Part shown: positions 1 through 44,832 of the stretch, in pieces
How the letters are laid out: every line of letters starts with the position of its first letter
Position numbering within the stretch: position 1 is the stretch's first letter
From: Candidatus Scalindua arabica
GTDB lineage: Bacteria > Planctomycetota > Brocadiia > Brocadiales > Scalinduaceae
Assembly: GCA_018263435.1 (NCBI GenBank)
Contig: JAANXD010000059.1
Location: forward strand, 402 to 45,233
DNA: 44,832 nucleotides
Direction: 5' to 3'
Made by a program: the position numbers and the translations under genes
Notes under the pieces: generated by a model
Databases searched by the model: none
Told to the model about the DNA's origin: nothing
The model's input: the letters and a program-made list of their open reading frames with translations, nothing else

Positions 1-145
1 CTTCAGTTTCCGGAAGCCACCAATGCTGGTCTATCGAATACTTGATCCCTGTTCCAATTAAGATCGTCGTTATGAGGAAGAATGCTGCAAGAGATTCCTT
101 TCTTGAGAATTCAAAAATCTTCAATGGCCCCGGCAGTTCTGGCAT
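1..145 (-). CDS. N-terminal fragment of a membrane-anchored protein (runs off the window)
   Basis: An open frame of 48 codons starts with ATG at 145 and runs off the left edge. It reads MPELPGPLKIFEFSRKES, then a hydrophobic stretch of about 15 residues rich in L, I and T, then a polar segment. A short charged N-terminus followed by one membrane helix resembles the start of ComEA-type helix-hairpin-helix proteins, but the diagnostic domain would lie outside the window, so this is only a guess. It is divergent from the UDP-sugar pyrophosphorylase gene. No strong ribosome binding site is visible. Confidence 0.42.
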   Translation of the reverse strand, partial: MPELPGPLKIFEFSRKESLAAFFLITTILIGTGIKYSIDQHWWLPETE

Positions 146-298
146 CACGTTAATAAGTGTATGAAATGATGTGGTTTAACATATCTAAAAGATATAAGGA
201 AATTTTAGTTATTTAAAATCTATGGTCAAGCAAATTCCAACACTAAAGTTATGCTTTTACCTTGAACAACTTCAGGGGGTATTGTAGAATTTTTGATT

Positions 299-1753
299 AT
301 GATCGCTGACAAACTCAAACATTCTGAAATTAAGACAGAAAACGACTCTGATAAACTAATTGTAGAGAAGGTATTTTCCCATAAACAGGAACATGTATTC
401 AGGTGGTGGAACGATCTTACTATAAATGAACAGGAGAACCTTTTAGACCAGTTAAGACTCATAGACTTTACGCTTCTTCAAGACCTTATTGAAAAGCATA
501 TTGAAGGAGACAATCTTACAAGTCCGGAGACGACAACCCTTGAACCACCAGACATTATTCCTATTCCACAAAACGATTCACAAAAGACACGTTCAGATGA
601 GGCAAGGAAGATTGGGGATAATGCCATAGGTACCGGTACAGTCGCAGTTGTTACTGTTGCCGGAGGATTGGGTACCCGATTAGGAGCGAACAGGCCAAAA
701 GGTACGCTCACTATCAGCCCCATCATGGGGAAGAGTGTTTTTCAATTACATGCCGAAAAAATTAAGGCTATGATGAAAAAGTATGATACTGTTATTCCGT
801 GGTATATTATGACGAGTTTGAACAATGACGAAATGACACAGAACTTTTTTGAAGAAAATCTTTTTTTCGGTTTGGATTCTGACAATGTTTCTTTCTTCAC
901 ACAGGGAGTCCTTCCCGTGATAGATCTTCAAGGCAAGCTGTTAATGGACTCAAAAAGCAGTATCGTAACCAGCCCAAATGGCCATGGAGGAACTTTGCTT
1001 GCCCTGAAAGAAAGAGGTATCTTATCCAACATGAATGAACGCGGAATTAAACACATCTTTTATCATCAGGTTGACAATATATTGATAAAGATTGCCGACC
1101 CTGCTTATTTAGGATATCATATCAGTGCTGGAGCGAAGATGTCTCCAAAGGTGGTACAAAAGACAGACCCTGAAGAGAAGGTAGGTATTGTTGGCATAAG
1201 AGACGGACACCTGGACACAATAGAATACAGTGAACTGAGTAAGGAGGAACGGCATGCAATTAATCCGGATGGGTCCCTCAAATTTAGGATGGGGAATCCT
1301 GCCATATATTTACTTGATGTAGATTTTGTTGAAAATATTAATGAAAGCCATTTTACTCTGCCTTATCATAAAGCAGTAAAGAAGGTGCCTTGTATCGATG
1401 AAAATGGCTGTAAAATAAAACCATCCGAAAATAACGCTGCCAAATTTGAAATGTTCATCTTTGATGCACTCAAACATGCAGGAAAGTCCATAATTATGGA
1501 GGTAGTACGTGAAGATGAGTTCTCTCCGGTTAAGAATGCGGAAGGTAAAGACTCTCCTGATACTGCGAAGCAAAGCATGATAAATATGTTTGGCAAATGG
1601 TTGAAAGGTGTAGGAGTTGAAATCCCGAAAGACGAAGTTGGAAACGTCAAGGGTACTATCGAGATTAGCCCTCTTTACGCCCTGGATGCCGAAGAACTAA
1701 AAGAAAAGATTGACCAGAAAATTGTTTTTACCGGTGAGCTGAATTTACAATGA
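299..1753 (+). CDS. UDPGP-family nucleotidyl-sugar pyrophosphorylase (UAP1-like)
   Basis: Probable UTP:hexose-1-phosphate (or N-acetylhexosamine-1-phosphate) uridylyltransferase, making a UDP-sugar in the cytoplasm for envelope or glycogen-type synthesis. The nucleotide-binding loop GGLGTRLGANRPKG lies near residues 122-135. The family motifs GHGGTLLALKERG and HQVDNILIKIADP follow in the middle of the protein. The length of about 484 residues and the motif order fit the eukaryotic-like UAP1/UGP branch rather than bacterial GalU or GlmU. ATG at 299 is preferred over a TTG two codons upstream; a G-rich patch at 274-279 is rather far from either. It lies 21 bp upstream of pgi and probably forms an operon with it. 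Which hexose it uses cannot be read from the sequence. Confidence 0.9.
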   Translation: MIADKLKHSEIKTENDSDKLIVEKVFSHKQEHVFRWWNDLTINEQENLLDQLRLIDFTLLQDLIEKHIEGDNLTSPETTTLEPPDIIPIPQNDSQKTRSDEARKIGDNAIGTGTVAVVTVAGGLGTRLGANRPKGTLTISPIMGKSVFQLHAEKIKAMMKKYDTVIPWYIMTSLNNDEMTQNFFEENLFFGLDSDNVSFFTQGVLPVIDLQGKLLMDSKSSIVTSPNGHGGTLLALKERGILSNMNERGIKHIFYHQVDNILIKIADPAYLGYHISAGAKMSPKVVQKTDPEEKVGIVGIRDGHLDTIEYSELSKEERHAINPDGSLKFRMGNPAIYLLDVDFVENINESHFTLPYHKAVKKVPCIDENGCKIKPSENNAAKFEMFIFDALKHAGKSIIMEVVREDEFSPVKNAEGKDSPDTAKQSMINMFGKWLKGVGVEIPKDEVGNVKGTIEISPLYALDAEELKEKIDQKIVFTGELNLQ

Positions 1754-1774
1754 GTTTATAAAAAGGAATCCGAT

Positions 1775-3436
1775 ATGTTGAATAAAATTAATCCCACGAA
1801 AACTCAAAGCTGGAAGAATCTCGTCGATCATTTCAAAGAGATGAAGAGTGTTCACATGAAAGATTTATTTGCTGACGATCCTGACAGATTTAATAAATAT
1901 TCCATTAGATTTAATGGGATTCTTGTCGATTATTCCAAGAACATAATAACAGAGGACACACTGAAGCTATTACTTAAATTAACTGATGATGTTGGTTTGA
2001 GAGATGCGCTTAATAAGATGTTCAATGGAGAAAGGATAAATGAGACTGAGGACAGAGCCGTTTTGCATACAGCTTTAAGGAATAGATTAAACATCCCTGT
2101 TTGCGTTAATGATAAAAATGTAATGCCGGAAGTAAATGCTGTTTTAAGTAAAATGAAAGATTTCTCAGATAAAATCATCTCCGGAGAGTGGAAAGGATTT
2201 GCCGATAAGAAGATTACGGATATTGTAAATATTGGTATTGGCGGTTCTGATCTGGGACCCGTAATGGTAACTGAATGTCTGCGGCCTTATGCAAAGGATG
2301 GCCTGGCAGTTCATTTTGTCTCAAATGTTGACGGGACTCATATTACAGAAACCCTGAAACCGCTGAATCCTGAAACCACTCTGTTTCTGATTGCCTCAAA
2401 GACCTTTACAACTCAGGAGACAATGACAAACGCATTTACCGCAAGAGAGTGGTTCCTGAAATGTGCAGAAGATCATGCATACGTTGCAAAACATTTTGTG
2501 GCGTTATCAACAAATATAGAAAAGGTGGAAGAGTTCGGTATTGACAAAGACAACATGTTTGTTTTCTGGGACTGGGTTGGCGGCCGCTATTCACTCTGGT
2601 CTGCAATCGGTCTCTCCATAGCATGCTATATCGGATATGAGAATTATGCTGAATTGCTGCAAGGCGCCTTTGAAATGGACAGCCATTTTAGAGAAACTCC
2701 ATTCGAAAGAAACATTCCTGTTATCCTGGCCTTAATAGGAATCTGGTACAACAATTTCTTTGGTGCGCAGACAGAAGCAATCCTGCCATACGACCAGTAT
2801 ATGCACAGATTTCCGGCATACTTTCAGCAGGGGAATATGGAGAGTAACGGAAAATCTGTGGACAGAAATGGAAACAAGGTAAATTATCAGACAGGCCCAA
2901 TTATCTGGGGGGAACCCGGAACAAATGGCCAGCACGCCTTTTATCAACTAATCCATCAGGGGACAAAGATAATTCCGGCAGACTTCCTTGCGCCCGCAAT
3001 CAGTCATAACCGGATTGGTGAACATCATAACATTCTTTTATCAAATTTTTTCGCGCAGACAGAGGCCCTCCTGAACGGAAAGACAAAAGAAGAGGTTACC
3101 GAAGAGTTGAAAGGGGATGGCATGAGTGATGATGAAATCCGGAAACTGTATCCTCACAAAGTCTTTGAAGGCAACAGGCCGACGAATTCAATCTTGTTCA
3201 GCAAACTTACTCCAAGGGCCTTAGGCAGTCTGATAGCAATGTATGAGCACAAGATCTTTGTCCAGGGAGTGATCTGGAATATCTTCAGTTTTGATCAATG
3301 GGGTGTTGAGCTTGGCAAACAACTGGCAAATAAGATACTACCGGAGTTAGGAGATGATGAACAGGTTGATTCCCACGATTCTTCTACAAACGGACTGATA
3401 AATGTTTTTAAAGATATGAGAGAGTCGTCAAAGTAA
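1775..3436 (+). CDS. pgi: Glucose-6-phosphate isomerase
   Basis: Interconverts glucose 6-phosphate and fructose 6-phosphate in the cytoplasm. At 553 residues it has the length of the long, E. coli-type enzyme. Both signatures are visible: [12 protein letters not shown] near residue 268 and [12 protein letters not shown] near residue 504, as are the substrate-loop motif [10 protein letters not shown] and the active-site stretch [18 protein letters not shown]. An AAGGA sequence stands about 8 bases before the ATG. It follows the UDP-sugar pyrophosphorylase with a 21-bp gap. Functionally it connects to the glk/zwf/pgl/gnd/tkt cluster at 26-34 kb. Confidence 0.97.
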
Positions 3437-3518
3437 TATTTTTACATTAGAAAAAAGCTTAATCCTTGTGTAAAATGAGCAAATAAGCCTGAGAATCTAT
3501 TTTTTAGGAGATGTTATT

Positions 3519-3737
3519 ATGTTAAGCAACTATACCGCTAAGTATACAAGAATCGACTCCGGTTATATGGGCCAGTTAGTTGAGTGGTCGGAGGTGATAA
3601 CTGAAGGTAAAACATTAGACGAATGCAGAGAAACGCTTAAGGATGCATTAAATGAAATGGTACTAGCATACCGGCAGCAAGGAAAAGATATCCCCCTTGG
3701 TGGTGGTCTTCTAGAGCAATTATCAGTAGAGATTTAG
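3519..3737 (+). CDS. hicB: HicB-family antitoxin
   Basis: A 72-residue HicB-like protein. The N-terminal half contains the partly degraded RNase H-like fold of HicB (YTAKYTRIDSGYMGQLVEWSEVITEGKTL shows the beta-strand pattern), followed by an amphipathic helix (ECRETLKDALNEM). No C-terminal ribbon-helix-helix or helix-turn-helix domain is present, so it is the short, non-DNA-binding type. TTAGGAG stands 7 bases before the ATG. It ends one base before hicA, the usual antitoxin-first or toxin-first operon arrangement. It would neutralise HicA by direct binding. Confidence 0.8.
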   Translation: MLSNYTAKYTRIDSGYMGQLVEWSEVITEGKTLDECRETLKDALNEMVLAYRQQGKDIPLGGGLLEQLSVEI

Positions 3738-3738
3738 C

Positions 3739-3927
3739 ATGTCTATAAAACGACGTGATTTGATCAAATATTTCGAAGAAAACAGCTTTTACCTGTTACG
3801 TGAAGGCGGTAATCACTCCATATACACAAATGACTTAAAGACGATACCAATAAAAAGACATCGGATGTTTGATAGAATTACAGCAAATGAATTGTGTAAA
3901 CAAGCTGGTTTAAAACCTAAGTTTTAG
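3739..3927 (+). CDS. hicA: HicA-family mRNA interferase toxin
   Basis: A 62-residue protein with the double-stranded-RNA-binding-like HicA fold. The catalytic histidine is His26 within GGNHSIY, and the basic strand TIPIKRHRMFDRI follows. HicA toxins cleave mRNA independently of ribosomes or block translation until HicB binds them. The gene starts one base after the hicB stop codon, so translation is probably coupled. It is convergent with a small minus-strand gene that begins 5 bp beyond its stop. Complete and apparently intact. Confidence 0.85.
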   Translation: MSIKRRDLIKYFEENSFYLLREGGNHSIYTNDLKTIPIKRHRMFDRITANELCKQAGLKPKF

Positions 3928-3932
3928 TTAAT

Positions 3933-4151
3933 TTACTCCAGAGGCCATGGAGTATCACTCTTCTCTTCCGCAAAATAGCAGAACATATCCCATGTATATT
4001 CCTTATTGGATAAGGGACAGCGTAGAGTAACATTACGTTCTGTTATATCGGTAACTTCCCAATCACCCTTGCGTCTTGACCCCTCGATCCTGATTTTCTG
4101 ACCCACTTCAAAAGGATAAGGTTTGAAAATCGTCACCTTATGCTTTGTCAT
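3933..4151 (-). CDS. Small conserved-looking hypothetical protein
   Basis: About 72 residues starting MTKHKVTIFKPYPFEVGQ. The ATG at 4151 is chosen because GGTGG lies 5 bases upstream; an in-frame GTG at 4160 would overlap that site. The composition (KIRIEGSRRKGDWEVTDI, then NVTLRCPLSNKEYTW) suggests a small beta-rich SH3- or KOW-like barrel, but I do not recognise a family. It is convergent with hicA and lies 73 bp from the pterin dehydratase gene, reading in the same direction. Confidence 0.5.
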   Translation of the reverse strand: MTKHKVTIFKPYPFEVGQKIRIEGSRRKGDWEVTDITERNVTLRCPLSNKEYTWDMFCYFAEEKSDTPWPLE

Positions 4152-4224
4152 AGATTCCACCTTTTAGTAGACATATTACAGAGACTAAGATTAAATTATC
4201 CATTAACAATTTCCTTGATGATCT

Positions 4225-4554
4225 CTAACTAACTGGAATCTCATCAATCTTTGCAGCAAGGATGAAGTCGCTTTCTGTCAGACCGTTTATCTTGTGTGTC
4301 CATGTCTTAATACTTGCTTTCCCCCATGTCAGAAATATATCAGGGTGGTGTCCCTGCTCTTCTGCAATATCTCCTACCTTGTTTACAAATGCAAGCGCCT
4401 TCACAAAATTTGGAAACTTATACGTCTTGGAAATGTGATGTTCCTCAACTACGTCCCATCCATCTACCTGTTTTTTTAGTTGTTCCAGCTCCTCACCCTT
4501 TAGGGGTGGAACTCCTCCCTTACAGGGTACGCATTCTTTTTTGGATAGTGACAT
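4225..4554 (-). CDS. phhB: Pterin-4-alpha-carbinolamine dehydratase
   Basis: Dehydrates 4a-hydroxytetrahydropterin during pterin recycling. The 109-residue protein has the family motif EEQGHHPDIFLTW with its paired histidines, followed by the downstream histidine and acid in THKINGLTESDF. AAGGAG lies 6 bases before the ATG. Homologues often occur without phenylalanine hydroxylase, and none is seen here, so the in vivo partner is unknown; a role in molybdopterin-type cofactor salvage has been proposed for some members. Its N-terminus has a short extra CVPCKGG segment with two cysteines. Confidence 0.9.
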   Translation of the reverse strand: MSLSKKECVPCKGGVPPLKGEELEQLKKQVDGWDVVEEHHISKTYKFPNFVKALAFVNKVGDIAEEQGHHPDIFLTWGKASIKTWTHKINGLTESDFILAAKIDEIPVS

Positions 4555-4581
4555 TCTTACTCCTTTCTTAAAAAACCGGTC

Positions 4582-5370
4582 CTACTGCTGGCCTCTAAGT
4601 TTTGCCCAGGTTAATCCTAAATATTCATGAATAGCAAGTTGTGCCTTGTAAAGATTACCTATACTTGGAAAAAAAGAGTGAGGACTTAATCCTGATCCTG
4701 CACTAACGCGATGGCCGATTGGAGATGGGATGGGGTTCATACCAAGTTTTTTAAACATAGCCATCGACCTGGGTATATGGGAAGCTGATGTTACCAATAC
4801 AAATTGTTCATTGCCAACTATGGACTTAATAAATTCAGCCTGGCTTCTTGTATCTTTTGATTTGGCTTCAAGTATTATATCGTTTTCAGGTACACCTGTT
4901 TCAATTGCAACGTGCGCTAATGTATCCGCCTCTGGAACAGGATCAAAGACGACGCCTCCTGATAAAAGGAGTTTTGTCCCTGGATATTTTCTATAGATTC
5001 GGATACCTTCCATCAGCCTCACCAGAGAACTTTTGCCTATCTGGCTCATCAGTGGTAATTCTGGATCTGAGGTGTGTCCACCACCGAGGACAACAACATA
5101 TTTTATTGCGGACTTATCTTCTATCTTTGATACCGATGAGGAGTCTCTCATTTCAAACGAATCGTATTTCCTTTCAAGTGGCCGGAGAAGTTTGTTTGCA
5201 ATAACGCTGCAACTGAACAATGTTAATATGATCAAACCAGCCGATACCACTGCCTTTCCCGCCTTCTGTTTAGTCGTGAACCATAGCAGATATAAGCCTA
5301 GAAAAGAAATCCAAAGGCTTAAAGGAAGGGGATACAGAAAACCTGAAACAATCTTCTTGAGAATAAACAT
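4582..5370 (-). CDS. YdcF/ElyC/SanA-family (DUF218) membrane protein
   Basis: A 262-residue protein with two N-terminal membrane helices (about residues 5-30 and 38-58) and a soluble DUF218 domain. The domain signature includes YVVVLGGG, LLLSGG and LVTSASHIPRSMAMF. ElyC and SanA members affect envelope integrity and lipid-carrier-linked sugar or peptidoglycan metabolism, but the biochemical reaction is unsettled. It is divergent from murD across about 160 bp, which fits an envelope role without proving it. Confidence 0.83.
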   Translation of the reverse strand: MFILKKIVSGFLYPLPLSLWISFLGLYLLWFTTKQKAGKAVVSAGLIILTLFSCSVIANKLLRPLERKYDSFEMRDSSSVSKIEDKSAIKYVVVLGGGHTSDPELPLMSQIGKSSLVRLMEGIRIYRKYPGTKLLLSGGVVFDPVPEADTLAHVAIETGVPENDIILEAKSKDTRSQAEFIKSIVGNEQFVLVTSASHIPRSMAMFKKLGMNPIPSPIGHRVSAGSGLSPHSFFPSIGNLYKAQLAIHEYLGLTWAKLRGQQ

Positions 5371-5508
5371 TTTATGTAATAACTGTATAACCTTTTTAAC
5401 TGATTTACTTATTGGCCTGAACCGCCAATCAAAATCATACTAATACCAACTATAGATAAAATCAATATTTATTTCTACCATATACCTGTTAAATACATGG
5501 GTTACAAC

Positions 5509-5537
5509 TTGACATTGTATAAAGGCAGGTGTATTTT
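5509..5537 (+). promoter_or_regulatory. Predicted sigma-70-type promoter for murD
   Basis: TTGACA at 5509-5514 is followed after 17 bases by TATTTT at 5532-5537. Transcription would begin near 5543-5545, only a few bases before the ATG at 5547, so the mRNA would be nearly leaderless. This also argues against the in-frame GTG at 5529, which would lie between the -35 and -10 boxes. Confidence 0.4.
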
Positions 5538-5546
5538 TATAATCCT

Positions 5547-6968
5547 ATGAATCAAGAATCTATTTCAAAGGAATTTTATAAGGACAAGAAAGTAACTGTA
5601 ATGGGATTGGGACTGTTTGGCGGCGGTGTTGTTGCTGCCAGATTCCTTGTCTCTCAGGGTGCAGATGTAACGGTTACAGACCTGAAAAGTGCTGAGGAAT
5701 TATCTGCATCTCTTAAGCTTTTAAACGACCTGTCTGTTAAGCTTCGGCTAGGGAAACACTCAGAAGAAGATTTTGCAGATGCTGATATGCTGGTTGTCAA
5801 CCCCGCTGTGCCCGATGATTCCAGGTTTTTACAGATTGCGTGTGATAACAATGTACAGATCGATTCAGAACTGAACATTTTCTTCAGGTTTGTTCCTGCA
5901 CCCGTAATAGGAATTACCGGCAGCAATGGTAAGTCGACAACCACATCTTTGTTAGGAGAGATGCTGAAGGAAGCAGGGATTAAAACGGGAATTAAAACGT
6001 GGATTGGCGGAAATATAGGTGTTTCATTATTGGGACATCTTGATGAAATACAACCGGATGATGTGGTCGTTCTTGAGATATCAAGTTTTCAACTTGAGCT
6101 GCTCTCCAGGATAGAAATGAGTCCGCACATAAGTATAGTAACAAATATAGCTCCAAATCACCTTGACAGACACAAAACCATGGAAAATTATATAAACTCG
6201 AAGAAAGCAATTATTCGTTATCAAAAGAAGAATGATTACGCAATACTTAATTATGACGATCCGACATTAAGAGAATGGGAAGGTGAATGTAAAAGCCATG
6301 TTCTATGGTTCAGCGCCACAAAAGAGCTGGAACATGGCGCTTTCCTGAAGGATAATGAAATTATTATTAATCATAATTTCGACGTTATCTCCTGCCCGAC
6401 ACAAACTAACATAAAGGGCATTCATAATAGACAAAACATAATGGCCGCATCATATGCGGCAATTGCAATGAATGTAGACGTCGGATCTATTAAAAATGCG
6501 ATTGCAGGATTTAACGGGCTGGAACATAGATTGGAATATGTAAACACTATTAATGATGTACAATATTACAATGATTCAAAGGCAACAACACCGGAAGCCG
6601 CAATTGCCGGAATAAAGGCTTTTGATAACCCGACAATATTGATTGCTGGAGGGTATAATAAAGAAGTAAGTCTCAGTCAGTTTGCACGAGAATGTGCAAA
6701 AAATACAAAAAACGTAATCCTTGTTGGAGAGACTGCCATTAACATACAGGAACTTATTAAAAACGTAAAGGGCGAAAAAGATGAAAAAGCCGAACCGGAG
6801 GTTTACGTGGCAACATCTCTTGATGAGTCGGTAAAAAAGGCATACGAGATTGCTGAAGCCGGCGATGTCGTCTTACTATCACCCGCATGTGCAAGTTTCG
6901 ATATGTTTATAAACTATGAAGAGAGAGGAAAAAGATTTAAAGAACTTGTCCACAACATAAAAAATTAA
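5547..6968 (+). CDS. murD: UDP-N-acetylmuramoylalanine--D-glutamate ligase
   Basis: Adds D-glutamate to UDP-MurNAc-L-Ala in peptidoglycan precursor synthesis, in the cytoplasm. The N-terminal Rossmann domain has VMGLGLFGGGVVAARFL. The Mur ATP-binding loop GITGSNGKSTTT follows near residues 122-133, then the central motif SSFQLE, and the C-terminal ligase domain with YNDSKATTPEA. The roughly 473-residue length is normal for MurD. The first ATG is preferred over an upstream in-frame GTG (see the promoter entry). It is isolated from other mur genes. Its stop codon lies 2 bp from the left inverted repeat of the RAYT element. Confidence 0.95.
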   Translation: MNQESISKEFYKDKKVTVMGLGLFGGGVVAARFLVSQGADVTVTDLKSAEELSASLKLLNDLSVKLRLGKHSEEDFADADMLVVNPAVPDDSRFLQIACDNNVQIDSELNIFFRFVPAPVIGITGSNGKSTTTSLLGEMLKEAGIKTGIKTWIGGNIGVSLLGHLDEIQPDDVVVLEISSFQLELLSRIEMSPHISIVTNIAPNHLDRHKTMENYINSKKAIIRYQKKNDYAILNYDDPTLREWEGECKSHVLWFSATKELEHGAFLKDNEIIINHNFDVISCPTQTNIKGIHNRQNIMAASYAAIAMNVDVGSIKNAIAGFNGLEHRLEYVNTINDVQYYNDSKATTPEAAIAGIKAFDNPTILIAGGYNKEVSLSQFARECAKNTKNVILVGETAINIQELIKNVKGEKDEKAEPEVYVATSLDESVKKAYEIAEAGDVVLLSPACASFDMFINYEERGKRFKELVHNIKN

Positions 6969-6970
6969 AA

Positions 6971-7704
6971 TAGGGACACATCCCATTTATTCTTGACAAC
7001 AGTTGTATAATTGATATAAATAATGGACCATGCCACGGATCGCAAGGATAGTAGCAACAGAATATCCTCACCACATTGTACAAAGAGGTAACAACAGAGA
7101 AAAAGTCTTTGTCGTAAAAAAAGACTTCGAAAAATACATCTCCCTCCTTGAAAAATATTCTATAGAGAAAAATGTCGTGATACTTGCATACTGCCTTATG
7201 CCAAACCATGTACATTTGCTGGTAAAACCTTTAGGCGAAGACGGTCTATACAAAATGATGCAAGGTACTACTCTTTGTTATACCCAATATTTTAATAAAA
7301 AGAACAAACGAACCGGGCGTCTTTGGGAATGCAGGTATCATTCTTCTATCATTGATGGAGAGAGATATTTATGGACGGTAAGCCGCTATATAGAAAATAA
7401 TCCAGTAAGAGCAGGGCTAGTTAAGAATGCCGAAGACTATCTTTACTCAAGTGCAAGAACCCACATTTTAGGAGAGTACAATACTCTTCTAAATGAGCGA
7501 CTATTTGATGAGGATGAAGAATCCAATTACAAGAGATTTATATCAGGAGGAGAAGATAAGATGAATTTAAGTGATATTAGAAGGCAAACAAGACTAGGCA
7601 AGCCTCTTGGAGACAGAGGATTTTTGGAAACACTTTCTAAAAAGCTAGGTTTCAATTTAGCCTTTAGACCTAAAGGCCGGCCCAAAAAAAGGGATGTGTC
7701 CCTA
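6971..7704 (+). mobile_element. RAYT element 1, bounded by inverted repeats
   Basis: A perfect 14-bp inverted repeat, TAGGGACACATCCC at 6971-6984 and its complement at 7691-7704, bounds a Y1-type transposase gene. The left end continues CATTTATTC, exactly as in the gene-less hairpin at 26276-26358. The element sits between the murD stop and the cca start, and its right repeat lies within the last codons of the transposase gene, 8 bp before the cca ATG. No clear target duplication is visible, as expected for a single-strand (HUH) mechanism. Confidence 0.7.
6993..7020 (+). promoter_or_regulatory. Predicted promoter of RAYT 1
   Basis: TTGACA at 6993-6998, a 16-base spacer, then TATAAA at 7015-7020. 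The start site would fall near 7027, so translation from the ATG at 7030 would be nearly leaderless; no Shine-Dalgarno sequence is visible. The spacer begins with the palindrome ACAACAGTTGT (6996-7006), a possible operator. The promoter abuts the left inverted repeat, so it moves with the element. Confidence 0.42.
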
Positions 7705-7719
7705 TTTAAAAATGACTGA
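7030..7719 (+). CDS. REP-associated tyrosine transposase (Y1_Tnp), RAYT 1
   Basis: A single-strand DNA endonuclease/transposase of the IS200-like Y1 family. The HUH motif is NHVH (His60, His62) in MPNHVHLLVKP, and the catalytic tyrosine is most likely Tyr120 in RYIENNPVRAG. A further conserved segment YSSAR lies near residue 139. The 229-residue length with a C-terminal basic tail (RPKGRPKKRD) fits the common single-domain RAYT type. Known RAYTs cut and join at REP hairpins next to their genes. The stop codon lies 8 bp inside cca, so the two genes overlap. The frame is intact, so it may be active. Confidence 0.9.
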   Translation: MPRIARIVATEYPHHIVQRGNNREKVFVVKKDFEKYISLLEKYSIEKNVVILAYCLMPNHVHLLVKPLGEDGLYKMMQGTTLCYTQYFNKKNKRTGRLWECRYHSSIIDGERYLWTVSRYIENNPVRAGLVKNAEDYLYSSARTHILGEYNTLLNERLFDEDEESNYKRFISGGEDKMNLSDIRRQTRLGKPLGDRGFLETLSKKLGFNLAFRPKGRPKKRDVSLFKND

Positions 7720-9043
7720 CAAAAATTTACTTAAAGAAACTGCCGTAGGTATCGTTAAGCGTCTCAGAGAAAAGGGCTTCAGTGCGTTATTTGCAGGTGG
7801 TTGTGTTCGGGATATGCTGATGGGTAGTGCCCCTGAAGACTATGACATCGCAACAGACGCCCGTCCCGATGATATTACAAATATTTTCAAGAAGACGGTT
7901 CCTGTGGGCATTAACTATGGGGTTGTCCTGGTCATGGAAAATGATTTTGAGTTTGAGGTTGCTACTTTCAGGTCAGACGGCACGTACACTGATGGCCGCC
8001 ACCCTGATACGGTAACATTCTGTGATGCCAAGGGTGATGCATTAAGGCGTGATTTTACTATAAATGGAATGTTTTACGATCCGGTTGATGACAAACATTT
8101 TGATTATGTCGGAGGCCGGGATGATCTAAAGGCCCATCTGGTTAGAGCCATCGGCAACCCTTCTGAAAGATTTAATGAAGACAGGTTACGAATGATAAGG
8201 GCAGTTCGTTTTGCGTGCAGGTTTGACTATAAGATTGAAGACCAGACTGCAGAGGCCATAAGAAAACTTTACGATAAGATATTAACCGTAAGTATGGAAA
8301 GGACTAGAGATGAACTCCGAAAGATATTGACTGGCCCAAGCCCGCATATCGGTATCAAAATGATGGACGATCTAAACCTCCTGAATGAGATCCTTCCGGA
8401 GGTAACGGCAATGAAGGGTGTAAGGCAGCCGGAAAACTACCATCCGGAAGGTGATGTGTTTACGCATACACTGCTCACATTGTCCGAATTGGCTGCCAGT
8501 CAAACGTCAGCAGATAGTTGGGAATTGGCAATGGCCGTACTCCTTCATGACATAGGCAAACCCGTAACCTTTGAAGTTGCAGACCGAATAAGGTTCAACA
8601 ACCATGACAACATTGGCGCCGAGATGTCTGAAAAGATATGCGAGCGTTTAAGGATGTCGAATGCAGAGAAGGAACGTATAACATGGCTGGTAAAGATGCA
8701 TCTCTATCTGAGACATGCACAGCAGATGAGAATAAGTAAACTTAAGAGGCTTTTTGCTCATGAAGGCTATCCCGAACTTGCAGAGCTTTATAAAGTAGAT
8801 TCACTTGCCAGCACTGGGGATCTTGAGGATTACAACTTTTGTCAGAATATGTTTGATGAATTGCAAGAGGAGGAGATTAAGCCGGAACCACTCATCACCG
8901 GCAATGATTTAATAGCAATGGGACTGAAACCAGGCCCAATCTTCTCAAAAGTCCTGGATGCAATAAAGGACGATCAACTGGAACAGAAGATTACGACTAA
9001 AGAAGAGGCATTAGAAAAAGCAAAGGAACTTGTAACTTCATAA
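7712..9043 (+). CDS. cca: CCA-adding tRNA nucleotidyltransferase with HD domain
   Basis: Adds or repairs the 3' CCA of tRNAs. The nucleotidyltransferase domain contains FAGGCVRDMLMG and the metal-binding DYDIATDA near residue 35, then RRDFTINGMFYD and the basic motif NEDRLRMIRAVRFACRF. A C-terminal HD-type domain contains LLHDIGKP. The overall layout (about 443 residues) is that of class II CCA enzymes. ATG at 7712 is chosen; an upstream in-frame ATG at 7694 lies within the transposon inverted repeat and would add six codons from it. Its native 5' leader appears to have been replaced by RAYT 1. The gene is followed by a REP hairpin that could end transcription. Confidence 0.9.
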   Translation: MTDKNLLKETAVGIVKRLREKGFSALFAGGCVRDMLMGSAPEDYDIATDARPDDITNIFKKTVPVGINYGVVLVMENDFEFEVATFRSDGTYTDGRHPDTVTFCDAKGDALRRDFTINGMFYDPVDDKHFDYVGGRDDLKAHLVRAIGNPSERFNEDRLRMIRAVRFACRFDYKIEDQTAEAIRKLYDKILTVSMERTRDELRKILTGPSPHIGIKMMDDLNLLNEILPEVTAMKGVRQPENYHPEGDVFTHTLLTLSELAASQTSADSWELAMAVLLHDIGKPVTFEVADRIRFNNHDNIGAEMSEKICERLRMSNAEKERITWLVKMHLYLRHAQQMRISKLKRLFAHEGYPELAELYKVDSLASTGDLEDYNFCQNMFDELQEEEIKPEPLITGNDLIAMGLKPGPIFSKVLDAIKDDQLEQKITTKEEALEKAKELVTS

Positions 9044-9058
9044 ATAAAGTCCCATACT

Positions 9059-9081
9059 GTTCGACAGTTCTACTGTCGAAC
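9059..9081. repeat. REP hairpin left of RAYT 2
   Basis: A perfect palindrome with 10-bp arms GTTCGACAGT / ACTGTCGAAC and a TCT loop. It begins 15 bp after the cca stop codon and may serve as its terminator. A tail (CACAAAAAAAGCAGTTCTA) follows, and a similar tail follows the last REP right of the transposase. Confidence 0.85.
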
Positions 9082-9125
9082 ACAAAAAAAGCAGTTCTAT
9101 TGAGCATTATAGATAGCAGGCAACC

Positions 9126-9662
9126 ATGAAGCCATACGCAATAAGTCAAGGTGATGGTATATATTTTTGTACGGATACGATAATAAGCTTCGCTTATGTC
9201 TTTGTAGAAATTGATTTCTTTGAAATAATTATTGATTCTCTGAAATATTGTCAGAAAGAAAAAGGGTTACAACTTTTAGCATATGTAATTATGCCTAACC
9301 ATGTTCATACTATTATAGCTGCAAACAACGACAACCTTTCAGGTATCTTACGTGACTATAAACAATATACTTCACGAAAGATAACTGAAACTCTCAGGCA
9401 AAAGGGAAAATCTCAAATTCTTTCTCTCTTTAAAGCTACGGCAAAACATGCTGGAAAAGGTAATCAATACAAAGTATGGCAATCAGGCAGCCATCCTCAG
9501 TTAATGGATTATGATGAGAAATTATTTCAAAAGATTGAATATACTCACAATAATCCGGTACGAAAAGGTTTTGTAGAGGCACCTGAATATTGGACATATT
9601 CGAGTGCTCGGAATTATGTTACTAATGATGATTCTATCATAGAAATCCAGAAGCTATGGTAA
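9126..9662 (+). CDS. REP-associated tyrosine transposase (Y1_Tnp), RAYT 2
   Basis: A 178-residue Y1-family transposase, clearly different from RAYT 1. The HUH motif is NHVH (His59, His61) in MPNHVHTIIA, and the catalytic tyrosine is most likely Tyr139 in EYTHNNPVRKG; YSSARNY follows. It is shorter than RAYT 1 and lacks the basic C-terminal tail. REP hairpins of matching architecture lie on both sides (9059-9081 and 9699-9787). The ATG at 9126 has no good ribosome binding site. The frame is intact. It probably processes its own flanking REPs. Confidence 0.88.
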   Translation: MKPYAISQGDGIYFCTDTIISFAYVFVEIDFFEIIIDSLKYCQKEKGLQLLAYVIMPNHVHTIIAANNDNLSGILRDYKQYTSRKITETLRQKGKSQILSLFKATAKHAGKGNQYKVWQSGSHPQLMDYDEKLFQKIEYTHNNPVRKGFVEAPEYWTYSSARNYVTNDDSIIEIQKLW

Positions 9663-9698
9663 ATAGCATGAAAGAGTAGAACTCTAACATCTCCCATG

Positions 9699-9787
9699 TT
9701 CGACAGTAGAACTGTCGAACAGTAATTACCACTGTCCGGCTGTTCAACAGCCGGACTACTGCTGTCCGATTGTTCTACAGTCGGACA
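9699..9787. repeat. Array of three REP hairpins right of RAYT 2
   Basis: Three palindromes with identical geometry (10-bp arms, 3-base loop): 9699-9721 (GTTCGACAGT arms, loop AGA), 9735-9757 (GTCCGGCTGT arms, loop TCA) and 9765-9787 (GTCCGATTGT paired with ACAGTCGGAC, one G-T type mismatch). The arms differ at several positions but changes are matched on both sides. The last unit is followed by an A-rich AGCAGTTCTACTGCT tail. Confidence 0.88.
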
Positions 9788-9896
9788 CATAAAACAAAAG
9801 CAGTTCTACTGCTTATTACATGATGGCATAGAAGTATGGAAATAACACCATTTTACTGAATCTTTGTAACATAACACCCTGAAAGGTAGAAAAACA

Positions 9897-10469
9897 GTGA
9901 AGGTCATAATAAAAGATTTAACAAGAGAATATGATGGGTTTTTTAAGGTTAACAAGGCCATCCTTCAACACGAGAAATTTGATGGTTCGATGAGCAGGGA
10001 GATTGACAGATTGAATTTCGACAGAGGAGACACTGTAGCCGTTATCCTCTATAATAAAACTAATAATTCTGTTGTTCTAGTTAAACAATTTCGCTATCCG
10101 GCATATGTAGACGATGGCCCCGGATGGTTGATAGAATGTGTTGCAGGAATCAAAGACAGTGATGAAGTCACAGTCGCGAGAAAGGAAGTACTGGAAGAGA
10201 CTGGTTATAAGATCGGTGAGCTGAAATATCTAACACAATTCTACCCAAGCCCCGGAGGATGCTCTGAAAAAATATCCATATACCTTGCTTATATTGAAGC
10301 GAAGGGTGAAACAAAGGAAGAAAAATACTTTGGCATAGGAAACGAAGATATTCAAGTTATAGAAATTCCACTGACCAGGGCATTTGAAAAGATTAAGAAT
10401 GGTGAAATCTGTGATGGAAAAACCATAATCGCCCTTTTCTGCCTTCGCGATGAACTAGAGAAAAGATAA
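9897..10469 (+). CDS. Nudix hydrolase (ADP-ribose/GDP-mannose pyrophosphatase type)
   Basis: A 190-residue Nudix protein, probably cleaving a nucleoside diphosphate-sugar. The core Nudix box KEVLEETGY lies near residue 100, and the substrate-side segments VVLVKQFRYPAY and FYPSPGGCSEKISIYLA match the NudK/NudF branch. The spacing upstream of the box is slightly shorter than the textbook consensus, as in NudK. The start is GTG at 9897, with AAAGG about 10 bases upstream. It lies beyond the REP array. The exact substrate is not determinable here. Confidence 0.85.
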   Translation: MKVIIKDLTREYDGFFKVNKAILQHEKFDGSMSREIDRLNFDRGDTVAVILYNKTNNSVVLVKQFRYPAYVDDGPGWLIECVAGIKDSDEVTVARKEVLEETGYKIGELKYLTQFYPSPGGCSEKISIYLAYIEAKGETKEEKYFGIGNEDIQVIEIPLTRAFEKIKNGEICDGKTIIALFCLRDELEKR

Positions 10470-10648
10470 ATCGTGATAGGCAGAGGTTTAACCTTGCTTT
10501 TGCAAGTCATGCCCGAGGCAGATCCGCCCGGGCGGAGAATCCAGAAGTACATTGGACTCCTCCTGAAAAGGAGGTAAAATACCTTACTTACCAGCCAGTG
10601 CTCCATTTTCATAGAAAAAACAATTTGTTTTAAATAAATGAAACCATT
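10470..10648. other. Intergenic stretch with palindromes
   Basis: Holds a GC-rich palindromic insert (around 10511-10540, with CCGCCCGGGCGG) and a small hairpin formed by CTCCT and AGGAG near 10560-10577. The latter could attenuate or terminate transcription between the Nudix and isochorismatase genes. No gene is seen. Confidence 0.4.
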
Positions 10649-11251
10649 ATGAAGAATAAGACTGTATTTGTTGATATAGATACTCAATTTGATTTTATGA
10701 ATCCCAATGGTGCTCTTTATGTCCCGGATGCTGAAGGCATAATCGATAACATAAAAAAACTCTTTGACTATGCGAAAGAACATAAGATCAAAATACTATC
10801 TTCAATAGATGCACATAAGGTTGATGATCCGGAGTTCAGAATCTTCCCTCCACATTGTTTAAAAGACACTCCAGGCAATCAAAAGATTGAAGCCAGCACA
10901 TGTGAAGACCATATCATTATTGAAAATGTAAAGCAGGATATTACAGAATCCATGCTGGACCACGAACAGGTAATCGTTGAAAGCCAGACATTTGATATCT
11001 TCGAAAGCATCAACACAGACGATATTGTGAAAAAACTGGATGCACACAATTATATAGTATTTGGAGTTACAACAGACTATTGTGTAAGGGCAGCTGTTCT
11101 TGGTTTTTTAAAATGTGGACATAGTGTTTCCTTGGTCACAAACGCAGTTAAAGCAATTACAAAAGAAGGTGAAGAGAAGGCTCTTAAGGAGATGAAAGAT
11201 GCCGGCGCTGTTTTCACAACCACAGAGGACATTATAGCAGGGTTAACCTAA
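10649..11251 (+). CDS. Isochorismatase-family cysteine hydrolase (nicotinamidase-like)
   Basis: A 200-residue amidohydrolase of the PncA/isochorismatase superfamily. The catalytic triad candidates are Asp11 in VDIDTQFDF, a lysine in the central region, and Cys145 in TTDYCVRAAVLG, the usual nucleophile context. The metal-site-like SSIDAHKVDDPEF and FPPHC segments fit nicotinamidase, so conversion of nicotinamide to nicotinate in NAD salvage is plausible but not proven. The 3' end of this gene (from 11192) recurs at 12871. It is followed by an accessory low-GC island. Confidence 0.8.
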   Translation: MKNKTVFVDIDTQFDFMNPNGALYVPDAEGIIDNIKKLFDYAKEHKIKILSSIDAHKVDDPEFRIFPPHCLKDTPGNQKIEASTCEDHIIIENVKQDITESMLDHEQVIVESQTFDIFESINTDDIVKKLDAHNYIVFGVTTDYCVRAAVLGFLKCGHSVSLVTNAVKAITKEGEEKALKEMKDAGAVFTTTEDIIAGLT

Positions 11252-11414
11252 CAAAAGAAATTGCGGCTTGGCCTTCAGAGGATGATAAAAGATTATAAAA
11301 AAGAAAGAACATTAGATACTTATAATCGATCATATTGATACTTTTGTTAAGTAATGTTAAATGTTATAATTTCCACATGATAGTTATAAAATGAAAAAAT
11401 ATTAGGAGGTTAAA

Positions 11415-11741
11415 ATGCCAAACACTTTAGAAATAGACAAAGACATATATAACGCCCTTGTGGAATCCTTTGGTGAAGATATGTTAAAAGATAAGATAAG
11501 CGATATTTTATTATCTGCTATAGAGAGAAGGGTGGAACAATATACTCGCGAAATACTCAAATTCGAAGAGAAATATGGGGTTTCGTTCAAAGAATTTGAG
11601 CAAATGTGGGATGAAGGCCAGATTAAAGAAAAACATAACCATGAATTAGAGAGTGATTTCATTGATTGGGAAATGCTGGATATGGAGAAGAAAGAGTTAT
11701 TGTCAGTATTATCTAAACTGAAAAGATTTAAGAAAAAATGA
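11415..11741 (+). CDS. Probable antitoxin of a TumE-like toxin-antitoxin pair
   Basis: A 108-residue, helical, charged protein with a strong site (AGGAGG) 6 bases before its ATG. The N-terminal part (LEIDKDIYNALVESFGEDMLKD) looks like a dimerisation or DNA-binding region, and the middle contains KFEEKYGVSFKEFEQMW. A comparable segment (KLEKKYNTSSGIF) occurs in the antitoxin at 43.3 kb. It overlaps the following gene by 4 bp (ATGA), a typical toxin-antitoxin arrangement. A candidate promoter is TTGTTA (11344) with TATAAT (11365), spacer 15. The assignment rests on context plus weak similarity. Confidence 0.55.
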   Translation: MPNTLEIDKDIYNALVESFGEDMLKDKISDILLSAIERRVEQYTREILKFEEKYGVSFKEFEQMWDEGQIKEKHNHELESDFIDWEMLDMEKKELLSVLSKLKRFKKK

Positions 11742-12082
11742 ACAACTTAAACGTTGAAGCCTTCCTTTCAGAAGTAGAAGCCGCTCTAAAAAATCACTTT
11801 ACAGGATTTAAGATTCAATTTTTAATAAGAACTCCAAAGTCCCTTAAGGCTAATATTCACCTTGATAAAAATCTTTTTCTTGCGTTACGTTATAACTCAA
11901 GAAACGAAAGAACAGACTTTGCATTAATACATAATAATCAAAGGGTTTTCGGATACGATAATTTAAAGGAATGGCATTCTCATCCCTATGAAAATCCTTC
12001 AAGACATATCGCTTGTGATAAGCCATCCGTAGACAAAATCATTTCTGACATTAGAAAAGTCTACGAAGCTATTAAAAGTTGA
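11738..12082 (+). CDS. TumE-like (DUF6516) toxin-family protein
   Basis: A 114-residue protein with the family's pattern of a basic beta-sheet region, FALIHNNQRVFGYDN, then HSHPYENPSRHIAC and a C-terminal helix (SVDKIISDIRKVYEAI). The aromatic-Asp-Asn (GYDN) and the histidine cluster match the TumE/DUF6516 group, as does the complete protein at 42.98 kb (FRYDN ... HKH). It overlaps its upstream partner by 4 bp. TumE toxins are thought to act on RNA or translation; the mode is not readable here. It is probably intact. Confidence 0.55.
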   Translation: MNNLNVEAFLSEVEAALKNHFTGFKIQFLIRTPKSLKANIHLDKNLFLALRYNSRNERTDFALIHNNQRVFGYDNLKEWHSHPYENPSRHIACDKPSVDKIISDIRKVYEAIKS

Positions 12083-12132
12083 AATATAGTCTAGTAATCT
12101 AGTAAATCTAGGGTTACCTACATTATTCACTT

Positions 12133-12184
12133 GGCATATTATAAAAAGTAAATTGTAGATTTGATAATATGCCCTTCTTTTTTT
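12133..12184 (+). terminator. Hairpin followed by T-run
   Basis: GGCATATTAT (12133-12142) pairs perfectly with ATAATATGCC (12164-12173) across a 21-base loop, and is followed by a T-rich run to about 12184. It lies 50 bp after the TumE-like gene and could terminate its transcript. The long loop also fits a small palindromic repeat. Confidence 0.5.
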
Positions 12185-12268
12185 ATCATTTGCATTTAGA
12201 TACTTCTGAATACATAACAAATAGTATCCTATAGAGTTGGGTAATTATATCATAGCACAAATCCAACC

Positions 12269-12595
12269 ATGTCAAACAAATACATCGGCAGGTGGCGCAT
12301 TACTGAGATGGAACTTTGGGATGGTGACTTCATTGATCTCGTTGCTAAAGGACAAATCATCTTGAAAAATGACCAACTCGGAAAACTCCAGTTTGGTGCA
12401 GTTGAAGCTGAAATCGACTACCGAATTGAAATGATCAATAATCTTGAACGACTGGAATTCAGTTGGGAAGGTTACGATGAATCCGATCAAGTCTGTGGCA
12501 GAGGATGGGCAATAATCAAAGACAATGAGCTTCACGGAAGGCTATACTTCCATTTAGGAGATGATTCCTGGTTCAAAGCCATAAGATTCAAATAA
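12269..12595 (+). CDS. Conserved hypothetical protein, lipocalin-like beta pattern
   Basis: A 108-residue protein starting MSNKYIGRWRITEMELWD. It recalls a widespread uncharacterised family that begins with GRWRI..M..WD and ends with GRGWA..... L.GR...H.GDDSWFKA. Here GRGWAIIKDNELHGRLYFH and GDDSWFKAIRF are both present. Alternating hydrophobic strands suggest a small beta-barrel. No function is known to me. It lies within the accessory island bounded by the duplicated isochorismatase tail. Confidence 0.7.
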   Translation: MSNKYIGRWRITEMELWDGDFIDLVAKGQIILKNDQLGKLQFGAVEAEIDYRIEMINNLERLEFSWEGYDESDQVCGRGWAIIKDNELHGRLYFHLGDDSWFKAIRFK

Positions 12596-12614
12596 AGAAA
12601 ACAATTTAAAATTA

Positions 12615-12746
12615 ATGGCAAAAACAAAAATAATATATAAATGTAAAGATGAACTCATCGTAAAATATATGCATCCTAGAGGAAAGGAGTATTTGTCATA
12701 CGAAACGGAGATTACAGTAAAGGAAACGCTAAAAAAACACCTGTAA
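12615..12746 (+). CDS. Possible 43-residue small protein
   Basis: A short frame (MAKTKIIYKCKDELIVKYM...) that begins 19 bp after the preceding gene. It has no strong ribosome binding site. The composition is protein-like (lysine-rich, alternating hydrophobics), but it could be a remnant of a longer gene. I do not recognise it. Confidence 0.3.
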   Translation: MAKTKIIYKCKDELIVKYMHPRGKEYLSYETEITVKETLKKHL

Positions 12747-12806
12747 CTATTAAGTTAAAATTTAATGGTATTTATTTTCACTGCCTAAGAGTATCAAATT
12801 GAATAA

Positions 12807-12869
12807 TATAAATTTTCAGTAATAGTTAAAAAAGATGAAGATGGCTATTTTGCATTTTGTTTTAAATAA
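12807..12869 (+). pseudogene. hicB N-terminal remnant
   Basis: The frame reads YKFSVIVKKDEDGYFAFCFK followed by a stop. This matches the HicB N-terminal strand pattern (x-F-x-V-I-V-x-K-D-E-D-G-Y-x-A-x-C). There is no start codon in frame, and the protein ends where HicB normally continues with PELPG. The remnant abuts the duplicated isochorismatase tail at 12871, so the break is probably the junction of a deletion or insertion. Confidence 0.6.
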
Positions 12870-12870
12870 A

Positions 12871-12950
12871 ATGAAAGATGCCGGCGCTGTTTTCACAACC
12901 ACAGAGGAGATCATAGCAAAGTAAACTCCAAAAGAAGAGATCGCAGCTTA
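12871..12950 (+). pseudogene. Duplicated 3' end of the isochorismatase-family gene
   Basis: The first 38 bases (12871-12908) are identical to 11192-11229, the last third of the isochorismatase gene tail; the rest aligns more loosely. The frame encodes MKDAGAVFTTTEEIIAK and a stop, against MKDAGAVFTTTEDIIAGLT in the intact gene. It has no 5' part. It marks the right edge of the 1.6-kb accessory island. Confidence 0.8.
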
Positions 12951-12984
12951 AAATATTCTCAGCGCTACTGTCGTATAATTCACA

Positions 12985-13833
12985 ATGTTGAAAAGATTTG
13001 TAATATATTCAATCTTAATTATATTATTCATAATGATTTTTCCAAGATTCATAGAAAAAGGATTAATTTTTCACCCTGACAAAAGTAAAGGCATTGCAAC
13101 ACCTGATGTTTACGGTATTAAGTATGATGATGTTACATTCCAGACGGAAGACGGCCTGAACCTGCACGGTTGGTTCGTCTCCGGTAAAAAGTCCTCACCC
13201 GATGCTGACCTGCCCGCCGGACGGACGGACAGGCATACACTCCTATGGTTTCACGGTAATGCCGGCAATATAAACCACAGACTTGATAACTTAAAGATGA
13301 TATATGAAAGAGTGCCAGTAAATGTCTTTATTATTGACTATCGCCAATACGGCAGAAGTGAAGGCAAGGTATCAGAAGAGGGAACATATCTCGATGCCAG
13401 AGCAGCCCTTGCGTACCTGCATTCACGAAAAGATATAAATCAGGAAAAGATCATCTTCTTTGGCCGTTCACTTGGCAGTGCAGTAGCCGTTCATCTCGCC
13501 TTAGAAGAGCAATGCCGTGCCCTGATTCTCGAAACTCCATTTACTTCTATACTGGAGATGGGGAAAAAGCTATATCCATACCTGCCTGTCAGACTTTTAT
13601 TAAAGACAAAATACGACTCCCTTTCAAAGATAAGAAACATAAAAGTACCAATCCTCATCATGCATGGAGACAAAGACAAACTTGTGCCGTTTGAACACGG
13701 TAAAAGATTATATGATATGGCCAATGAACCCAAGGAGTTCTACACCATCCCCGGAGCCGGACACAATGATACGCATATTGTGGGCGGAGAAGAATATTTC
13801 GAAGTGATCAAGAATTTTGTAAATAAGCTGTAA
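12985..13833 (+). CDS. Alpha/beta hydrolase, BEM46/ABHD13-like
   Basis: A 282-residue serine hydrolase with one N-terminal membrane helix (about residues 4-22), so likely membrane-anchored. The oxyanion-hole motif WFHGNAGN, the nucleophile elbow GRSLGS, the acid in HGDKDKLVP and the histidine in GAGHNDTH are all present. The substrate is unknown; relatives act on lipids or small esters. A GC-rich palindromic insert (13209-13233) adds about a dozen residues (SPDADLPAGRTDRH) in a loop before the oxyanion motif without breaking the frame. It is convergent with the gene at 13918. Confidence 0.85.
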   Translation: MLKRFVIYSILIILFIMIFPRFIEKGLIFHPDKSKGIATPDVYGIKYDDVTFQTEDGLNLHGWFVSGKKSSPDADLPAGRTDRHTLLWFHGNAGNINHRLDNLKMIYERVPVNVFIIDYRQYGRSEGKVSEEGTYLDARAALAYLHSRKDINQEKIIFFGRSLGSAVAVHLALEEQCRALILETPFTSILEMGKKLYPYLPVRLLLKTKYDSLSKIRNIKVPILIMHGDKDKLVPFEHGKRLYDMANEPKEFYTIPGAGHNDTHIVGGEEYFEVIKNFVNKL

Positions 13834-13919
13834 AAGGGGACAGGCTACTTTTTGCTCGATACCATTTTAACCCAATTATTTACACCATATTTATTCCAAA
13901 AAGTAGCCTGTCCCCTTTT
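13832..13919. repeat. Long-stem hairpin with 22-bp perfect arms
   Basis: The arms at 13832-13853 (starting AAAAGGGGACAGG) and 13898-13919 are exact complements, with a 44-base AT-rich middle. It exactly fills the gap between two convergent genes and supplies T-runs on both strands, so it can terminate both. Its plan matches the RAYT 1 derivative at 26276-26358. Confidence 0.85.
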
Positions 13920-14298
13920 ACTTTAGTAATTTCTTTATAACCTGCATTGCAAGCATGAGTATGTGGCCGTCATAGTTCTTAATCATTTCTATTACCGAAT
14001 CATCGCCGCCTTTATCCCCGACCATCTTTTCCAGCTCTCTCTTTATATCGTCATCAGATTCTTTTCTCTTTATCTGATCCAGTACGTTACATACTCCCGG
14101 TATATCTGAGTCCTCCAGTGAGTCCCTTAGCTTTGATATCAGTATCTGTATATTATCATCTGCGACTGTACCCATTCGCTTTGCAAGATTCCTGTCCACC
14201 AGCTTCCTGTGGATCATCTCATCTACTTCCTCAAGTTTATCAAAATGGATTCCCGCCTCTTTCTCCCATGATTCAAGTTGTTCAATCGATAAAGCCAT
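13918..14298 (-). CDS. Hypothetical helical protein linked to nnrD
   Basis: A 126-residue, acidic, mostly helical protein (MALSIEQLESWEKEAGIHFDKLEEVDEMIH...). I recognise no family. Its ATG overlaps the nnrD stop region by one base, so it is translated with nnrD. The C-terminus ends with a basic helix (VIKKLLK). No membrane segment is seen. A regulatory or scaffold role is possible but unsupported. Confidence 0.6.
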   Translation of the reverse strand: MALSIEQLESWEKEAGIHFDKLEEVDEMIHRKLVDRNLAKRMGTVADDNIQILISKLRDSLEDSDIPGVCNVLDQIKRKESDDDIKRELEKMVGDKGGDDSVIEMIKNYDGHILMLAMQVIKKLLK

Positions 14299-15194
14299 TA
14301 CTTTCTCTCCTTTTTATATTTTATGAATGCGTCAGGTAAGCAATCAATTATGTCAGTAGCTATCATTGATAACTCTCCCTTCTTCTTTGCTGCCATATTA
14401 CCTGCCATACCATGGATATACACACCAAGTTGTGAAGCGGCAAAAACGTCAAGTCCCTGACCGATTAACGACACAATAATCCCAGTCAGGACGTCACCTA
14501 CACCGGCCGTTGCCATACCTGGATTGCCTGTCCGGTTAACGTATGACTTCCTGTAATCAGCAACTATAGTTTTATCACCCTTTAATACCAGAACAAATTT
14601 CTTTTCTCCTTTTAACTTCTTTTGAATTGATTGAACAAACTGCGCTGCAGTGTCAAGTCTCTCTTTCTGCACGTCCTTCGCTGAACGAAGACCTGTCAGG
14701 CGTGACATCTCTCCCGGATGAGGTGTTAATACTACGTTCTGTTTTATCTTGTGCAACACATTTACATTATTCGCTAACGCATTAAGCCCGTCGGCATCAA
14801 TTACCATGGTGCGTTCTATGTTCTTTATTAACCAGAGGATGAGTTCTCTTGTCTCCAGATGTTGAGAAAGGCCGGGGCCTAATGCTACAACATCATGTGA
14901 TTCGCACAATTTCATAATATCTTTGCGGCCCTTGTTAGACAACGTCGATGCCTTAGTTTCAGGAAGGGGATGTGTCATCACGCATGTAAGCTTTACTTCC
15001 ATTATGGGGTTCAGGCTTTCAGGAATGCCCAGTGTAACGATACCTGATCCGCTTCTCAATGCAGCTTTGGAGCAAAGGTATGAGGCTCCTGTCATGCCGG
15101 GAGAACCGGCAAGGATCAGCACGCGTCCGTAGCTACCTTTGTGAGTATTCTTCTTCCTGGGAGTTAACAGCGGCAGATTTTTTACTCGAAGCAT
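14298..15194 (-). CDS. nnrD: ADP/ATP-dependent NAD(P)H-hydrate dehydratase
   Basis: Repairs hydrated NAD(P)H in the cytoplasm. The ribokinase-like carbohydrate-kinase domain is shown by RVLILAGSPGMTGAS near the N-terminus, the phosphate-binding GNPGMATAGVGDVLTG, and VLTPHPGEMSRL. It lacks the N-terminal epimerase (NnrE) domain often fused to it. ATG at 15194 (MLRVKNLPLL) is chosen over a TTG three codons upstream. The length of 298 residues is normal for a stand-alone dehydratase. It is followed by an overlapping small gene. Confidence 0.9.
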   Translation of the reverse strand: MLRVKNLPLLTPRKKNTHKGSYGRVLILAGSPGMTGASYLCSKAALRSGSGIVTLGIPESLNPIMEVKLTCVMTHPLPETKASTLSNKGRKDIMKLCESHDVVALGPGLSQHLETRELILWLIKNIERTMVIDADGLNALANNVNVLHKIKQNVVLTPHPGEMSRLTGLRSAKDVQKERLDTAAQFVQSIQKKLKGEKKFVLVLKGDKTIVADYRKSYVNRTGNPGMATAGVGDVLTGIIVSLIGQGLDVFAASQLGVYIHGMAGNMAAKKKGELSMIATDIIDCLPDAFIKYKKERK

Positions 15195-15225
15195 AATTAA
15201 CAATTACCAAAGTTGATATATTTAT

Positions 15226-15317
15226 GTAGCCGCAACCTTCAGGTTGCGTAATATTTACATGAAATTTTTATATATCCATTAATATGATGAGAAACGCAGG
15301 CTAAAGCCTGCGGCTAC
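15226..15317. repeat. Paired hairpin repeat between larB and nnrD
   Basis: Two hairpins face each other: CGCAACCT/AGGTTGCG within 15226-15249 and CGCAGGC/GCCTGCG within 15294-15317. Their outer parts GTAGCCGC and GCGGCTAC also pair. It abuts the larB stop codon, so it can end the larB transcript or form one large structure. Confidence 0.75.
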
Positions 15318-16067
15318 TTATTTAACATTATTTATCAGAGATGCAACATAAGCAGCCCCGAAACCATTGTCTATATTTACAACTGTAACATTTGCAGCAC
15401 AACTGTTTAACATTGCCAGGAGAGGAGTAATGCCTCCAAAACTGGCGCCATATCCAACACTTGTCGGCACACCGATAACAGGGCAAGCCACCATTCCCCC
15501 CACCACACTGGCAAGTGCTCCTTCCATGCCTGCAATAACTATAATCACCCTGGCGGCAGAGATCTCTTTTTTGTTTCTAAGCAGACGATGTATACCTGCA
15601 ACTCCAACATCACAAAGCACTTTTACATTGTTCCCCATTATCTCCGCAGTCTCTTTTGCTTCCTCAGCAACAGGAATGTCTGAGGTACCGGCAGTTACAA
15701 TCAGTATCGACCCCTTCTTCTTTTTTGAGCGAGAGTTCTTAATAACTATAGTTCCGGCCACATCATTATATCTGGCCTTTTTGAATTTTTGAGAAATACA
15801 TTTATATATCTCCTCGTTAGCACGGGTTGCCAATAAATCAACCCCGTGCTTAATTATCTGGGTAGCAATCTTAAGAACCTGTTCCGGCGTCTTGCCCGCA
15901 CAGAATATCACTTCAGGAAACCCACAGCGTATAGTCCGATGAGTATCAACCTTGGCAAATTCCAGGTCTTTGTAAGGCATATCCTTAAAACTATGCAAGG
16001 CTTTCTCTATTGTAAGTTCGCCTTTTTTTACTTTTGTTAAAAGTTTCTTGATAGAGTTATCGTCCAT
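15318..16067 (-). CDS. larB: LarB: pyridinium-3,5-biscarboxylic acid mononucleotide synthase
   Basis: LarB carboxylates and hydrolyses nicotinic acid adenine dinucleotide in the first step of nickel-pincer nucleotide synthesis. The C-terminal half has the PurE-like fold with VTAGTSDIPVAEEA, GIHRLL and IVIAGMEGALASVVGG, then PVIGVPTSVGYG. ATG at 16067 (MDDNSIKK) is chosen because upstream in-frame codons derive from a repeat. No larC, larE or lactate racemase gene lies in the window. LarB homologues without larC/larE occur in many genomes and may have another role. Confidence 0.88.
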   Translation of the reverse strand: MDDNSIKKLLTKVKKGELTIEKALHSFKDMPYKDLEFAKVDTHRTIRCGFPEVIFCAGKTPEQVLKIATQIIKHGVDLLATRANEEIYKCISQKFKKARYNDVAGTIVIKNSRSKKKKGSILIVTAGTSDIPVAEEAKETAEIMGNNVKVLCDVGVAGIHRLLRNKKEISAARVIIVIAGMEGALASVVGGMVACPVIGVPTSVGYGASFGGITPLLAMLNSCAANVTVVNIDNGFGAAYVASLINNVK

Positions 16068-16094
16068 TGTTAGTACCCTAATATGCAGGATGCC

Positions 16095-16240
16095 TGTTAA
16101 GCACCAAATAACAAATTCCAAATAACAAACAATTTTCAATATCTAAATCCAAATGACTAAAACCCTGTTTAGAATTTCTGTCATTCGACATTCGAGTTTG
16201 TCTCGAATTTCGAAATTAGGATTTACTTTTATTGCTCGGA
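16095..16240. repeat. AT-rich degenerate repeat (ATTCGAA / CCAAATAACAAAT type)
   Basis: The left half contains CACCAAATAACAAATTCCAA. The right half contains TTCGACATTCGAG and CTCGAATTTCGAAATT. Similar words flank the four-helix-bundle gene at 40 kb and fill 34140-34306. It lies between larB and tsaD. Confidence 0.5.
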
Positions 16241-16281
16241 AAACTGTTTCGACAAAGAATTAAAGTGCAACCCTTTTCAAG

Positions 16282-17292
16282 CTACGGCATTGCCTCAACT
16301 TCAAGTCCCGAGAATTCTTCTTCATTATACTTATGGTATGCCAGTCCTGCTACCATAGCAGCATTGTCCATACACAATTTCTTTGAAGGATAATAGAGTG
16401 GTATATCCCGTTGCTTTGCAGCATCTGCAAGCCTTTGCCTTAACCTGGAATTGCAGGCAACTCCACCACCCAGGATTATACTTCTGGCAGAAAATTTAGT
16501 TGCGGCAAAAATAGTTTTGTTTACCAGGACATCAACAACTGCTTCCTGAAAACTTGCCGCAAGGTCTGCGATCTCCCGGTCCTTTAATTCAGGTATTTCG
16601 CCGGTACTCTTTGAATCCTGACCCAGGCAGTGATACAAGACTGCCGTTTTAACTCCACTAAAACTAAAATCAAGAGAGTCCTTTTTCAAATAAGACCGGG
16701 GAAACAAAATTGCCTTCCCGTTACCTTTCTGTGAGATAGTATCAATCTCCGGCCCGGCCGGATAGCCTAAACCTAAAATCTTACCAACTTTATCAAACGC
16801 CTCCCCTGCCGCATCATCAATAGTCCCCCCGACCTGTTCATGTCTTGTTTCGCTTTGTGTCATGAACAAAGAGGTATGTCCACCAGATACTACAAGGCTG
16901 ATTGCCGGATAATCAATATCTTCATGTTCAATCTTACTTGCATAAATATGTGCATGTAAATGATTGATAGTTAAAAGCGGCACCTTCAATATCCAGCTCA
17001 ACGTCTTGGCAGTCGTAAGCCCGATTAATAATGCACCTATAAGACCCGGTGTGTTTGCCACAGAGATTGCGTCTATATCTTTAAACTTAATATTAGCCTC
17101 TGTAACAGCTTTGTCAATCACTGTTATAATAGTATCTGTGTGTGCACGACAAGCTATTTCGGGAACTACACCTCCAAATCTTGAATGAAGATCCTGTTGG
17201 GATGCTACTATGTTTGAATGGACTTTTATACCGTCTTCTACTACGGAAGCAGACGTTTCATCACATGACGTTTCGATACCCAGGATTATCAT
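16282..17292 (-). CDS. tsaD: tRNA N6-adenosine threonylcarbamoyltransferase
   Basis: Transfers threonylcarbamoyl to A37 of ANN-decoding tRNAs, with TsaB and TsaE. The 336-residue protein starts MIILGIETSCDETS and has the metal-binding HLHAH (His111, His115), the ATP-site VSGGHTSL, and C-terminal GGGVACNSRLR with MDNAAMVA. All family hallmarks are present and full length. No tsaB or tsaE is adjacent. It precedes larB on the same strand across a 214-bp repeat-filled gap. Confidence 0.95.
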   Translation of the reverse strand: MIILGIETSCDETSASVVEDGIKVHSNIVASQQDLHSRFGGVVPEIACRAHTDTIITVIDKAVTEANIKFKDIDAISVANTPGLIGALLIGLTTAKTLSWILKVPLLTINHLHAHIYASKIEHEDIDYPAISLVVSGGHTSLFMTQSETRHEQVGGTIDDAAGEAFDKVGKILGLGYPAGPEIDTISQKGNGKAILFPRSYLKKDSLDFSFSGVKTAVLYHCLGQDSKSTGEIPELKDREIADLAASFQEAVVDVLVNKTIFAATKFSARSIILGGGVACNSRLRQRLADAAKQRDIPLYYPSKKLCMDNAAMVAGLAYHKYNEEEFSGLEVEAMP

Positions 17293-17366
17293 ATGTATAT
17301 AACGTAGTTGATTAGGCGCTGAAAGCGGCCTTTTTTCTAAGCTTTAGGAAGTTTTTTGCGTGTCAT

Positions 17367-17487
17367 AAAAAGTTAAAAGTGACTACCCGCCTGCCAATCA
17401 GTTCGGGCAGGAAGTTTGAAGTGAGCTAAAGTTGAGGAATCTATTAACTTTAGGCACTTTAGTTCACTTAAGACACTTCAAACTTTT
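17367..17487. repeat. Palindromic element, gene-less copy A
   Basis: Read on the minus strand it has the left arm AAGTTTGAAGTGTCTTAAGT through GTGCCTAAAGTT and the right arm CAACTTTAGCTCACTTC through CACTTTTAACTTTTT. The arms match those of the four-helix-bundle element at 29386-29868, but about 12 bases replace the gene. The right arm contains the inserted hairpin CCTGCC...GGCAGG (17390-17411). It occupies the tsaD-ctpA gap. Confidence 0.82.
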
Positions 17488-17571
17488 ATTCGGCATAAAC
17501 TCAACCGAACGGCATGGTAGAACAGTCTCTAAGGTGACAATCCCCAGTCAAAGAAAGCAAGAAATTGTCGA

Positions 17572-18894
17572 CTAATCAGATCCTGTTGTTTTGGCATAAA
17601 CCCTTATGCCTTTCAATACGTCAATCGCCCTGGAAAGTTGTATATCAACAAATTTCCCTTCATCATTGCGCTTTTCGATATCATTGGAAGGCTCTTCTTG
17701 GTCTTTCGTACGTATGTCTGTTGCATGAGTTATGGCCAGGTTTTTATGCAGTTCTCTTATTTCCTTATTTGTAAGGTCCACCTTTATATCCGGTTCAATA
17801 CCCACTCCATCAATCAGGGTGCCGGATGGTGTATAGTATTTGGCTGTTGTCAGCTTCAAGGCAGTATCCTTATTTTCTATTGGTATCAAGCTCTGGACAG
17901 AACCCTTTCCAAAGGTTTTAGTCCCCAACAAAAGACCGCGATTGTGATCTTTGACGGCGCCTGCAACAATTTCAGAGGCACTGGCACTGCCATTATTAAC
18001 CAGTATTATCAATGGGAAATCATTATATGTTCCTGATCTATGCGCCTTGTATTTATGTTCCTGTGACTTGTGCCTGCCTTTTGTAGAAACGATGACACCT
18101 TTCTTAATAAACTTGTCCGACATATCTACTGCAATATTCAAAAGACCGCCCGGATTAAATCGCAGATCCAGGACAAGAGCCTCCATTCCCAATTTTTCTA
18201 ATTCCTCAATTGAAGCATCCAGATCAGTTATTGTATTATCCTGAAAACCGGTAACTGCAACATAGCCAATCTTACTCTCTTTATCAACAATCCTCGTGCC
18301 ACGCGTACTTTTAATCTGAATTTTTGCCCGTTCAACAGTTATGTCAACCGTATCTCTTTCTCCCTCATGCAGCACCGTTAATACAACTTTAGTGTTTGGT
18401 TTGCCACGAAGTACTTCAATAGCCTCACGAATTGTAATATTTTTTGTCGATTCTCCATCGATCTTGAGTATTTTATCCCCAATAAACACCCCCGCCCGAA
18501 ATGCCGGTGAATCAACAATTGGTGTCAGGACAGTCAAAATACCGTCCTTTATAACGACTTCAATACCCAGCCCTTCAAATACGCCTCCTGTTTCAATCCT
18601 CAACTCTTCAAGATGTTTTGAGTCAATGAACTGGCTATATGGGTCCAGGCTGCCAAGCATACCTTTATATCCACTCTTAAGTAGCGCCCTGAGTTCAACT
18701 TCATCAACGTATTTATTCTGTATTTCCTTTATTACGGTTATGAACTCTTCAAAATCCTGATAATAAACATCCGGAGCAGTTTCTTTCTCTGCTTGCGCAT
18801 GCAGACCGCATGGGGTTAAAGAGAAAAAAATAATTACTATCCAGATAAAATTAAAACAACTCCTTGTTGCTAACACTGAAAACTTCTCCTTCAT
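17572..18894 (-). CDS. ctpA: Carboxy-terminal processing protease, S41 family
   Basis: A periplasmic serine protease of about 440 residues. A signal peptide or anchor covers residues 1-31 (hydrophobic FIWIVIIFFSLTP, then HAQAE). A PDZ domain follows (GGVFEGLGIEVVI ... PAFRAGVFIGDKIL). The S41 catalytic core has LRFNPGG, the serine region NGSASASEIVAGA and the lysine in TFGKGSVQS. ATG at 18894 is chosen, since a longer frame would begin inside the tRNA gene. It lies just downstream of tRNA-Phe. Confidence 0.92.
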   Translation of the reverse strand: MKEKFSVLATRSCFNFIWIVIIFFSLTPCGLHAQAEKETAPDVYYQDFEEFITVIKEIQNKYVDEVELRALLKSGYKGMLGSLDPYSQFIDSKHLEELRIETGGVFEGLGIEVVIKDGILTVLTPIVDSPAFRAGVFIGDKILKIDGESTKNITIREAIEVLRGKPNTKVVLTVLHEGERDTVDITVERAKIQIKSTRGTRIVDKESKIGYVAVTGFQDNTITDLDASIEELEKLGMEALVLDLRFNPGGLLNIAVDMSDKFIKKGVIVSTKGRHKSQEHKYKAHRSGTYNDFPLIILVNNGSASASEIVAGAVKDHNRGLLLGTKTFGKGSVQSLIPIENKDTALKLTTAKYYTPSGTLIDGVGIEPDIKVDLTNKEIRELHKNLAITHATDIRTKDQEEPSNDIEKRNDEGKFVDIQLSRAIDVLKGIRVYAKTTGSD

Positions 18895-18909
18895 TTTAGA
18901 TAATGTATG

Positions 18910-18985
18910 TGGTGGGCAGAGCCGGAATCGAACCGGCGACACCGGGATTTTCAATCCCGTGCTCTACCAACTGAGCTATCTGCCC
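18910..18985 (-). tRNA. tRNA-Phe (GAA) with encoded CCA
   Basis: The complement gives a full cloverleaf: acceptor GGGCAGA paired with TCTGCCC, D-arm AGCTCAGTTGGTAGAGC, anticodon stem CGGGA/TCCCG with loop TTGAAAA (anticodon GAA), and T-arm GCCGGTTCGATTCCGGC. The discriminator A is followed by a genomic CCA at 18912-18910. It lies 15 bp upstream of ctpA. Confidence 0.97.
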
Positions 18986-19010
18986 TGGAATATCATGCAG
19001 AGTAATTCAT

Positions 19011-19172
19011 GCCTGCCCGCCAGTCTGCAGGCTGTGTCAGAATTGTCATCCCGAATTCATTTCGGGATCTCTTAAGTTACTAAGTCGTTGTAAACATTAG
19101 ATCCTGAAACAAGTTCAGAATGACAAATTGGCCGTTTTTGCTATTGTGACACAGTCTGCTGTTAGGCGGGAA
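19011..19172. repeat. Nested palindromic repeat (MITE-like)
   Basis: CTGTGTCA at 19032-19039 pairs with TGACACAG at 19147-19154, and outer GC-rich sequence (GCCTGCCCGCC; GGCGGG) also pairs loosely. Inside lie two mobile-looking palindromes, GTCATCCCGAA...TTCGGGAT and GATCCTGAA...TTCAGAATGAC. The unit fills the gap between tRNA-Phe and ribF. No gene is seen. Confidence 0.7.
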
Positions 19173-19177
19173 TAGCC

Positions 19178-20128
19178 CTACTCTGTTAAAACCTTTTTAG
19201 AATGCCTATTCGTGAACCTCATTTTGTCCCGCTCCATCTGCCGTTTCAATTCATCAGCATTTTCAAATTTAGTTTCTTCTCTCAATTTATAAAGAAACCG
19301 TACTTCCAGATCCTTTCCGTAAATCGATTCATTAAAATCAATTATGTGAACCTCGACCAGAGGCTCGTTATCGTCAGTATCTTTCTCGAACGTGGGACAA
19401 GTCCCTATATTGGTTATGGCATTATATTCCCTGTCATCCAGAAATGCCTTAGTAGCATAGACCCCGGAAGGAGGCCTTATCTCATGGTGAAGATTAAGAT
19501 TGGCAGTGGGGAATCCTAACCCCGTACCGCGGCCAACACCCTTAACTACCGTACCAAGCACAGAAACACGCCTACCCAACATTCCTTTCGCTTTCTGCAA
19601 ATTCCCTTGAATAATTTCTTTTCGTATGGCTGTGCTGCTTGTTATTTCACCTTCAATTTCTGCAGGTTCACACACAACCACTTCGAATCCATATTTCTCT
19701 GCAAAATCAGAGACCATTGATGCGTCGCCCCTTCTATCCTTGCCAAATGAACAGTTAAATCCAAGCACGACTACTTTGGCCCCGAGCCATTCATAAATTA
19801 CCTTAGCTATAAAATCCTCAGCACTGATTTCTGCAATCTTTTTATCAAACTCCAACACAACTGTCACATCAACTCCCAGTTGTTCAAACAAGACCAACCT
19901 GTGTTCGAGTGATGTAATGCAGGACTGTTGTGTCTGTGAAAGAAAGCTTTTTGGATGGCGATCAAAGGTCAGGATTATCGATTCTCCGTTTCCCTTATTC
20001 GCCAGATCTATAGTTTTCTGAATAACCTCTTGATGGCCTGAATGCACTCCATCAAACACCCCTAATGTAACAACAGGCCAGTTAAGCTTTCTTTCTATCT
20101 TTTTGTTTATACCAAAAACTGTATCCAA
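19178..20128 (-). CDS. ribF: Bifunctional riboflavin kinase / FAD synthetase
   Basis: Phosphorylates riboflavin to FMN and adenylylates it to FAD. The N-terminal nucleotidyltransferase domain shows TLGVFDGVHSGHQEV and LTFDRHP; STAIRKEI closes it. The C-terminal kinase domain starts with GRRVSVLGTVVKGVGRGTGL and the substrate site FPTANL. The start is TTG at 20128 with GAGAGGG about 6 bases upstream. It begins 10 bp after the upstream gene's stop, so the two are probably co-translated. No FMN riboswitch is seen. Confidence 0.95.
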   Translation of the reverse strand: MDTVFGINKKIERKLNWPVVTLGVFDGVHSGHQEVIQKTIDLANKGNGESIILTFDRHPKSFLSQTQQSCITSLEHRLVLFEQLGVDVTVVLEFDKKIAEISAEDFIAKVIYEWLGAKVVVLGFNCSFGKDRRGDASMVSDFAEKYGFEVVVCEPAEIEGEITSSTAIRKEIIQGNLQKAKGMLGRRVSVLGTVVKGVGRGTGLGFPTANLNLHHEIRPPSGVYATKAFLDDREYNAITNIGTCPTFEKDTDDNEPLVEVHIIDFNESIYGKDLEVRFLYKLREETKFENADELKRQMERDKMRFTNRHSKKVLTE

Positions 20129-20138
20129 GTTTACCCTC

Positions 20139-21866
20139 TCAACCTCTTCTTTTTCCTAATGAAGCCTTTTTGGCCACCCAGAGTTCCCATTCTGTTATGA
20201 ACGCCAATTGCTTTTCCCTTAAATACTGTTCCATTATTGAATCTTCTTCCTCTTCAAATTTTCCCGGATCAACCGTCTTTCTCTCTACCAGCGTTACCAC
20301 ATAACATCTTTGTATGCCTTTGTCTTCAACTGCAATGGCTGACTCTCCAACTTTCAGACCAAATACAGTCTCAACAATTTTAGCTTTATCCTGCCCCAAT
20401 ACCTCTATATCATCATCGTTACTGATAATTCCCGGCCTGGTGATATAATTTGTTCCTATTATATCTATTTTACCTGTCTCACTTTCAATAGATTTTATTC
20501 CCTCTTCAAAGGACGTCTCGTTAATCTTCTCAAGGCATTTTTCAGCAATCTTCTCTGCCTCTTCAAATCCCTTTGCATAACTCAGATCCCTGGCAACCCT
20601 CTCACAAATTTCTTCATAAGGCGGTGTATGCGGGGCTACTTTCTCTATCACCCGATAAATAAGTTTACCTTGCGTAGAACTAAGGGGCGGAGAAGGATCA
20701 TTTATATCCCGGTCAAATACCTGCTGGGGAAATTCGGGAAGATCTATCAACACTTCGAATAACTCATCCTTTGCAAAATAGTTTGTTCCATCAGTCGAGT
20801 TTGTTGGAATAACATACTCAAGGTCATGTTTCTCCGCAAGATCAGGAAAGCTGATAAACTCCTCCTTGTCAATCATTTCGTATATTTCTTCATCCGCATC
20901 AGCAATCTGCTTGTTAATCTTAGCATCGTACCTTTTGTAAAATATGTTATTTTTAATTTGCTCCTTCACTTCCTCAAAGGGCTTGAATTCTACTACAGAA
21001 GTTTCCGATGAAGCTTCTTCTGACGTTCCCTCCGAAGCTTCCTCTGGGGCATCCTCTGAATCCTCTTCTTCATCTTCCGTTCTGAACATAAGGTCCTTTT
21101 TCTCTTCGTAATAATTAAGCATTTCTTCATCAGTAATAGAAGCTTTAGTCTCTCTTTCTACTGCGGCATTCTTTGTTATCACATATTCCATCTTAACCTT
21201 CTCAGGTTCTTTATAACCCCATCTTCCCTCTTCAACACTCGGAAAGGCTTCACTGTGCTTATCGTAAAAAGCTCTGACTTCGTCTTCCTCAACCTTAACA
21301 TTACCGATAAAATCTCTGGCGTTAAGGGCTGCATATTTTACTTTTACTTTTTCATTTTCCTTGATGTATCTCTGTAATGCCTCGTCCCTGGTAATCTTTA
21401 CTGAATCTTTTAAAAGGAATAGAAGTTTTTTGCTTAAAAGATATTCCTTAATAGTTTTTTCAAACTGATGCTCCGTCAAATGTAATGCCGACCCGAGCAT
21501 ACGCCTGAAAGCTTCTTTGTCTTCAAAGATACGCGGGTCAACAGGAAAGAAATTCCGCACCTCCTGCGCAAGTTCTTCTTTAGATACGAAAACACCCATT
21601 TTCTCAGCCTGGATAAAAAGCGCCATCTGAGCCCATACCATTTTAGCAACAGGTTCTTCTGTATCTCTGAAAAAGATCCTCGCCCATCTGGTCGCAGTAT
21701 CAGTAAACTGTCCCTGTGTGACTTCTGTACCATGAATTTCTCCGATAGCAGGTTTTGGTACCAGATATTCTGCCGCCGGACCAATTCCCCATATTACCAT
21801 CAAAAATACGACTAAAGTACCTAAGAGTTTTTTCTGATTTCTTCTAAACCAACCTGTCGCTGCCAT
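20139..21866 (-). CDS. SurA_N/PpiD-like membrane-anchored chaperone protein
   Basis: A 575-residue protein with one N-terminal membrane helix (about residues 14-33, LLGTLVVFLMVIWGIGPAA). A SurA/PpiD-type N-terminal domain follows (EIHGTEVTQGQFTD and helices up to about residue 150). Then come a linker and a very acidic low-complexity stretch near residues 265-290 (EDEEEDSEDAPEEASEG). I cannot see a clear parvulin catalytic motif, so chaperone rather than isomerase activity is likelier. It probably acts in periplasmic protein folding. It lies directly upstream of ribF. Confidence 0.75.
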   Translation of the reverse strand: MAATGWFRRNQKKLLGTLVVFLMVIWGIGPAAEYLVPKPAIGEIHGTEVTQGQFTDTATRWARIFFRDTEEPVAKMVWAQMALFIQAEKMGVFVSKEELAQEVRNFFPVDPRIFEDKEAFRRMLGSALHLTEHQFEKTIKEYLLSKKLLFLLKDSVKITRDEALQRYIKENEKVKVKYAALNARDFIGNVKVEEDEVRAFYDKHSEAFPSVEEGRWGYKEPEKVKMEYVITKNAAVERETKASITDEEMLNYYEEKKDLMFRTEDEEEDSEDAPEEASEGTSEEASSETSVVEFKPFEEVKEQIKNNIFYKRYDAKINKQIADADEEIYEMIDKEEFISFPDLAEKHDLEYVIPTNSTDGTNYFAKDELFEVLIDLPEFPQQVFDRDINDPSPPLSSTQGKLIYRVIEKVAPHTPPYEEICERVARDLSYAKGFEEAEKIAEKCLEKINETSFEEGIKSIESETGKIDIIGTNYITRPGIISNDDDIEVLGQDKAKIVETVFGLKVGESAIAVEDKGIQRCYVVTLVERKTVDPGKFEEEEDSIMEQYLREKQLAFITEWELWVAKKASLGKRRG

Positions 21867-22122
21867 GTATACCTCACATTAAGTTATTCCAAACGTTAAA
21901 CTAAGCACAGGAAACTCTTTATTACAATGAATTCCCAGGATTCTTGTACAAATGCGAATTCTGAATTATATAAAGCATCGTTATAACTATCAACAGCTTT
22001 TTGTAATAATTTAATGCTTTAATTTATTTGGAAGAATATTGACAAATGTGTTAAGCTGGGAAAAAATCAATAATCTTCAATCAACAATCTACAATAGACA
22101 ATCCATAGGAGGGAGTTAGAAA

Positions 22123-23004
22123 TTGGTTAAGACAAACAAGAATAAATTAGTAATGCAATCAGTAGTAGGACAAATATCAAGCCCCACTTTTGCAAGTACA
22201 CCTTATGTCATCAGCGCTGACGGCAAACCAATGGTTCTTCCGAGTGTTGGTGGGATTACATACAACGTCAGGGTTGGAGACCCTGCAATCGGCTGGGCTG
22301 CCGATCATGTGGAACCGGGAGTCAGCATGACTAATACAGAAAAGTCCATCGGAAGCTGGTCGCCAAATGCGGGACTTAATACACTGGCATGCGCAGGAAA
22401 TGAAGTAAAGGTTATCTCAGGAGACGCCAAGGGGTCAAAAGGTTATGTAATTGGAAAACACGGCGGTATAGAACATGTGATAATCGACTTCCCCCCAAAG
22501 ACCCTTGAGAAGATGGTGGTAGGAGACAGGATGCAGATAAAGGCGTATGGGACAGGATTAGTCCTGACAAATCACTATCCTGACATACACGCAATGAACA
22601 TCTCTCCCCGTCTTTTATCAAAGATACCTGTAAAAGAAGCGAAAGGTATCCTCAAATTCCCGGTGACCCATGTAGTCCCGGCAGCAATTATGGGATCGGG
22701 ACTGGGCTCCAGTCACAGCTACTCAGGTGACTATGACATCCAGATGTTCGATAAGAAAGTCGTAAAAAAATTCGGACTTGGAACACTCAGGTTTGGAGAT
22801 TTCGTGGCAATATCTGATGCGGATCACTCTTACGGAAGAATATACAAGACCGGCGCTATTTCAATCGGCATCGTAGTCCATTCAGACTGTGTTATCGCAG
22901 GCCACGGCCCCGGTGTAATGACAGTACTCACATCCGGCAAAGGCAAGATCAAGCCCGTAATAAACAAGAAATCAAATTTAGTACATTATTTAAAACTAAA
23001 ATAA
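22123..23004 (+). CDS. DUF4438 domain protein
   Basis: A 293-residue protein that I recognise as DUF4438 from its motifs: PSVGGITYNVRVGDPA near residue 40, ADHVEPGVSM, GYVIGKHGGIEHVIIDF, and a C-terminal VVHSDCVIAGHGPGV. The biochemical role of the family is unknown. The start is TTG at 22123, supported by AGGAGGG 8 bases upstream; the next ATG is ten codons downstream. A possible promoter is TTGACA at 22039. It is divergent from the SurA_N gene. Confidence 0.82.
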   Translation: MVKTNKNKLVMQSVVGQISSPTFASTPYVISADGKPMVLPSVGGITYNVRVGDPAIGWAADHVEPGVSMTNTEKSIGSWSPNAGLNTLACAGNEVKVISGDAKGSKGYVIGKHGGIEHVIIDFPPKTLEKMVVGDRMQIKAYGTGLVLTNHYPDIHAMNISPRLLSKIPVKEAKGILKFPVTHVVPAAIMGSGLGSSHSYSGDYDIQMFDKKVVKKFGLGTLRFGDFVAISDADHSYGRIYKTGAISIGIVVHSDCVIAGHGPGVMTVLTSGKGKIKPVINKKSNLVHYLKLK

Positions 23005-23008
23005 AACA

Positions 23009-23077
23009 TAATAGTTCACCCTCTCCCAGCTTAAACGACTTACGTCTTTCAGGCTGTGAGGAGGGTTTAAACTATTA
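23009..23077. terminator. Bidirectional hairpin between convergent genes
   Basis: TAATAGTTCACCCTC at 23009-23023 pairs imperfectly with GAGGGTTTAAACTATTA at 23061-23077. It lies between the stops of DUF4438 (+) and the protoglobin gene (-). Confidence 0.6.
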
Positions 23078-23101
23078 TACAATTCTTTTACTTCATAGCG
23101 G

Positions 23102-23755
23102 TTACATCCATGATGGTAAATACTCAATGTGATAAATGTCAATAACCAACCAGAAGAGCTTTGTCCAGGCAGTAGTAATCCTGCGCAGCTTATCAGGATC
23201 ATCCCTCAGTTCCTCAGCAAACAGGTTAAACAGATATTGATGGATGTACCCCCAAAGGGCGATATTCAATCTCATCGGTATATACATTTCCTCCAACCCG
23301 AATGTAGGAACATGTATAGCTCCAACCCATCTAATATGATTAAGAAAATCTTCGTCAAATTTACACTCCAGTATTCTGAGAAGAAACTTTTGCTGCTTCG
23401 CCCTCCTGACGTCAACGTATTTCGTAGCAATCTGCCCTGTTTCATCCCTGAACCACTTGGACAACCATGGATCCTTTATCAGTTTTTCATAATAAATATG
23501 ATCAAGGATTGTCTTCAGGTTTGCGGCAATTATCTCTTTTGATTCTTTAATCGCCTCTGTATCTTTATCAGTATAACCCACACATTGAGCCATATACTCA
23601 AAGCGCTTTACGATATCCATACTCGTTTCCCTGTGAAGATCCCATGCCTGTTTAAATTCGGGAACATCTAAAACCTTTGTCGGCTTACCGGCAGATTTCT
23701 TCTCTTTTGCCTCCATGGGATACATCTTCATGTATGCATCTGACATAATCGACAT
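23102..23755 (-). CDS. Single-domain protoglobin
   Basis: A 217-residue haem protein of the protoglobin / globin-sensor family without any attached output domain. The proximal histidine is probably His148 in RWVGAIHVPTFGLEEMYI, matching the IGxxHxxxGL signature of globin-coupled sensors. The upstream helices (RFEYMAQCVGYTDKD and WLSKWFRD) and the C-terminal helices (TAWTKLFWLVIDIYHIEYL) fit. Such proteins bind O2, CO or NO. A GGGAGA site lies 8-10 bases before the ATG. It is convergent with DUF4438 and divergent from the TPR gene. Confidence 0.8.
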   Translation of the reverse strand: MSIMSDAYMKMYPMEAKEKKSAGKPTKVLDVPEFKQAWDLHRETSMDIVKRFEYMAQCVGYTDKDTEAIKESKEIIAANLKTILDHIYYEKLIKDPWLSKWFRDETGQIATKYVDVRRAKQQKFLLRILECKFDEDFLNHIRWVGAIHVPTFGLEEMYIPMRLNIALWGYIHQYLFNLFAEELRDDPDKLRRITTAWTKLFWLVIDIYHIEYLPSWM

Positions 23756-24027
23756 CTACTCATTCTCCCTTCTTTTTTTAAAAAAATTCTCTTATAATTA
23801 TCTAAAATATACTAATCTGTAATGATTGTTAGATAGTAACAGGGTTGTGTTGTAAAGTCAACTACTTTTTTAAAAAGTCATATCTTCTTGATATTATTTA
23901 ATTTAGCAGATTAAAGATATTTATTAATAATATTATTGTTGTAACAAGTTAATCACTTAACTAAAACATAGGCTCCTCAGTACGTAGTAGTTGCCCATCT
24001 AGTCGGGCGTAAAATCAATAAGAAAAC
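23756..24027. other. AT-rich divergent intergenic region
   Basis: About 270 bp between the divergent protoglobin and TPR genes, very AT-rich and without an open frame. It probably contains both promoters; no convincing -35/-10 pair could be picked out. Confidence 0.3.
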
Positions 24028-25281
24028 ATGAAAATTAAAAGCTCTAAATTAAACAAAACTGTCACCTTTTATTGCCTGTTTTCTCTCCTATTAAGCAGCA
24101 CTCTTTTATGCAACTTCTCAAATGCAGAATCTATAAAAAGGGGCGATGCACAACAGAATCTTTTAATAGAGAAGATAAGGCTGGCTATGGATGCAAATTA
24201 CCGAATGGACACCGAACGGTCTGAAGATATCTTCAATGAGGCGATTAGTGAATGGCCCGAAGACCCGATGCCTTATCTCTTCAAAGGAGGTCTCTACCTC
24301 AACAAGTTCCGCTATCTCAATGAGAATATGGAGGAAGAAAGGAAAAGGCTGAAGGAACAGATACTTTACCTGAACAATAAGGTTATTGATATTGCCCGCA
24401 AACAAATTAAGGAGAACCCGGATGATGTGAGAGCATATTATTGTCTGGGAGGAGCAAATGGCAACCTGGGAAGATTTTATATCCTCAACGGCAAGTGGCT
24501 GAGGGGTTACTGGAAAGGCAAAAAGGGATTTAAGATTCTTGAAAAGATTGTGGAAAAAGACCATAAATATTACGACGCATATGTTGGCCTGGGCATATAT
24601 CACTATTTCTCTGCCACCCTGCCCAAGGTCGTAAAGGTCTTGTCATTTCTCCTTGGCGGACCCAAAGGTGATAAGGAGAAAGGGATCAATGAACTCGAAC
24701 TCGTTCGTGACAATGGTACTTTACTGTCGATCGAGGCTAGAAGGGTACTCCTCAGGGTTTTTCGTTTTGAAAAAGATTGGAACGGCTTTTATCATACCTC
24801 CAAATGGTTTGCAGAACATTATCCGGAAAATATCAATTTCCAGATACCTTACATATACGGACTCACAAAAGAGAGACGATATAGCGATGCTCAACATCAG
24901 TTGAGCAAAGTTGATTCCATGCTGGAGAATGATCCGGCACGTTTGCCAATCAGTTTACGAGTCAAATATTACAGATACTCCGGCCTCTTAGATTACAATC
25001 TCGGTGAATACTCAACGTCAGTAGAGTCATATCTGAACGCAATTGATTTAAGCCGCTCTAAATGGCCGCCTGAAAGAATATGGCCGGAAGACTATTATTA
25101 CCTTGCCACGTCTTATGCCGGACTGAAAAAAGAAAAATATGCATTTAAATACTTGAGGAAAGCTATTATAAAGGATTGGAAAATGGTTGATTTCGAAGAA
25201 CAACCGGAATGGCAGCCATACAGACACAGCATTACAAACAGAGCCGTTAACCGAATAAAAATGAAGGAAGAAAACAGATGA
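24028..25281 (+). CDS. TPR-repeat exported protein
   Basis: A 417-residue protein with a likely signal peptide (FYCLFSLLLSSTLLCNF, residues 15-31). Helical repeats follow: EDIFNEAISEWPEDPMPYLFKGGLYL, DVRAYYCLGGANGNLG, DAYVGLGIYHYFSA and near the end SGLLDYNLGEYSTSVESYLNAIDL and YYLATSYAGLKKEKYAFKYLRKAI have tetratricopeptide spacing. It probably mediates protein interactions in the periplasm or at the membrane. No enzyme motif is seen. It overlaps the next gene by 4 bp. Confidence 0.7.
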   Translation: MKIKSSKLNKTVTFYCLFSLLLSSTLLCNFSNAESIKRGDAQQNLLIEKIRLAMDANYRMDTERSEDIFNEAISEWPEDPMPYLFKGGLYLNKFRYLNENMEEERKRLKEQILYLNNKVIDIARKQIKENPDDVRAYYCLGGANGNLGRFYILNGKWLRGYWKGKKGFKILEKIVEKDHKYYDAYVGLGIYHYFSATLPKVVKVLSFLLGGPKGDKEKGINELELVRDNGTLLSIEARRVLLRVFRFEKDWNGFYHTSKWFAEHYPENINFQIPYIYGLTKERRYSDAQHQLSKVDSMLENDPARLPISLRVKYYRYSGLLDYNLGEYSTSVESYLNAIDLSRSKWPPERIWPEDYYYLATSYAGLKKEKYAFKYLRKAIIKDWKMVDFEEQPEWQPYRHSITNRAVNRIKMKEENR

Positions 25282-25577
25282 TAGATAACCCCAATTGGCT
25301 CAAGCCGGAAGGAAGCGCCTACTTTCATCAAATCTCGCAGGATTGCATAAAGAAATTAGTTGAATGTATGGAAGGTATTGATATAGAGGAGATTGATTGT
25401 GATACCTGCATTAAAATGCAGGAAATATTAAGTGATGAAATAGAAGATCCGGAGTTTTTTGAATTTGCAATAGACAATCTCAGTGAACTGGCTTCGTATA
25501 TTGCTGAAGGAAAAGTAAATATCAGGATTCACAGGAATGATGTAGATGAGTTGTGGTTTGATGTAGATGAAGTATAG
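25278..25577 (+). CDS. Acidic hypothetical protein coupled to the TPR gene
   Basis: A 99-residue very acidic protein (MIDNPNWLKPEGSAYFHQISQD...). Its ATG overlaps the TPR gene stop (ATGA). A Cys-x-x-Cys pair (CDTCIKMQEIL) lies near residue 36. I recognise no family. The overlap indicates co-expression with the TPR protein. Confidence 0.6.
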   Translation: MIDNPNWLKPEGSAYFHQISQDCIKKLVECMEGIDIEEIDCDTCIKMQEILSDEIEDPEFFEFAIDNLSELASYIAEGKVNIRIHRNDVDELWFDVDEV

Positions 25578-25592
25578 TGCGGCATAGCCGCA
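25578..25592 (+). terminator. Short GC-rich hairpin after the TPR operon
   Basis: TGCGGC ATA GCCGCA starts directly at the stop codon of the acidic protein gene. There is no clear T-run, so termination is uncertain. Confidence 0.35.
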
Positions 25593-25595
25593 ACA

Positions 25596-25692
25596 AAGTT
25601 TGAAGTGCCTTAAGTGAACTAAAGTGCCTAAATTTAAAAAATATTTTTCCACAACTTTAGCTCACTTCAAACTTTAGACACTTTTAACTTTT
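25596..25692. repeat. Palindromic element, gene-less copy B
   Basis: Left arm AAGTTTGAAGTGCCTTAAGT... and right arm ...CCACAACTTTAGCTCACTTC through CACTTTTAACTTTT match the element at 29386-29868. This copy lacks the GC-rich hairpin seen in the right arm of the other copies. It keeps the CCAC bases that form the start codon of the four-helix-bundle gene in the gene-bearing copy. Confidence 0.82.
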
Positions 25693-25746
25693 CCAGAATA
25701 ATGTTTATAAAAAAACCCCTTTGTATTCAAGGAAATACCAGAGTAG

Positions 25747-26277
25747 ATGAAAAATAAAAGATTTTTTGTTCTAATCGTAATGTTTGCCATAACAGGCATA
25801 GTAGCAATGTCAGGATGTTCACGTAATCAGGAGACATTAACCTGGACAGAAGTAATAAGTGATATCAGAGATAAGTACCCTGATGTTAATCAGATCCGGA
25901 CGGATGAGTTATATTCATGGCTGACTGCTCCTGACAGTGAGCCTGCAATTATAATAGATGCCAGGGCAAAGGAGGAATTTTACGTAAGCAATATTACAGG
26001 AGCAATGAATATACCTTATGACAAAGACCCCCTGAAACATCTCACAGACATCAAACCGGACCGCCCAATTGTCGTCTATTGTTCCGTAGGTTATCGTTCT
26101 TCCATCCTGGCAAGAAAATTACAGGACGCTGGTTTTACGAGAGTATACAACCTGGAAGGATCAATCTTCAAGTGGGCAAATGAGGGAAGGCCGCTTGTGC
26201 AAAGCCAGACAACAGTTCACAAGGTACATCCTTATAATGCGCATTGGGGAAAACTGCTTGAGAAGAAATACCATTAA
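25747..26277 (+). CDS. Rhodanese-like lipoprotein
   Basis: A 176-residue exported sulfurtransferase-type protein. Residues 1-24 form a lipoprotein signal with lipobox AMSGC (Cys24). The single rhodanese domain has IIIDARAKEEFYVSNITGAMNIPY and the active-site loop YCSVGYRSS with Cys112. The conserved downstream YNLEGSIFKW is also present. Function could be sulfur transfer or redox sensing in the cell envelope. The stop codon lies inside a hairpin repeat shared with zwf on the opposite strand. Confidence 0.88.
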   Translation: MKNKRFFVLIVMFAITGIVAMSGCSRNQETLTWTEVISDIRDKYPDVNQIRTDELYSWLTAPDSEPAIIIDARAKEEFYVSNITGAMNIPYDKDPLKHLTDIKPDRPIVVYCSVGYRSSILARKLQDAGFTRVYNLEGSIFKWANEGRPLVQSQTTVHKVHPYNAHWGKLLEKKYH

Positions 26278-26358
26278 AAAGGGACACATCCCATTTATTC
26301 CCTTAGAAAACTTTTCCAATCCTACTTGGACTTGTATAAATGGGATGTGTCCCTTTTT
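26276..26358. mobile_element. Gene-less derivative of RAYT element 1
   Basis: Perfect 22-bp arms (26276-26297 and 26337-26358, starting AAAAAGGGACACATCCC) surround 39 bases. The outer sequence and its CATTTATTC extension match the left end of RAYT element 1. It fills the gap between the convergent rhodanese and zwf genes and can form a terminator on either strand. Confidence 0.82.
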
Positions 26359-26362
26359 AAAA

Positions 26363-27895
26363 CTATAATGCCCCTGTTTTTCTTATATCATTATCAATAA
26401 ATTCATCAGCAGCATACGGGCCCCAGGTACCGGCCCGATAAAGGTGAATATGAGGTAACTCTTCATTTGCCCATCCTTCAAGTATACCATTCACTAACGT
26501 CCACGCTACTTCAACTTCATCCTGCCGGATAAAGAGAGTGCTGTCACCTAATATAGCGTCTAAAATCAGGCGTTCGTATGCTCCTGGCGGCTCTATATCA
26601 AAAACATTTTCGTAACAAAATTCCATGTCTTTAGGCTCTAAAATCATTTTCGGGCCAGGAACTTTCATGCCTATGGACAGGCGTATCCCTTCATTAGGTT
26701 GAACGCGCAAAGAGAGCATATTTGGTTTCATACGGCCACGTTCTTCTATCGCCTCATCATCCTTTATATGACTGAAAAGAGCGAGAGGCGGCTGTCGAAA
26801 TTCAATATTTACTTCGGTAAGACGTTCTGTCAGTGCCTTTCCGGTACGAAGATAAAACGGTACACCGGCCCAGCGCCAATTGTCCACATGTAGCTTCAGC
26901 GCCACAAAGGTCTCGGTCACGGAACTAGGCTTAACACCTCCCTCTCTTAAATAATCCGGAATCAGTTTTCCATTTATTGTACCTGCCGCATATTGTCCAC
27001 GTACGGAACACTCATTAACTTCATGCATTTCAATGGGAGGAATAGCACTCAGTAACTTTACTTTTTCATCGCGAACAGCATCAGGCGCAAAAGATGCAGG
27101 CGGCTCCATAGCAATAAGCGCCAACAATTGCAACATGTGATTTTGTACCATGTCGCGGAGCGCACCTGAATTATCATAATAGCCGCCACGTCCCTCCACA
27201 CATACGGCCTCTGCAACTGTGATATGAACATGACTCACGTAGCGACGATTCCAAAGCGGCTCAAATATACTATTGCCGAAACGGAACGCCATTATATTCT
27301 GAACGGTCTCCTTACCCAGATAATGATCGATACGATAAATCTGGCTCTCATCTAATACTGATGATAAACCTTTATTTAAAGCACAAGCAGTTTCAAGGTC
27401 TCGCCCAAAGGGTTTCTCAACTATGGCTCTTGTCCAGCGACTTCTATCATTTGGATCTGATATATGTCCGGATTGACCAAGCATTGCAACTATTCCGGAA
27501 AAAACGCTGGGAGGTGTAGAGAGGTAAAACAGGCGGTTAGCTTTGGCAGAATCTATTCCACGTTCTTCATCAAGCTTATCTATTAATTCTTTTAAATTAT
27601 GAAAACTTTTACTGCTGTCATAGTTTCCGGTTTGGTAATAGCAAGATGAGCTAAAAACTTTTAATTCCCCGGACCCTGCCTCAGGCTTAGACCGGGAAAA
27701 TTCCACTAAAGCATCTTCAATTTCAACACGAAATTGTTCATGAGATTTTTCACGTCTGGCAAATCCTACAATCGTGGTCTTCTCTGTAAGCAGACCATCT
27801 TTGGCCAATTGAAACAGAGCCGGTATCAATTTGCGTTTTGTCAAATCACCAGAGGCGCCAAAGATAACTATGGTGGCATGCTCGGCTTTCTTCAT
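26363..27895 (-). CDS. zwf: Glucose-6-phosphate 1-dehydrogenase
   Basis: Oxidises glucose 6-phosphate to 6-phosphogluconolactone, making NADPH. The 510-residue protein has the nucleotide-binding GASGDLTKRK (residues 13-22), EKPFGRD (160-166) and the active-site signature RIDHYLGKE (188-196). AAGGGG stands 9 bases before the ATG. It is the last gene in a minus-strand pentose phosphate cluster, 47 bp downstream of gnd. Confidence 0.97.
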   Translation of the reverse strand: MKKAEHATIVIFGASGDLTKRKLIPALFQLAKDGLLTEKTTIVGFARREKSHEQFRVEIEDALVEFSRSKPEAGSGELKVFSSSCYYQTGNYDSSKSFHNLKELIDKLDEERGIDSAKANRLFYLSTPPSVFSGIVAMLGQSGHISDPNDRSRWTRAIVEKPFGRDLETACALNKGLSSVLDESQIYRIDHYLGKETVQNIMAFRFGNSIFEPLWNRRYVSHVHITVAEAVCVEGRGGYYDNSGALRDMVQNHMLQLLALIAMEPPASFAPDAVRDEKVKLLSAIPPIEMHEVNECSVRGQYAAGTINGKLIPDYLREGGVKPSSVTETFVALKLHVDNWRWAGVPFYLRTGKALTERLTEVNIEFRQPPLALFSHIKDDEAIEERGRMKPNMLSLRVQPNEGIRLSIGMKVPGPKMILEPKDMEFCYENVFDIEPPGAYERLILDAILGDSTLFIRQDEVEVAWTLVNGILEGWANEELPHIHLYRAGTWGPYAADEFIDNDIRKTGAL

Positions 27896-27942
27896 TTCTT
27901 ACCCCTTTTTAGTATGTAAGATTATAGCTTTTGTTGTATTCA

Positions 27943-29358
27943 CTACTCCTCCCAGTCAGCATGAAAGGTACCCGGTTTATCAATACGCTCAAAGGTATGC
28001 GCCCCAAAAAAATCCCTTTGTGCCTGAATCAGATTAGCAGGCAAACGTTCGCTGCGGTAAGAATCGTAATATGCCAGTGAAGCGCTCATAGCCGGCATGG
28101 GAATACCTGATTCTATTGCAGTCCGGATAACAAAACGCAATGATTCCTGACGTGTATTTATGGCTTTCTGAAATTCCTCATCTACCAGTAAGTTGGGTAA
28201 GTCTTTATAACGGTTATAAGCATTAGTTATATCATTAAGTAGTCTTGCCCGGATAATACAACCTGCTCTCCAGATTTTTGCAATTGCTCCTAAATCCATG
28301 TTATACCCGTACTCCAAAGACGCTTTTTTAAGCAGACTCATACCCTGAGCATAAGAACAGATCTTGGACACATAAAGCGCATCTCTTGTTGCATCTATCA
28401 ACTTTTGTGAATCACCTTCATACTTTTTTGCAGGACCTGTTAATACACTTGAAGCATGCACACGTTCTTCCTTTTGTGAAGAGATAATACGACCATTAAC
28501 CGCAGCAATAATTGTAGGTATCGATATCCCCAATTCCAGAGCGTTTTCTCCCATCCATCTGCCTGTTCCTTTTTGCCCGGCCTTATCCAATATTACATCT
28601 ACTAATGGCTTACCGGTATCGTCATCAACCTTACTGAAAACTTTTGCTGTTATCTCAATCAGAAACGAGGACAATTCCGCTTTATTCCACTCTGTAAAAA
28701 TTTTGTGAAATTCCTGAGCAGATAGTCCAAGGGCTCGTTTGAGCAAATAATAAGCCTCGGCAATCAGCTCCATGTCACCATACTCAATGCCATTGTGTAC
28801 CATTTTAACATAATGCCCTGAACCTCCGGGGCCTAAATAGGTCACACAGGGTTCCCCATCTTCATCTGCCTTTGCAGCTACCGCATTCATGATAGGTTCA
28901 ACTTCCTTGTAGGCATCTCTGGAACCGCCCGGCATCAGACTTGGCCCCCATAAAGCGCCTTCCTCTCCACCGGAAACACCCATACCAAAGAAATTGAAAC
29001 CCTGAGACTCCAGCTCATTAGCCCGCCGTTCTGTATCAGTGAAAAAAGAGTTTCCCCCATCTATAATCAAATCACCCTTATCTAATAACGGAATGAGTTG
29101 CTGGATAGTAGCGTCGACAGGCGCACCGGCCTTAACCAGCAACATGATCTTGCGAGGGCTTTCCAGTGCATCAACAAATTCCTCTAATGTATATGCAGGC
29201 TTGATATTCTTGCCGGCGGCAGGGCCTGCAATATATTTCTCTGTTGCTTCGGCCGTTCGGTTATAAACAGCAACGCTGTAACCGTTACGTTCAACATTGA
29301 GTACAAAATTCTGTCCCATGACTCCCAGACCTATCAGGCCAAAAACTTGCTTATCCAT
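27943..29358 (-). CDS. gnd: 6-phosphogluconate dehydrogenase, decarboxylating
   Basis: Converts 6-phosphogluconate to ribulose 5-phosphate and CO2. GLIGLGVMGQNFVLN is the coenzyme site near the N-terminus, then IIDGGNSFFTDTERR, GMGVSGGEEGALWGPSLMPGG, and KMVHNGIEYGDMEL, and the C-terminal RDFFGAHTFER segment. The 471-residue length is that of the long, dimeric class. GAGAGGA lies upstream of the ATG. It sits between pgl and zwf, with a mobile palindromic element inserted on its upstream side. Confidence 0.97.
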   Translation of the reverse strand: MDKQVFGLIGLGVMGQNFVLNVERNGYSVAVYNRTAEATEKYIAGPAAGKNIKPAYTLEEFVDALESPRKIMLLVKAGAPVDATIQQLIPLLDKGDLIIDGGNSFFTDTERRANELESQGFNFFGMGVSGGEEGALWGPSLMPGGSRDAYKEVEPIMNAVAAKADEDGEPCVTYLGPGGSGHYVKMVHNGIEYGDMELIAEAYYLLKRALGLSAQEFHKIFTEWNKAELSSFLIEITAKVFSKVDDDTGKPLVDVILDKAGQKGTGRWMGENALELGISIPTIIAAVNGRIISSQKEERVHASSVLTGPAKKYEGDSQKLIDATRDALYVSKICSYAQGMSLLKKASLEYGYNMDLGAIAKIWRAGCIIRARLLNDITNAYNRYKDLPNLLVDEEFQKAINTRQESLRFVIRTAIESGIPMPAMSASLAYYDSYRSERLPANLIQAQRDFFGAHTFERIDKPGTFHADWEE

Positions 29359-29385
29359 AATTACTATTTATCCTCTCTTATAGTC

Positions 29386-29868
29386 AAGTTTGAAGTGACT
29401 AAAGTGATCTAAAGTGCCTAAAGTTAATGTAATATGATCTCTTAATTGGCTCACTTCTTCCCAATAGACGTAAAAATAGCAAGTAATTCACTGCACTCTT
29501 CATAGTCTGATTTTACTTTTTCCCAGGATAACCATTTCGCCTCTACAATTACTTCTATCCAATATTGAGTTTCACTCGCTTCACTCTCACATATTTTAAT
29601 CTTGTTTTTGAAATCTGGCTTACTTCTTGCTCGATTAGATTCTCGATAATTTGCTCCAATAGAAGTTCCGGATTTTGTGATCTGATTTCTTATAACCCTG
29701 CCCTCAGGTGTATTGGGTAAAGCTGTTGATAAACGTATAGCATTCACCGCAAATTTACGCGTGCGTTTTTCAAGCTCTTTAGAAAATTCTTTGTTATCCA
29801 CAACTTTAGTTCACTTTAAACTTCCTGCCCGAACTGATTGGCAGGCGGGTAGGCACTTTTAACTTTTT
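29386..29868. mobile_element. Palindromic element carrying a four-helix-bundle gene (copy C)
   Basis: The left arm (29386-29426, AAGTTTGAAGTGACTAAAGT through AAAGTTA) and the right arm (29801-29868, CAACTTTAGTTCACTTT through CACTTTTAACTTTTT) are the same arms found directly adjacent in copies A, B and D. The gene between them (29451-29801) is complete, and its GTG start abuts the right arm. The right arm holds a separate hairpin CCTGCC...GGCAGG (29824-29845). It lies between pgl and gnd. Confidence 0.75.
29451..29801 (-). CDS. Four-helix-bundle protein (S23 / bAvd-like family)
   Basis: A 116-residue, basic, helical protein. It has the family pattern RTRKFAVNAIRLSTALP, then SGTSIGANYRESNRARSKPDFKNKIKICESEASETQYWIEVI. 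This family includes proteins encoded in 23S rRNA intervening sequences and the accessory protein of diversity-generating retroelements; it is thought to bind nucleic acid. The start is GTG at 29801. It interrupts the pgl-gnd gene order within a palindromic element and carries no transposase motif. No rRNA is nearby. Confidence 0.85.
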   Translation of the reverse strand: MDNKEFSKELEKRTRKFAVNAIRLSTALPNTPEGRVIRNQITKSGTSIGANYRESNRARSKPDFKNKIKICESEASETQYWIEVIVEAKWLSWEKVKSDYEECSELLAIFTSIGKK

Positions 29869-29925
29869 ATGAGACTCAAAAAACTTTCAAAGAAAAGAAT
29901 GCTTTACAAAGTAATAATATACTGT

Positions 29926-30681
29926 TTAAGGGAACATAACTTCTCTTGCGTTTTTATTGATTAAAACCATAGCTTCAGAATCCAACATCCAGTGAATCGT
30001 ACCGTTTTCAGGATTGATCATGGATGCAGGAAATTCTTTAGCAGGTTGTTTAATACTTATTATGCGCTGGACAATTTCTGACTTGGACCTCCCGGAAGCA
30101 AGAAATAAAACCTCCCTGGCCGCATTAAGTACAGGGAATGTCAAGGTCACACGCCATGTATCCAAACCTGAAACAAAGACGGCAACCGTATACAGCTTAC
30201 ATTCTTCAACCGCATCTGTACCAGGAAAGAGTGAAGCGGTATGACCGTCTTCCCCTATCCCAAGCAATATTATATCAAAACACGGTGAATCTTCTTTAAA
30301 ATGGTTATGCAGTAACTCCGCATACTCCTGGGCTGCCTGCTCAGGCGCAACTTCTCCCCGAATCCTATGTACATTACCATCCGGTATCCCGACGTGATCA
30401 AGAAGCGTTTCCTTAGCCATCCTGAAATTACTATCCTCATGCTCCGGAGGAACCATTCGTTCATCACCCCAGAAAAGATGAAGCCTGTCCCAATCCACAC
30501 GATCCCGGTAAGTACTCTCGGCCAGCATTGAATATATTTCACGAGGAGTGTTGCCGCCAGCCAATGCCATATTACACAAACCTCTCTCCTGTATAGCCTG
30601 TCCAATTTCATTAACAACCCGCTCTGTAGTTGCGGTTACCATTTTCTCTTTATTTGGATATACGTGAATATTCCTTTTCAT
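29926..30681 (-). CDS. pgl: 6-phosphogluconolactonase
   Basis: Hydrolyses 6-phosphogluconolactone. The 251-residue protein has ALAGGNTPREIY near residue 40, the family motif LFWGDERMVPPEHEDSNF, and LGIGEDGHTASLFPG. These distinguish it from glucosamine-6-phosphate deaminase. It lies in the cluster between tkt and gnd; both flanking gaps are filled with palindromic repeats, which may uncouple the genes. Confidence 0.95.
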   Translation of the reverse strand: MKRNIHVYPNKEKMVTATTERVVNEIGQAIQERGLCNMALAGGNTPREIYSMLAESTYRDRVDWDRLHLFWGDERMVPPEHEDSNFRMAKETLLDHVGIPDGNVHRIRGEVAPEQAAQEYAELLHNHFKEDSPCFDIILLGIGEDGHTASLFPGTDAVEECKLYTVAVFVSGLDTWRVTLTFPVLNAAREVLFLASGRSKSEIVQRIISIKQPAKEFPASMINPENGTIHWMLDSEAMVLINKNAREVMFP

Positions 30682-30690
30682 AATTTACCT

Positions 30691-30890
30691 TAACGCAGAG
30701 GCGCAGAGGTCGCAAAGGAAAAAACTTTGAAAAATGGGAAAAAGATACAGGTGTAGGGGAGTATTGTTCGCCGCAGCGAATCTGCCTAAGGCACGACAGT
30801 ACTCCCCTACAAAACAACAAAATTATCCACCAATTTTCATCATTTACTTTTAAAAAATAATATCTCTGCGACCTCTGCACCTCTGCGTTA
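30691..30890. repeat. Nested inverted repeat between tkt and pgl
   Basis: TAACGCAGAGGCGCAGAGG... at 30691-30714 pairs with 30867-30890 at 23 of 24 positions. Inside it, GTAGGGGAGTA (30753-30763) pairs perfectly with TACTCCCCTAC (30800-30810). The outer words belong to the CGCAGAG repeat type also seen at 35943-36198. No gene is supported in it. Confidence 0.8.
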
Positions 30891-30895
30891 GATTA

Positions 30896-32917
30896 TTACC
30901 CCTTTGCTTTCTTTATAACATTCTTTGCCACCTGCACCACTCTCTCCGTAGTAAAACCGTATTCTTTAAATAAATCCTTTGCAGGCGCCGAAGCGCCAAA
31001 ACTCTTGAGTCCGAATATACCACAATCATCCGCTCGTCCGGTATATCCGTGCCAGCCGTAAGTTGATCCCGCTTCAACTATAACGCGCGCCTGCACGGAA
31101 TCAGGTAAAACTGATTTCTGGTAATCTTTTTCCTGACTTTGATAGAGACTGCAGCACGGCATACTTACTACCCTTGCCTTGATTCCCTCATTTGTTAATT
31201 GATCATACGCATCAAGACATAATTGAACTTCAGAGCCGGTTCCTATCAGAATAACATCAGGAGTGCCTTCACTCTCAATCAGGACATAAGCACCCTTTAA
31301 TGCACCATCAGCCGGAGCGTATTTTGAACGATCAAGAGTAGGTATACCCTGGCGGCTCAAAACAAGCGCAACAGGACGATCCTTGAGCTTCATAATATAC
31401 TTCCACATTACCGACAATTCATTAGCATCTGAAGGACGGATGACGTCCAGATCGGGCATTGCACGTAATGCAGCTAAATGTTCGACAGGCTGATGTGTCG
31501 GCCCATCTTCACCAACACCAATACTGTCGTGAGTAAAAACATAAATTGCAGGCTGCTTCATCAAAGAAGATAAGCGAATTGCAGGACGTACATAATCTGA
31601 AAAAACAAAAAAAGTAGCCCCATACGGCCTGATCTTGCTGAGAGCCATTCCATTTATAACAGCTCCCATAGCATGTTCACGAATGCCGAAATGGAGATTT
31701 CTGCCGCCATAATCTTCTCTATTAAAACTCGTAGTCTCTTTTATATATGTCTTTGTAGAAGGCCCCAAATCAGCAGAGCCACCCATGAACCATGGAACTT
31801 TATCAGCAATCGGATTTAAAATCTTATTGTTTGATTCCCGTGTAGCGAGGCCCTTTGCATCAGCAGGGAATGTTGGAAGGATGCTTTCCCAGTCTTCCGG
31901 CAGTTCGCAATTCTGCATCATATTAAATTGCTTTGCCAGATCAGGAAACGTCTCTGTATATACCTTTAACTTTTCATTCCACTCCTTTTCCAGCCTTCTA
32001 CCCTTAGTTATCATCACCTCTCTAAACTTCAAGACTTCATCAGGCACATAAAAAGTCTTATCAGGATCCCATCCATAATTTTCCTTCGCAGCCCTTACTT
32101 CGTCTTCGCCAAGGGGAGACCCATGCGCATCTGCCGAATCCTGTTTATTTGGACTGCCAAATGCGATATGACTATCAACAATAATTATAGAAGGCTTGCT
32201 GGTTTCAGCTATAGCGGCCAGCATTTCCCTCTCCAATATTTCCAGATTATTAGCATCTTCAACGTGTTGAACATTCCAACCGTAAGACTCAAAGCGTGCG
32301 GCCACATCTTCACTGAACGCCAGTGAGGTGTTACCTTCAATAGTAATATGGTTATTATCATAAATCCATACCAGGTTACTCAGACTGAGATGGCCTGCCA
32401 GAGATGCCGCTTCACCGGATATACCCTCCATCATGCATCCGTCACCCGCAATGGTAAATATATTATAATCAATTATCTCGTGGCCGGGACGGTTGAAATA
32501 TGATTGAAGCCACCTCTCTGCTATCGCCATACCAACGCTGTTTGCAGCACCCTGCCCAAGAGGCCCGGAAGTCACTTCTACACCCGGCGCCAGACCATAT
32601 TCGGGATGACCAGCACATTTACTATGCAATTGCCTGAAGTTTTTTATATCATCAAGGCTGATGTCGTATCCGAAAATATGTAATATACTGTACAAAAGCA
32701 TTGAAGCGTGTCCCGCCGAAAGTACGAAACGGTCTCGATTAGGCCAATCAGTGTTGCTGGGAGAGTGGCGCATAAATCTATCCCAAAGTGTAAATGCGAC
32801 AGGTGCAAGGCCCATGGGCGCACCCGGGTGTCCGGAATTAGCTTTTTGAACTGCATCCATGGATAACGTTCGTAAAGTACCTATGCATAACTGATCCAGG
32901 TTTTCTTTTTCTTTCAT
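30896..32917 (-). CDS. tkt: Transketolase
   Basis: A thiamine diphosphate enzyme moving two-carbon units between pentose phosphates and glycolysis. The 673-residue protein has ANSGHPGAPMGLAP, the ThDP/metal motif AGDGCMMEGISGEAASLAG with the IYDNNHITIEG extension, and the transketolase signature RYGxF-like region replaced by FGIREHAMGAVINGMAL and DSIGVGEDGPTHQPVEHL. AGGAG lies 5 bases before the ATG. It is downstream of glk across a palindromic element. Confidence 0.97.
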   Translation of the reverse strand: MKEKENLDQLCIGTLRTLSMDAVQKANSGHPGAPMGLAPVAFTLWDRFMRHSPSNTDWPNRDRFVLSAGHASMLLYSILHIFGYDISLDDIKNFRQLHSKCAGHPEYGLAPGVEVTSGPLGQGAANSVGMAIAERWLQSYFNRPGHEIIDYNIFTIAGDGCMMEGISGEAASLAGHLSLSNLVWIYDNNHITIEGNTSLAFSEDVAARFESYGWNVQHVEDANNLEILEREMLAAIAETSKPSIIIVDSHIAFGSPNKQDSADAHGSPLGEDEVRAAKENYGWDPDKTFYVPDEVLKFREVMITKGRRLEKEWNEKLKVYTETFPDLAKQFNMMQNCELPEDWESILPTFPADAKGLATRESNNKILNPIADKVPWFMGGSADLGPSTKTYIKETTSFNREDYGGRNLHFGIREHAMGAVINGMALSKIRPYGATFFVFSDYVRPAIRLSSLMKQPAIYVFTHDSIGVGEDGPTHQPVEHLAALRAMPDLDVIRPSDANELSVMWKYIMKLKDRPVALVLSRQGIPTLDRSKYAPADGALKGAYVLIESEGTPDVILIGTGSEVQLCLDAYDQLTNEGIKARVVSMPCCSLYQSQEKDYQKSVLPDSVQARVIVEAGSTYGWHGYTGRADDCGIFGLKSFGASAPAKDLFKEYGFTTERVVQVAKNVIKKAKG

Positions 32918-32960
32918 TTTCTCCTATCCACTTTCAAAGTTAAATAAAATCTATATAATT

Positions 32961-33080
32961 AAGTTTGAAGTGCCTTAAGTGAACTAAAGTGACTAAAGTT
33001 AAAAAAAAATTTCACAACTTTAATTCACTTCAAACTTCCCGCCTAACAAACTGGCGGGCGGGTAGACACTTATAACTTCT
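32961..33080. repeat. Palindromic element, gene-less copy D
   Basis: The arms match copies A-C (AAGTTTGAAGTGCCTTAAGT... and CACAACTTTAATTCACTTC...). The hairpin in its right arm is CCCGCC...GGCGGG (33038-33058) where A and C have CCTGCC...GGCAGG, so the change is compensated in the stem. It occupies the glk-tkt gap. Confidence 0.82.
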
Positions 33081-33081
33081 C

Positions 33082-34086
33082 CTAAGACTCGGAAGCAATG
33101 TATGCAGCTCCCAACAATGCAGTATGATCATCCAGGATAACGTACAGAGGCGTATTCTTTACAAGATAAGATAACCTTCCTTTATTTAGATAAGAATTAA
33201 CCGTAGTACCATCTGCCAGTTTTTTATAAATGCCTGCCGGAATTCCACCACCGAGATAAATACCCCCTGTTGCCATTAAAGCAAGCACCATGTTACCGGC
33301 CTGCGCACCCAGAACAGAAGCAAAAATATCAAGGGTTTTAACACAGAGTTCGTACTCACCCGTTTTTCCTGTGGTTGTGATTACGGTTCCGGGATCTTCC
33401 TCACGTATCCGTTTTTCTAATTCCGGAGGTTCCGGTGCAAAACCAGTATCCCTTAAAAATGTGTATATTCTGTTCAGCCCAGGCCCTGAAAGAACACGAT
33501 CGTAACTGACATGATCATGTTTTGACATTAAATATTGAAAAAGTTTTACTTCTTCTTCATTTGCAGGCGCAAAGTCTGTATGTCCTCCCTCCGAGGCCAT
33601 TATGTAACGTTGTCCGGCAGTTGTATGTACAAAAGCCTCTCCGAGTCCGGTGCCGGGCGCCAATACTCCAAAAACAGACTCTCTCTTTTCTGATACTCCA
33701 CTGCCATTATTCGCAGGTTGTTCACCCTCATGCAGAACATATAAATCTTCCGGCATTAAATGAGGCACGGCTGCAGCAGTAGCGACAAGGTCATTTACCA
33801 GTTTAACCGTTGGTATATTTAATTCTTTACTGATCTGCTCCTCTTTGAAATGCCAGGGCAATTTGGTTGCCTTCGCCTCACCATTAACAACCGGCCCGGG
33901 AACTCCAAAGCAGGACTTATCTACAGAAACTCCGTATTTATTTATAAAATTCTGTACAACTTCCTCAAGACTAGAATAATCGCGGCTGAGAAATGTATCA
34001 GTCTGCTGTCTGATTATCCTTCCATCAACTAATCGGCAAAATGCCAAACGAGTCTTTGTGCCACCCACATCCCCTGCTAAAATCAT
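33082..34086 (-). CDS. glk: Glucokinase
   Basis: ATP-dependent phosphorylation of glucose. The Glk-type (non-ROK) protein starts MILAGDVGGTKTRLAF, and shows KLVNDLVATAAAVP, LAPGTGLGEAF, and SEGGHTDFAP, with the C-terminal GGIYLGGGIPAGI. ATG at 34086 is chosen because GGGGTG lies about 6 bases upstream and the in-frame extension beyond it comes from a repeat. About 334 residues. First gene of the pentose phosphate cluster; it would feed glucose 6-phosphate to zwf and pgi. Confidence 0.93.
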   Translation of the reverse strand: MILAGDVGGTKTRLAFCRLVDGRIIRQQTDTFLSRDYSSLEEVVQNFINKYGVSVDKSCFGVPGPVVNGEAKATKLPWHFKEEQISKELNIPTVKLVNDLVATAAAVPHLMPEDLYVLHEGEQPANNGSGVSEKRESVFGVLAPGTGLGEAFVHTTAGQRYIMASEGGHTDFAPANEEEVKLFQYLMSKHDHVSYDRVLSGPGLNRIYTFLRDTGFAPEPPELEKRIREEDPGTVITTTGKTGEYELCVKTLDIFASVLGAQAGNMVLALMATGGIYLGGGIPAGIYKKLADGTTVNSYLNKGRLSYLVKNTPLYVILDDHTALLGAAYIASES

Positions 34087-34139
34087 CGTATCACCCCGTA
34101 CAAACCAGTCAAAGCCGAAGAAGTTATAAAGATTAAAAA

Positions 34140-34306
34140 CACGAAATTCGAATATTGAAACTCGAAACAAACCAGAAATTCAAATCTTCAAATGTCCCAA
34201 ACCAGAGACTATTTGCACACCGAAATCTTTTTGTTTTGAATTTAGGATTTTTGTCATTTGACATTGTTTCGGGTTGCGTGCTTCGTGTTTCGAATTTTAC
34301 TAAAGA
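34140..34306. repeat. ATTCGAA-type degenerate inverted repeat
   Basis: Words such as ACACGAAATTCGAAT, ACTCGAAACAAACC on the left and GTTTCGGGTTGCGTGCTTCG, TGTTTCGAATTTTA on the right pair imperfectly around a unique centre. Same style as 16095-16240. It separates glk from the FGE-like gene. Confidence 0.5.
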
Positions 34307-35227
34307 TTATATTAAAGATCCGGCGCACCGGAATCCAATAGTATCATTTTTATAATCAGGTTCATCATAATCCCGATTTGCACAACGGATATGGATAACA
34401 CCTCCACCATTCCAGGAACCTCCACGTAACACCTTACAATCGCTCAACGTACTGCTGCCCGCCGCAGCGGGTTCCAATTCATAAATAGATGTACCCACAT
34501 CCTCCGGCCTCCCGAAAAATGGTTTATCTTCTGCTTTGACTGGTCCCTGCGGATCTCTATCAGGTGCAGAACTGTAGTATTGGCTGTCAAACCAGTCTGC
34601 TGTCCATTCCCAGACGTTTCCCGCCATATCAAAACATCCATATCCACTTATACCATCCGGGAATTTGGTAACAGGAGTCGGTTTTTCAATCTTAGACTCG
34701 GCACAATTTAATTTTGCTTTATCGAATTCGTTGCCCCACGGATATATTCTTCCGTCCGTACCACGAGCTGCCTTTTCCCACTCTGCCTCGGTAGGGAGTC
34801 TTTTTCCGGCATATTTTGCAAAGGCTTCGGCCTCGTACCACGAAACATTTACTACAGGACAATCATCTTCACTATCCATGGCACTGTGCACACCGTCACT
34901 GTCCAAAGGTTTTACCTGCTGTACATAATCCCAGCCTGCATCTGACCAGAAATCTCTCTGTTTATAACCGCCTGATTCTATAAACTTTTTATATTCCGCA
35001 TTTGTTATGGGAGACTTATCTATCAGATATGCACTCATGTAGACTTCTCTCTGCGGAACCTCAACATCAAACCTGCTCGCCTCAACATTCTTGTCAAGTT
35101 CTAATAATTTCTTAATATCTTCTTCTGTGCTTCCCATTAAAAATGGACCTTCAGGAATGAGCACCATGTCTTCGGGAGGGTTCTGTTTCATATCGCTTTT
35201 TATAACCATATCCTCAAAGCTTATCAT
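34307..35227 (-). CDS. Formylglycine-generating-enzyme-fold (SUMF1-like) protein
   Basis: A 306-residue FGE-sulfatase-domain protein. Motifs: MVLIPEGPFLMGS near residue 22, VSWYEAEAFAKYAGKRLPTEAEWEKAARG in the middle, FDMAGNVWEWTADWF and the C-terminal VLRGGSWNGGGVIHIRCANRD...IGFRCA. True FGEs need two C-terminal cysteines; here Cys occurs in HIRCANRD and in GFRCAG, but the active-site arrangement is not clearly that of a sulfatase maturase. No sulfatase is nearby. The start among three near ATGs is uncertain. Confidence 0.85.
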   Translation of the reverse strand: MISFEDMVIKSDMKQNPPEDMVLIPEGPFLMGSTEEDIKKLLELDKNVEASRFDVEVPQREVYMSAYLIDKSPITNAEYKKFIESGGYKQRDFWSDAGWDYVQQVKPLDSDGVHSAMDSEDDCPVVNVSWYEAEAFAKYAGKRLPTEAEWEKAARGTDGRIYPWGNEFDKAKLNCAESKIEKPTPVTKFPDGISGYGCFDMAGNVWEWTADWFDSQYYSSAPDRDPQGPVKAEDKPFFGRPEDVGTSIYELEPAAAGSSTLSDCKVLRGGSWNGGGVIHIRCANRDYDEPDYKNDTIGFRCAGSLI

Positions 35228-35413
35228 AGAATGTTCTTATGTCAAATAGTCTTTCTAGGCTATGCAGACATTGATCTTAAATCCTTTAAATCTTTAGACT
35301 GAGAGGATAATTCAGTAAATTCAGAATAGAGAGATTTTGGGAAAAGCTGATGTAGGAATGTTAATATTGGAGATTTCAAATAGAGGGTTAAACGTCACTT
35401 AATGAAACCACTT

Positions 35414-35920
35414 TCAATTACCTGCCGATTCCACAAATTTCTTAATCCGCTCAAAAGCGGTACCGGGGATATCAATAAACTCAAAACCATACTGTGTTTT
35501 ATCAATATCTTCCTTACCTGTCTGTTGGTGCCAAATCAGACGGGCAAAAGTATTGATTGGATCATGATCCGTATAAAGTGAAAAATTCAGACGAATCTTA
35601 CTTTCCCCTGTAGAAAGTTTCTTCAAAACACCTTTATCAATATCAGGCAATTCGCTTAAATTTGCACCTTTTGCACTAATGTCAGTAATAGATGCCTCAT
35701 AAGAAGTCTTGCAATGATCAAGATCTGCTTCATTCCACTTAACAAACTCGAACCCGACCTTGATATTAACCCTAGTCCGTGGGAAAAGTCGTTTATTATT
35801 AAGCATGAGTTTTCTGCTACTGATCAGTAGTAAATTATATTTTGAGAGTTTATCACCGAGCTTTTGAATGTCAACATAGTTTATATGTATATCGACATTT
35901 TTCTTAAGTTCTTTAACCAT
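35414..35920 (-). CDS. PilZ-domain protein
   Basis: A 168-residue protein. The C-terminal part looks like a PilZ domain: RTRVNIKVGFEFVKWN, then the DxSxxG-like ITDISAKGANLSEL, and a beta-barrel ending KTQYGFEFIDI. The RxxxR-type segment near the start (LFPRTRVNI) fits c-di-GMP binding, though the arginine spacing is not perfect. N-terminal 45 residues are unassigned. Likely a c-di-GMP effector. It lies alone between repeats. Confidence 0.7.
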   Translation of the reverse strand: MVKELKKNVDIHINYVDIQKLGDKLSKYNLLLISSRKLMLNNKRLFPRTRVNIKVGFEFVKWNEADLDHCKTSYEASITDISAKGANLSELPDIDKGVLKKLSTGESKIRLNFSLYTDHDPINTFARLIWHQQTGKEDIDKTQYGFEFIDIPGTAFERIKKFVESAGN

Positions 35921-35942
35921 TTGGCTGAAAAGAATAGTATTT

Positions 35943-36198
35943 CAACGCAGAGAACGCAAAGGAAAGAGTTAAGATTGAATACTGACTATTGATGATTGGA
36001 AAGGCAAAAGGCTGGTATCTCGCCAAGGCGCCAGGTTCGCAAAGATAAAACAGGTAAATTAAAAGACAAAATTTTCACACGAAGCTCCCCGGACAGAGAA
36101 CGCCGAGGACAAGCAAAGAACACAAAGGGTAAAAGCAGTTATCTTTTGTTTTATTTTTTAAATTTCGTTTTCTTAGCGCGCTCTGCGAACTCTGCGTT
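35943..36198. repeat. CGCAGAG-type inverted repeat filling the gap before ybdK
   Basis: AACGCAGAGAACGCA (35943-35957) pairs with TGCGAACTCTGCGTT (36184-36198), 13 of 15 positions. The inside carries further degraded words (CGCCAAGGCGCCAGG, CACACGAAG, GAACACAAAGG). The whole 355-bp gap between the PilZ and ybdK genes otherwise holds nothing recognisable. Confidence 0.65.
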
Positions 36199-36275
36199 AA
36201 ATATATTCTTTGTCTTTTGCATCATTCATCTTTTTCTTGATTTACACTACCTCTAAAGTTATTCTTGTCTGAACA

Positions 36276-37397
36276 ATGAAACCGTTTAAAAAAAATGACT
36301 TCCCCACTTTAGGCATAGAAGAAGAACTTCATTTAATCAACCCTGAAACTGCAGAACTTATGTCTTCTGTCAATGAGATTATGGCGCTTCTTGATACCAA
36401 ATTTCGGGAGAGAGTATGTTACGAGCTACTTCAGTGCGTCTTAGAGACGCGTACTGGTGCTTATAAAACTGTAGTCGAGCTAGTACAAGAGGCAGCCAAC
36501 GGTCGAACTGTCCTGGCAGAGAGCTGTAAAAAACTCAATGTTAACATTGTTGCTGCCGGCAGCCATCCATTCTCAGATTGGAAGGAACAACCTTTTGTTG
36601 ACAGTGAACATTACCGATGGGTGCGTGATAACCACGGATATATTGCTCACCGCATGCTGGCTTTTGGGCTGCACATACATGTCGGGGTAAAAAGTGAAGA
36701 AGCGGCGATCTATGTCATGAACGAAATGCGGCGATGGGCATATCCTCTATTAGCCCTATCCGCAAACTCACCTTATTACGATGGGGTAGACACTGGGTTG
36801 GTTTCAACACGCGCGCACCTGTTTCATTCCATGCCTCGAACCAAATTTGCACCACCATTTAAATCCTTTCCGGAACTGGTTGCTTATTACGAAAAACTAA
36901 TTGCTGCAGGCGACATAACGCGTCCCGGTGATCTATGGTGGATTATTCGCCCCCAACCGCCACTGGGTACTGTTGAGTTTCGGATCTTTGATATGCCCAC
37001 ATCAGTTCGTCGCATAGGAGCACTTGCCGCCCTGATACAGTCTGCCGTAGCTACATATCAAGATAGCTTTTTTGCGGGAGAACCCGTAAGTAATCTTCAT
37101 GCAGGATATCTCGAAGAGAATTGGTGGAAGGCAATGAGATATGGACTCAGTGCTAAAATAGTGGAACCGGAGACGGAAGAAATTATAACTATCAGCGAGC
37201 AACTCAGACGCCTGATAGAGTTGACTGTACCCAAGGCAAAGGAACTTCACGCTGAACAGCACCTTGACTTTGCCAGTACTATGATAGAACAGGGAAGCGA
37301 ATCAGACCTGCAGAGGGTACTATACAAAGACCTGAATGGTGACCTGGTTGCGCTTGAAAAGGAACTTGCAAGAAAGACACTGGATTTTTCTGTCTAA
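36276..37397 (+). CDS. ybdK: YbdK-type carboxylate-amine ligase (GCS2 family)
   Basis: A 373-residue ATP-dependent ligase related to glutamate-cysteine ligase type 2. Motifs: TLGIEEELHLINPETAEL at the N-terminus, HIHVGVKSEEAA, ALSANSPYYDGVDTGLVSTRAHLF and VEFRIFDMPTS. The family makes gamma-glutamyl-type bonds; YbdK itself has only weak glutamate-cysteine ligase activity, so the substrate is open. The last ~17 codons recur in a remnant at 38542-38592. No ribosome binding site is clear upstream of the ATG. Confidence 0.9.
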   Translation: MKPFKKNDFPTLGIEEELHLINPETAELMSSVNEIMALLDTKFRERVCYELLQCVLETRTGAYKTVVELVQEAANGRTVLAESCKKLNVNIVAAGSHPFSDWKEQPFVDSEHYRWVRDNHGYIAHRMLAFGLHIHVGVKSEEAAIYVMNEMRRWAYPLLALSANSPYYDGVDTGLVSTRAHLFHSMPRTKFAPPFKSFPELVAYYEKLIAAGDITRPGDLWWIIRPQPPLGTVEFRIFDMPTSVRRIGALAALIQSAVATYQDSFFAGEPVSNLHAGYLEENWWKAMRYGLSAKIVEPETEEIITISEQLRRLIELTVPKAKELHAEQHLDFASTMIEQGSESDLQRVLYKDLNGDLVALEKELARKTLDFSV

Positions 37398-37494
37398 CAT
37401 AAAAGTAACGTATGCATTTTACAAAATATTTTGTGATGGGCATTATAGTAACGTAGTATCTCTGCATTATTGATTATATGGTGAAGACTGGAAA

Positions 37495-38514
37495 ATGAAG
37501 AAAGATAATTCAAAAAAGAGTTCCTTTATTATTGGTTTAGGAATTGGTTTGTGTACGGTCTTCGGGTTCTCCACCGTAGATGCGTACGAGAATGTTTTGC
37601 ATGAAAAAGCTGCTGCGAAATGGCAATTAGTAGCATTACAGGAAAACGACATTGGGTACGATGAAGAGAATCTAAAGAGAAGGCTGGGCGTTGATTCGTT
37701 AGCAGGAGCAGATTTATCAGGAAAAGATCTGCGATGGGTATATCTGCAGGAGGTGAATCTGGCACAGGCAAACCTGCAGGGAGTAAATCTGAAAGGAGCA
37801 AATCTGCGAAAAGCAAACCTGCAAGAGGCTGATTTGCATGGGGCAAATCTGTCCAGGACAAACCTGGAAGAAGCAGACTTGCGGGGAGCAGACCTGACCG
37901 GAGTGCAAAATCTCATCCCCAGGCAGATTGCTGTAACCATCTATGATAAAAAAACAAAATTTCCGGAAGGTATGACGTTTGAGAATATACCCAAACACAA
38001 CAAGGACAGTCTGAGAAGTGCTTTGGGTGTTAAAATGCTGGAAGGAGCGGAAGCGAAAGGAATGATATTGCGATGGGGAGATTTTGAAGGAGCGGAGATG
38101 CCGTGGTCATCACTACAGAAAGCTGACCTGACAGGAGCAAATTTGTCACAGACAAATTTGTCGGCAGCAAATCTGCACGGTACAAACCTGTCTCAGGCAA
38201 ATCTACAAAAGGCAAATTTGAAGAACGCTAGTCTGCAGGGGGCAAACCTGATGCGGGCAAATCTACAAGGAGCTGATTTGACAGGCGCAAGTCTGCAAGA
38301 AGCGAACCTGTCGAAAGCAAATTTGCAGAAAGCAAAATTGCTTTCGGCGAACTTGACCGGAGCAAACCTGTCAGGGGCTGACCTGCGCAGTGTGGATTTG
38401 CGCGGAGCCGATCTGCGGGAAGTGAAAAACATAACGGTGAAGCAGCTTGCCCAAGCCATCGTAGGTATTCGCACACGCCTGCCGAAAGGTATTACCCTCA
38501 AACAGATAAAATAA
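37495..38514 (+). CDS. Pentapeptide-repeat protein, secreted or membrane-anchored
   Basis: A 339-residue protein with an N-terminal hydrophobic segment (FIIGLGIGLCTVFGF, residues 11-25) that acts as signal or anchor. Two blocks of A(N/D)LxX repeats follow, about residues 68-140 and 195-310, each predicted to form a right-handed quadrilateral beta-helix. Each block is preceded by a similar cap (RRLGVDSLAGADLSGKDLRW; RSALGVKMLEGAEAKG) and followed by a similar end (LIPRQIAVTIYDKKTKFPEGMTF; ITVKQLAQAIVGIRTRLPKGITL), so the protein is an internal duplication. The function is unknown. The gene lies between ybdK and a ybdK tail remnant. Confidence 0.85.
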   Translation: MKKDNSKKSSFIIGLGIGLCTVFGFSTVDAYENVLHEKAAAKWQLVALQENDIGYDEENLKRRLGVDSLAGADLSGKDLRWVYLQEVNLAQANLQGVNLKGANLRKANLQEADLHGANLSRTNLEEADLRGADLTGVQNLIPRQIAVTIYDKKTKFPEGMTFENIPKHNKDSLRSALGVKMLEGAEAKGMILRWGDFEGAEMPWSSLQKADLTGANLSQTNLSAANLHGTNLSQANLQKANLKNASLQGANLMRANLQGADLTGASLQEANLSKANLQKAKLLSANLTGANLSGADLRSVDLRGADLREVKNITVKQLAQAIVGIRTRLPKGITLKQIK

Positions 38515-38541
38515 CGTAAGACTGGTGTGCTACCCGATCTA

Positions 38542-38592
38542 CGTACACTTGAAAAGGAACTTGCCAGAAGGACACTGGACTTCTCTATGTAG
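38542..38592 (+). pseudogene. ybdK 3'-end remnant
   Basis: Encodes TLEKELARRTLDFSM and a stop, against ALEKELARKTLDFSV at the end of ybdK. Most differences from 37347-37397 are at third codon positions, so it descends from a paralogue that was once a functional gene, not from a recent copy. It is in the same frame as the preceding pentapeptide gene, just past its stop. Confidence 0.75.
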
Positions 38593-38598
38593 AAGAGT

Positions 38599-39291
38599 CT
38601 AGCTAATTAAATCCCACTTATCCTGCAGCCAGCTATAGTGCTCTCTCGGTTTAAAATTGTTCTTATATACCATCCTCTGACATTCACGAACGTAATAGCC
38701 GAGGCAATAGTATTTCAACCCAAGGGATCGTGTGTGTTCGATCTCCTTTAGAATGCTGAAGGTTCCCAAACCCAGATGAGAAAACCTTGTATCATAAATA
38801 AAATATACACTGCTCAGACAATCCTCCCCTTTATCCAGAAAACCCAGACCAATCAATTCGCCGTTAAGATAGAATTCAGACTGAAGGCCCGGAGTAGATG
38901 GTGAGAAGAAACTGACAATGAATTCTTCCAGATTGCATTCCTGTGAGAAACGCTGATTTGAATGATCCTTATAAATCTCAAAAGCCCTATCGCTGAATTT
39001 AAGCGGACCAAAGACTACATCTATATCCCTGTTCTTTTTCAGATTGCGCCTCTGGCTTTTAGACGGTTTAAATTCATCAGATATTACCCGAATGGGTACG
39101 CACTCCTGGCAGTCTGGACAGGAGGGTTGAAAGAAATATACGCCAAACTTTCTCCAGCCTTTTGCGAGTAAGAATGAAACGTCAGACTCATCAAGCTCAC
39201 TTGCAAGAAAATATTTGATCTGCTTTTCCCTGTCAGGCAGATAGGGGCAGTGAGAAAGCTCTCCTATATCCAGGTTTCTATGTAAAATCAT
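38599..39291 (-). CDS. bpt: Aspartate/glutamate leucyl- or arginyltransferase (Bpt/Ate family)
   Basis: Adds an amino acid from aminoacyl-tRNA to the N-terminus of acidic-start proteins, marking them for degradation. About 230 residues. It has CPYLPDREKQIKYFLA, the cysteine-rich PSCPDCQECVPIRV, the basic SQRRNLKKNRD and the GNAT-like segment LGLGTFSILKEIEHTRSLGLKYYCLGYYV. ATG at 39291 has GAGG 8 bases upstream. No clpS or clpA is nearby. Leucine or arginine specificity cannot be read directly. Confidence 0.88.
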   Translation of the reverse strand: MILHRNLDIGELSHCPYLPDREKQIKYFLASELDESDVSFLLAKGWRKFGVYFFQPSCPDCQECVPIRVISDEFKPSKSQRRNLKKNRDIDVVFGPLKFSDRAFEIYKDHSNQRFSQECNLEEFIVSFFSPSTPGLQSEFYLNGELIGLGFLDKGEDCLSSVYFIYDTRFSHLGLGTFSILKEIEHTRSLGLKYYCLGYYVRECQRMVYKNNFKPREHYSWLQDKWDLIS

Positions 39292-39301
39292 AATTTGTTC
39301 C

Positions 39302-39373
39302 TCACACGAAGTCACGAAGAACACAAAGGATAAAAACTATTTTTTTCTTAGTGATCTCTGTGTCTTTGTGTGA
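39302..39373. repeat. Imperfect inverted repeat (ACACAAAG type)
   Basis: TCACACGAAGTCACGAAG at the left pairs imperfectly with GTGTCTTTGTGTGA at the right. It fills the gap between bpt and the DUF456 gene. Similar words occur in the CGCAGAG repeats. Confidence 0.5.
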
Positions 39374-39391
39374 AATTTTCTTTTATTCCAT

Positions 39392-39880
39392 CTAAAATAC
39401 CTTCCAGAGGAATACGCCAATCATAATTACACCTATAGCCAGTTTTGCGACTGCGCCGCCAATAAAACCAACCAATGTTCCCACACCAGACTTAAACGCA
39501 CCTCTTAAATCTTTTCCAAAAACTAATTCAAGTAATACTGCACCGAGAAATGGGCCGATTATAATGCCAACTATTCCCCCGGTAATAAAACCTCCTATGC
39601 ACCCTAATATTGAACCAATTATACCCCATTTTGTCGCACCAAATTTCTTCGCCCCGATAACGCCTCCAAAATAATCAATAACTACAGAAACAATAGTTAA
39701 GACGCCAAGGGTCACTAGCAGAAGCCGGCTTATACTCTCAAATCCATCACAAACGGCATATATAACTATACCAGCCAATATCAGGGGTGTACTCGGAATA
39801 ATAGGAAGTACGACCCCGGCAAGTCCTCCAAGCATGATTAGTAATGCAATGATTAAGATAGTTATGTGGTATGCGTCCAT
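39392..39880 (-). CDS. DUF456 family membrane protein
   Basis: About 162 residues, almost entirely hydrophobic, with four to five membrane helices. The DUF456 pattern GLAGVVLPIIPSTPLILAG near the N-terminus and YFGGVIGAKKFGATKWGIIGSILG, GIIIGPFLGAVLLEL follow. ATG at 39880 (MDAYHITI) is chosen over a TTG ten codons upstream. The function is unknown. Confidence 0.87.
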   Translation of the reverse strand: MDAYHITILIIALLIMLGGLAGVVLPIIPSTPLILAGIVIYAVCDGFESISRLLLVTLGVLTIVSVVIDYFGGVIGAKKFGATKWGIIGSILGCIGGFITGGIVGIIIGPFLGAVLLELVFGKDLRGAFKSGVGTLVGFIGGAVAKLAIGVIMIGVFLWKVF

Positions 39881-39988
39881 TTTTTCACAACAGGGGCAAG
39901 CTATAACCAAACCAGGAGGCTAATAAAAAACAATTCTCAAATCACAATCGACAAATAAATTACAAATTTTAATTTTTCAACTCATAAA

Positions 39989-40339
39989 CTACTTTGATTT
40001 TTCAAGGATAGCAGATAATATCTTTTTTAACTCAGTGGCCTCATTAGAAAGCTTGTTTCCTTCCTCCATGTATTCTTCACTATTTGTTTCAACTATCAGT
40101 CTTAGCCAATATGCAGATTCTTTTGCTTCTTTACGAGATATCTTTATCCTCATAATAAAATCCTTTTTACTTAAAGCTTCATTTGCTTCAATGTAGTTTG
40201 CACCAACAGATCCAGAAGACCTTACTACTTGTTTTCCATATTCCATGTTAGAAACTGTTCTGGGGGATTTCTTAACATATAGAGAAACATTTTTAGCAAA
40301 CTGGAATGTTCGTTCTTCTAAGTCATATTGTTTGGGCAT
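39989..40339 (-). CDS. Second four-helix-bundle protein (S23/bAvd-like)
   Basis: A 116-residue helical protein with EERTFQFAKNVSLYVKK, SSGSVGANYIEANEALSKKDFIMRIKISRKEAKESAYWLRLI. It is clearly related to the protein at 29451 but divergent. Its flanks are AT-rich repeats (AACAAACAAATTCCAATT upstream, AATTTGTAATTTATTTGTC downstream) of the type found alone at 16095-16240. It sits between DUF456 and the FAD reductase genes without rRNA nearby. Confidence 0.85.
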   Translation of the reverse strand: MPKQYDLEERTFQFAKNVSLYVKKSPRTVSNMEYGKQVVRSSGSVGANYIEANEALSKKDFIMRIKISRKEAKESAYWLRLIVETNSEEYMEEGNKLSNEATELKKILSAILEKSK

Positions 40340-40492
40340 TTTAGATTTTAGTAATTGGAATTTGTTTGTTTTTTGTGTTTTATTTTTTGGTGCTTACCCG
40401 CCAGAAAGACATGTCGGGCTGGTCAAACCATACTGAAAAATTCTATTAATAAATATTTCGCCAAAAATGGTCAAAAATTTCTCACTAAGGGT

Positions 40493-41548
40493 CTAGATCG
40501 GCATTAAGTCTCTACCTGCCAGCCTTGCACCCAGTCTCCATGAAACCGTGGTTTCTTTTCTCTCTCGTTTTGTCAATTCTGTATACAATTCAAGTGCATT
40601 ATTATTTGACTTAATACCCTTGCTTATTGCCTCTGCTGCGAACAGACCTGTCGACAATGCACACGAAATCCCCTCACCAAACGCATTAAGAAACCCTGCC
40701 GCCTCACCTACCAGAAGAGTGTTGTTTTTGCCCAGGTAAAACTTTCCTTCCGGACACATGTTATTTCCAATACATCCAGATTTTCTGACCATCTTTCCAC
40801 GCTTGAGATCAAATCTTTTCTCTAATAACTCTGTGTATTTCAAGAGATATGGCTTTATCTTTTTTCCCTTCGCAGCCGCAGTACCAAAGATTTGCAAGCC
40901 GTTCTTAACACTAAACCACGCGTAGACCTCACCGTATTGAGGTTCCAGAAAACCGTGATAGAAATCAGGGTCCAGGTTTGAACTTCCCTCATAATAATTC
41001 TGGTATGCGGTAAACCATTTCAAACCCTTTTCAAATTCAGGGTCAAGCTTCTCCCTGATTATAGACTTGCCACCTTCTGCACTTATCAGGTATTTACACT
41101 TGATGTCTATTACTTTATCATTTAACACGTCATGCACCTTCACAACTACACAATCGCCTTTGTCACTGAAACCTGTCAGGGCATGACAATCCTTAATCTC
41201 TGCATCGGAATTCTTAACAAGAAAGTAGTCATACTCAGAACGCCATACGTTGGGTGCGCCACAGCCATCTTTAGTGAAAGGATAATCTTTATAGTTTTCA
41301 CTATCAGACCAGAATCTGACTCCCTTTAAAAGTTCAGGGGTAACGTACGCTGACTTCGGAATCTCTCCAAAATATTCCTCAGTAATGTCCTGTGATTTTC
41401 TGAAGATAATTCCTGAACATATCTTGTATCTGGGAAGCTTCTTCTTCTCCAGTACCAGTACGCTTAATCCGTCATTTACCAGACCCTTTGCTGCCGCAGC
41501 GCCTGAAGGGCCGGAGCCTGCTATTACAACATCATATTCTTTTTGCAT
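40493..41548 (-). CDS. Geranylgeranyl-reductase-like FAD oxidoreductase
   Basis: A 351-residue flavoprotein. The FAD-binding Rossmann motif is GSGPSGAAAAKGL near residues 11-23. LPRYKICSGII is the typical position for the conserved cysteine, and LLVGEAAGFLNAFGEGISCALSTG is the second FAD motif. Members reduce isoprenoid side chains of lipids or quinones, but a role in another FAD reaction is possible. GAGG lies 5 bases before the ATG. No isoprenoid genes are adjacent. Confidence 0.85.
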   Translation of the reverse strand: MQKEYDVVIAGSGPSGAAAAKGLVNDGLSVLVLEKKKLPRYKICSGIIFRKSQDITEEYFGEIPKSAYVTPELLKGVRFWSDSENYKDYPFTKDGCGAPNVWRSEYDYFLVKNSDAEIKDCHALTGFSDKGDCVVVKVHDVLNDKVIDIKCKYLISAEGGKSIIREKLDPEFEKGLKWFTAYQNYYEGSSNLDPDFYHGFLEPQYGEVYAWFSVKNGLQIFGTAAAKGKKIKPYLLKYTELLEKRFDLKRGKMVRKSGCIGNNMCPEGKFYLGKNNTLLVGEAAGFLNAFGEGISCALSTGLFAAEAISKGIKSNNNALELYTELTKRERKETTVSWRLGARLAGRDLMPI

Positions 41549-41609
41549 TAATCCTCATAATAAGATAATAAGTATTGTGTCCCTCGATTTCCAATTTATG
41601 CGGCAAAGT

Positions 41610-42776
41610 CTATTTCGATAACCTCTTCCGAATCCAGGCGGGAATATCCTTTATAGACATAATAATTATTCCATTTTTTACAGGATAAGTCTCATTGCCT
41701 GGATAAACTACTATTTTATGCTTCGGTTTCAGGTCGTCAATTGAGTGCCAAAACCCTTTTTGCAGTTTTGGAGACAGTGAATACTTTGCTTCTATTACAA
41801 CCTCTACATTATTTGACTTTGTTATGACCAGGTCAATTTCTGCTCCGGCGCTGGTCCTGTAAAAATATGGTAAAAAATTGCCAGGCAAAATTTTTAATAT
41901 CTCTTCAATTACAAACCCTTCCCATGAATTTCCGATTATAGGATTCGATTGCAAATCTTCAAAGGAATTTATATTTAATAACCTGTGTAAAATTCCGGTA
42001 TCACGAAAATAAATTTTTGGAGATTTAACCAATCTTTTGCCTACATTAGCAAAAAAAGGCAGAAGTTCCCTTATAACAAATGTTTCTCCAAGAATATTTA
42101 AATAATGTTTGGCCGTTGGCGCGGAAACGCCAAGGCTGTTTGCAATTTGTGAAGCGTTCCATAATTGTCCTTGATTATGGGCTAACATTGTCCAGAAACG
42201 TCTAAGTTGGAGGGAAGGCACTCGAAAACCAAGTTGAGGTACATCTCTTTCTAAATAGGTACTTATGAAGGATTCTCTCCAGTCGTTGCTTTCCGTGTCG
42301 TTATTGGCTAAAAAGCTATTTGGAAATCCTCCTCTAACCCAGAGTATTTGAGAATTGGAAGCGCCTATTTCGGCCAGGTGAAAAGGTGAAAGTTCTAGAA
42401 ATTTTATCCTGCCTGCTAAACTCTCCGAAGATTGTTTCAACAAGTCTATCGACGTAGAACCAAGGATCAAAAATCTACCGGGCATTCTGTTCTGATCGAC
42501 CAGCGCCCTCAGCAATGGAAATAGCTCGGGCATCCTTTGGATTTCGTCTACAATAACTAAAGTATCTTGATATTGGCTTAAAAAAAGTTGGGCCTCACCT
42601 AACTTGTTGAGATCTGAAGTCAATTCCAGGTCCAGATAAATGGCAGGCTTCTTTAATTGCCCTTTAATTACTTTAGCCAGGGTTGTTTTACCGACTTGCC
42701 TGGCGCCCAGAAGGGCGACAACCGGATATTTTCGTATGGAGTCTTTTAAGATTTGTACTATTTTCCGCTTAACCAT
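41610..42776 (-). CDS. AAA ATPase with C-terminal DUF4143 domain
   Basis: A 388-residue protein. The Walker A is GARQVGKTT (about residues 24-32) and the Walker B TLVIVDEIQRMPE follows. A helix-turn-helix-like stretch (ASQIANSLGVSAPTAKHYLNIL) lies after the ATPase domain. The C-terminal DUF4143 region has AGAEIDLVITK...VVIEAKY, an acid-E-x-K pattern resembling PD-(D/E)xK nucleases. The biological role is unsettled; such genes move readily between genomes. The ATG touches a perfect 37-bp palindrome. Confidence 0.9.
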   Translation of the reverse strand: MVKRKIVQILKDSIRKYPVVALLGARQVGKTTLAKVIKGQLKKPAIYLDLELTSDLNKLGEAQLFLSQYQDTLVIVDEIQRMPELFPLLRALVDQNRMPGRFLILGSTSIDLLKQSSESLAGRIKFLELSPFHLAEIGASNSQILWVRGGFPNSFLANNDTESNDWRESFISTYLERDVPQLGFRVPSLQLRRFWTMLAHNQGQLWNASQIANSLGVSAPTAKHYLNILGETFVIRELLPFFANVGKRLVKSPKIYFRDTGILHRLLNINSFEDLQSNPIIGNSWEGFVIEEILKILPGNFLPYFYRTSAGAEIDLVITKSNNVEVVIEAKYSLSPKLQKGFWHSIDDLKPKHKIVVYPGNETYPVKNGIIIMSIKDIPAWIRKRLSK

Positions 42777-42813
42777 CCTTGCATATTAAAATATTATATT
42801 TTAATATGCAAGG
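42777..42813. promoter_or_regulatory. Perfect 37-bp palindrome at the AAA-DUF4143 start codon
   Basis: Two 18-base arms (CCTTGCATATTAAAATAT and its exact complement) flank a single central T. On the minus strand it contains TATAAT at its centre and ends in AAGG directly before the ATG at 42776. It could be an autoregulatory operator overlapping the promoter. Confidence 0.7.
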
Positions 42814-42865
42814 AAAATATTCAGGAAGTTTTGGTGTTTAAAACGGCGGGGAAGAGGACATCATC

Positions 42866-43006
42866 ACTTTGAGTTTACTGTGCATTTTTGCCTGCCTGTG
42901 CGTAGCACGCAGACAGGCGGCAAATGAGTTGAGCCTCAAAGAGACGCAAAAGACACAAAAAAACTTAAATCAAGTTCATCGCTTATTGTAAGATATAATT
43001 TGGTTG
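42866..43006. repeat. 141-bp direct repeat, copy 1
   Basis: Identical over all 141 bases to 44333-44473. It contains a palindrome (TTTGCCTGCCTGTGCGT ... ACGCAGACAGGCGGCAAA) with outer CTTTGAG/CTCAAAG. Its right end lies within the last codons of the tumE-like gene. Confidence 0.95.
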
Positions 43007-43342
43007 AAAAGATTCTGATATTGTACCGTTTCGCAAATGCTTATGGTTGTAAAAAGTTAATTCAGGTTTATGTTTTGAATTATCATACCTGAATATCAAT
43101 TCACCATCCTTATTCTGATAATGGAAAGAATAGGAAAGCTTGTCAATCTTATAACGGACATCAAGATATTCAGTAAAGTAGAGAATAGATTCGTCAGAAA
43201 AAACAACGTATCCCTTAACAAGCCCAATTTTTTCAGTTCTTAAATCGTTTGTTAAGTCGAAACTGATTATCAAACCTGTTTTTGAATAATCGTTTATTGT
43301 CTTTAAAAAACCAGAGATATATTCAGTGAGCAACATATTCAA
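42983..43342 (-). CDS. TumE (DUF6516) family toxin, C-terminus probably altered
   Basis: A 119-residue protein with the family motifs YSFHYQNKDGELIFRYDNSKHKPEL and HNKHL-like histidines (FYNHKHLRNG). The upstream part is beta-rich. The C-terminus ends SESFQPNYILQ, and these last residues are encoded by the 141-bp repeat, whereas relatives usually continue with another helix. So the gene has probably lost its true 3' end. It overlaps its antitoxin gene by 20 bp. Confidence 0.75.
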   Translation of the reverse strand: MNMLLTEYISGFLKTINDYSKTGLIISFDLTNDLRTEKIGLVKGYVVFSDESILYFTEYLDVRYKIDKLSYSFHYQNKDGELIFRYDNSKHKPELTFYNHKHLRNGTISESFQPNYILQ

Positions 43343-43619
43343 TATCCTTTAGTTTGTTGAGTTCGTCCATAATCCTTTCTCTTATTTTCAATTCACCTGT
43401 CCACTGAACATACTCCCGGTCCCCATCTTTTAAATCTTCTGCCCTAAAATCTCTTAAGAATATACCGGAAGATGTATTGTATTTCTTTTCAAGTTTTTCA
43501 ATCTGCGCGTTTGTTTTTTTTAAACCTATTTCCATCCTTCTTACTTCTGCTGAAATAGCAGACTTTACAACATCCATCACTTTTCCCTTTTGGTCATCAT
43601 TAATTTCCAGTTTAATCAT
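43323..43619 (-). CDS. Antitoxin partner of the TumE-like toxin
   Basis: A 98-residue protein, highly charged and helical (VKSAISAEVRRMEIGLKKTNAQIEKLEKKYN), then SSGIFLRDFRAEDLKDGDREYVQWTGELKIRERIMDEL. It matches the organisation of TumA-type antitoxins, with a coiled-coil N-half. It overlaps the toxin gene by 20 bp. Another similarly organised pair lies at 11.4-12.1 kb. Confidence 0.7.
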   Translation of the reverse strand: MIKLEINDDQKGKVMDVVKSAISAEVRRMEIGLKKTNAQIEKLEKKYNTSSGIFLRDFRAEDLKDGDREYVQWTGELKIRERIMDELNKLKDIEYVAH

Positions 43620-43654
43620 TACGAAATCTCCTATGATAAATTTTTGAATATTTA

Positions 43655-44026
43655 TTATTTAATTGTACGAACCCGTAACCGTGTATCTTCAACCACAATT
43701 ATTACACCTTCAGTGATGTCTTGATCTATCACAAAAAGTTTTTCGAGTACATTAATTATATTGGATAATCCTAAGTTTTTTAGTCTCATATAAATTATGC
43801 CGTAACATGGAACTCCTTCATTGATAGCCAGAGTACCAAAATCAGAATCATGCGTCACAATAAACCTTTCTTCTGTACATGCTATCTTCATAAGATATTT
43901 GTCTTCAGTACCTTGCCAGCCTTTTTCTTTGACATCGGCTACATCAATATTGTTTTGCCTTAGGTAAGAAACAATAAGTGGCGACACATTCTCATCTGTC
44001 AGAACCTTTAAAGAACTAATTTTCAT
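43655..44026 (-). CDS. DUF5615 PIN-like toxin
   Basis: A 123-residue PIN-like nuclease-type protein. The N-terminal LTDENVSP (Asp11, Glu12) and the downstream FIVTHDSDFG (Asp60, Asp62) form the expected acidic site. Its ATG overlaps the stop of the DUF433 gene (TAATG). This makes a VapC45-like toxin-antitoxin pair. Target RNA is unknown. It lies between the two 141-bp repeats. Confidence 0.87.
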   Translation of the reverse strand: MKISSLKVLTDENVSPLIVSYLRQNNIDVADVKEKGWQGTEDKYLMKIACTEERFIVTHDSDFGTLAINEGVPCYGIIYMRLKNLGLSNIINVLEKLFVIDQDITEGVIIVVEDTRLRVRTIK

Positions 44027-44259
44027 TATGTACTTTCCAGTTCAAGAAAAATTTCATTCTTAAGGGCTTTTGCGGCATATTGGAGGCACGCATGAATATC
44101 ATCTTTTGTCAGGTGTGAATAATCTTGAAGTATTTGGTCTTCGGCAACTCCTGACGCTAAAAGTTCAAGGACAAATTCAACCGAAATTCTTGTACCTTTG
44201 ATAACCGGTTTTCCTCCAAGTATTTCTCTATTTGCAGTTATTCGATCTAATACATCCAT
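44026..44259 (-). CDS. DUF433 family antitoxin
   Basis: A 77-residue protein with the DUF433 signature ITANREILGGKPVIKGTRISVEFVLELLASG, then ILQDYSHLTKDDIHACLQYA, which forms a helix-turn-helix-like fold. GGAGGAGG lies 7 bases before the ATG. It overlaps the DUF5615 toxin gene by one base. It would repress its own operon and neutralise the toxin. Confidence 0.88.
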   Translation of the reverse strand: MDVLDRITANREILGGKPVIKGTRISVEFVLELLASGVAEDQILQDYSHLTKDDIHACLQYAAKALKNEIFLELEST

Positions 44260-44332
44260 TTTTAACCTCCTCCTTAATTATAGTTTAAATTTCCAGGAAA
44301 TTCCAAGACACAGCGGGCAAGAAAAACCCCAT

Positions 44333-44473
44333 ACTTTGAGTTTACTGTGCATTTTTGCCTGCCTGTGCGTAGCACGCAGACAGGCGGCAAATGAGTTGAG
44401 CCTCAAAGAGACGCAAAAGACACAAAAAAACTTAAATCAAGTTCATCGCTTATTGTAAGATATAATTTGGTTG
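44333..44473. repeat. 141-bp direct repeat, copy 2
   Basis: Identical to 42866-43006, in the same orientation, 1467 bp apart. Its right end lies inside a short truncated frame (44403-44543). Confidence 0.95.
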
Positions 44474-44543
44474 GGCTTTGTTTATTATTGTAGACAAATT
44501 CTTTCTTTTCGGCTTTTATACGATTGATTATGTTTGGTTCCAT
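44403..44543 (-). pseudogene. Truncated small gene entering the 141-bp repeat
   Basis: The frame starts MEPNIINRIKAEKKEFVYNN with AAGGAGA at an ideal distance, then SPTKLYLTISDELDLSFF and a stop inside the repeat. The strong ribosome binding site and protein-like first 37 residues suggest a real gene start whose 3' part was replaced by the repeat. I do not recognise a family. Confidence 0.45.
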
Positions 44544-44562
44544 GTTTCTCCTTTTCATATTT

Positions 44563-44590
44563 TAAAAAGTGTCTGTCCCTAATTTGTTTC
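44563..44590. repeat. Solo end of a GGGACAG-type repeat
   Basis: The complement reads ATTAGGGACAGACACTTTTT, resembling one arm of the hairpins at 13832 and 26276. No second arm is found nearby. The rest of 44544-44694 holds nothing I can identify. Confidence 0.35.
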
Positions 44591-44694
44591 AAAACAACGC
44601 CAGGGGATGACGTTATTTAATCTTCGGTGTCGTTATCATCGTCTTTTAGGCCATTCTCGATAAGTAATCATGAATCCAGTTATCTTCGACTTAT

Positions 44695-44832
44695 TCACCT
44701 AAATTTTATGCCATATTTGCCTCTTCCAGTTAAAACGACATATGTTATAAATAGTCCTATCGGCCCCAATAAAGCGAATACGAATGCCAATCCCTGATCA
44801 AACTCTCTTGCTTCTTCAGCAGATTCCGGATC
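44695..44832 (-). CDS. C-terminal fragment of a membrane protein (runs off the window)
   Basis: The last 45 codons of a gene that begins beyond the right edge. They read ESAEEAREFDQGLAFVFALL, then a hydrophobic helix (GPIGLFITYVVLTG) and a basic tail RGKYGIKFR. One membrane helix is evident. No family can be named. Confidence 0.45.
   Translation of the reverse strand, partial: DPESAEEAREFDQGLAFVFALLGPIGLFITYVVLTGRGKYGIKFR

Follow-up and report, generated by a model that had tools for sequence, protein, structure and literature searches.

The pentose-phosphate gene cluster of the anammox-type planctomycete Candidatus Scalindua arabica raises the question of how a small gene for a four-helix-bundle (4HB) protein, enclosed by two inverted arms, came to lie between gnd and pgl, and how the same arms came to lie without the gene at three other places nearby. 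The window analyzed is a stretch of 44,832 nucleotides (contig JAANXD010000059.1), in which the cluster reads zwf, gnd, the element, pgl, tkt, a gene-less copy and glk. The four copies named in a preliminary description of the window were confirmed by the inverted pairs I1 (95 nt, 92%), I3 (43 nt, 93%) and I4 (42 nt, 95%), and the direct repeat families D2 and D3 also link them (Table 1). The enclosed gene had been described as S23/bAvd-like, an identity supported by profile matches above cut-off to PF05635 (E 3e-19, 69.5 bits, cut-off 33.8) and to TIGR02436 ‘four helix bundle protein’ (E 4e-24, 85 bits, cut-off 24). This is the single ORF between the arms; an ORF and profile scan found no transposase or recombinase in that interval, in agreement with the earlier view of an element without a recognised transposase.

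Table 1. Features of the element, its gene-less copies and a second 4HB gene in the window (arms named in the sense of the gene)
Feature	Position	Strand	Remarks
Gene-less copy, interval between tsaD and S41 peptidase gene	17367-17487		Holds palindrome 17386-17411
Gene-less copy without GC palindrome	25596-25692		
Full element, arm + 4HB gene + arm	29386-29868	-	Between gnd (27943-29358) and pgl (29926-30681)
3' arm	29386-29428		Words AAGTTTGAAGTG-ACTAAAGTG-ATCTAAAGTG-CCTAAAGTTAAT; inverted pair I3
S23/TIGR02436 4HB gene	29451-29801	-	116 aa; GTG start within inner end of arm
5' arm	29797-29868		Words AAAAGTTAAAAGTGCCTA-GC palindrome-AAGTTTAAAGTGAACTAAAGTTGTGG; inverted pair I1
GC-rich palindrome CCTGCCCGAACTGATTGGCAGGCGGG nested in 5' arm	29824-29849		Missing from orthologous G002 copy
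Gene-less copy, interval between tkt and glk	32961-33080		Holds palindrome 33038-33062
Second 4HB gene of the window	39989-40339	-	Weaker arms, AAATTCCAATTAC words; arm score 24, just below threshold

The predicted model of the window 4HB protein (pLDDT 97) consists of four helices and best matches the S23 proteins 2rld and 2gsc (TM 0.84-0.90), followed by the Avd proteins 4dwl and 8ub7 (TM 0.73-0.76); profile comparison with 2rld gave an E value of 5e-30. Neither catalytic residues nor a partner enzyme were found for this protein, and enzyme activity would not be expected from the fold. Avd forms a pentameric ring. A pentameric ring is also given for the S23 protein of Xanthomonas, as cited in PMC4990558. 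In addition to the gene described earlier, the window holds a second 4HB gene with its own vocabulary of words.

In a BLAST search with the arm consensus, 49 pieces were found in the 2.69-Mb genome, with one gene-bearing copy. The consensus was present in 17/17 family-level genomes and nearly silent in most other families of the order, and the window 4HB gene or a fragment of it (at least 75% identity) was present in 8 of the 17, several with stops. Most copies, and many genomes, are therefore gene-less. Arms occur both with and without the gene, and gene-bearing copies with the same arms were found at other sites in other genera and phyla, so that the first pattern named as refuting in the preliminary description, arms beside unrelated genes only, is not the one observed. 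The proposal that gene-less copies retain bases of the gene start beside the arm held only in part: TAAAGTTGTGGA, which contains the GTG start, was present in 29/56 gene-less loci, but these inner bases are mostly arm sequence and longer gene remnants were seen in only 5/56, and the reading of every gene-less copy as a keeper of the gene start was rejected. Derivation of gene-less copies from a full unit, as originally suggested, was borne out between gnd and pgl in two related genomes, where the gene-less copy of G010 keeps the 3' end of the gene, with the joint at GGTTCACTT, and the copy of G005 is truncated; judged by their sequences, both are in-place deletion derivatives of the full element. 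The gene-less copies of the window are more stably folded than their dinucleotide-shuffled versions (z -3.6 to -4.7), and the CGGATTT vocabulary described below likewise has gene-less copies in the window genome. At locus L318 a 182-nt gene-less hairpin with matching words is inserted inside a 4HB gene, indicating that gene-less copies also move. Internal deletion is thus the evident origin of gene-less copies, which then spread as well. Copies A, C and D have a separate GC-rich palindrome nested within one arm (29824-29849, 17386-17411 and 33038-33062) that is missing from copy B, and copies in G009 have a different GC-rich palindrome, CCTTGCCTACCGGCAGGCAGG, at another arm position. This nested palindrome gives the impression of a second mobile palindrome, of very small size, with these elements as its targets.

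Empty orthologous intergenic sites, which the preliminary description had proposed to look for, were found at tkt-glk, tsaD-S41, gnd-pgl and several cyanobacterial plasmid loci, with polarity inferred from outgroups. Between gnd and pgl the same element is present in G002, with a 34-53-bp intergenic region in G011, G012, G007 and G006. Between tkt and glk a 48-bp empty site is present in the genus members G003, G005, G006, G007, G011 and G012, the site being filled in the window genome and G009 and occupied by a degenerate copy in G002. Between tsaD and the S41 gene an empty site of 61-79 bp is present in G011, G002, G004, G006, G007, G008 and G010, and the site is filled in the window genome, G009 and G003. 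At the site of the remaining gene-less copy, G009 has half an arm and a different word array. G011, with a transketolase 96% identical, is empty at three sites that are filled in the window genome (G000). Filled forms common to G000 and G009 make recombination between species likely. Target duplications were sought at the Brocadiales sites and none was found; the flanks are too diverged. Other inserts were also observed. A gene-less inverted word array with the vocabulary CGAAATTCGAA / TTCGAATTT lies between glk and the next gene (34141-34306) and is present in G002 and absent in G011. In L157 (G002) the orthologous 4HB gene is split by an insert at 2910-3017 that has CCCTGTTAAATA...TATTTAACAGGG as its ends, and a related insert cuts a 4HB fragment in L007.

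Finished cyanobacterial plasmids carry inserts of approximately 0.42-0.5 kb, consisting of arms and 4HB gene only, that are absent from near-identical plasmids. An arm-4HB-arm insert of 418/404 nt in Trichormus plasmid C and a Scytonema plasmid is missing from Nostoc linckia, Aulosira and others, in which the flanks are approximately 98% identical. The junctions read AAAAAGTAAT/AAATCAG...TTCTTT/GTAATTAAC compared with AAAAAGTAATTAAC at the empty site, corresponding to a clean 5-bp duplication, GTAAT, for the 418-nt insert. At a second site, in Nostoc, TTCTA is compatible with a duplication but resembles the words themselves. In four further filled/empty pairs (RNR genes, cas10-cmr3, an integrase operon and a plasmid operon) the insert again comprised arms plus gene, with bases replaced at the site and no clear duplication, and a fifth further pair also gave no clear duplication. 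Among the insertion sites examined, a clean target duplication was present at one only. These sequence comparisons show that arms and gene move together as one block, from site to site and also between genomes and between phyla.

The association of arms with 4HB genes in general was surveyed for 80 such genes in 39 related genomes, with 144 ORFs from the same stretches as controls. A gene was scored as armed when its arm-pairing score, a simple alignment score, reached the 99th percentile of shuffled sequences; most of the named relatives are metagenome-assembled genomes. Inverted arms were present around 62/80 4HB genes compared with 4/144 control ORFs and approximately 1% of shuffles, and detectable arms were absent for 18/80. 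The preliminary description had held that homologues fixed in position without arms would mark the association as accidental, and the preponderance of armed genes is not of that kind. All six full 4HB genes of the window genome are flanked by arms, and each distinct 4HB type among them has different words (vocabularies CGGATTT, GGGTTACA, TTATTTGTTA and AATTCCAATT). Arms are composed of degenerate words of 6-10 nt. A simple count of 73 copies of the window clade gave 50 that were cleanly inverted, 3 in which the two arms shared one direction, and 20 with words on one side or neither. Pairing was stronger within an element than across elements (median 47 vs 38, p 7e-8), with an arm's own partner ranking first in only 7/50 elements, indicating that complementarity is maintained, but loosely. 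The cyanobacterial plasmid 4HB genes with inspected flanks, picked from the hit list, all adjoin word arrays, one of these in direct orientation and one mainly one-sided. The arrays flanking cyanobacterial 4HB genes presumably resemble the published STRR1-3 units.

Comparison across phyla indicated what the words follow. The window protein is 66-90% identical to products of genes in Nitrospirae, Desulfobacterota (Deltaproteobacteria), Planctomycetota (Phycisphaerae), KSB1 and Bacteroidota, and these homologues have the same AAAGTGnCTAAAGTG words at unrelated sites, with AAAGTG-nCT-AAAGTG words repeated in new orders in their flanks. At least two AAAGTG/TAAAGT words were present in 84% of 220-nt window-clade flanks vs 7.6% of windows 1.1-1.3 kb away. 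For 58 armed genes, similarity of vocabulary was correlated with protein identity (Mantel r 0.54, permutation maximum 0.16), and this was also the case after pairs at the same chromosomal site were dropped (r 0.41, maximum 0.14). Pairs of at least 60% identity located at different sites had a mean k-mer Jaccard value of 0.156, compared with 0.033 for those below 45% identity and 0.036 for 4HB pairs below 45% identity that share one genome. The vocabulary is evidently inherited with the protein clade and not with the host, although the same tracking is expected if words and gene are simply co-inherited, and taken alone it is no proof of recognition. Between the window and Nitrospirae copies dS is 0.61 at 89-90% amino-acid identity, and the median dN/dS over 70 pairs is 0.067, values that show purifying selection on the 4HB gene and indicate recent transfer across phyla of a functional gene together with its arms. 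When word and gene co-occurrence was sampled phylum-wide, the gene clade was found in only one sampled genome (12 word hits), with 1 hit in the other 293. No relative was present in viral contigs and phage records gave two weak hits, so that carriage by phage is unlikely for this clade.

The explanation considered probable for these data is a minimal selfish mobile cassette of approximately 0.4-0.5 kb with a single 4HB gene, the product of which reads words and recruits an outside enzyme. Such a cassette would consist of two arms of degenerate words, normally inverted, and one strand would form a long hairpin with the 4HB gene in its loop. A ring-like 4HB oligomer, comparable to the S23 and Avd relatives, would recognize the array of its own words when the arms are folded, be it in single-stranded DNA or in RNA, and would recruit an enzyme encoded elsewhere, leading to insertion of the cassette. 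Candidate enzymes are Y1 transposases, with 18 matches in the window genome, or, by analogy with Avd, a reverse transcriptase. Gene-less hairpins with matching words would be moved in trans by the 4HB protein of the same vocabulary, words would multiply via slippage, and the stem would allow the cassette to be tolerated in operons, in rRNA (the classical intervening sequence, IVS) or in frame inside coding genes. Recognition of its own words by the 4HB protein, and movement driven by that protein, are steps that we infer from the sequence comparisons.

Insertions within transcribed units were also observed. In CRISPR operons (L281, L321 and L283) 4HB elements occur in the order cas6-4HB-cas4, in two genera with different words, and cas10-4HB-cmr3. 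These look like insertions, and insertion of this kind may explain reports of the 23S rRNA IVP as CRISPR-linked (PMC10910872). Three Brocadiales species (L038, L039 and L040) share the site of a 4HB element within a DNA-methyltransferase-like gene, where the element keeps the reading frame of its host: no stop interrupts that frame over 158-166 aa, across both arms and the 4HB gene, which is itself overprinted in a different frame. The same host gene has additional gene-less word hairpins, also in frame, and the words at the shared site differ in L039.

Such positions bear on the alternative of an RNA-level element, as in the 23S IVS, in which RNase III cuts the stem, insertions in the transcript are harmless and the protein acts on RNA and not on mobility. 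The anatomy of the Coxiella IVS is alike, comprising heptamers, an S23 ORF and a terminal stem of 28 bp (PMC4990558), and the insertions inside operons, together with the in-frame insertion in the methyltransferase-like gene of three species, are as expected for this alternative. It accounts for tolerance, however, and not for dispersal; many copies lie between separate genes, and gene-less copies also need an insertion mechanism. It is considered unlikely. Also quite unlikely is trans-mobilization, in which an outside Y1/RAYT-type transposase moves the folded arms like REP elements and the 4HB protein is a passenger or accessory. Two of the Y1_Tnp matches lie within the window, and the stable folding of the arms, including the gene-less copies with the z values given above, suits such mobilization. 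A Y1/RAYT-like transposase gene at 7030-7719 is flanked by its own inverted repeats, AAATAGGGACACATCCC, and a gene-less hairpin of this repeat is located 19 kb away at 26274-26360, so that a system of this type, separate from the 4HB element and likewise composed of gene plus gene-less copy, is present in the genome. Against this, the vocabulary in different phyla goes with the 4HB clade, irrespective of the host and its transposases, and in all phyla seen the arms enclose a single gene, the conserved 4HB gene, on which purifying selection is strong. The clade-specific vocabulary weakens the reading that all movement is by a transposase acting in trans.

A passive model, in which slippage-prone word arrays expand by themselves and 4HB genes enter by recombination between arrays, is very improbable. 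The resemblance of arms to reshuffled words, the large excess of gene-less arrays over genes and the description of heptamer repeats of Beggiatoaceae and cyanobacteria without any gene (PMC4679880) are in its favor, yet no word array is present at empty sites before insertion, arms and gene enter as one insert, in the cleanest case accompanied by a 5-bp duplication, and each vocabulary is tied to one protein clade. The remaining idea, that the arms are operators or terminators regulating the 4HB gene (for example in toxin-antitoxin-like autoregulation) and not mobility ends, would fit the binding-site-like repeated words beside the start codon but is hardly tenable, being largely refuted by the empty-site comparison, in which the insert begins and ends with the arms, and arms moreover flank the gene on both sides and mostly occur without it.

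No common cause has been stated for S23 genes, cyanobacterial heptanucleotide repeats and TAACTGA repeats, each a puzzle in its own right, and the comparison suggests that all three belong to one kind of mobile cassette present in at least six phyla. A broader proposal, which is offered tentatively and may well not hold, is that S23/4HB proteins are word-specific nucleic-acid binders defining a class of transposase-less mobile hairpins, each clade moving its own words only, with rRNA IVS, cyanobacterial heptanucleotide repeats and TAACTGA-type repeats as products. If true, the only gene of a mobile element would be a non-enzymatic four-helix bundle, and both a large class of intergenic repeats and the ‘four helix bundle protein’ annotations in operons, CRISPR operons included, would be accounted for. 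The matching of words to clade turns the old question of the role of the S23 protein into one directly testable through binding.

No description of dispersed S23 cassettes was found in the open-access PMC literature, and the element shares features with several known systems. MacGregor (PMC4679880) described TAACTGA heptamer repeats in Beggiatoaceae, Cyanobacteria and Bacteroidetes with ‘no mechanism evident’ and speculated on a repeat-binding protein as a possible mobile element; no 4HB/S23 gene is mentioned there with these repeats, and a 4HB gene at L048 has two occurrences of TAACTGA in its arm. Like these and the cyanobacterial heptanucleotide (STRR-type) repeats, the arms consist of degenerate 7-nt words in intergenic arrays that are patchy across phyla. 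The fold is that of Avd from diversity-generating retroelements, and the Pfam resemblance has been noted previously (PMC10053308); between the arms and among the ten window proteins scanned there was no reverse transcriptase or template repeat. Dispersed palindromes together with gene-bearing full units recall REP/REPIN and RAYT, except that the gene between the arms encodes a 4HB protein and not a Y1 transposase. MITEs are likewise short elements with terminal inverted repeats and internal deletions located between genes, and the 5-bp duplication in one case is similar; the parent here, however, encodes no transposase and the arms are reshuffled words and not fixed terminal repeats. The closest likeness is to the 23S IVS of Coxiella and Leptospira, a unit of approximately 0.43 kb with complementary ends as a stem and one S23-family ORF in the loop. 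In Coxiella the 428-nt unit has a 28-bp terminal stem and, ahead of its S23 ORF, two to three GACAGAT heptamers that vary among strains (PMC4990558), comparable to the words near the ORF here. The IVS had already been proposed to be mobile (Burgin 1990; Ralph & McClelland 1993, as cited in PMC4990558), and horizontal transfer is presumed for it. The 23S gene of the window genome was recovered as one match of 3,029 nt, in which there is no insert of IVS size. Unlike the 23S IVS, the cassettes occupy intergenic, operon and coding sites, the window element itself lying between gnd and pgl, and have many gene-less derivatives, clade-specific vocabularies and empty sites. On these comparisons the cassettes are grouped with the IVS, with a range far beyond that described and a putative protein-to-word code.
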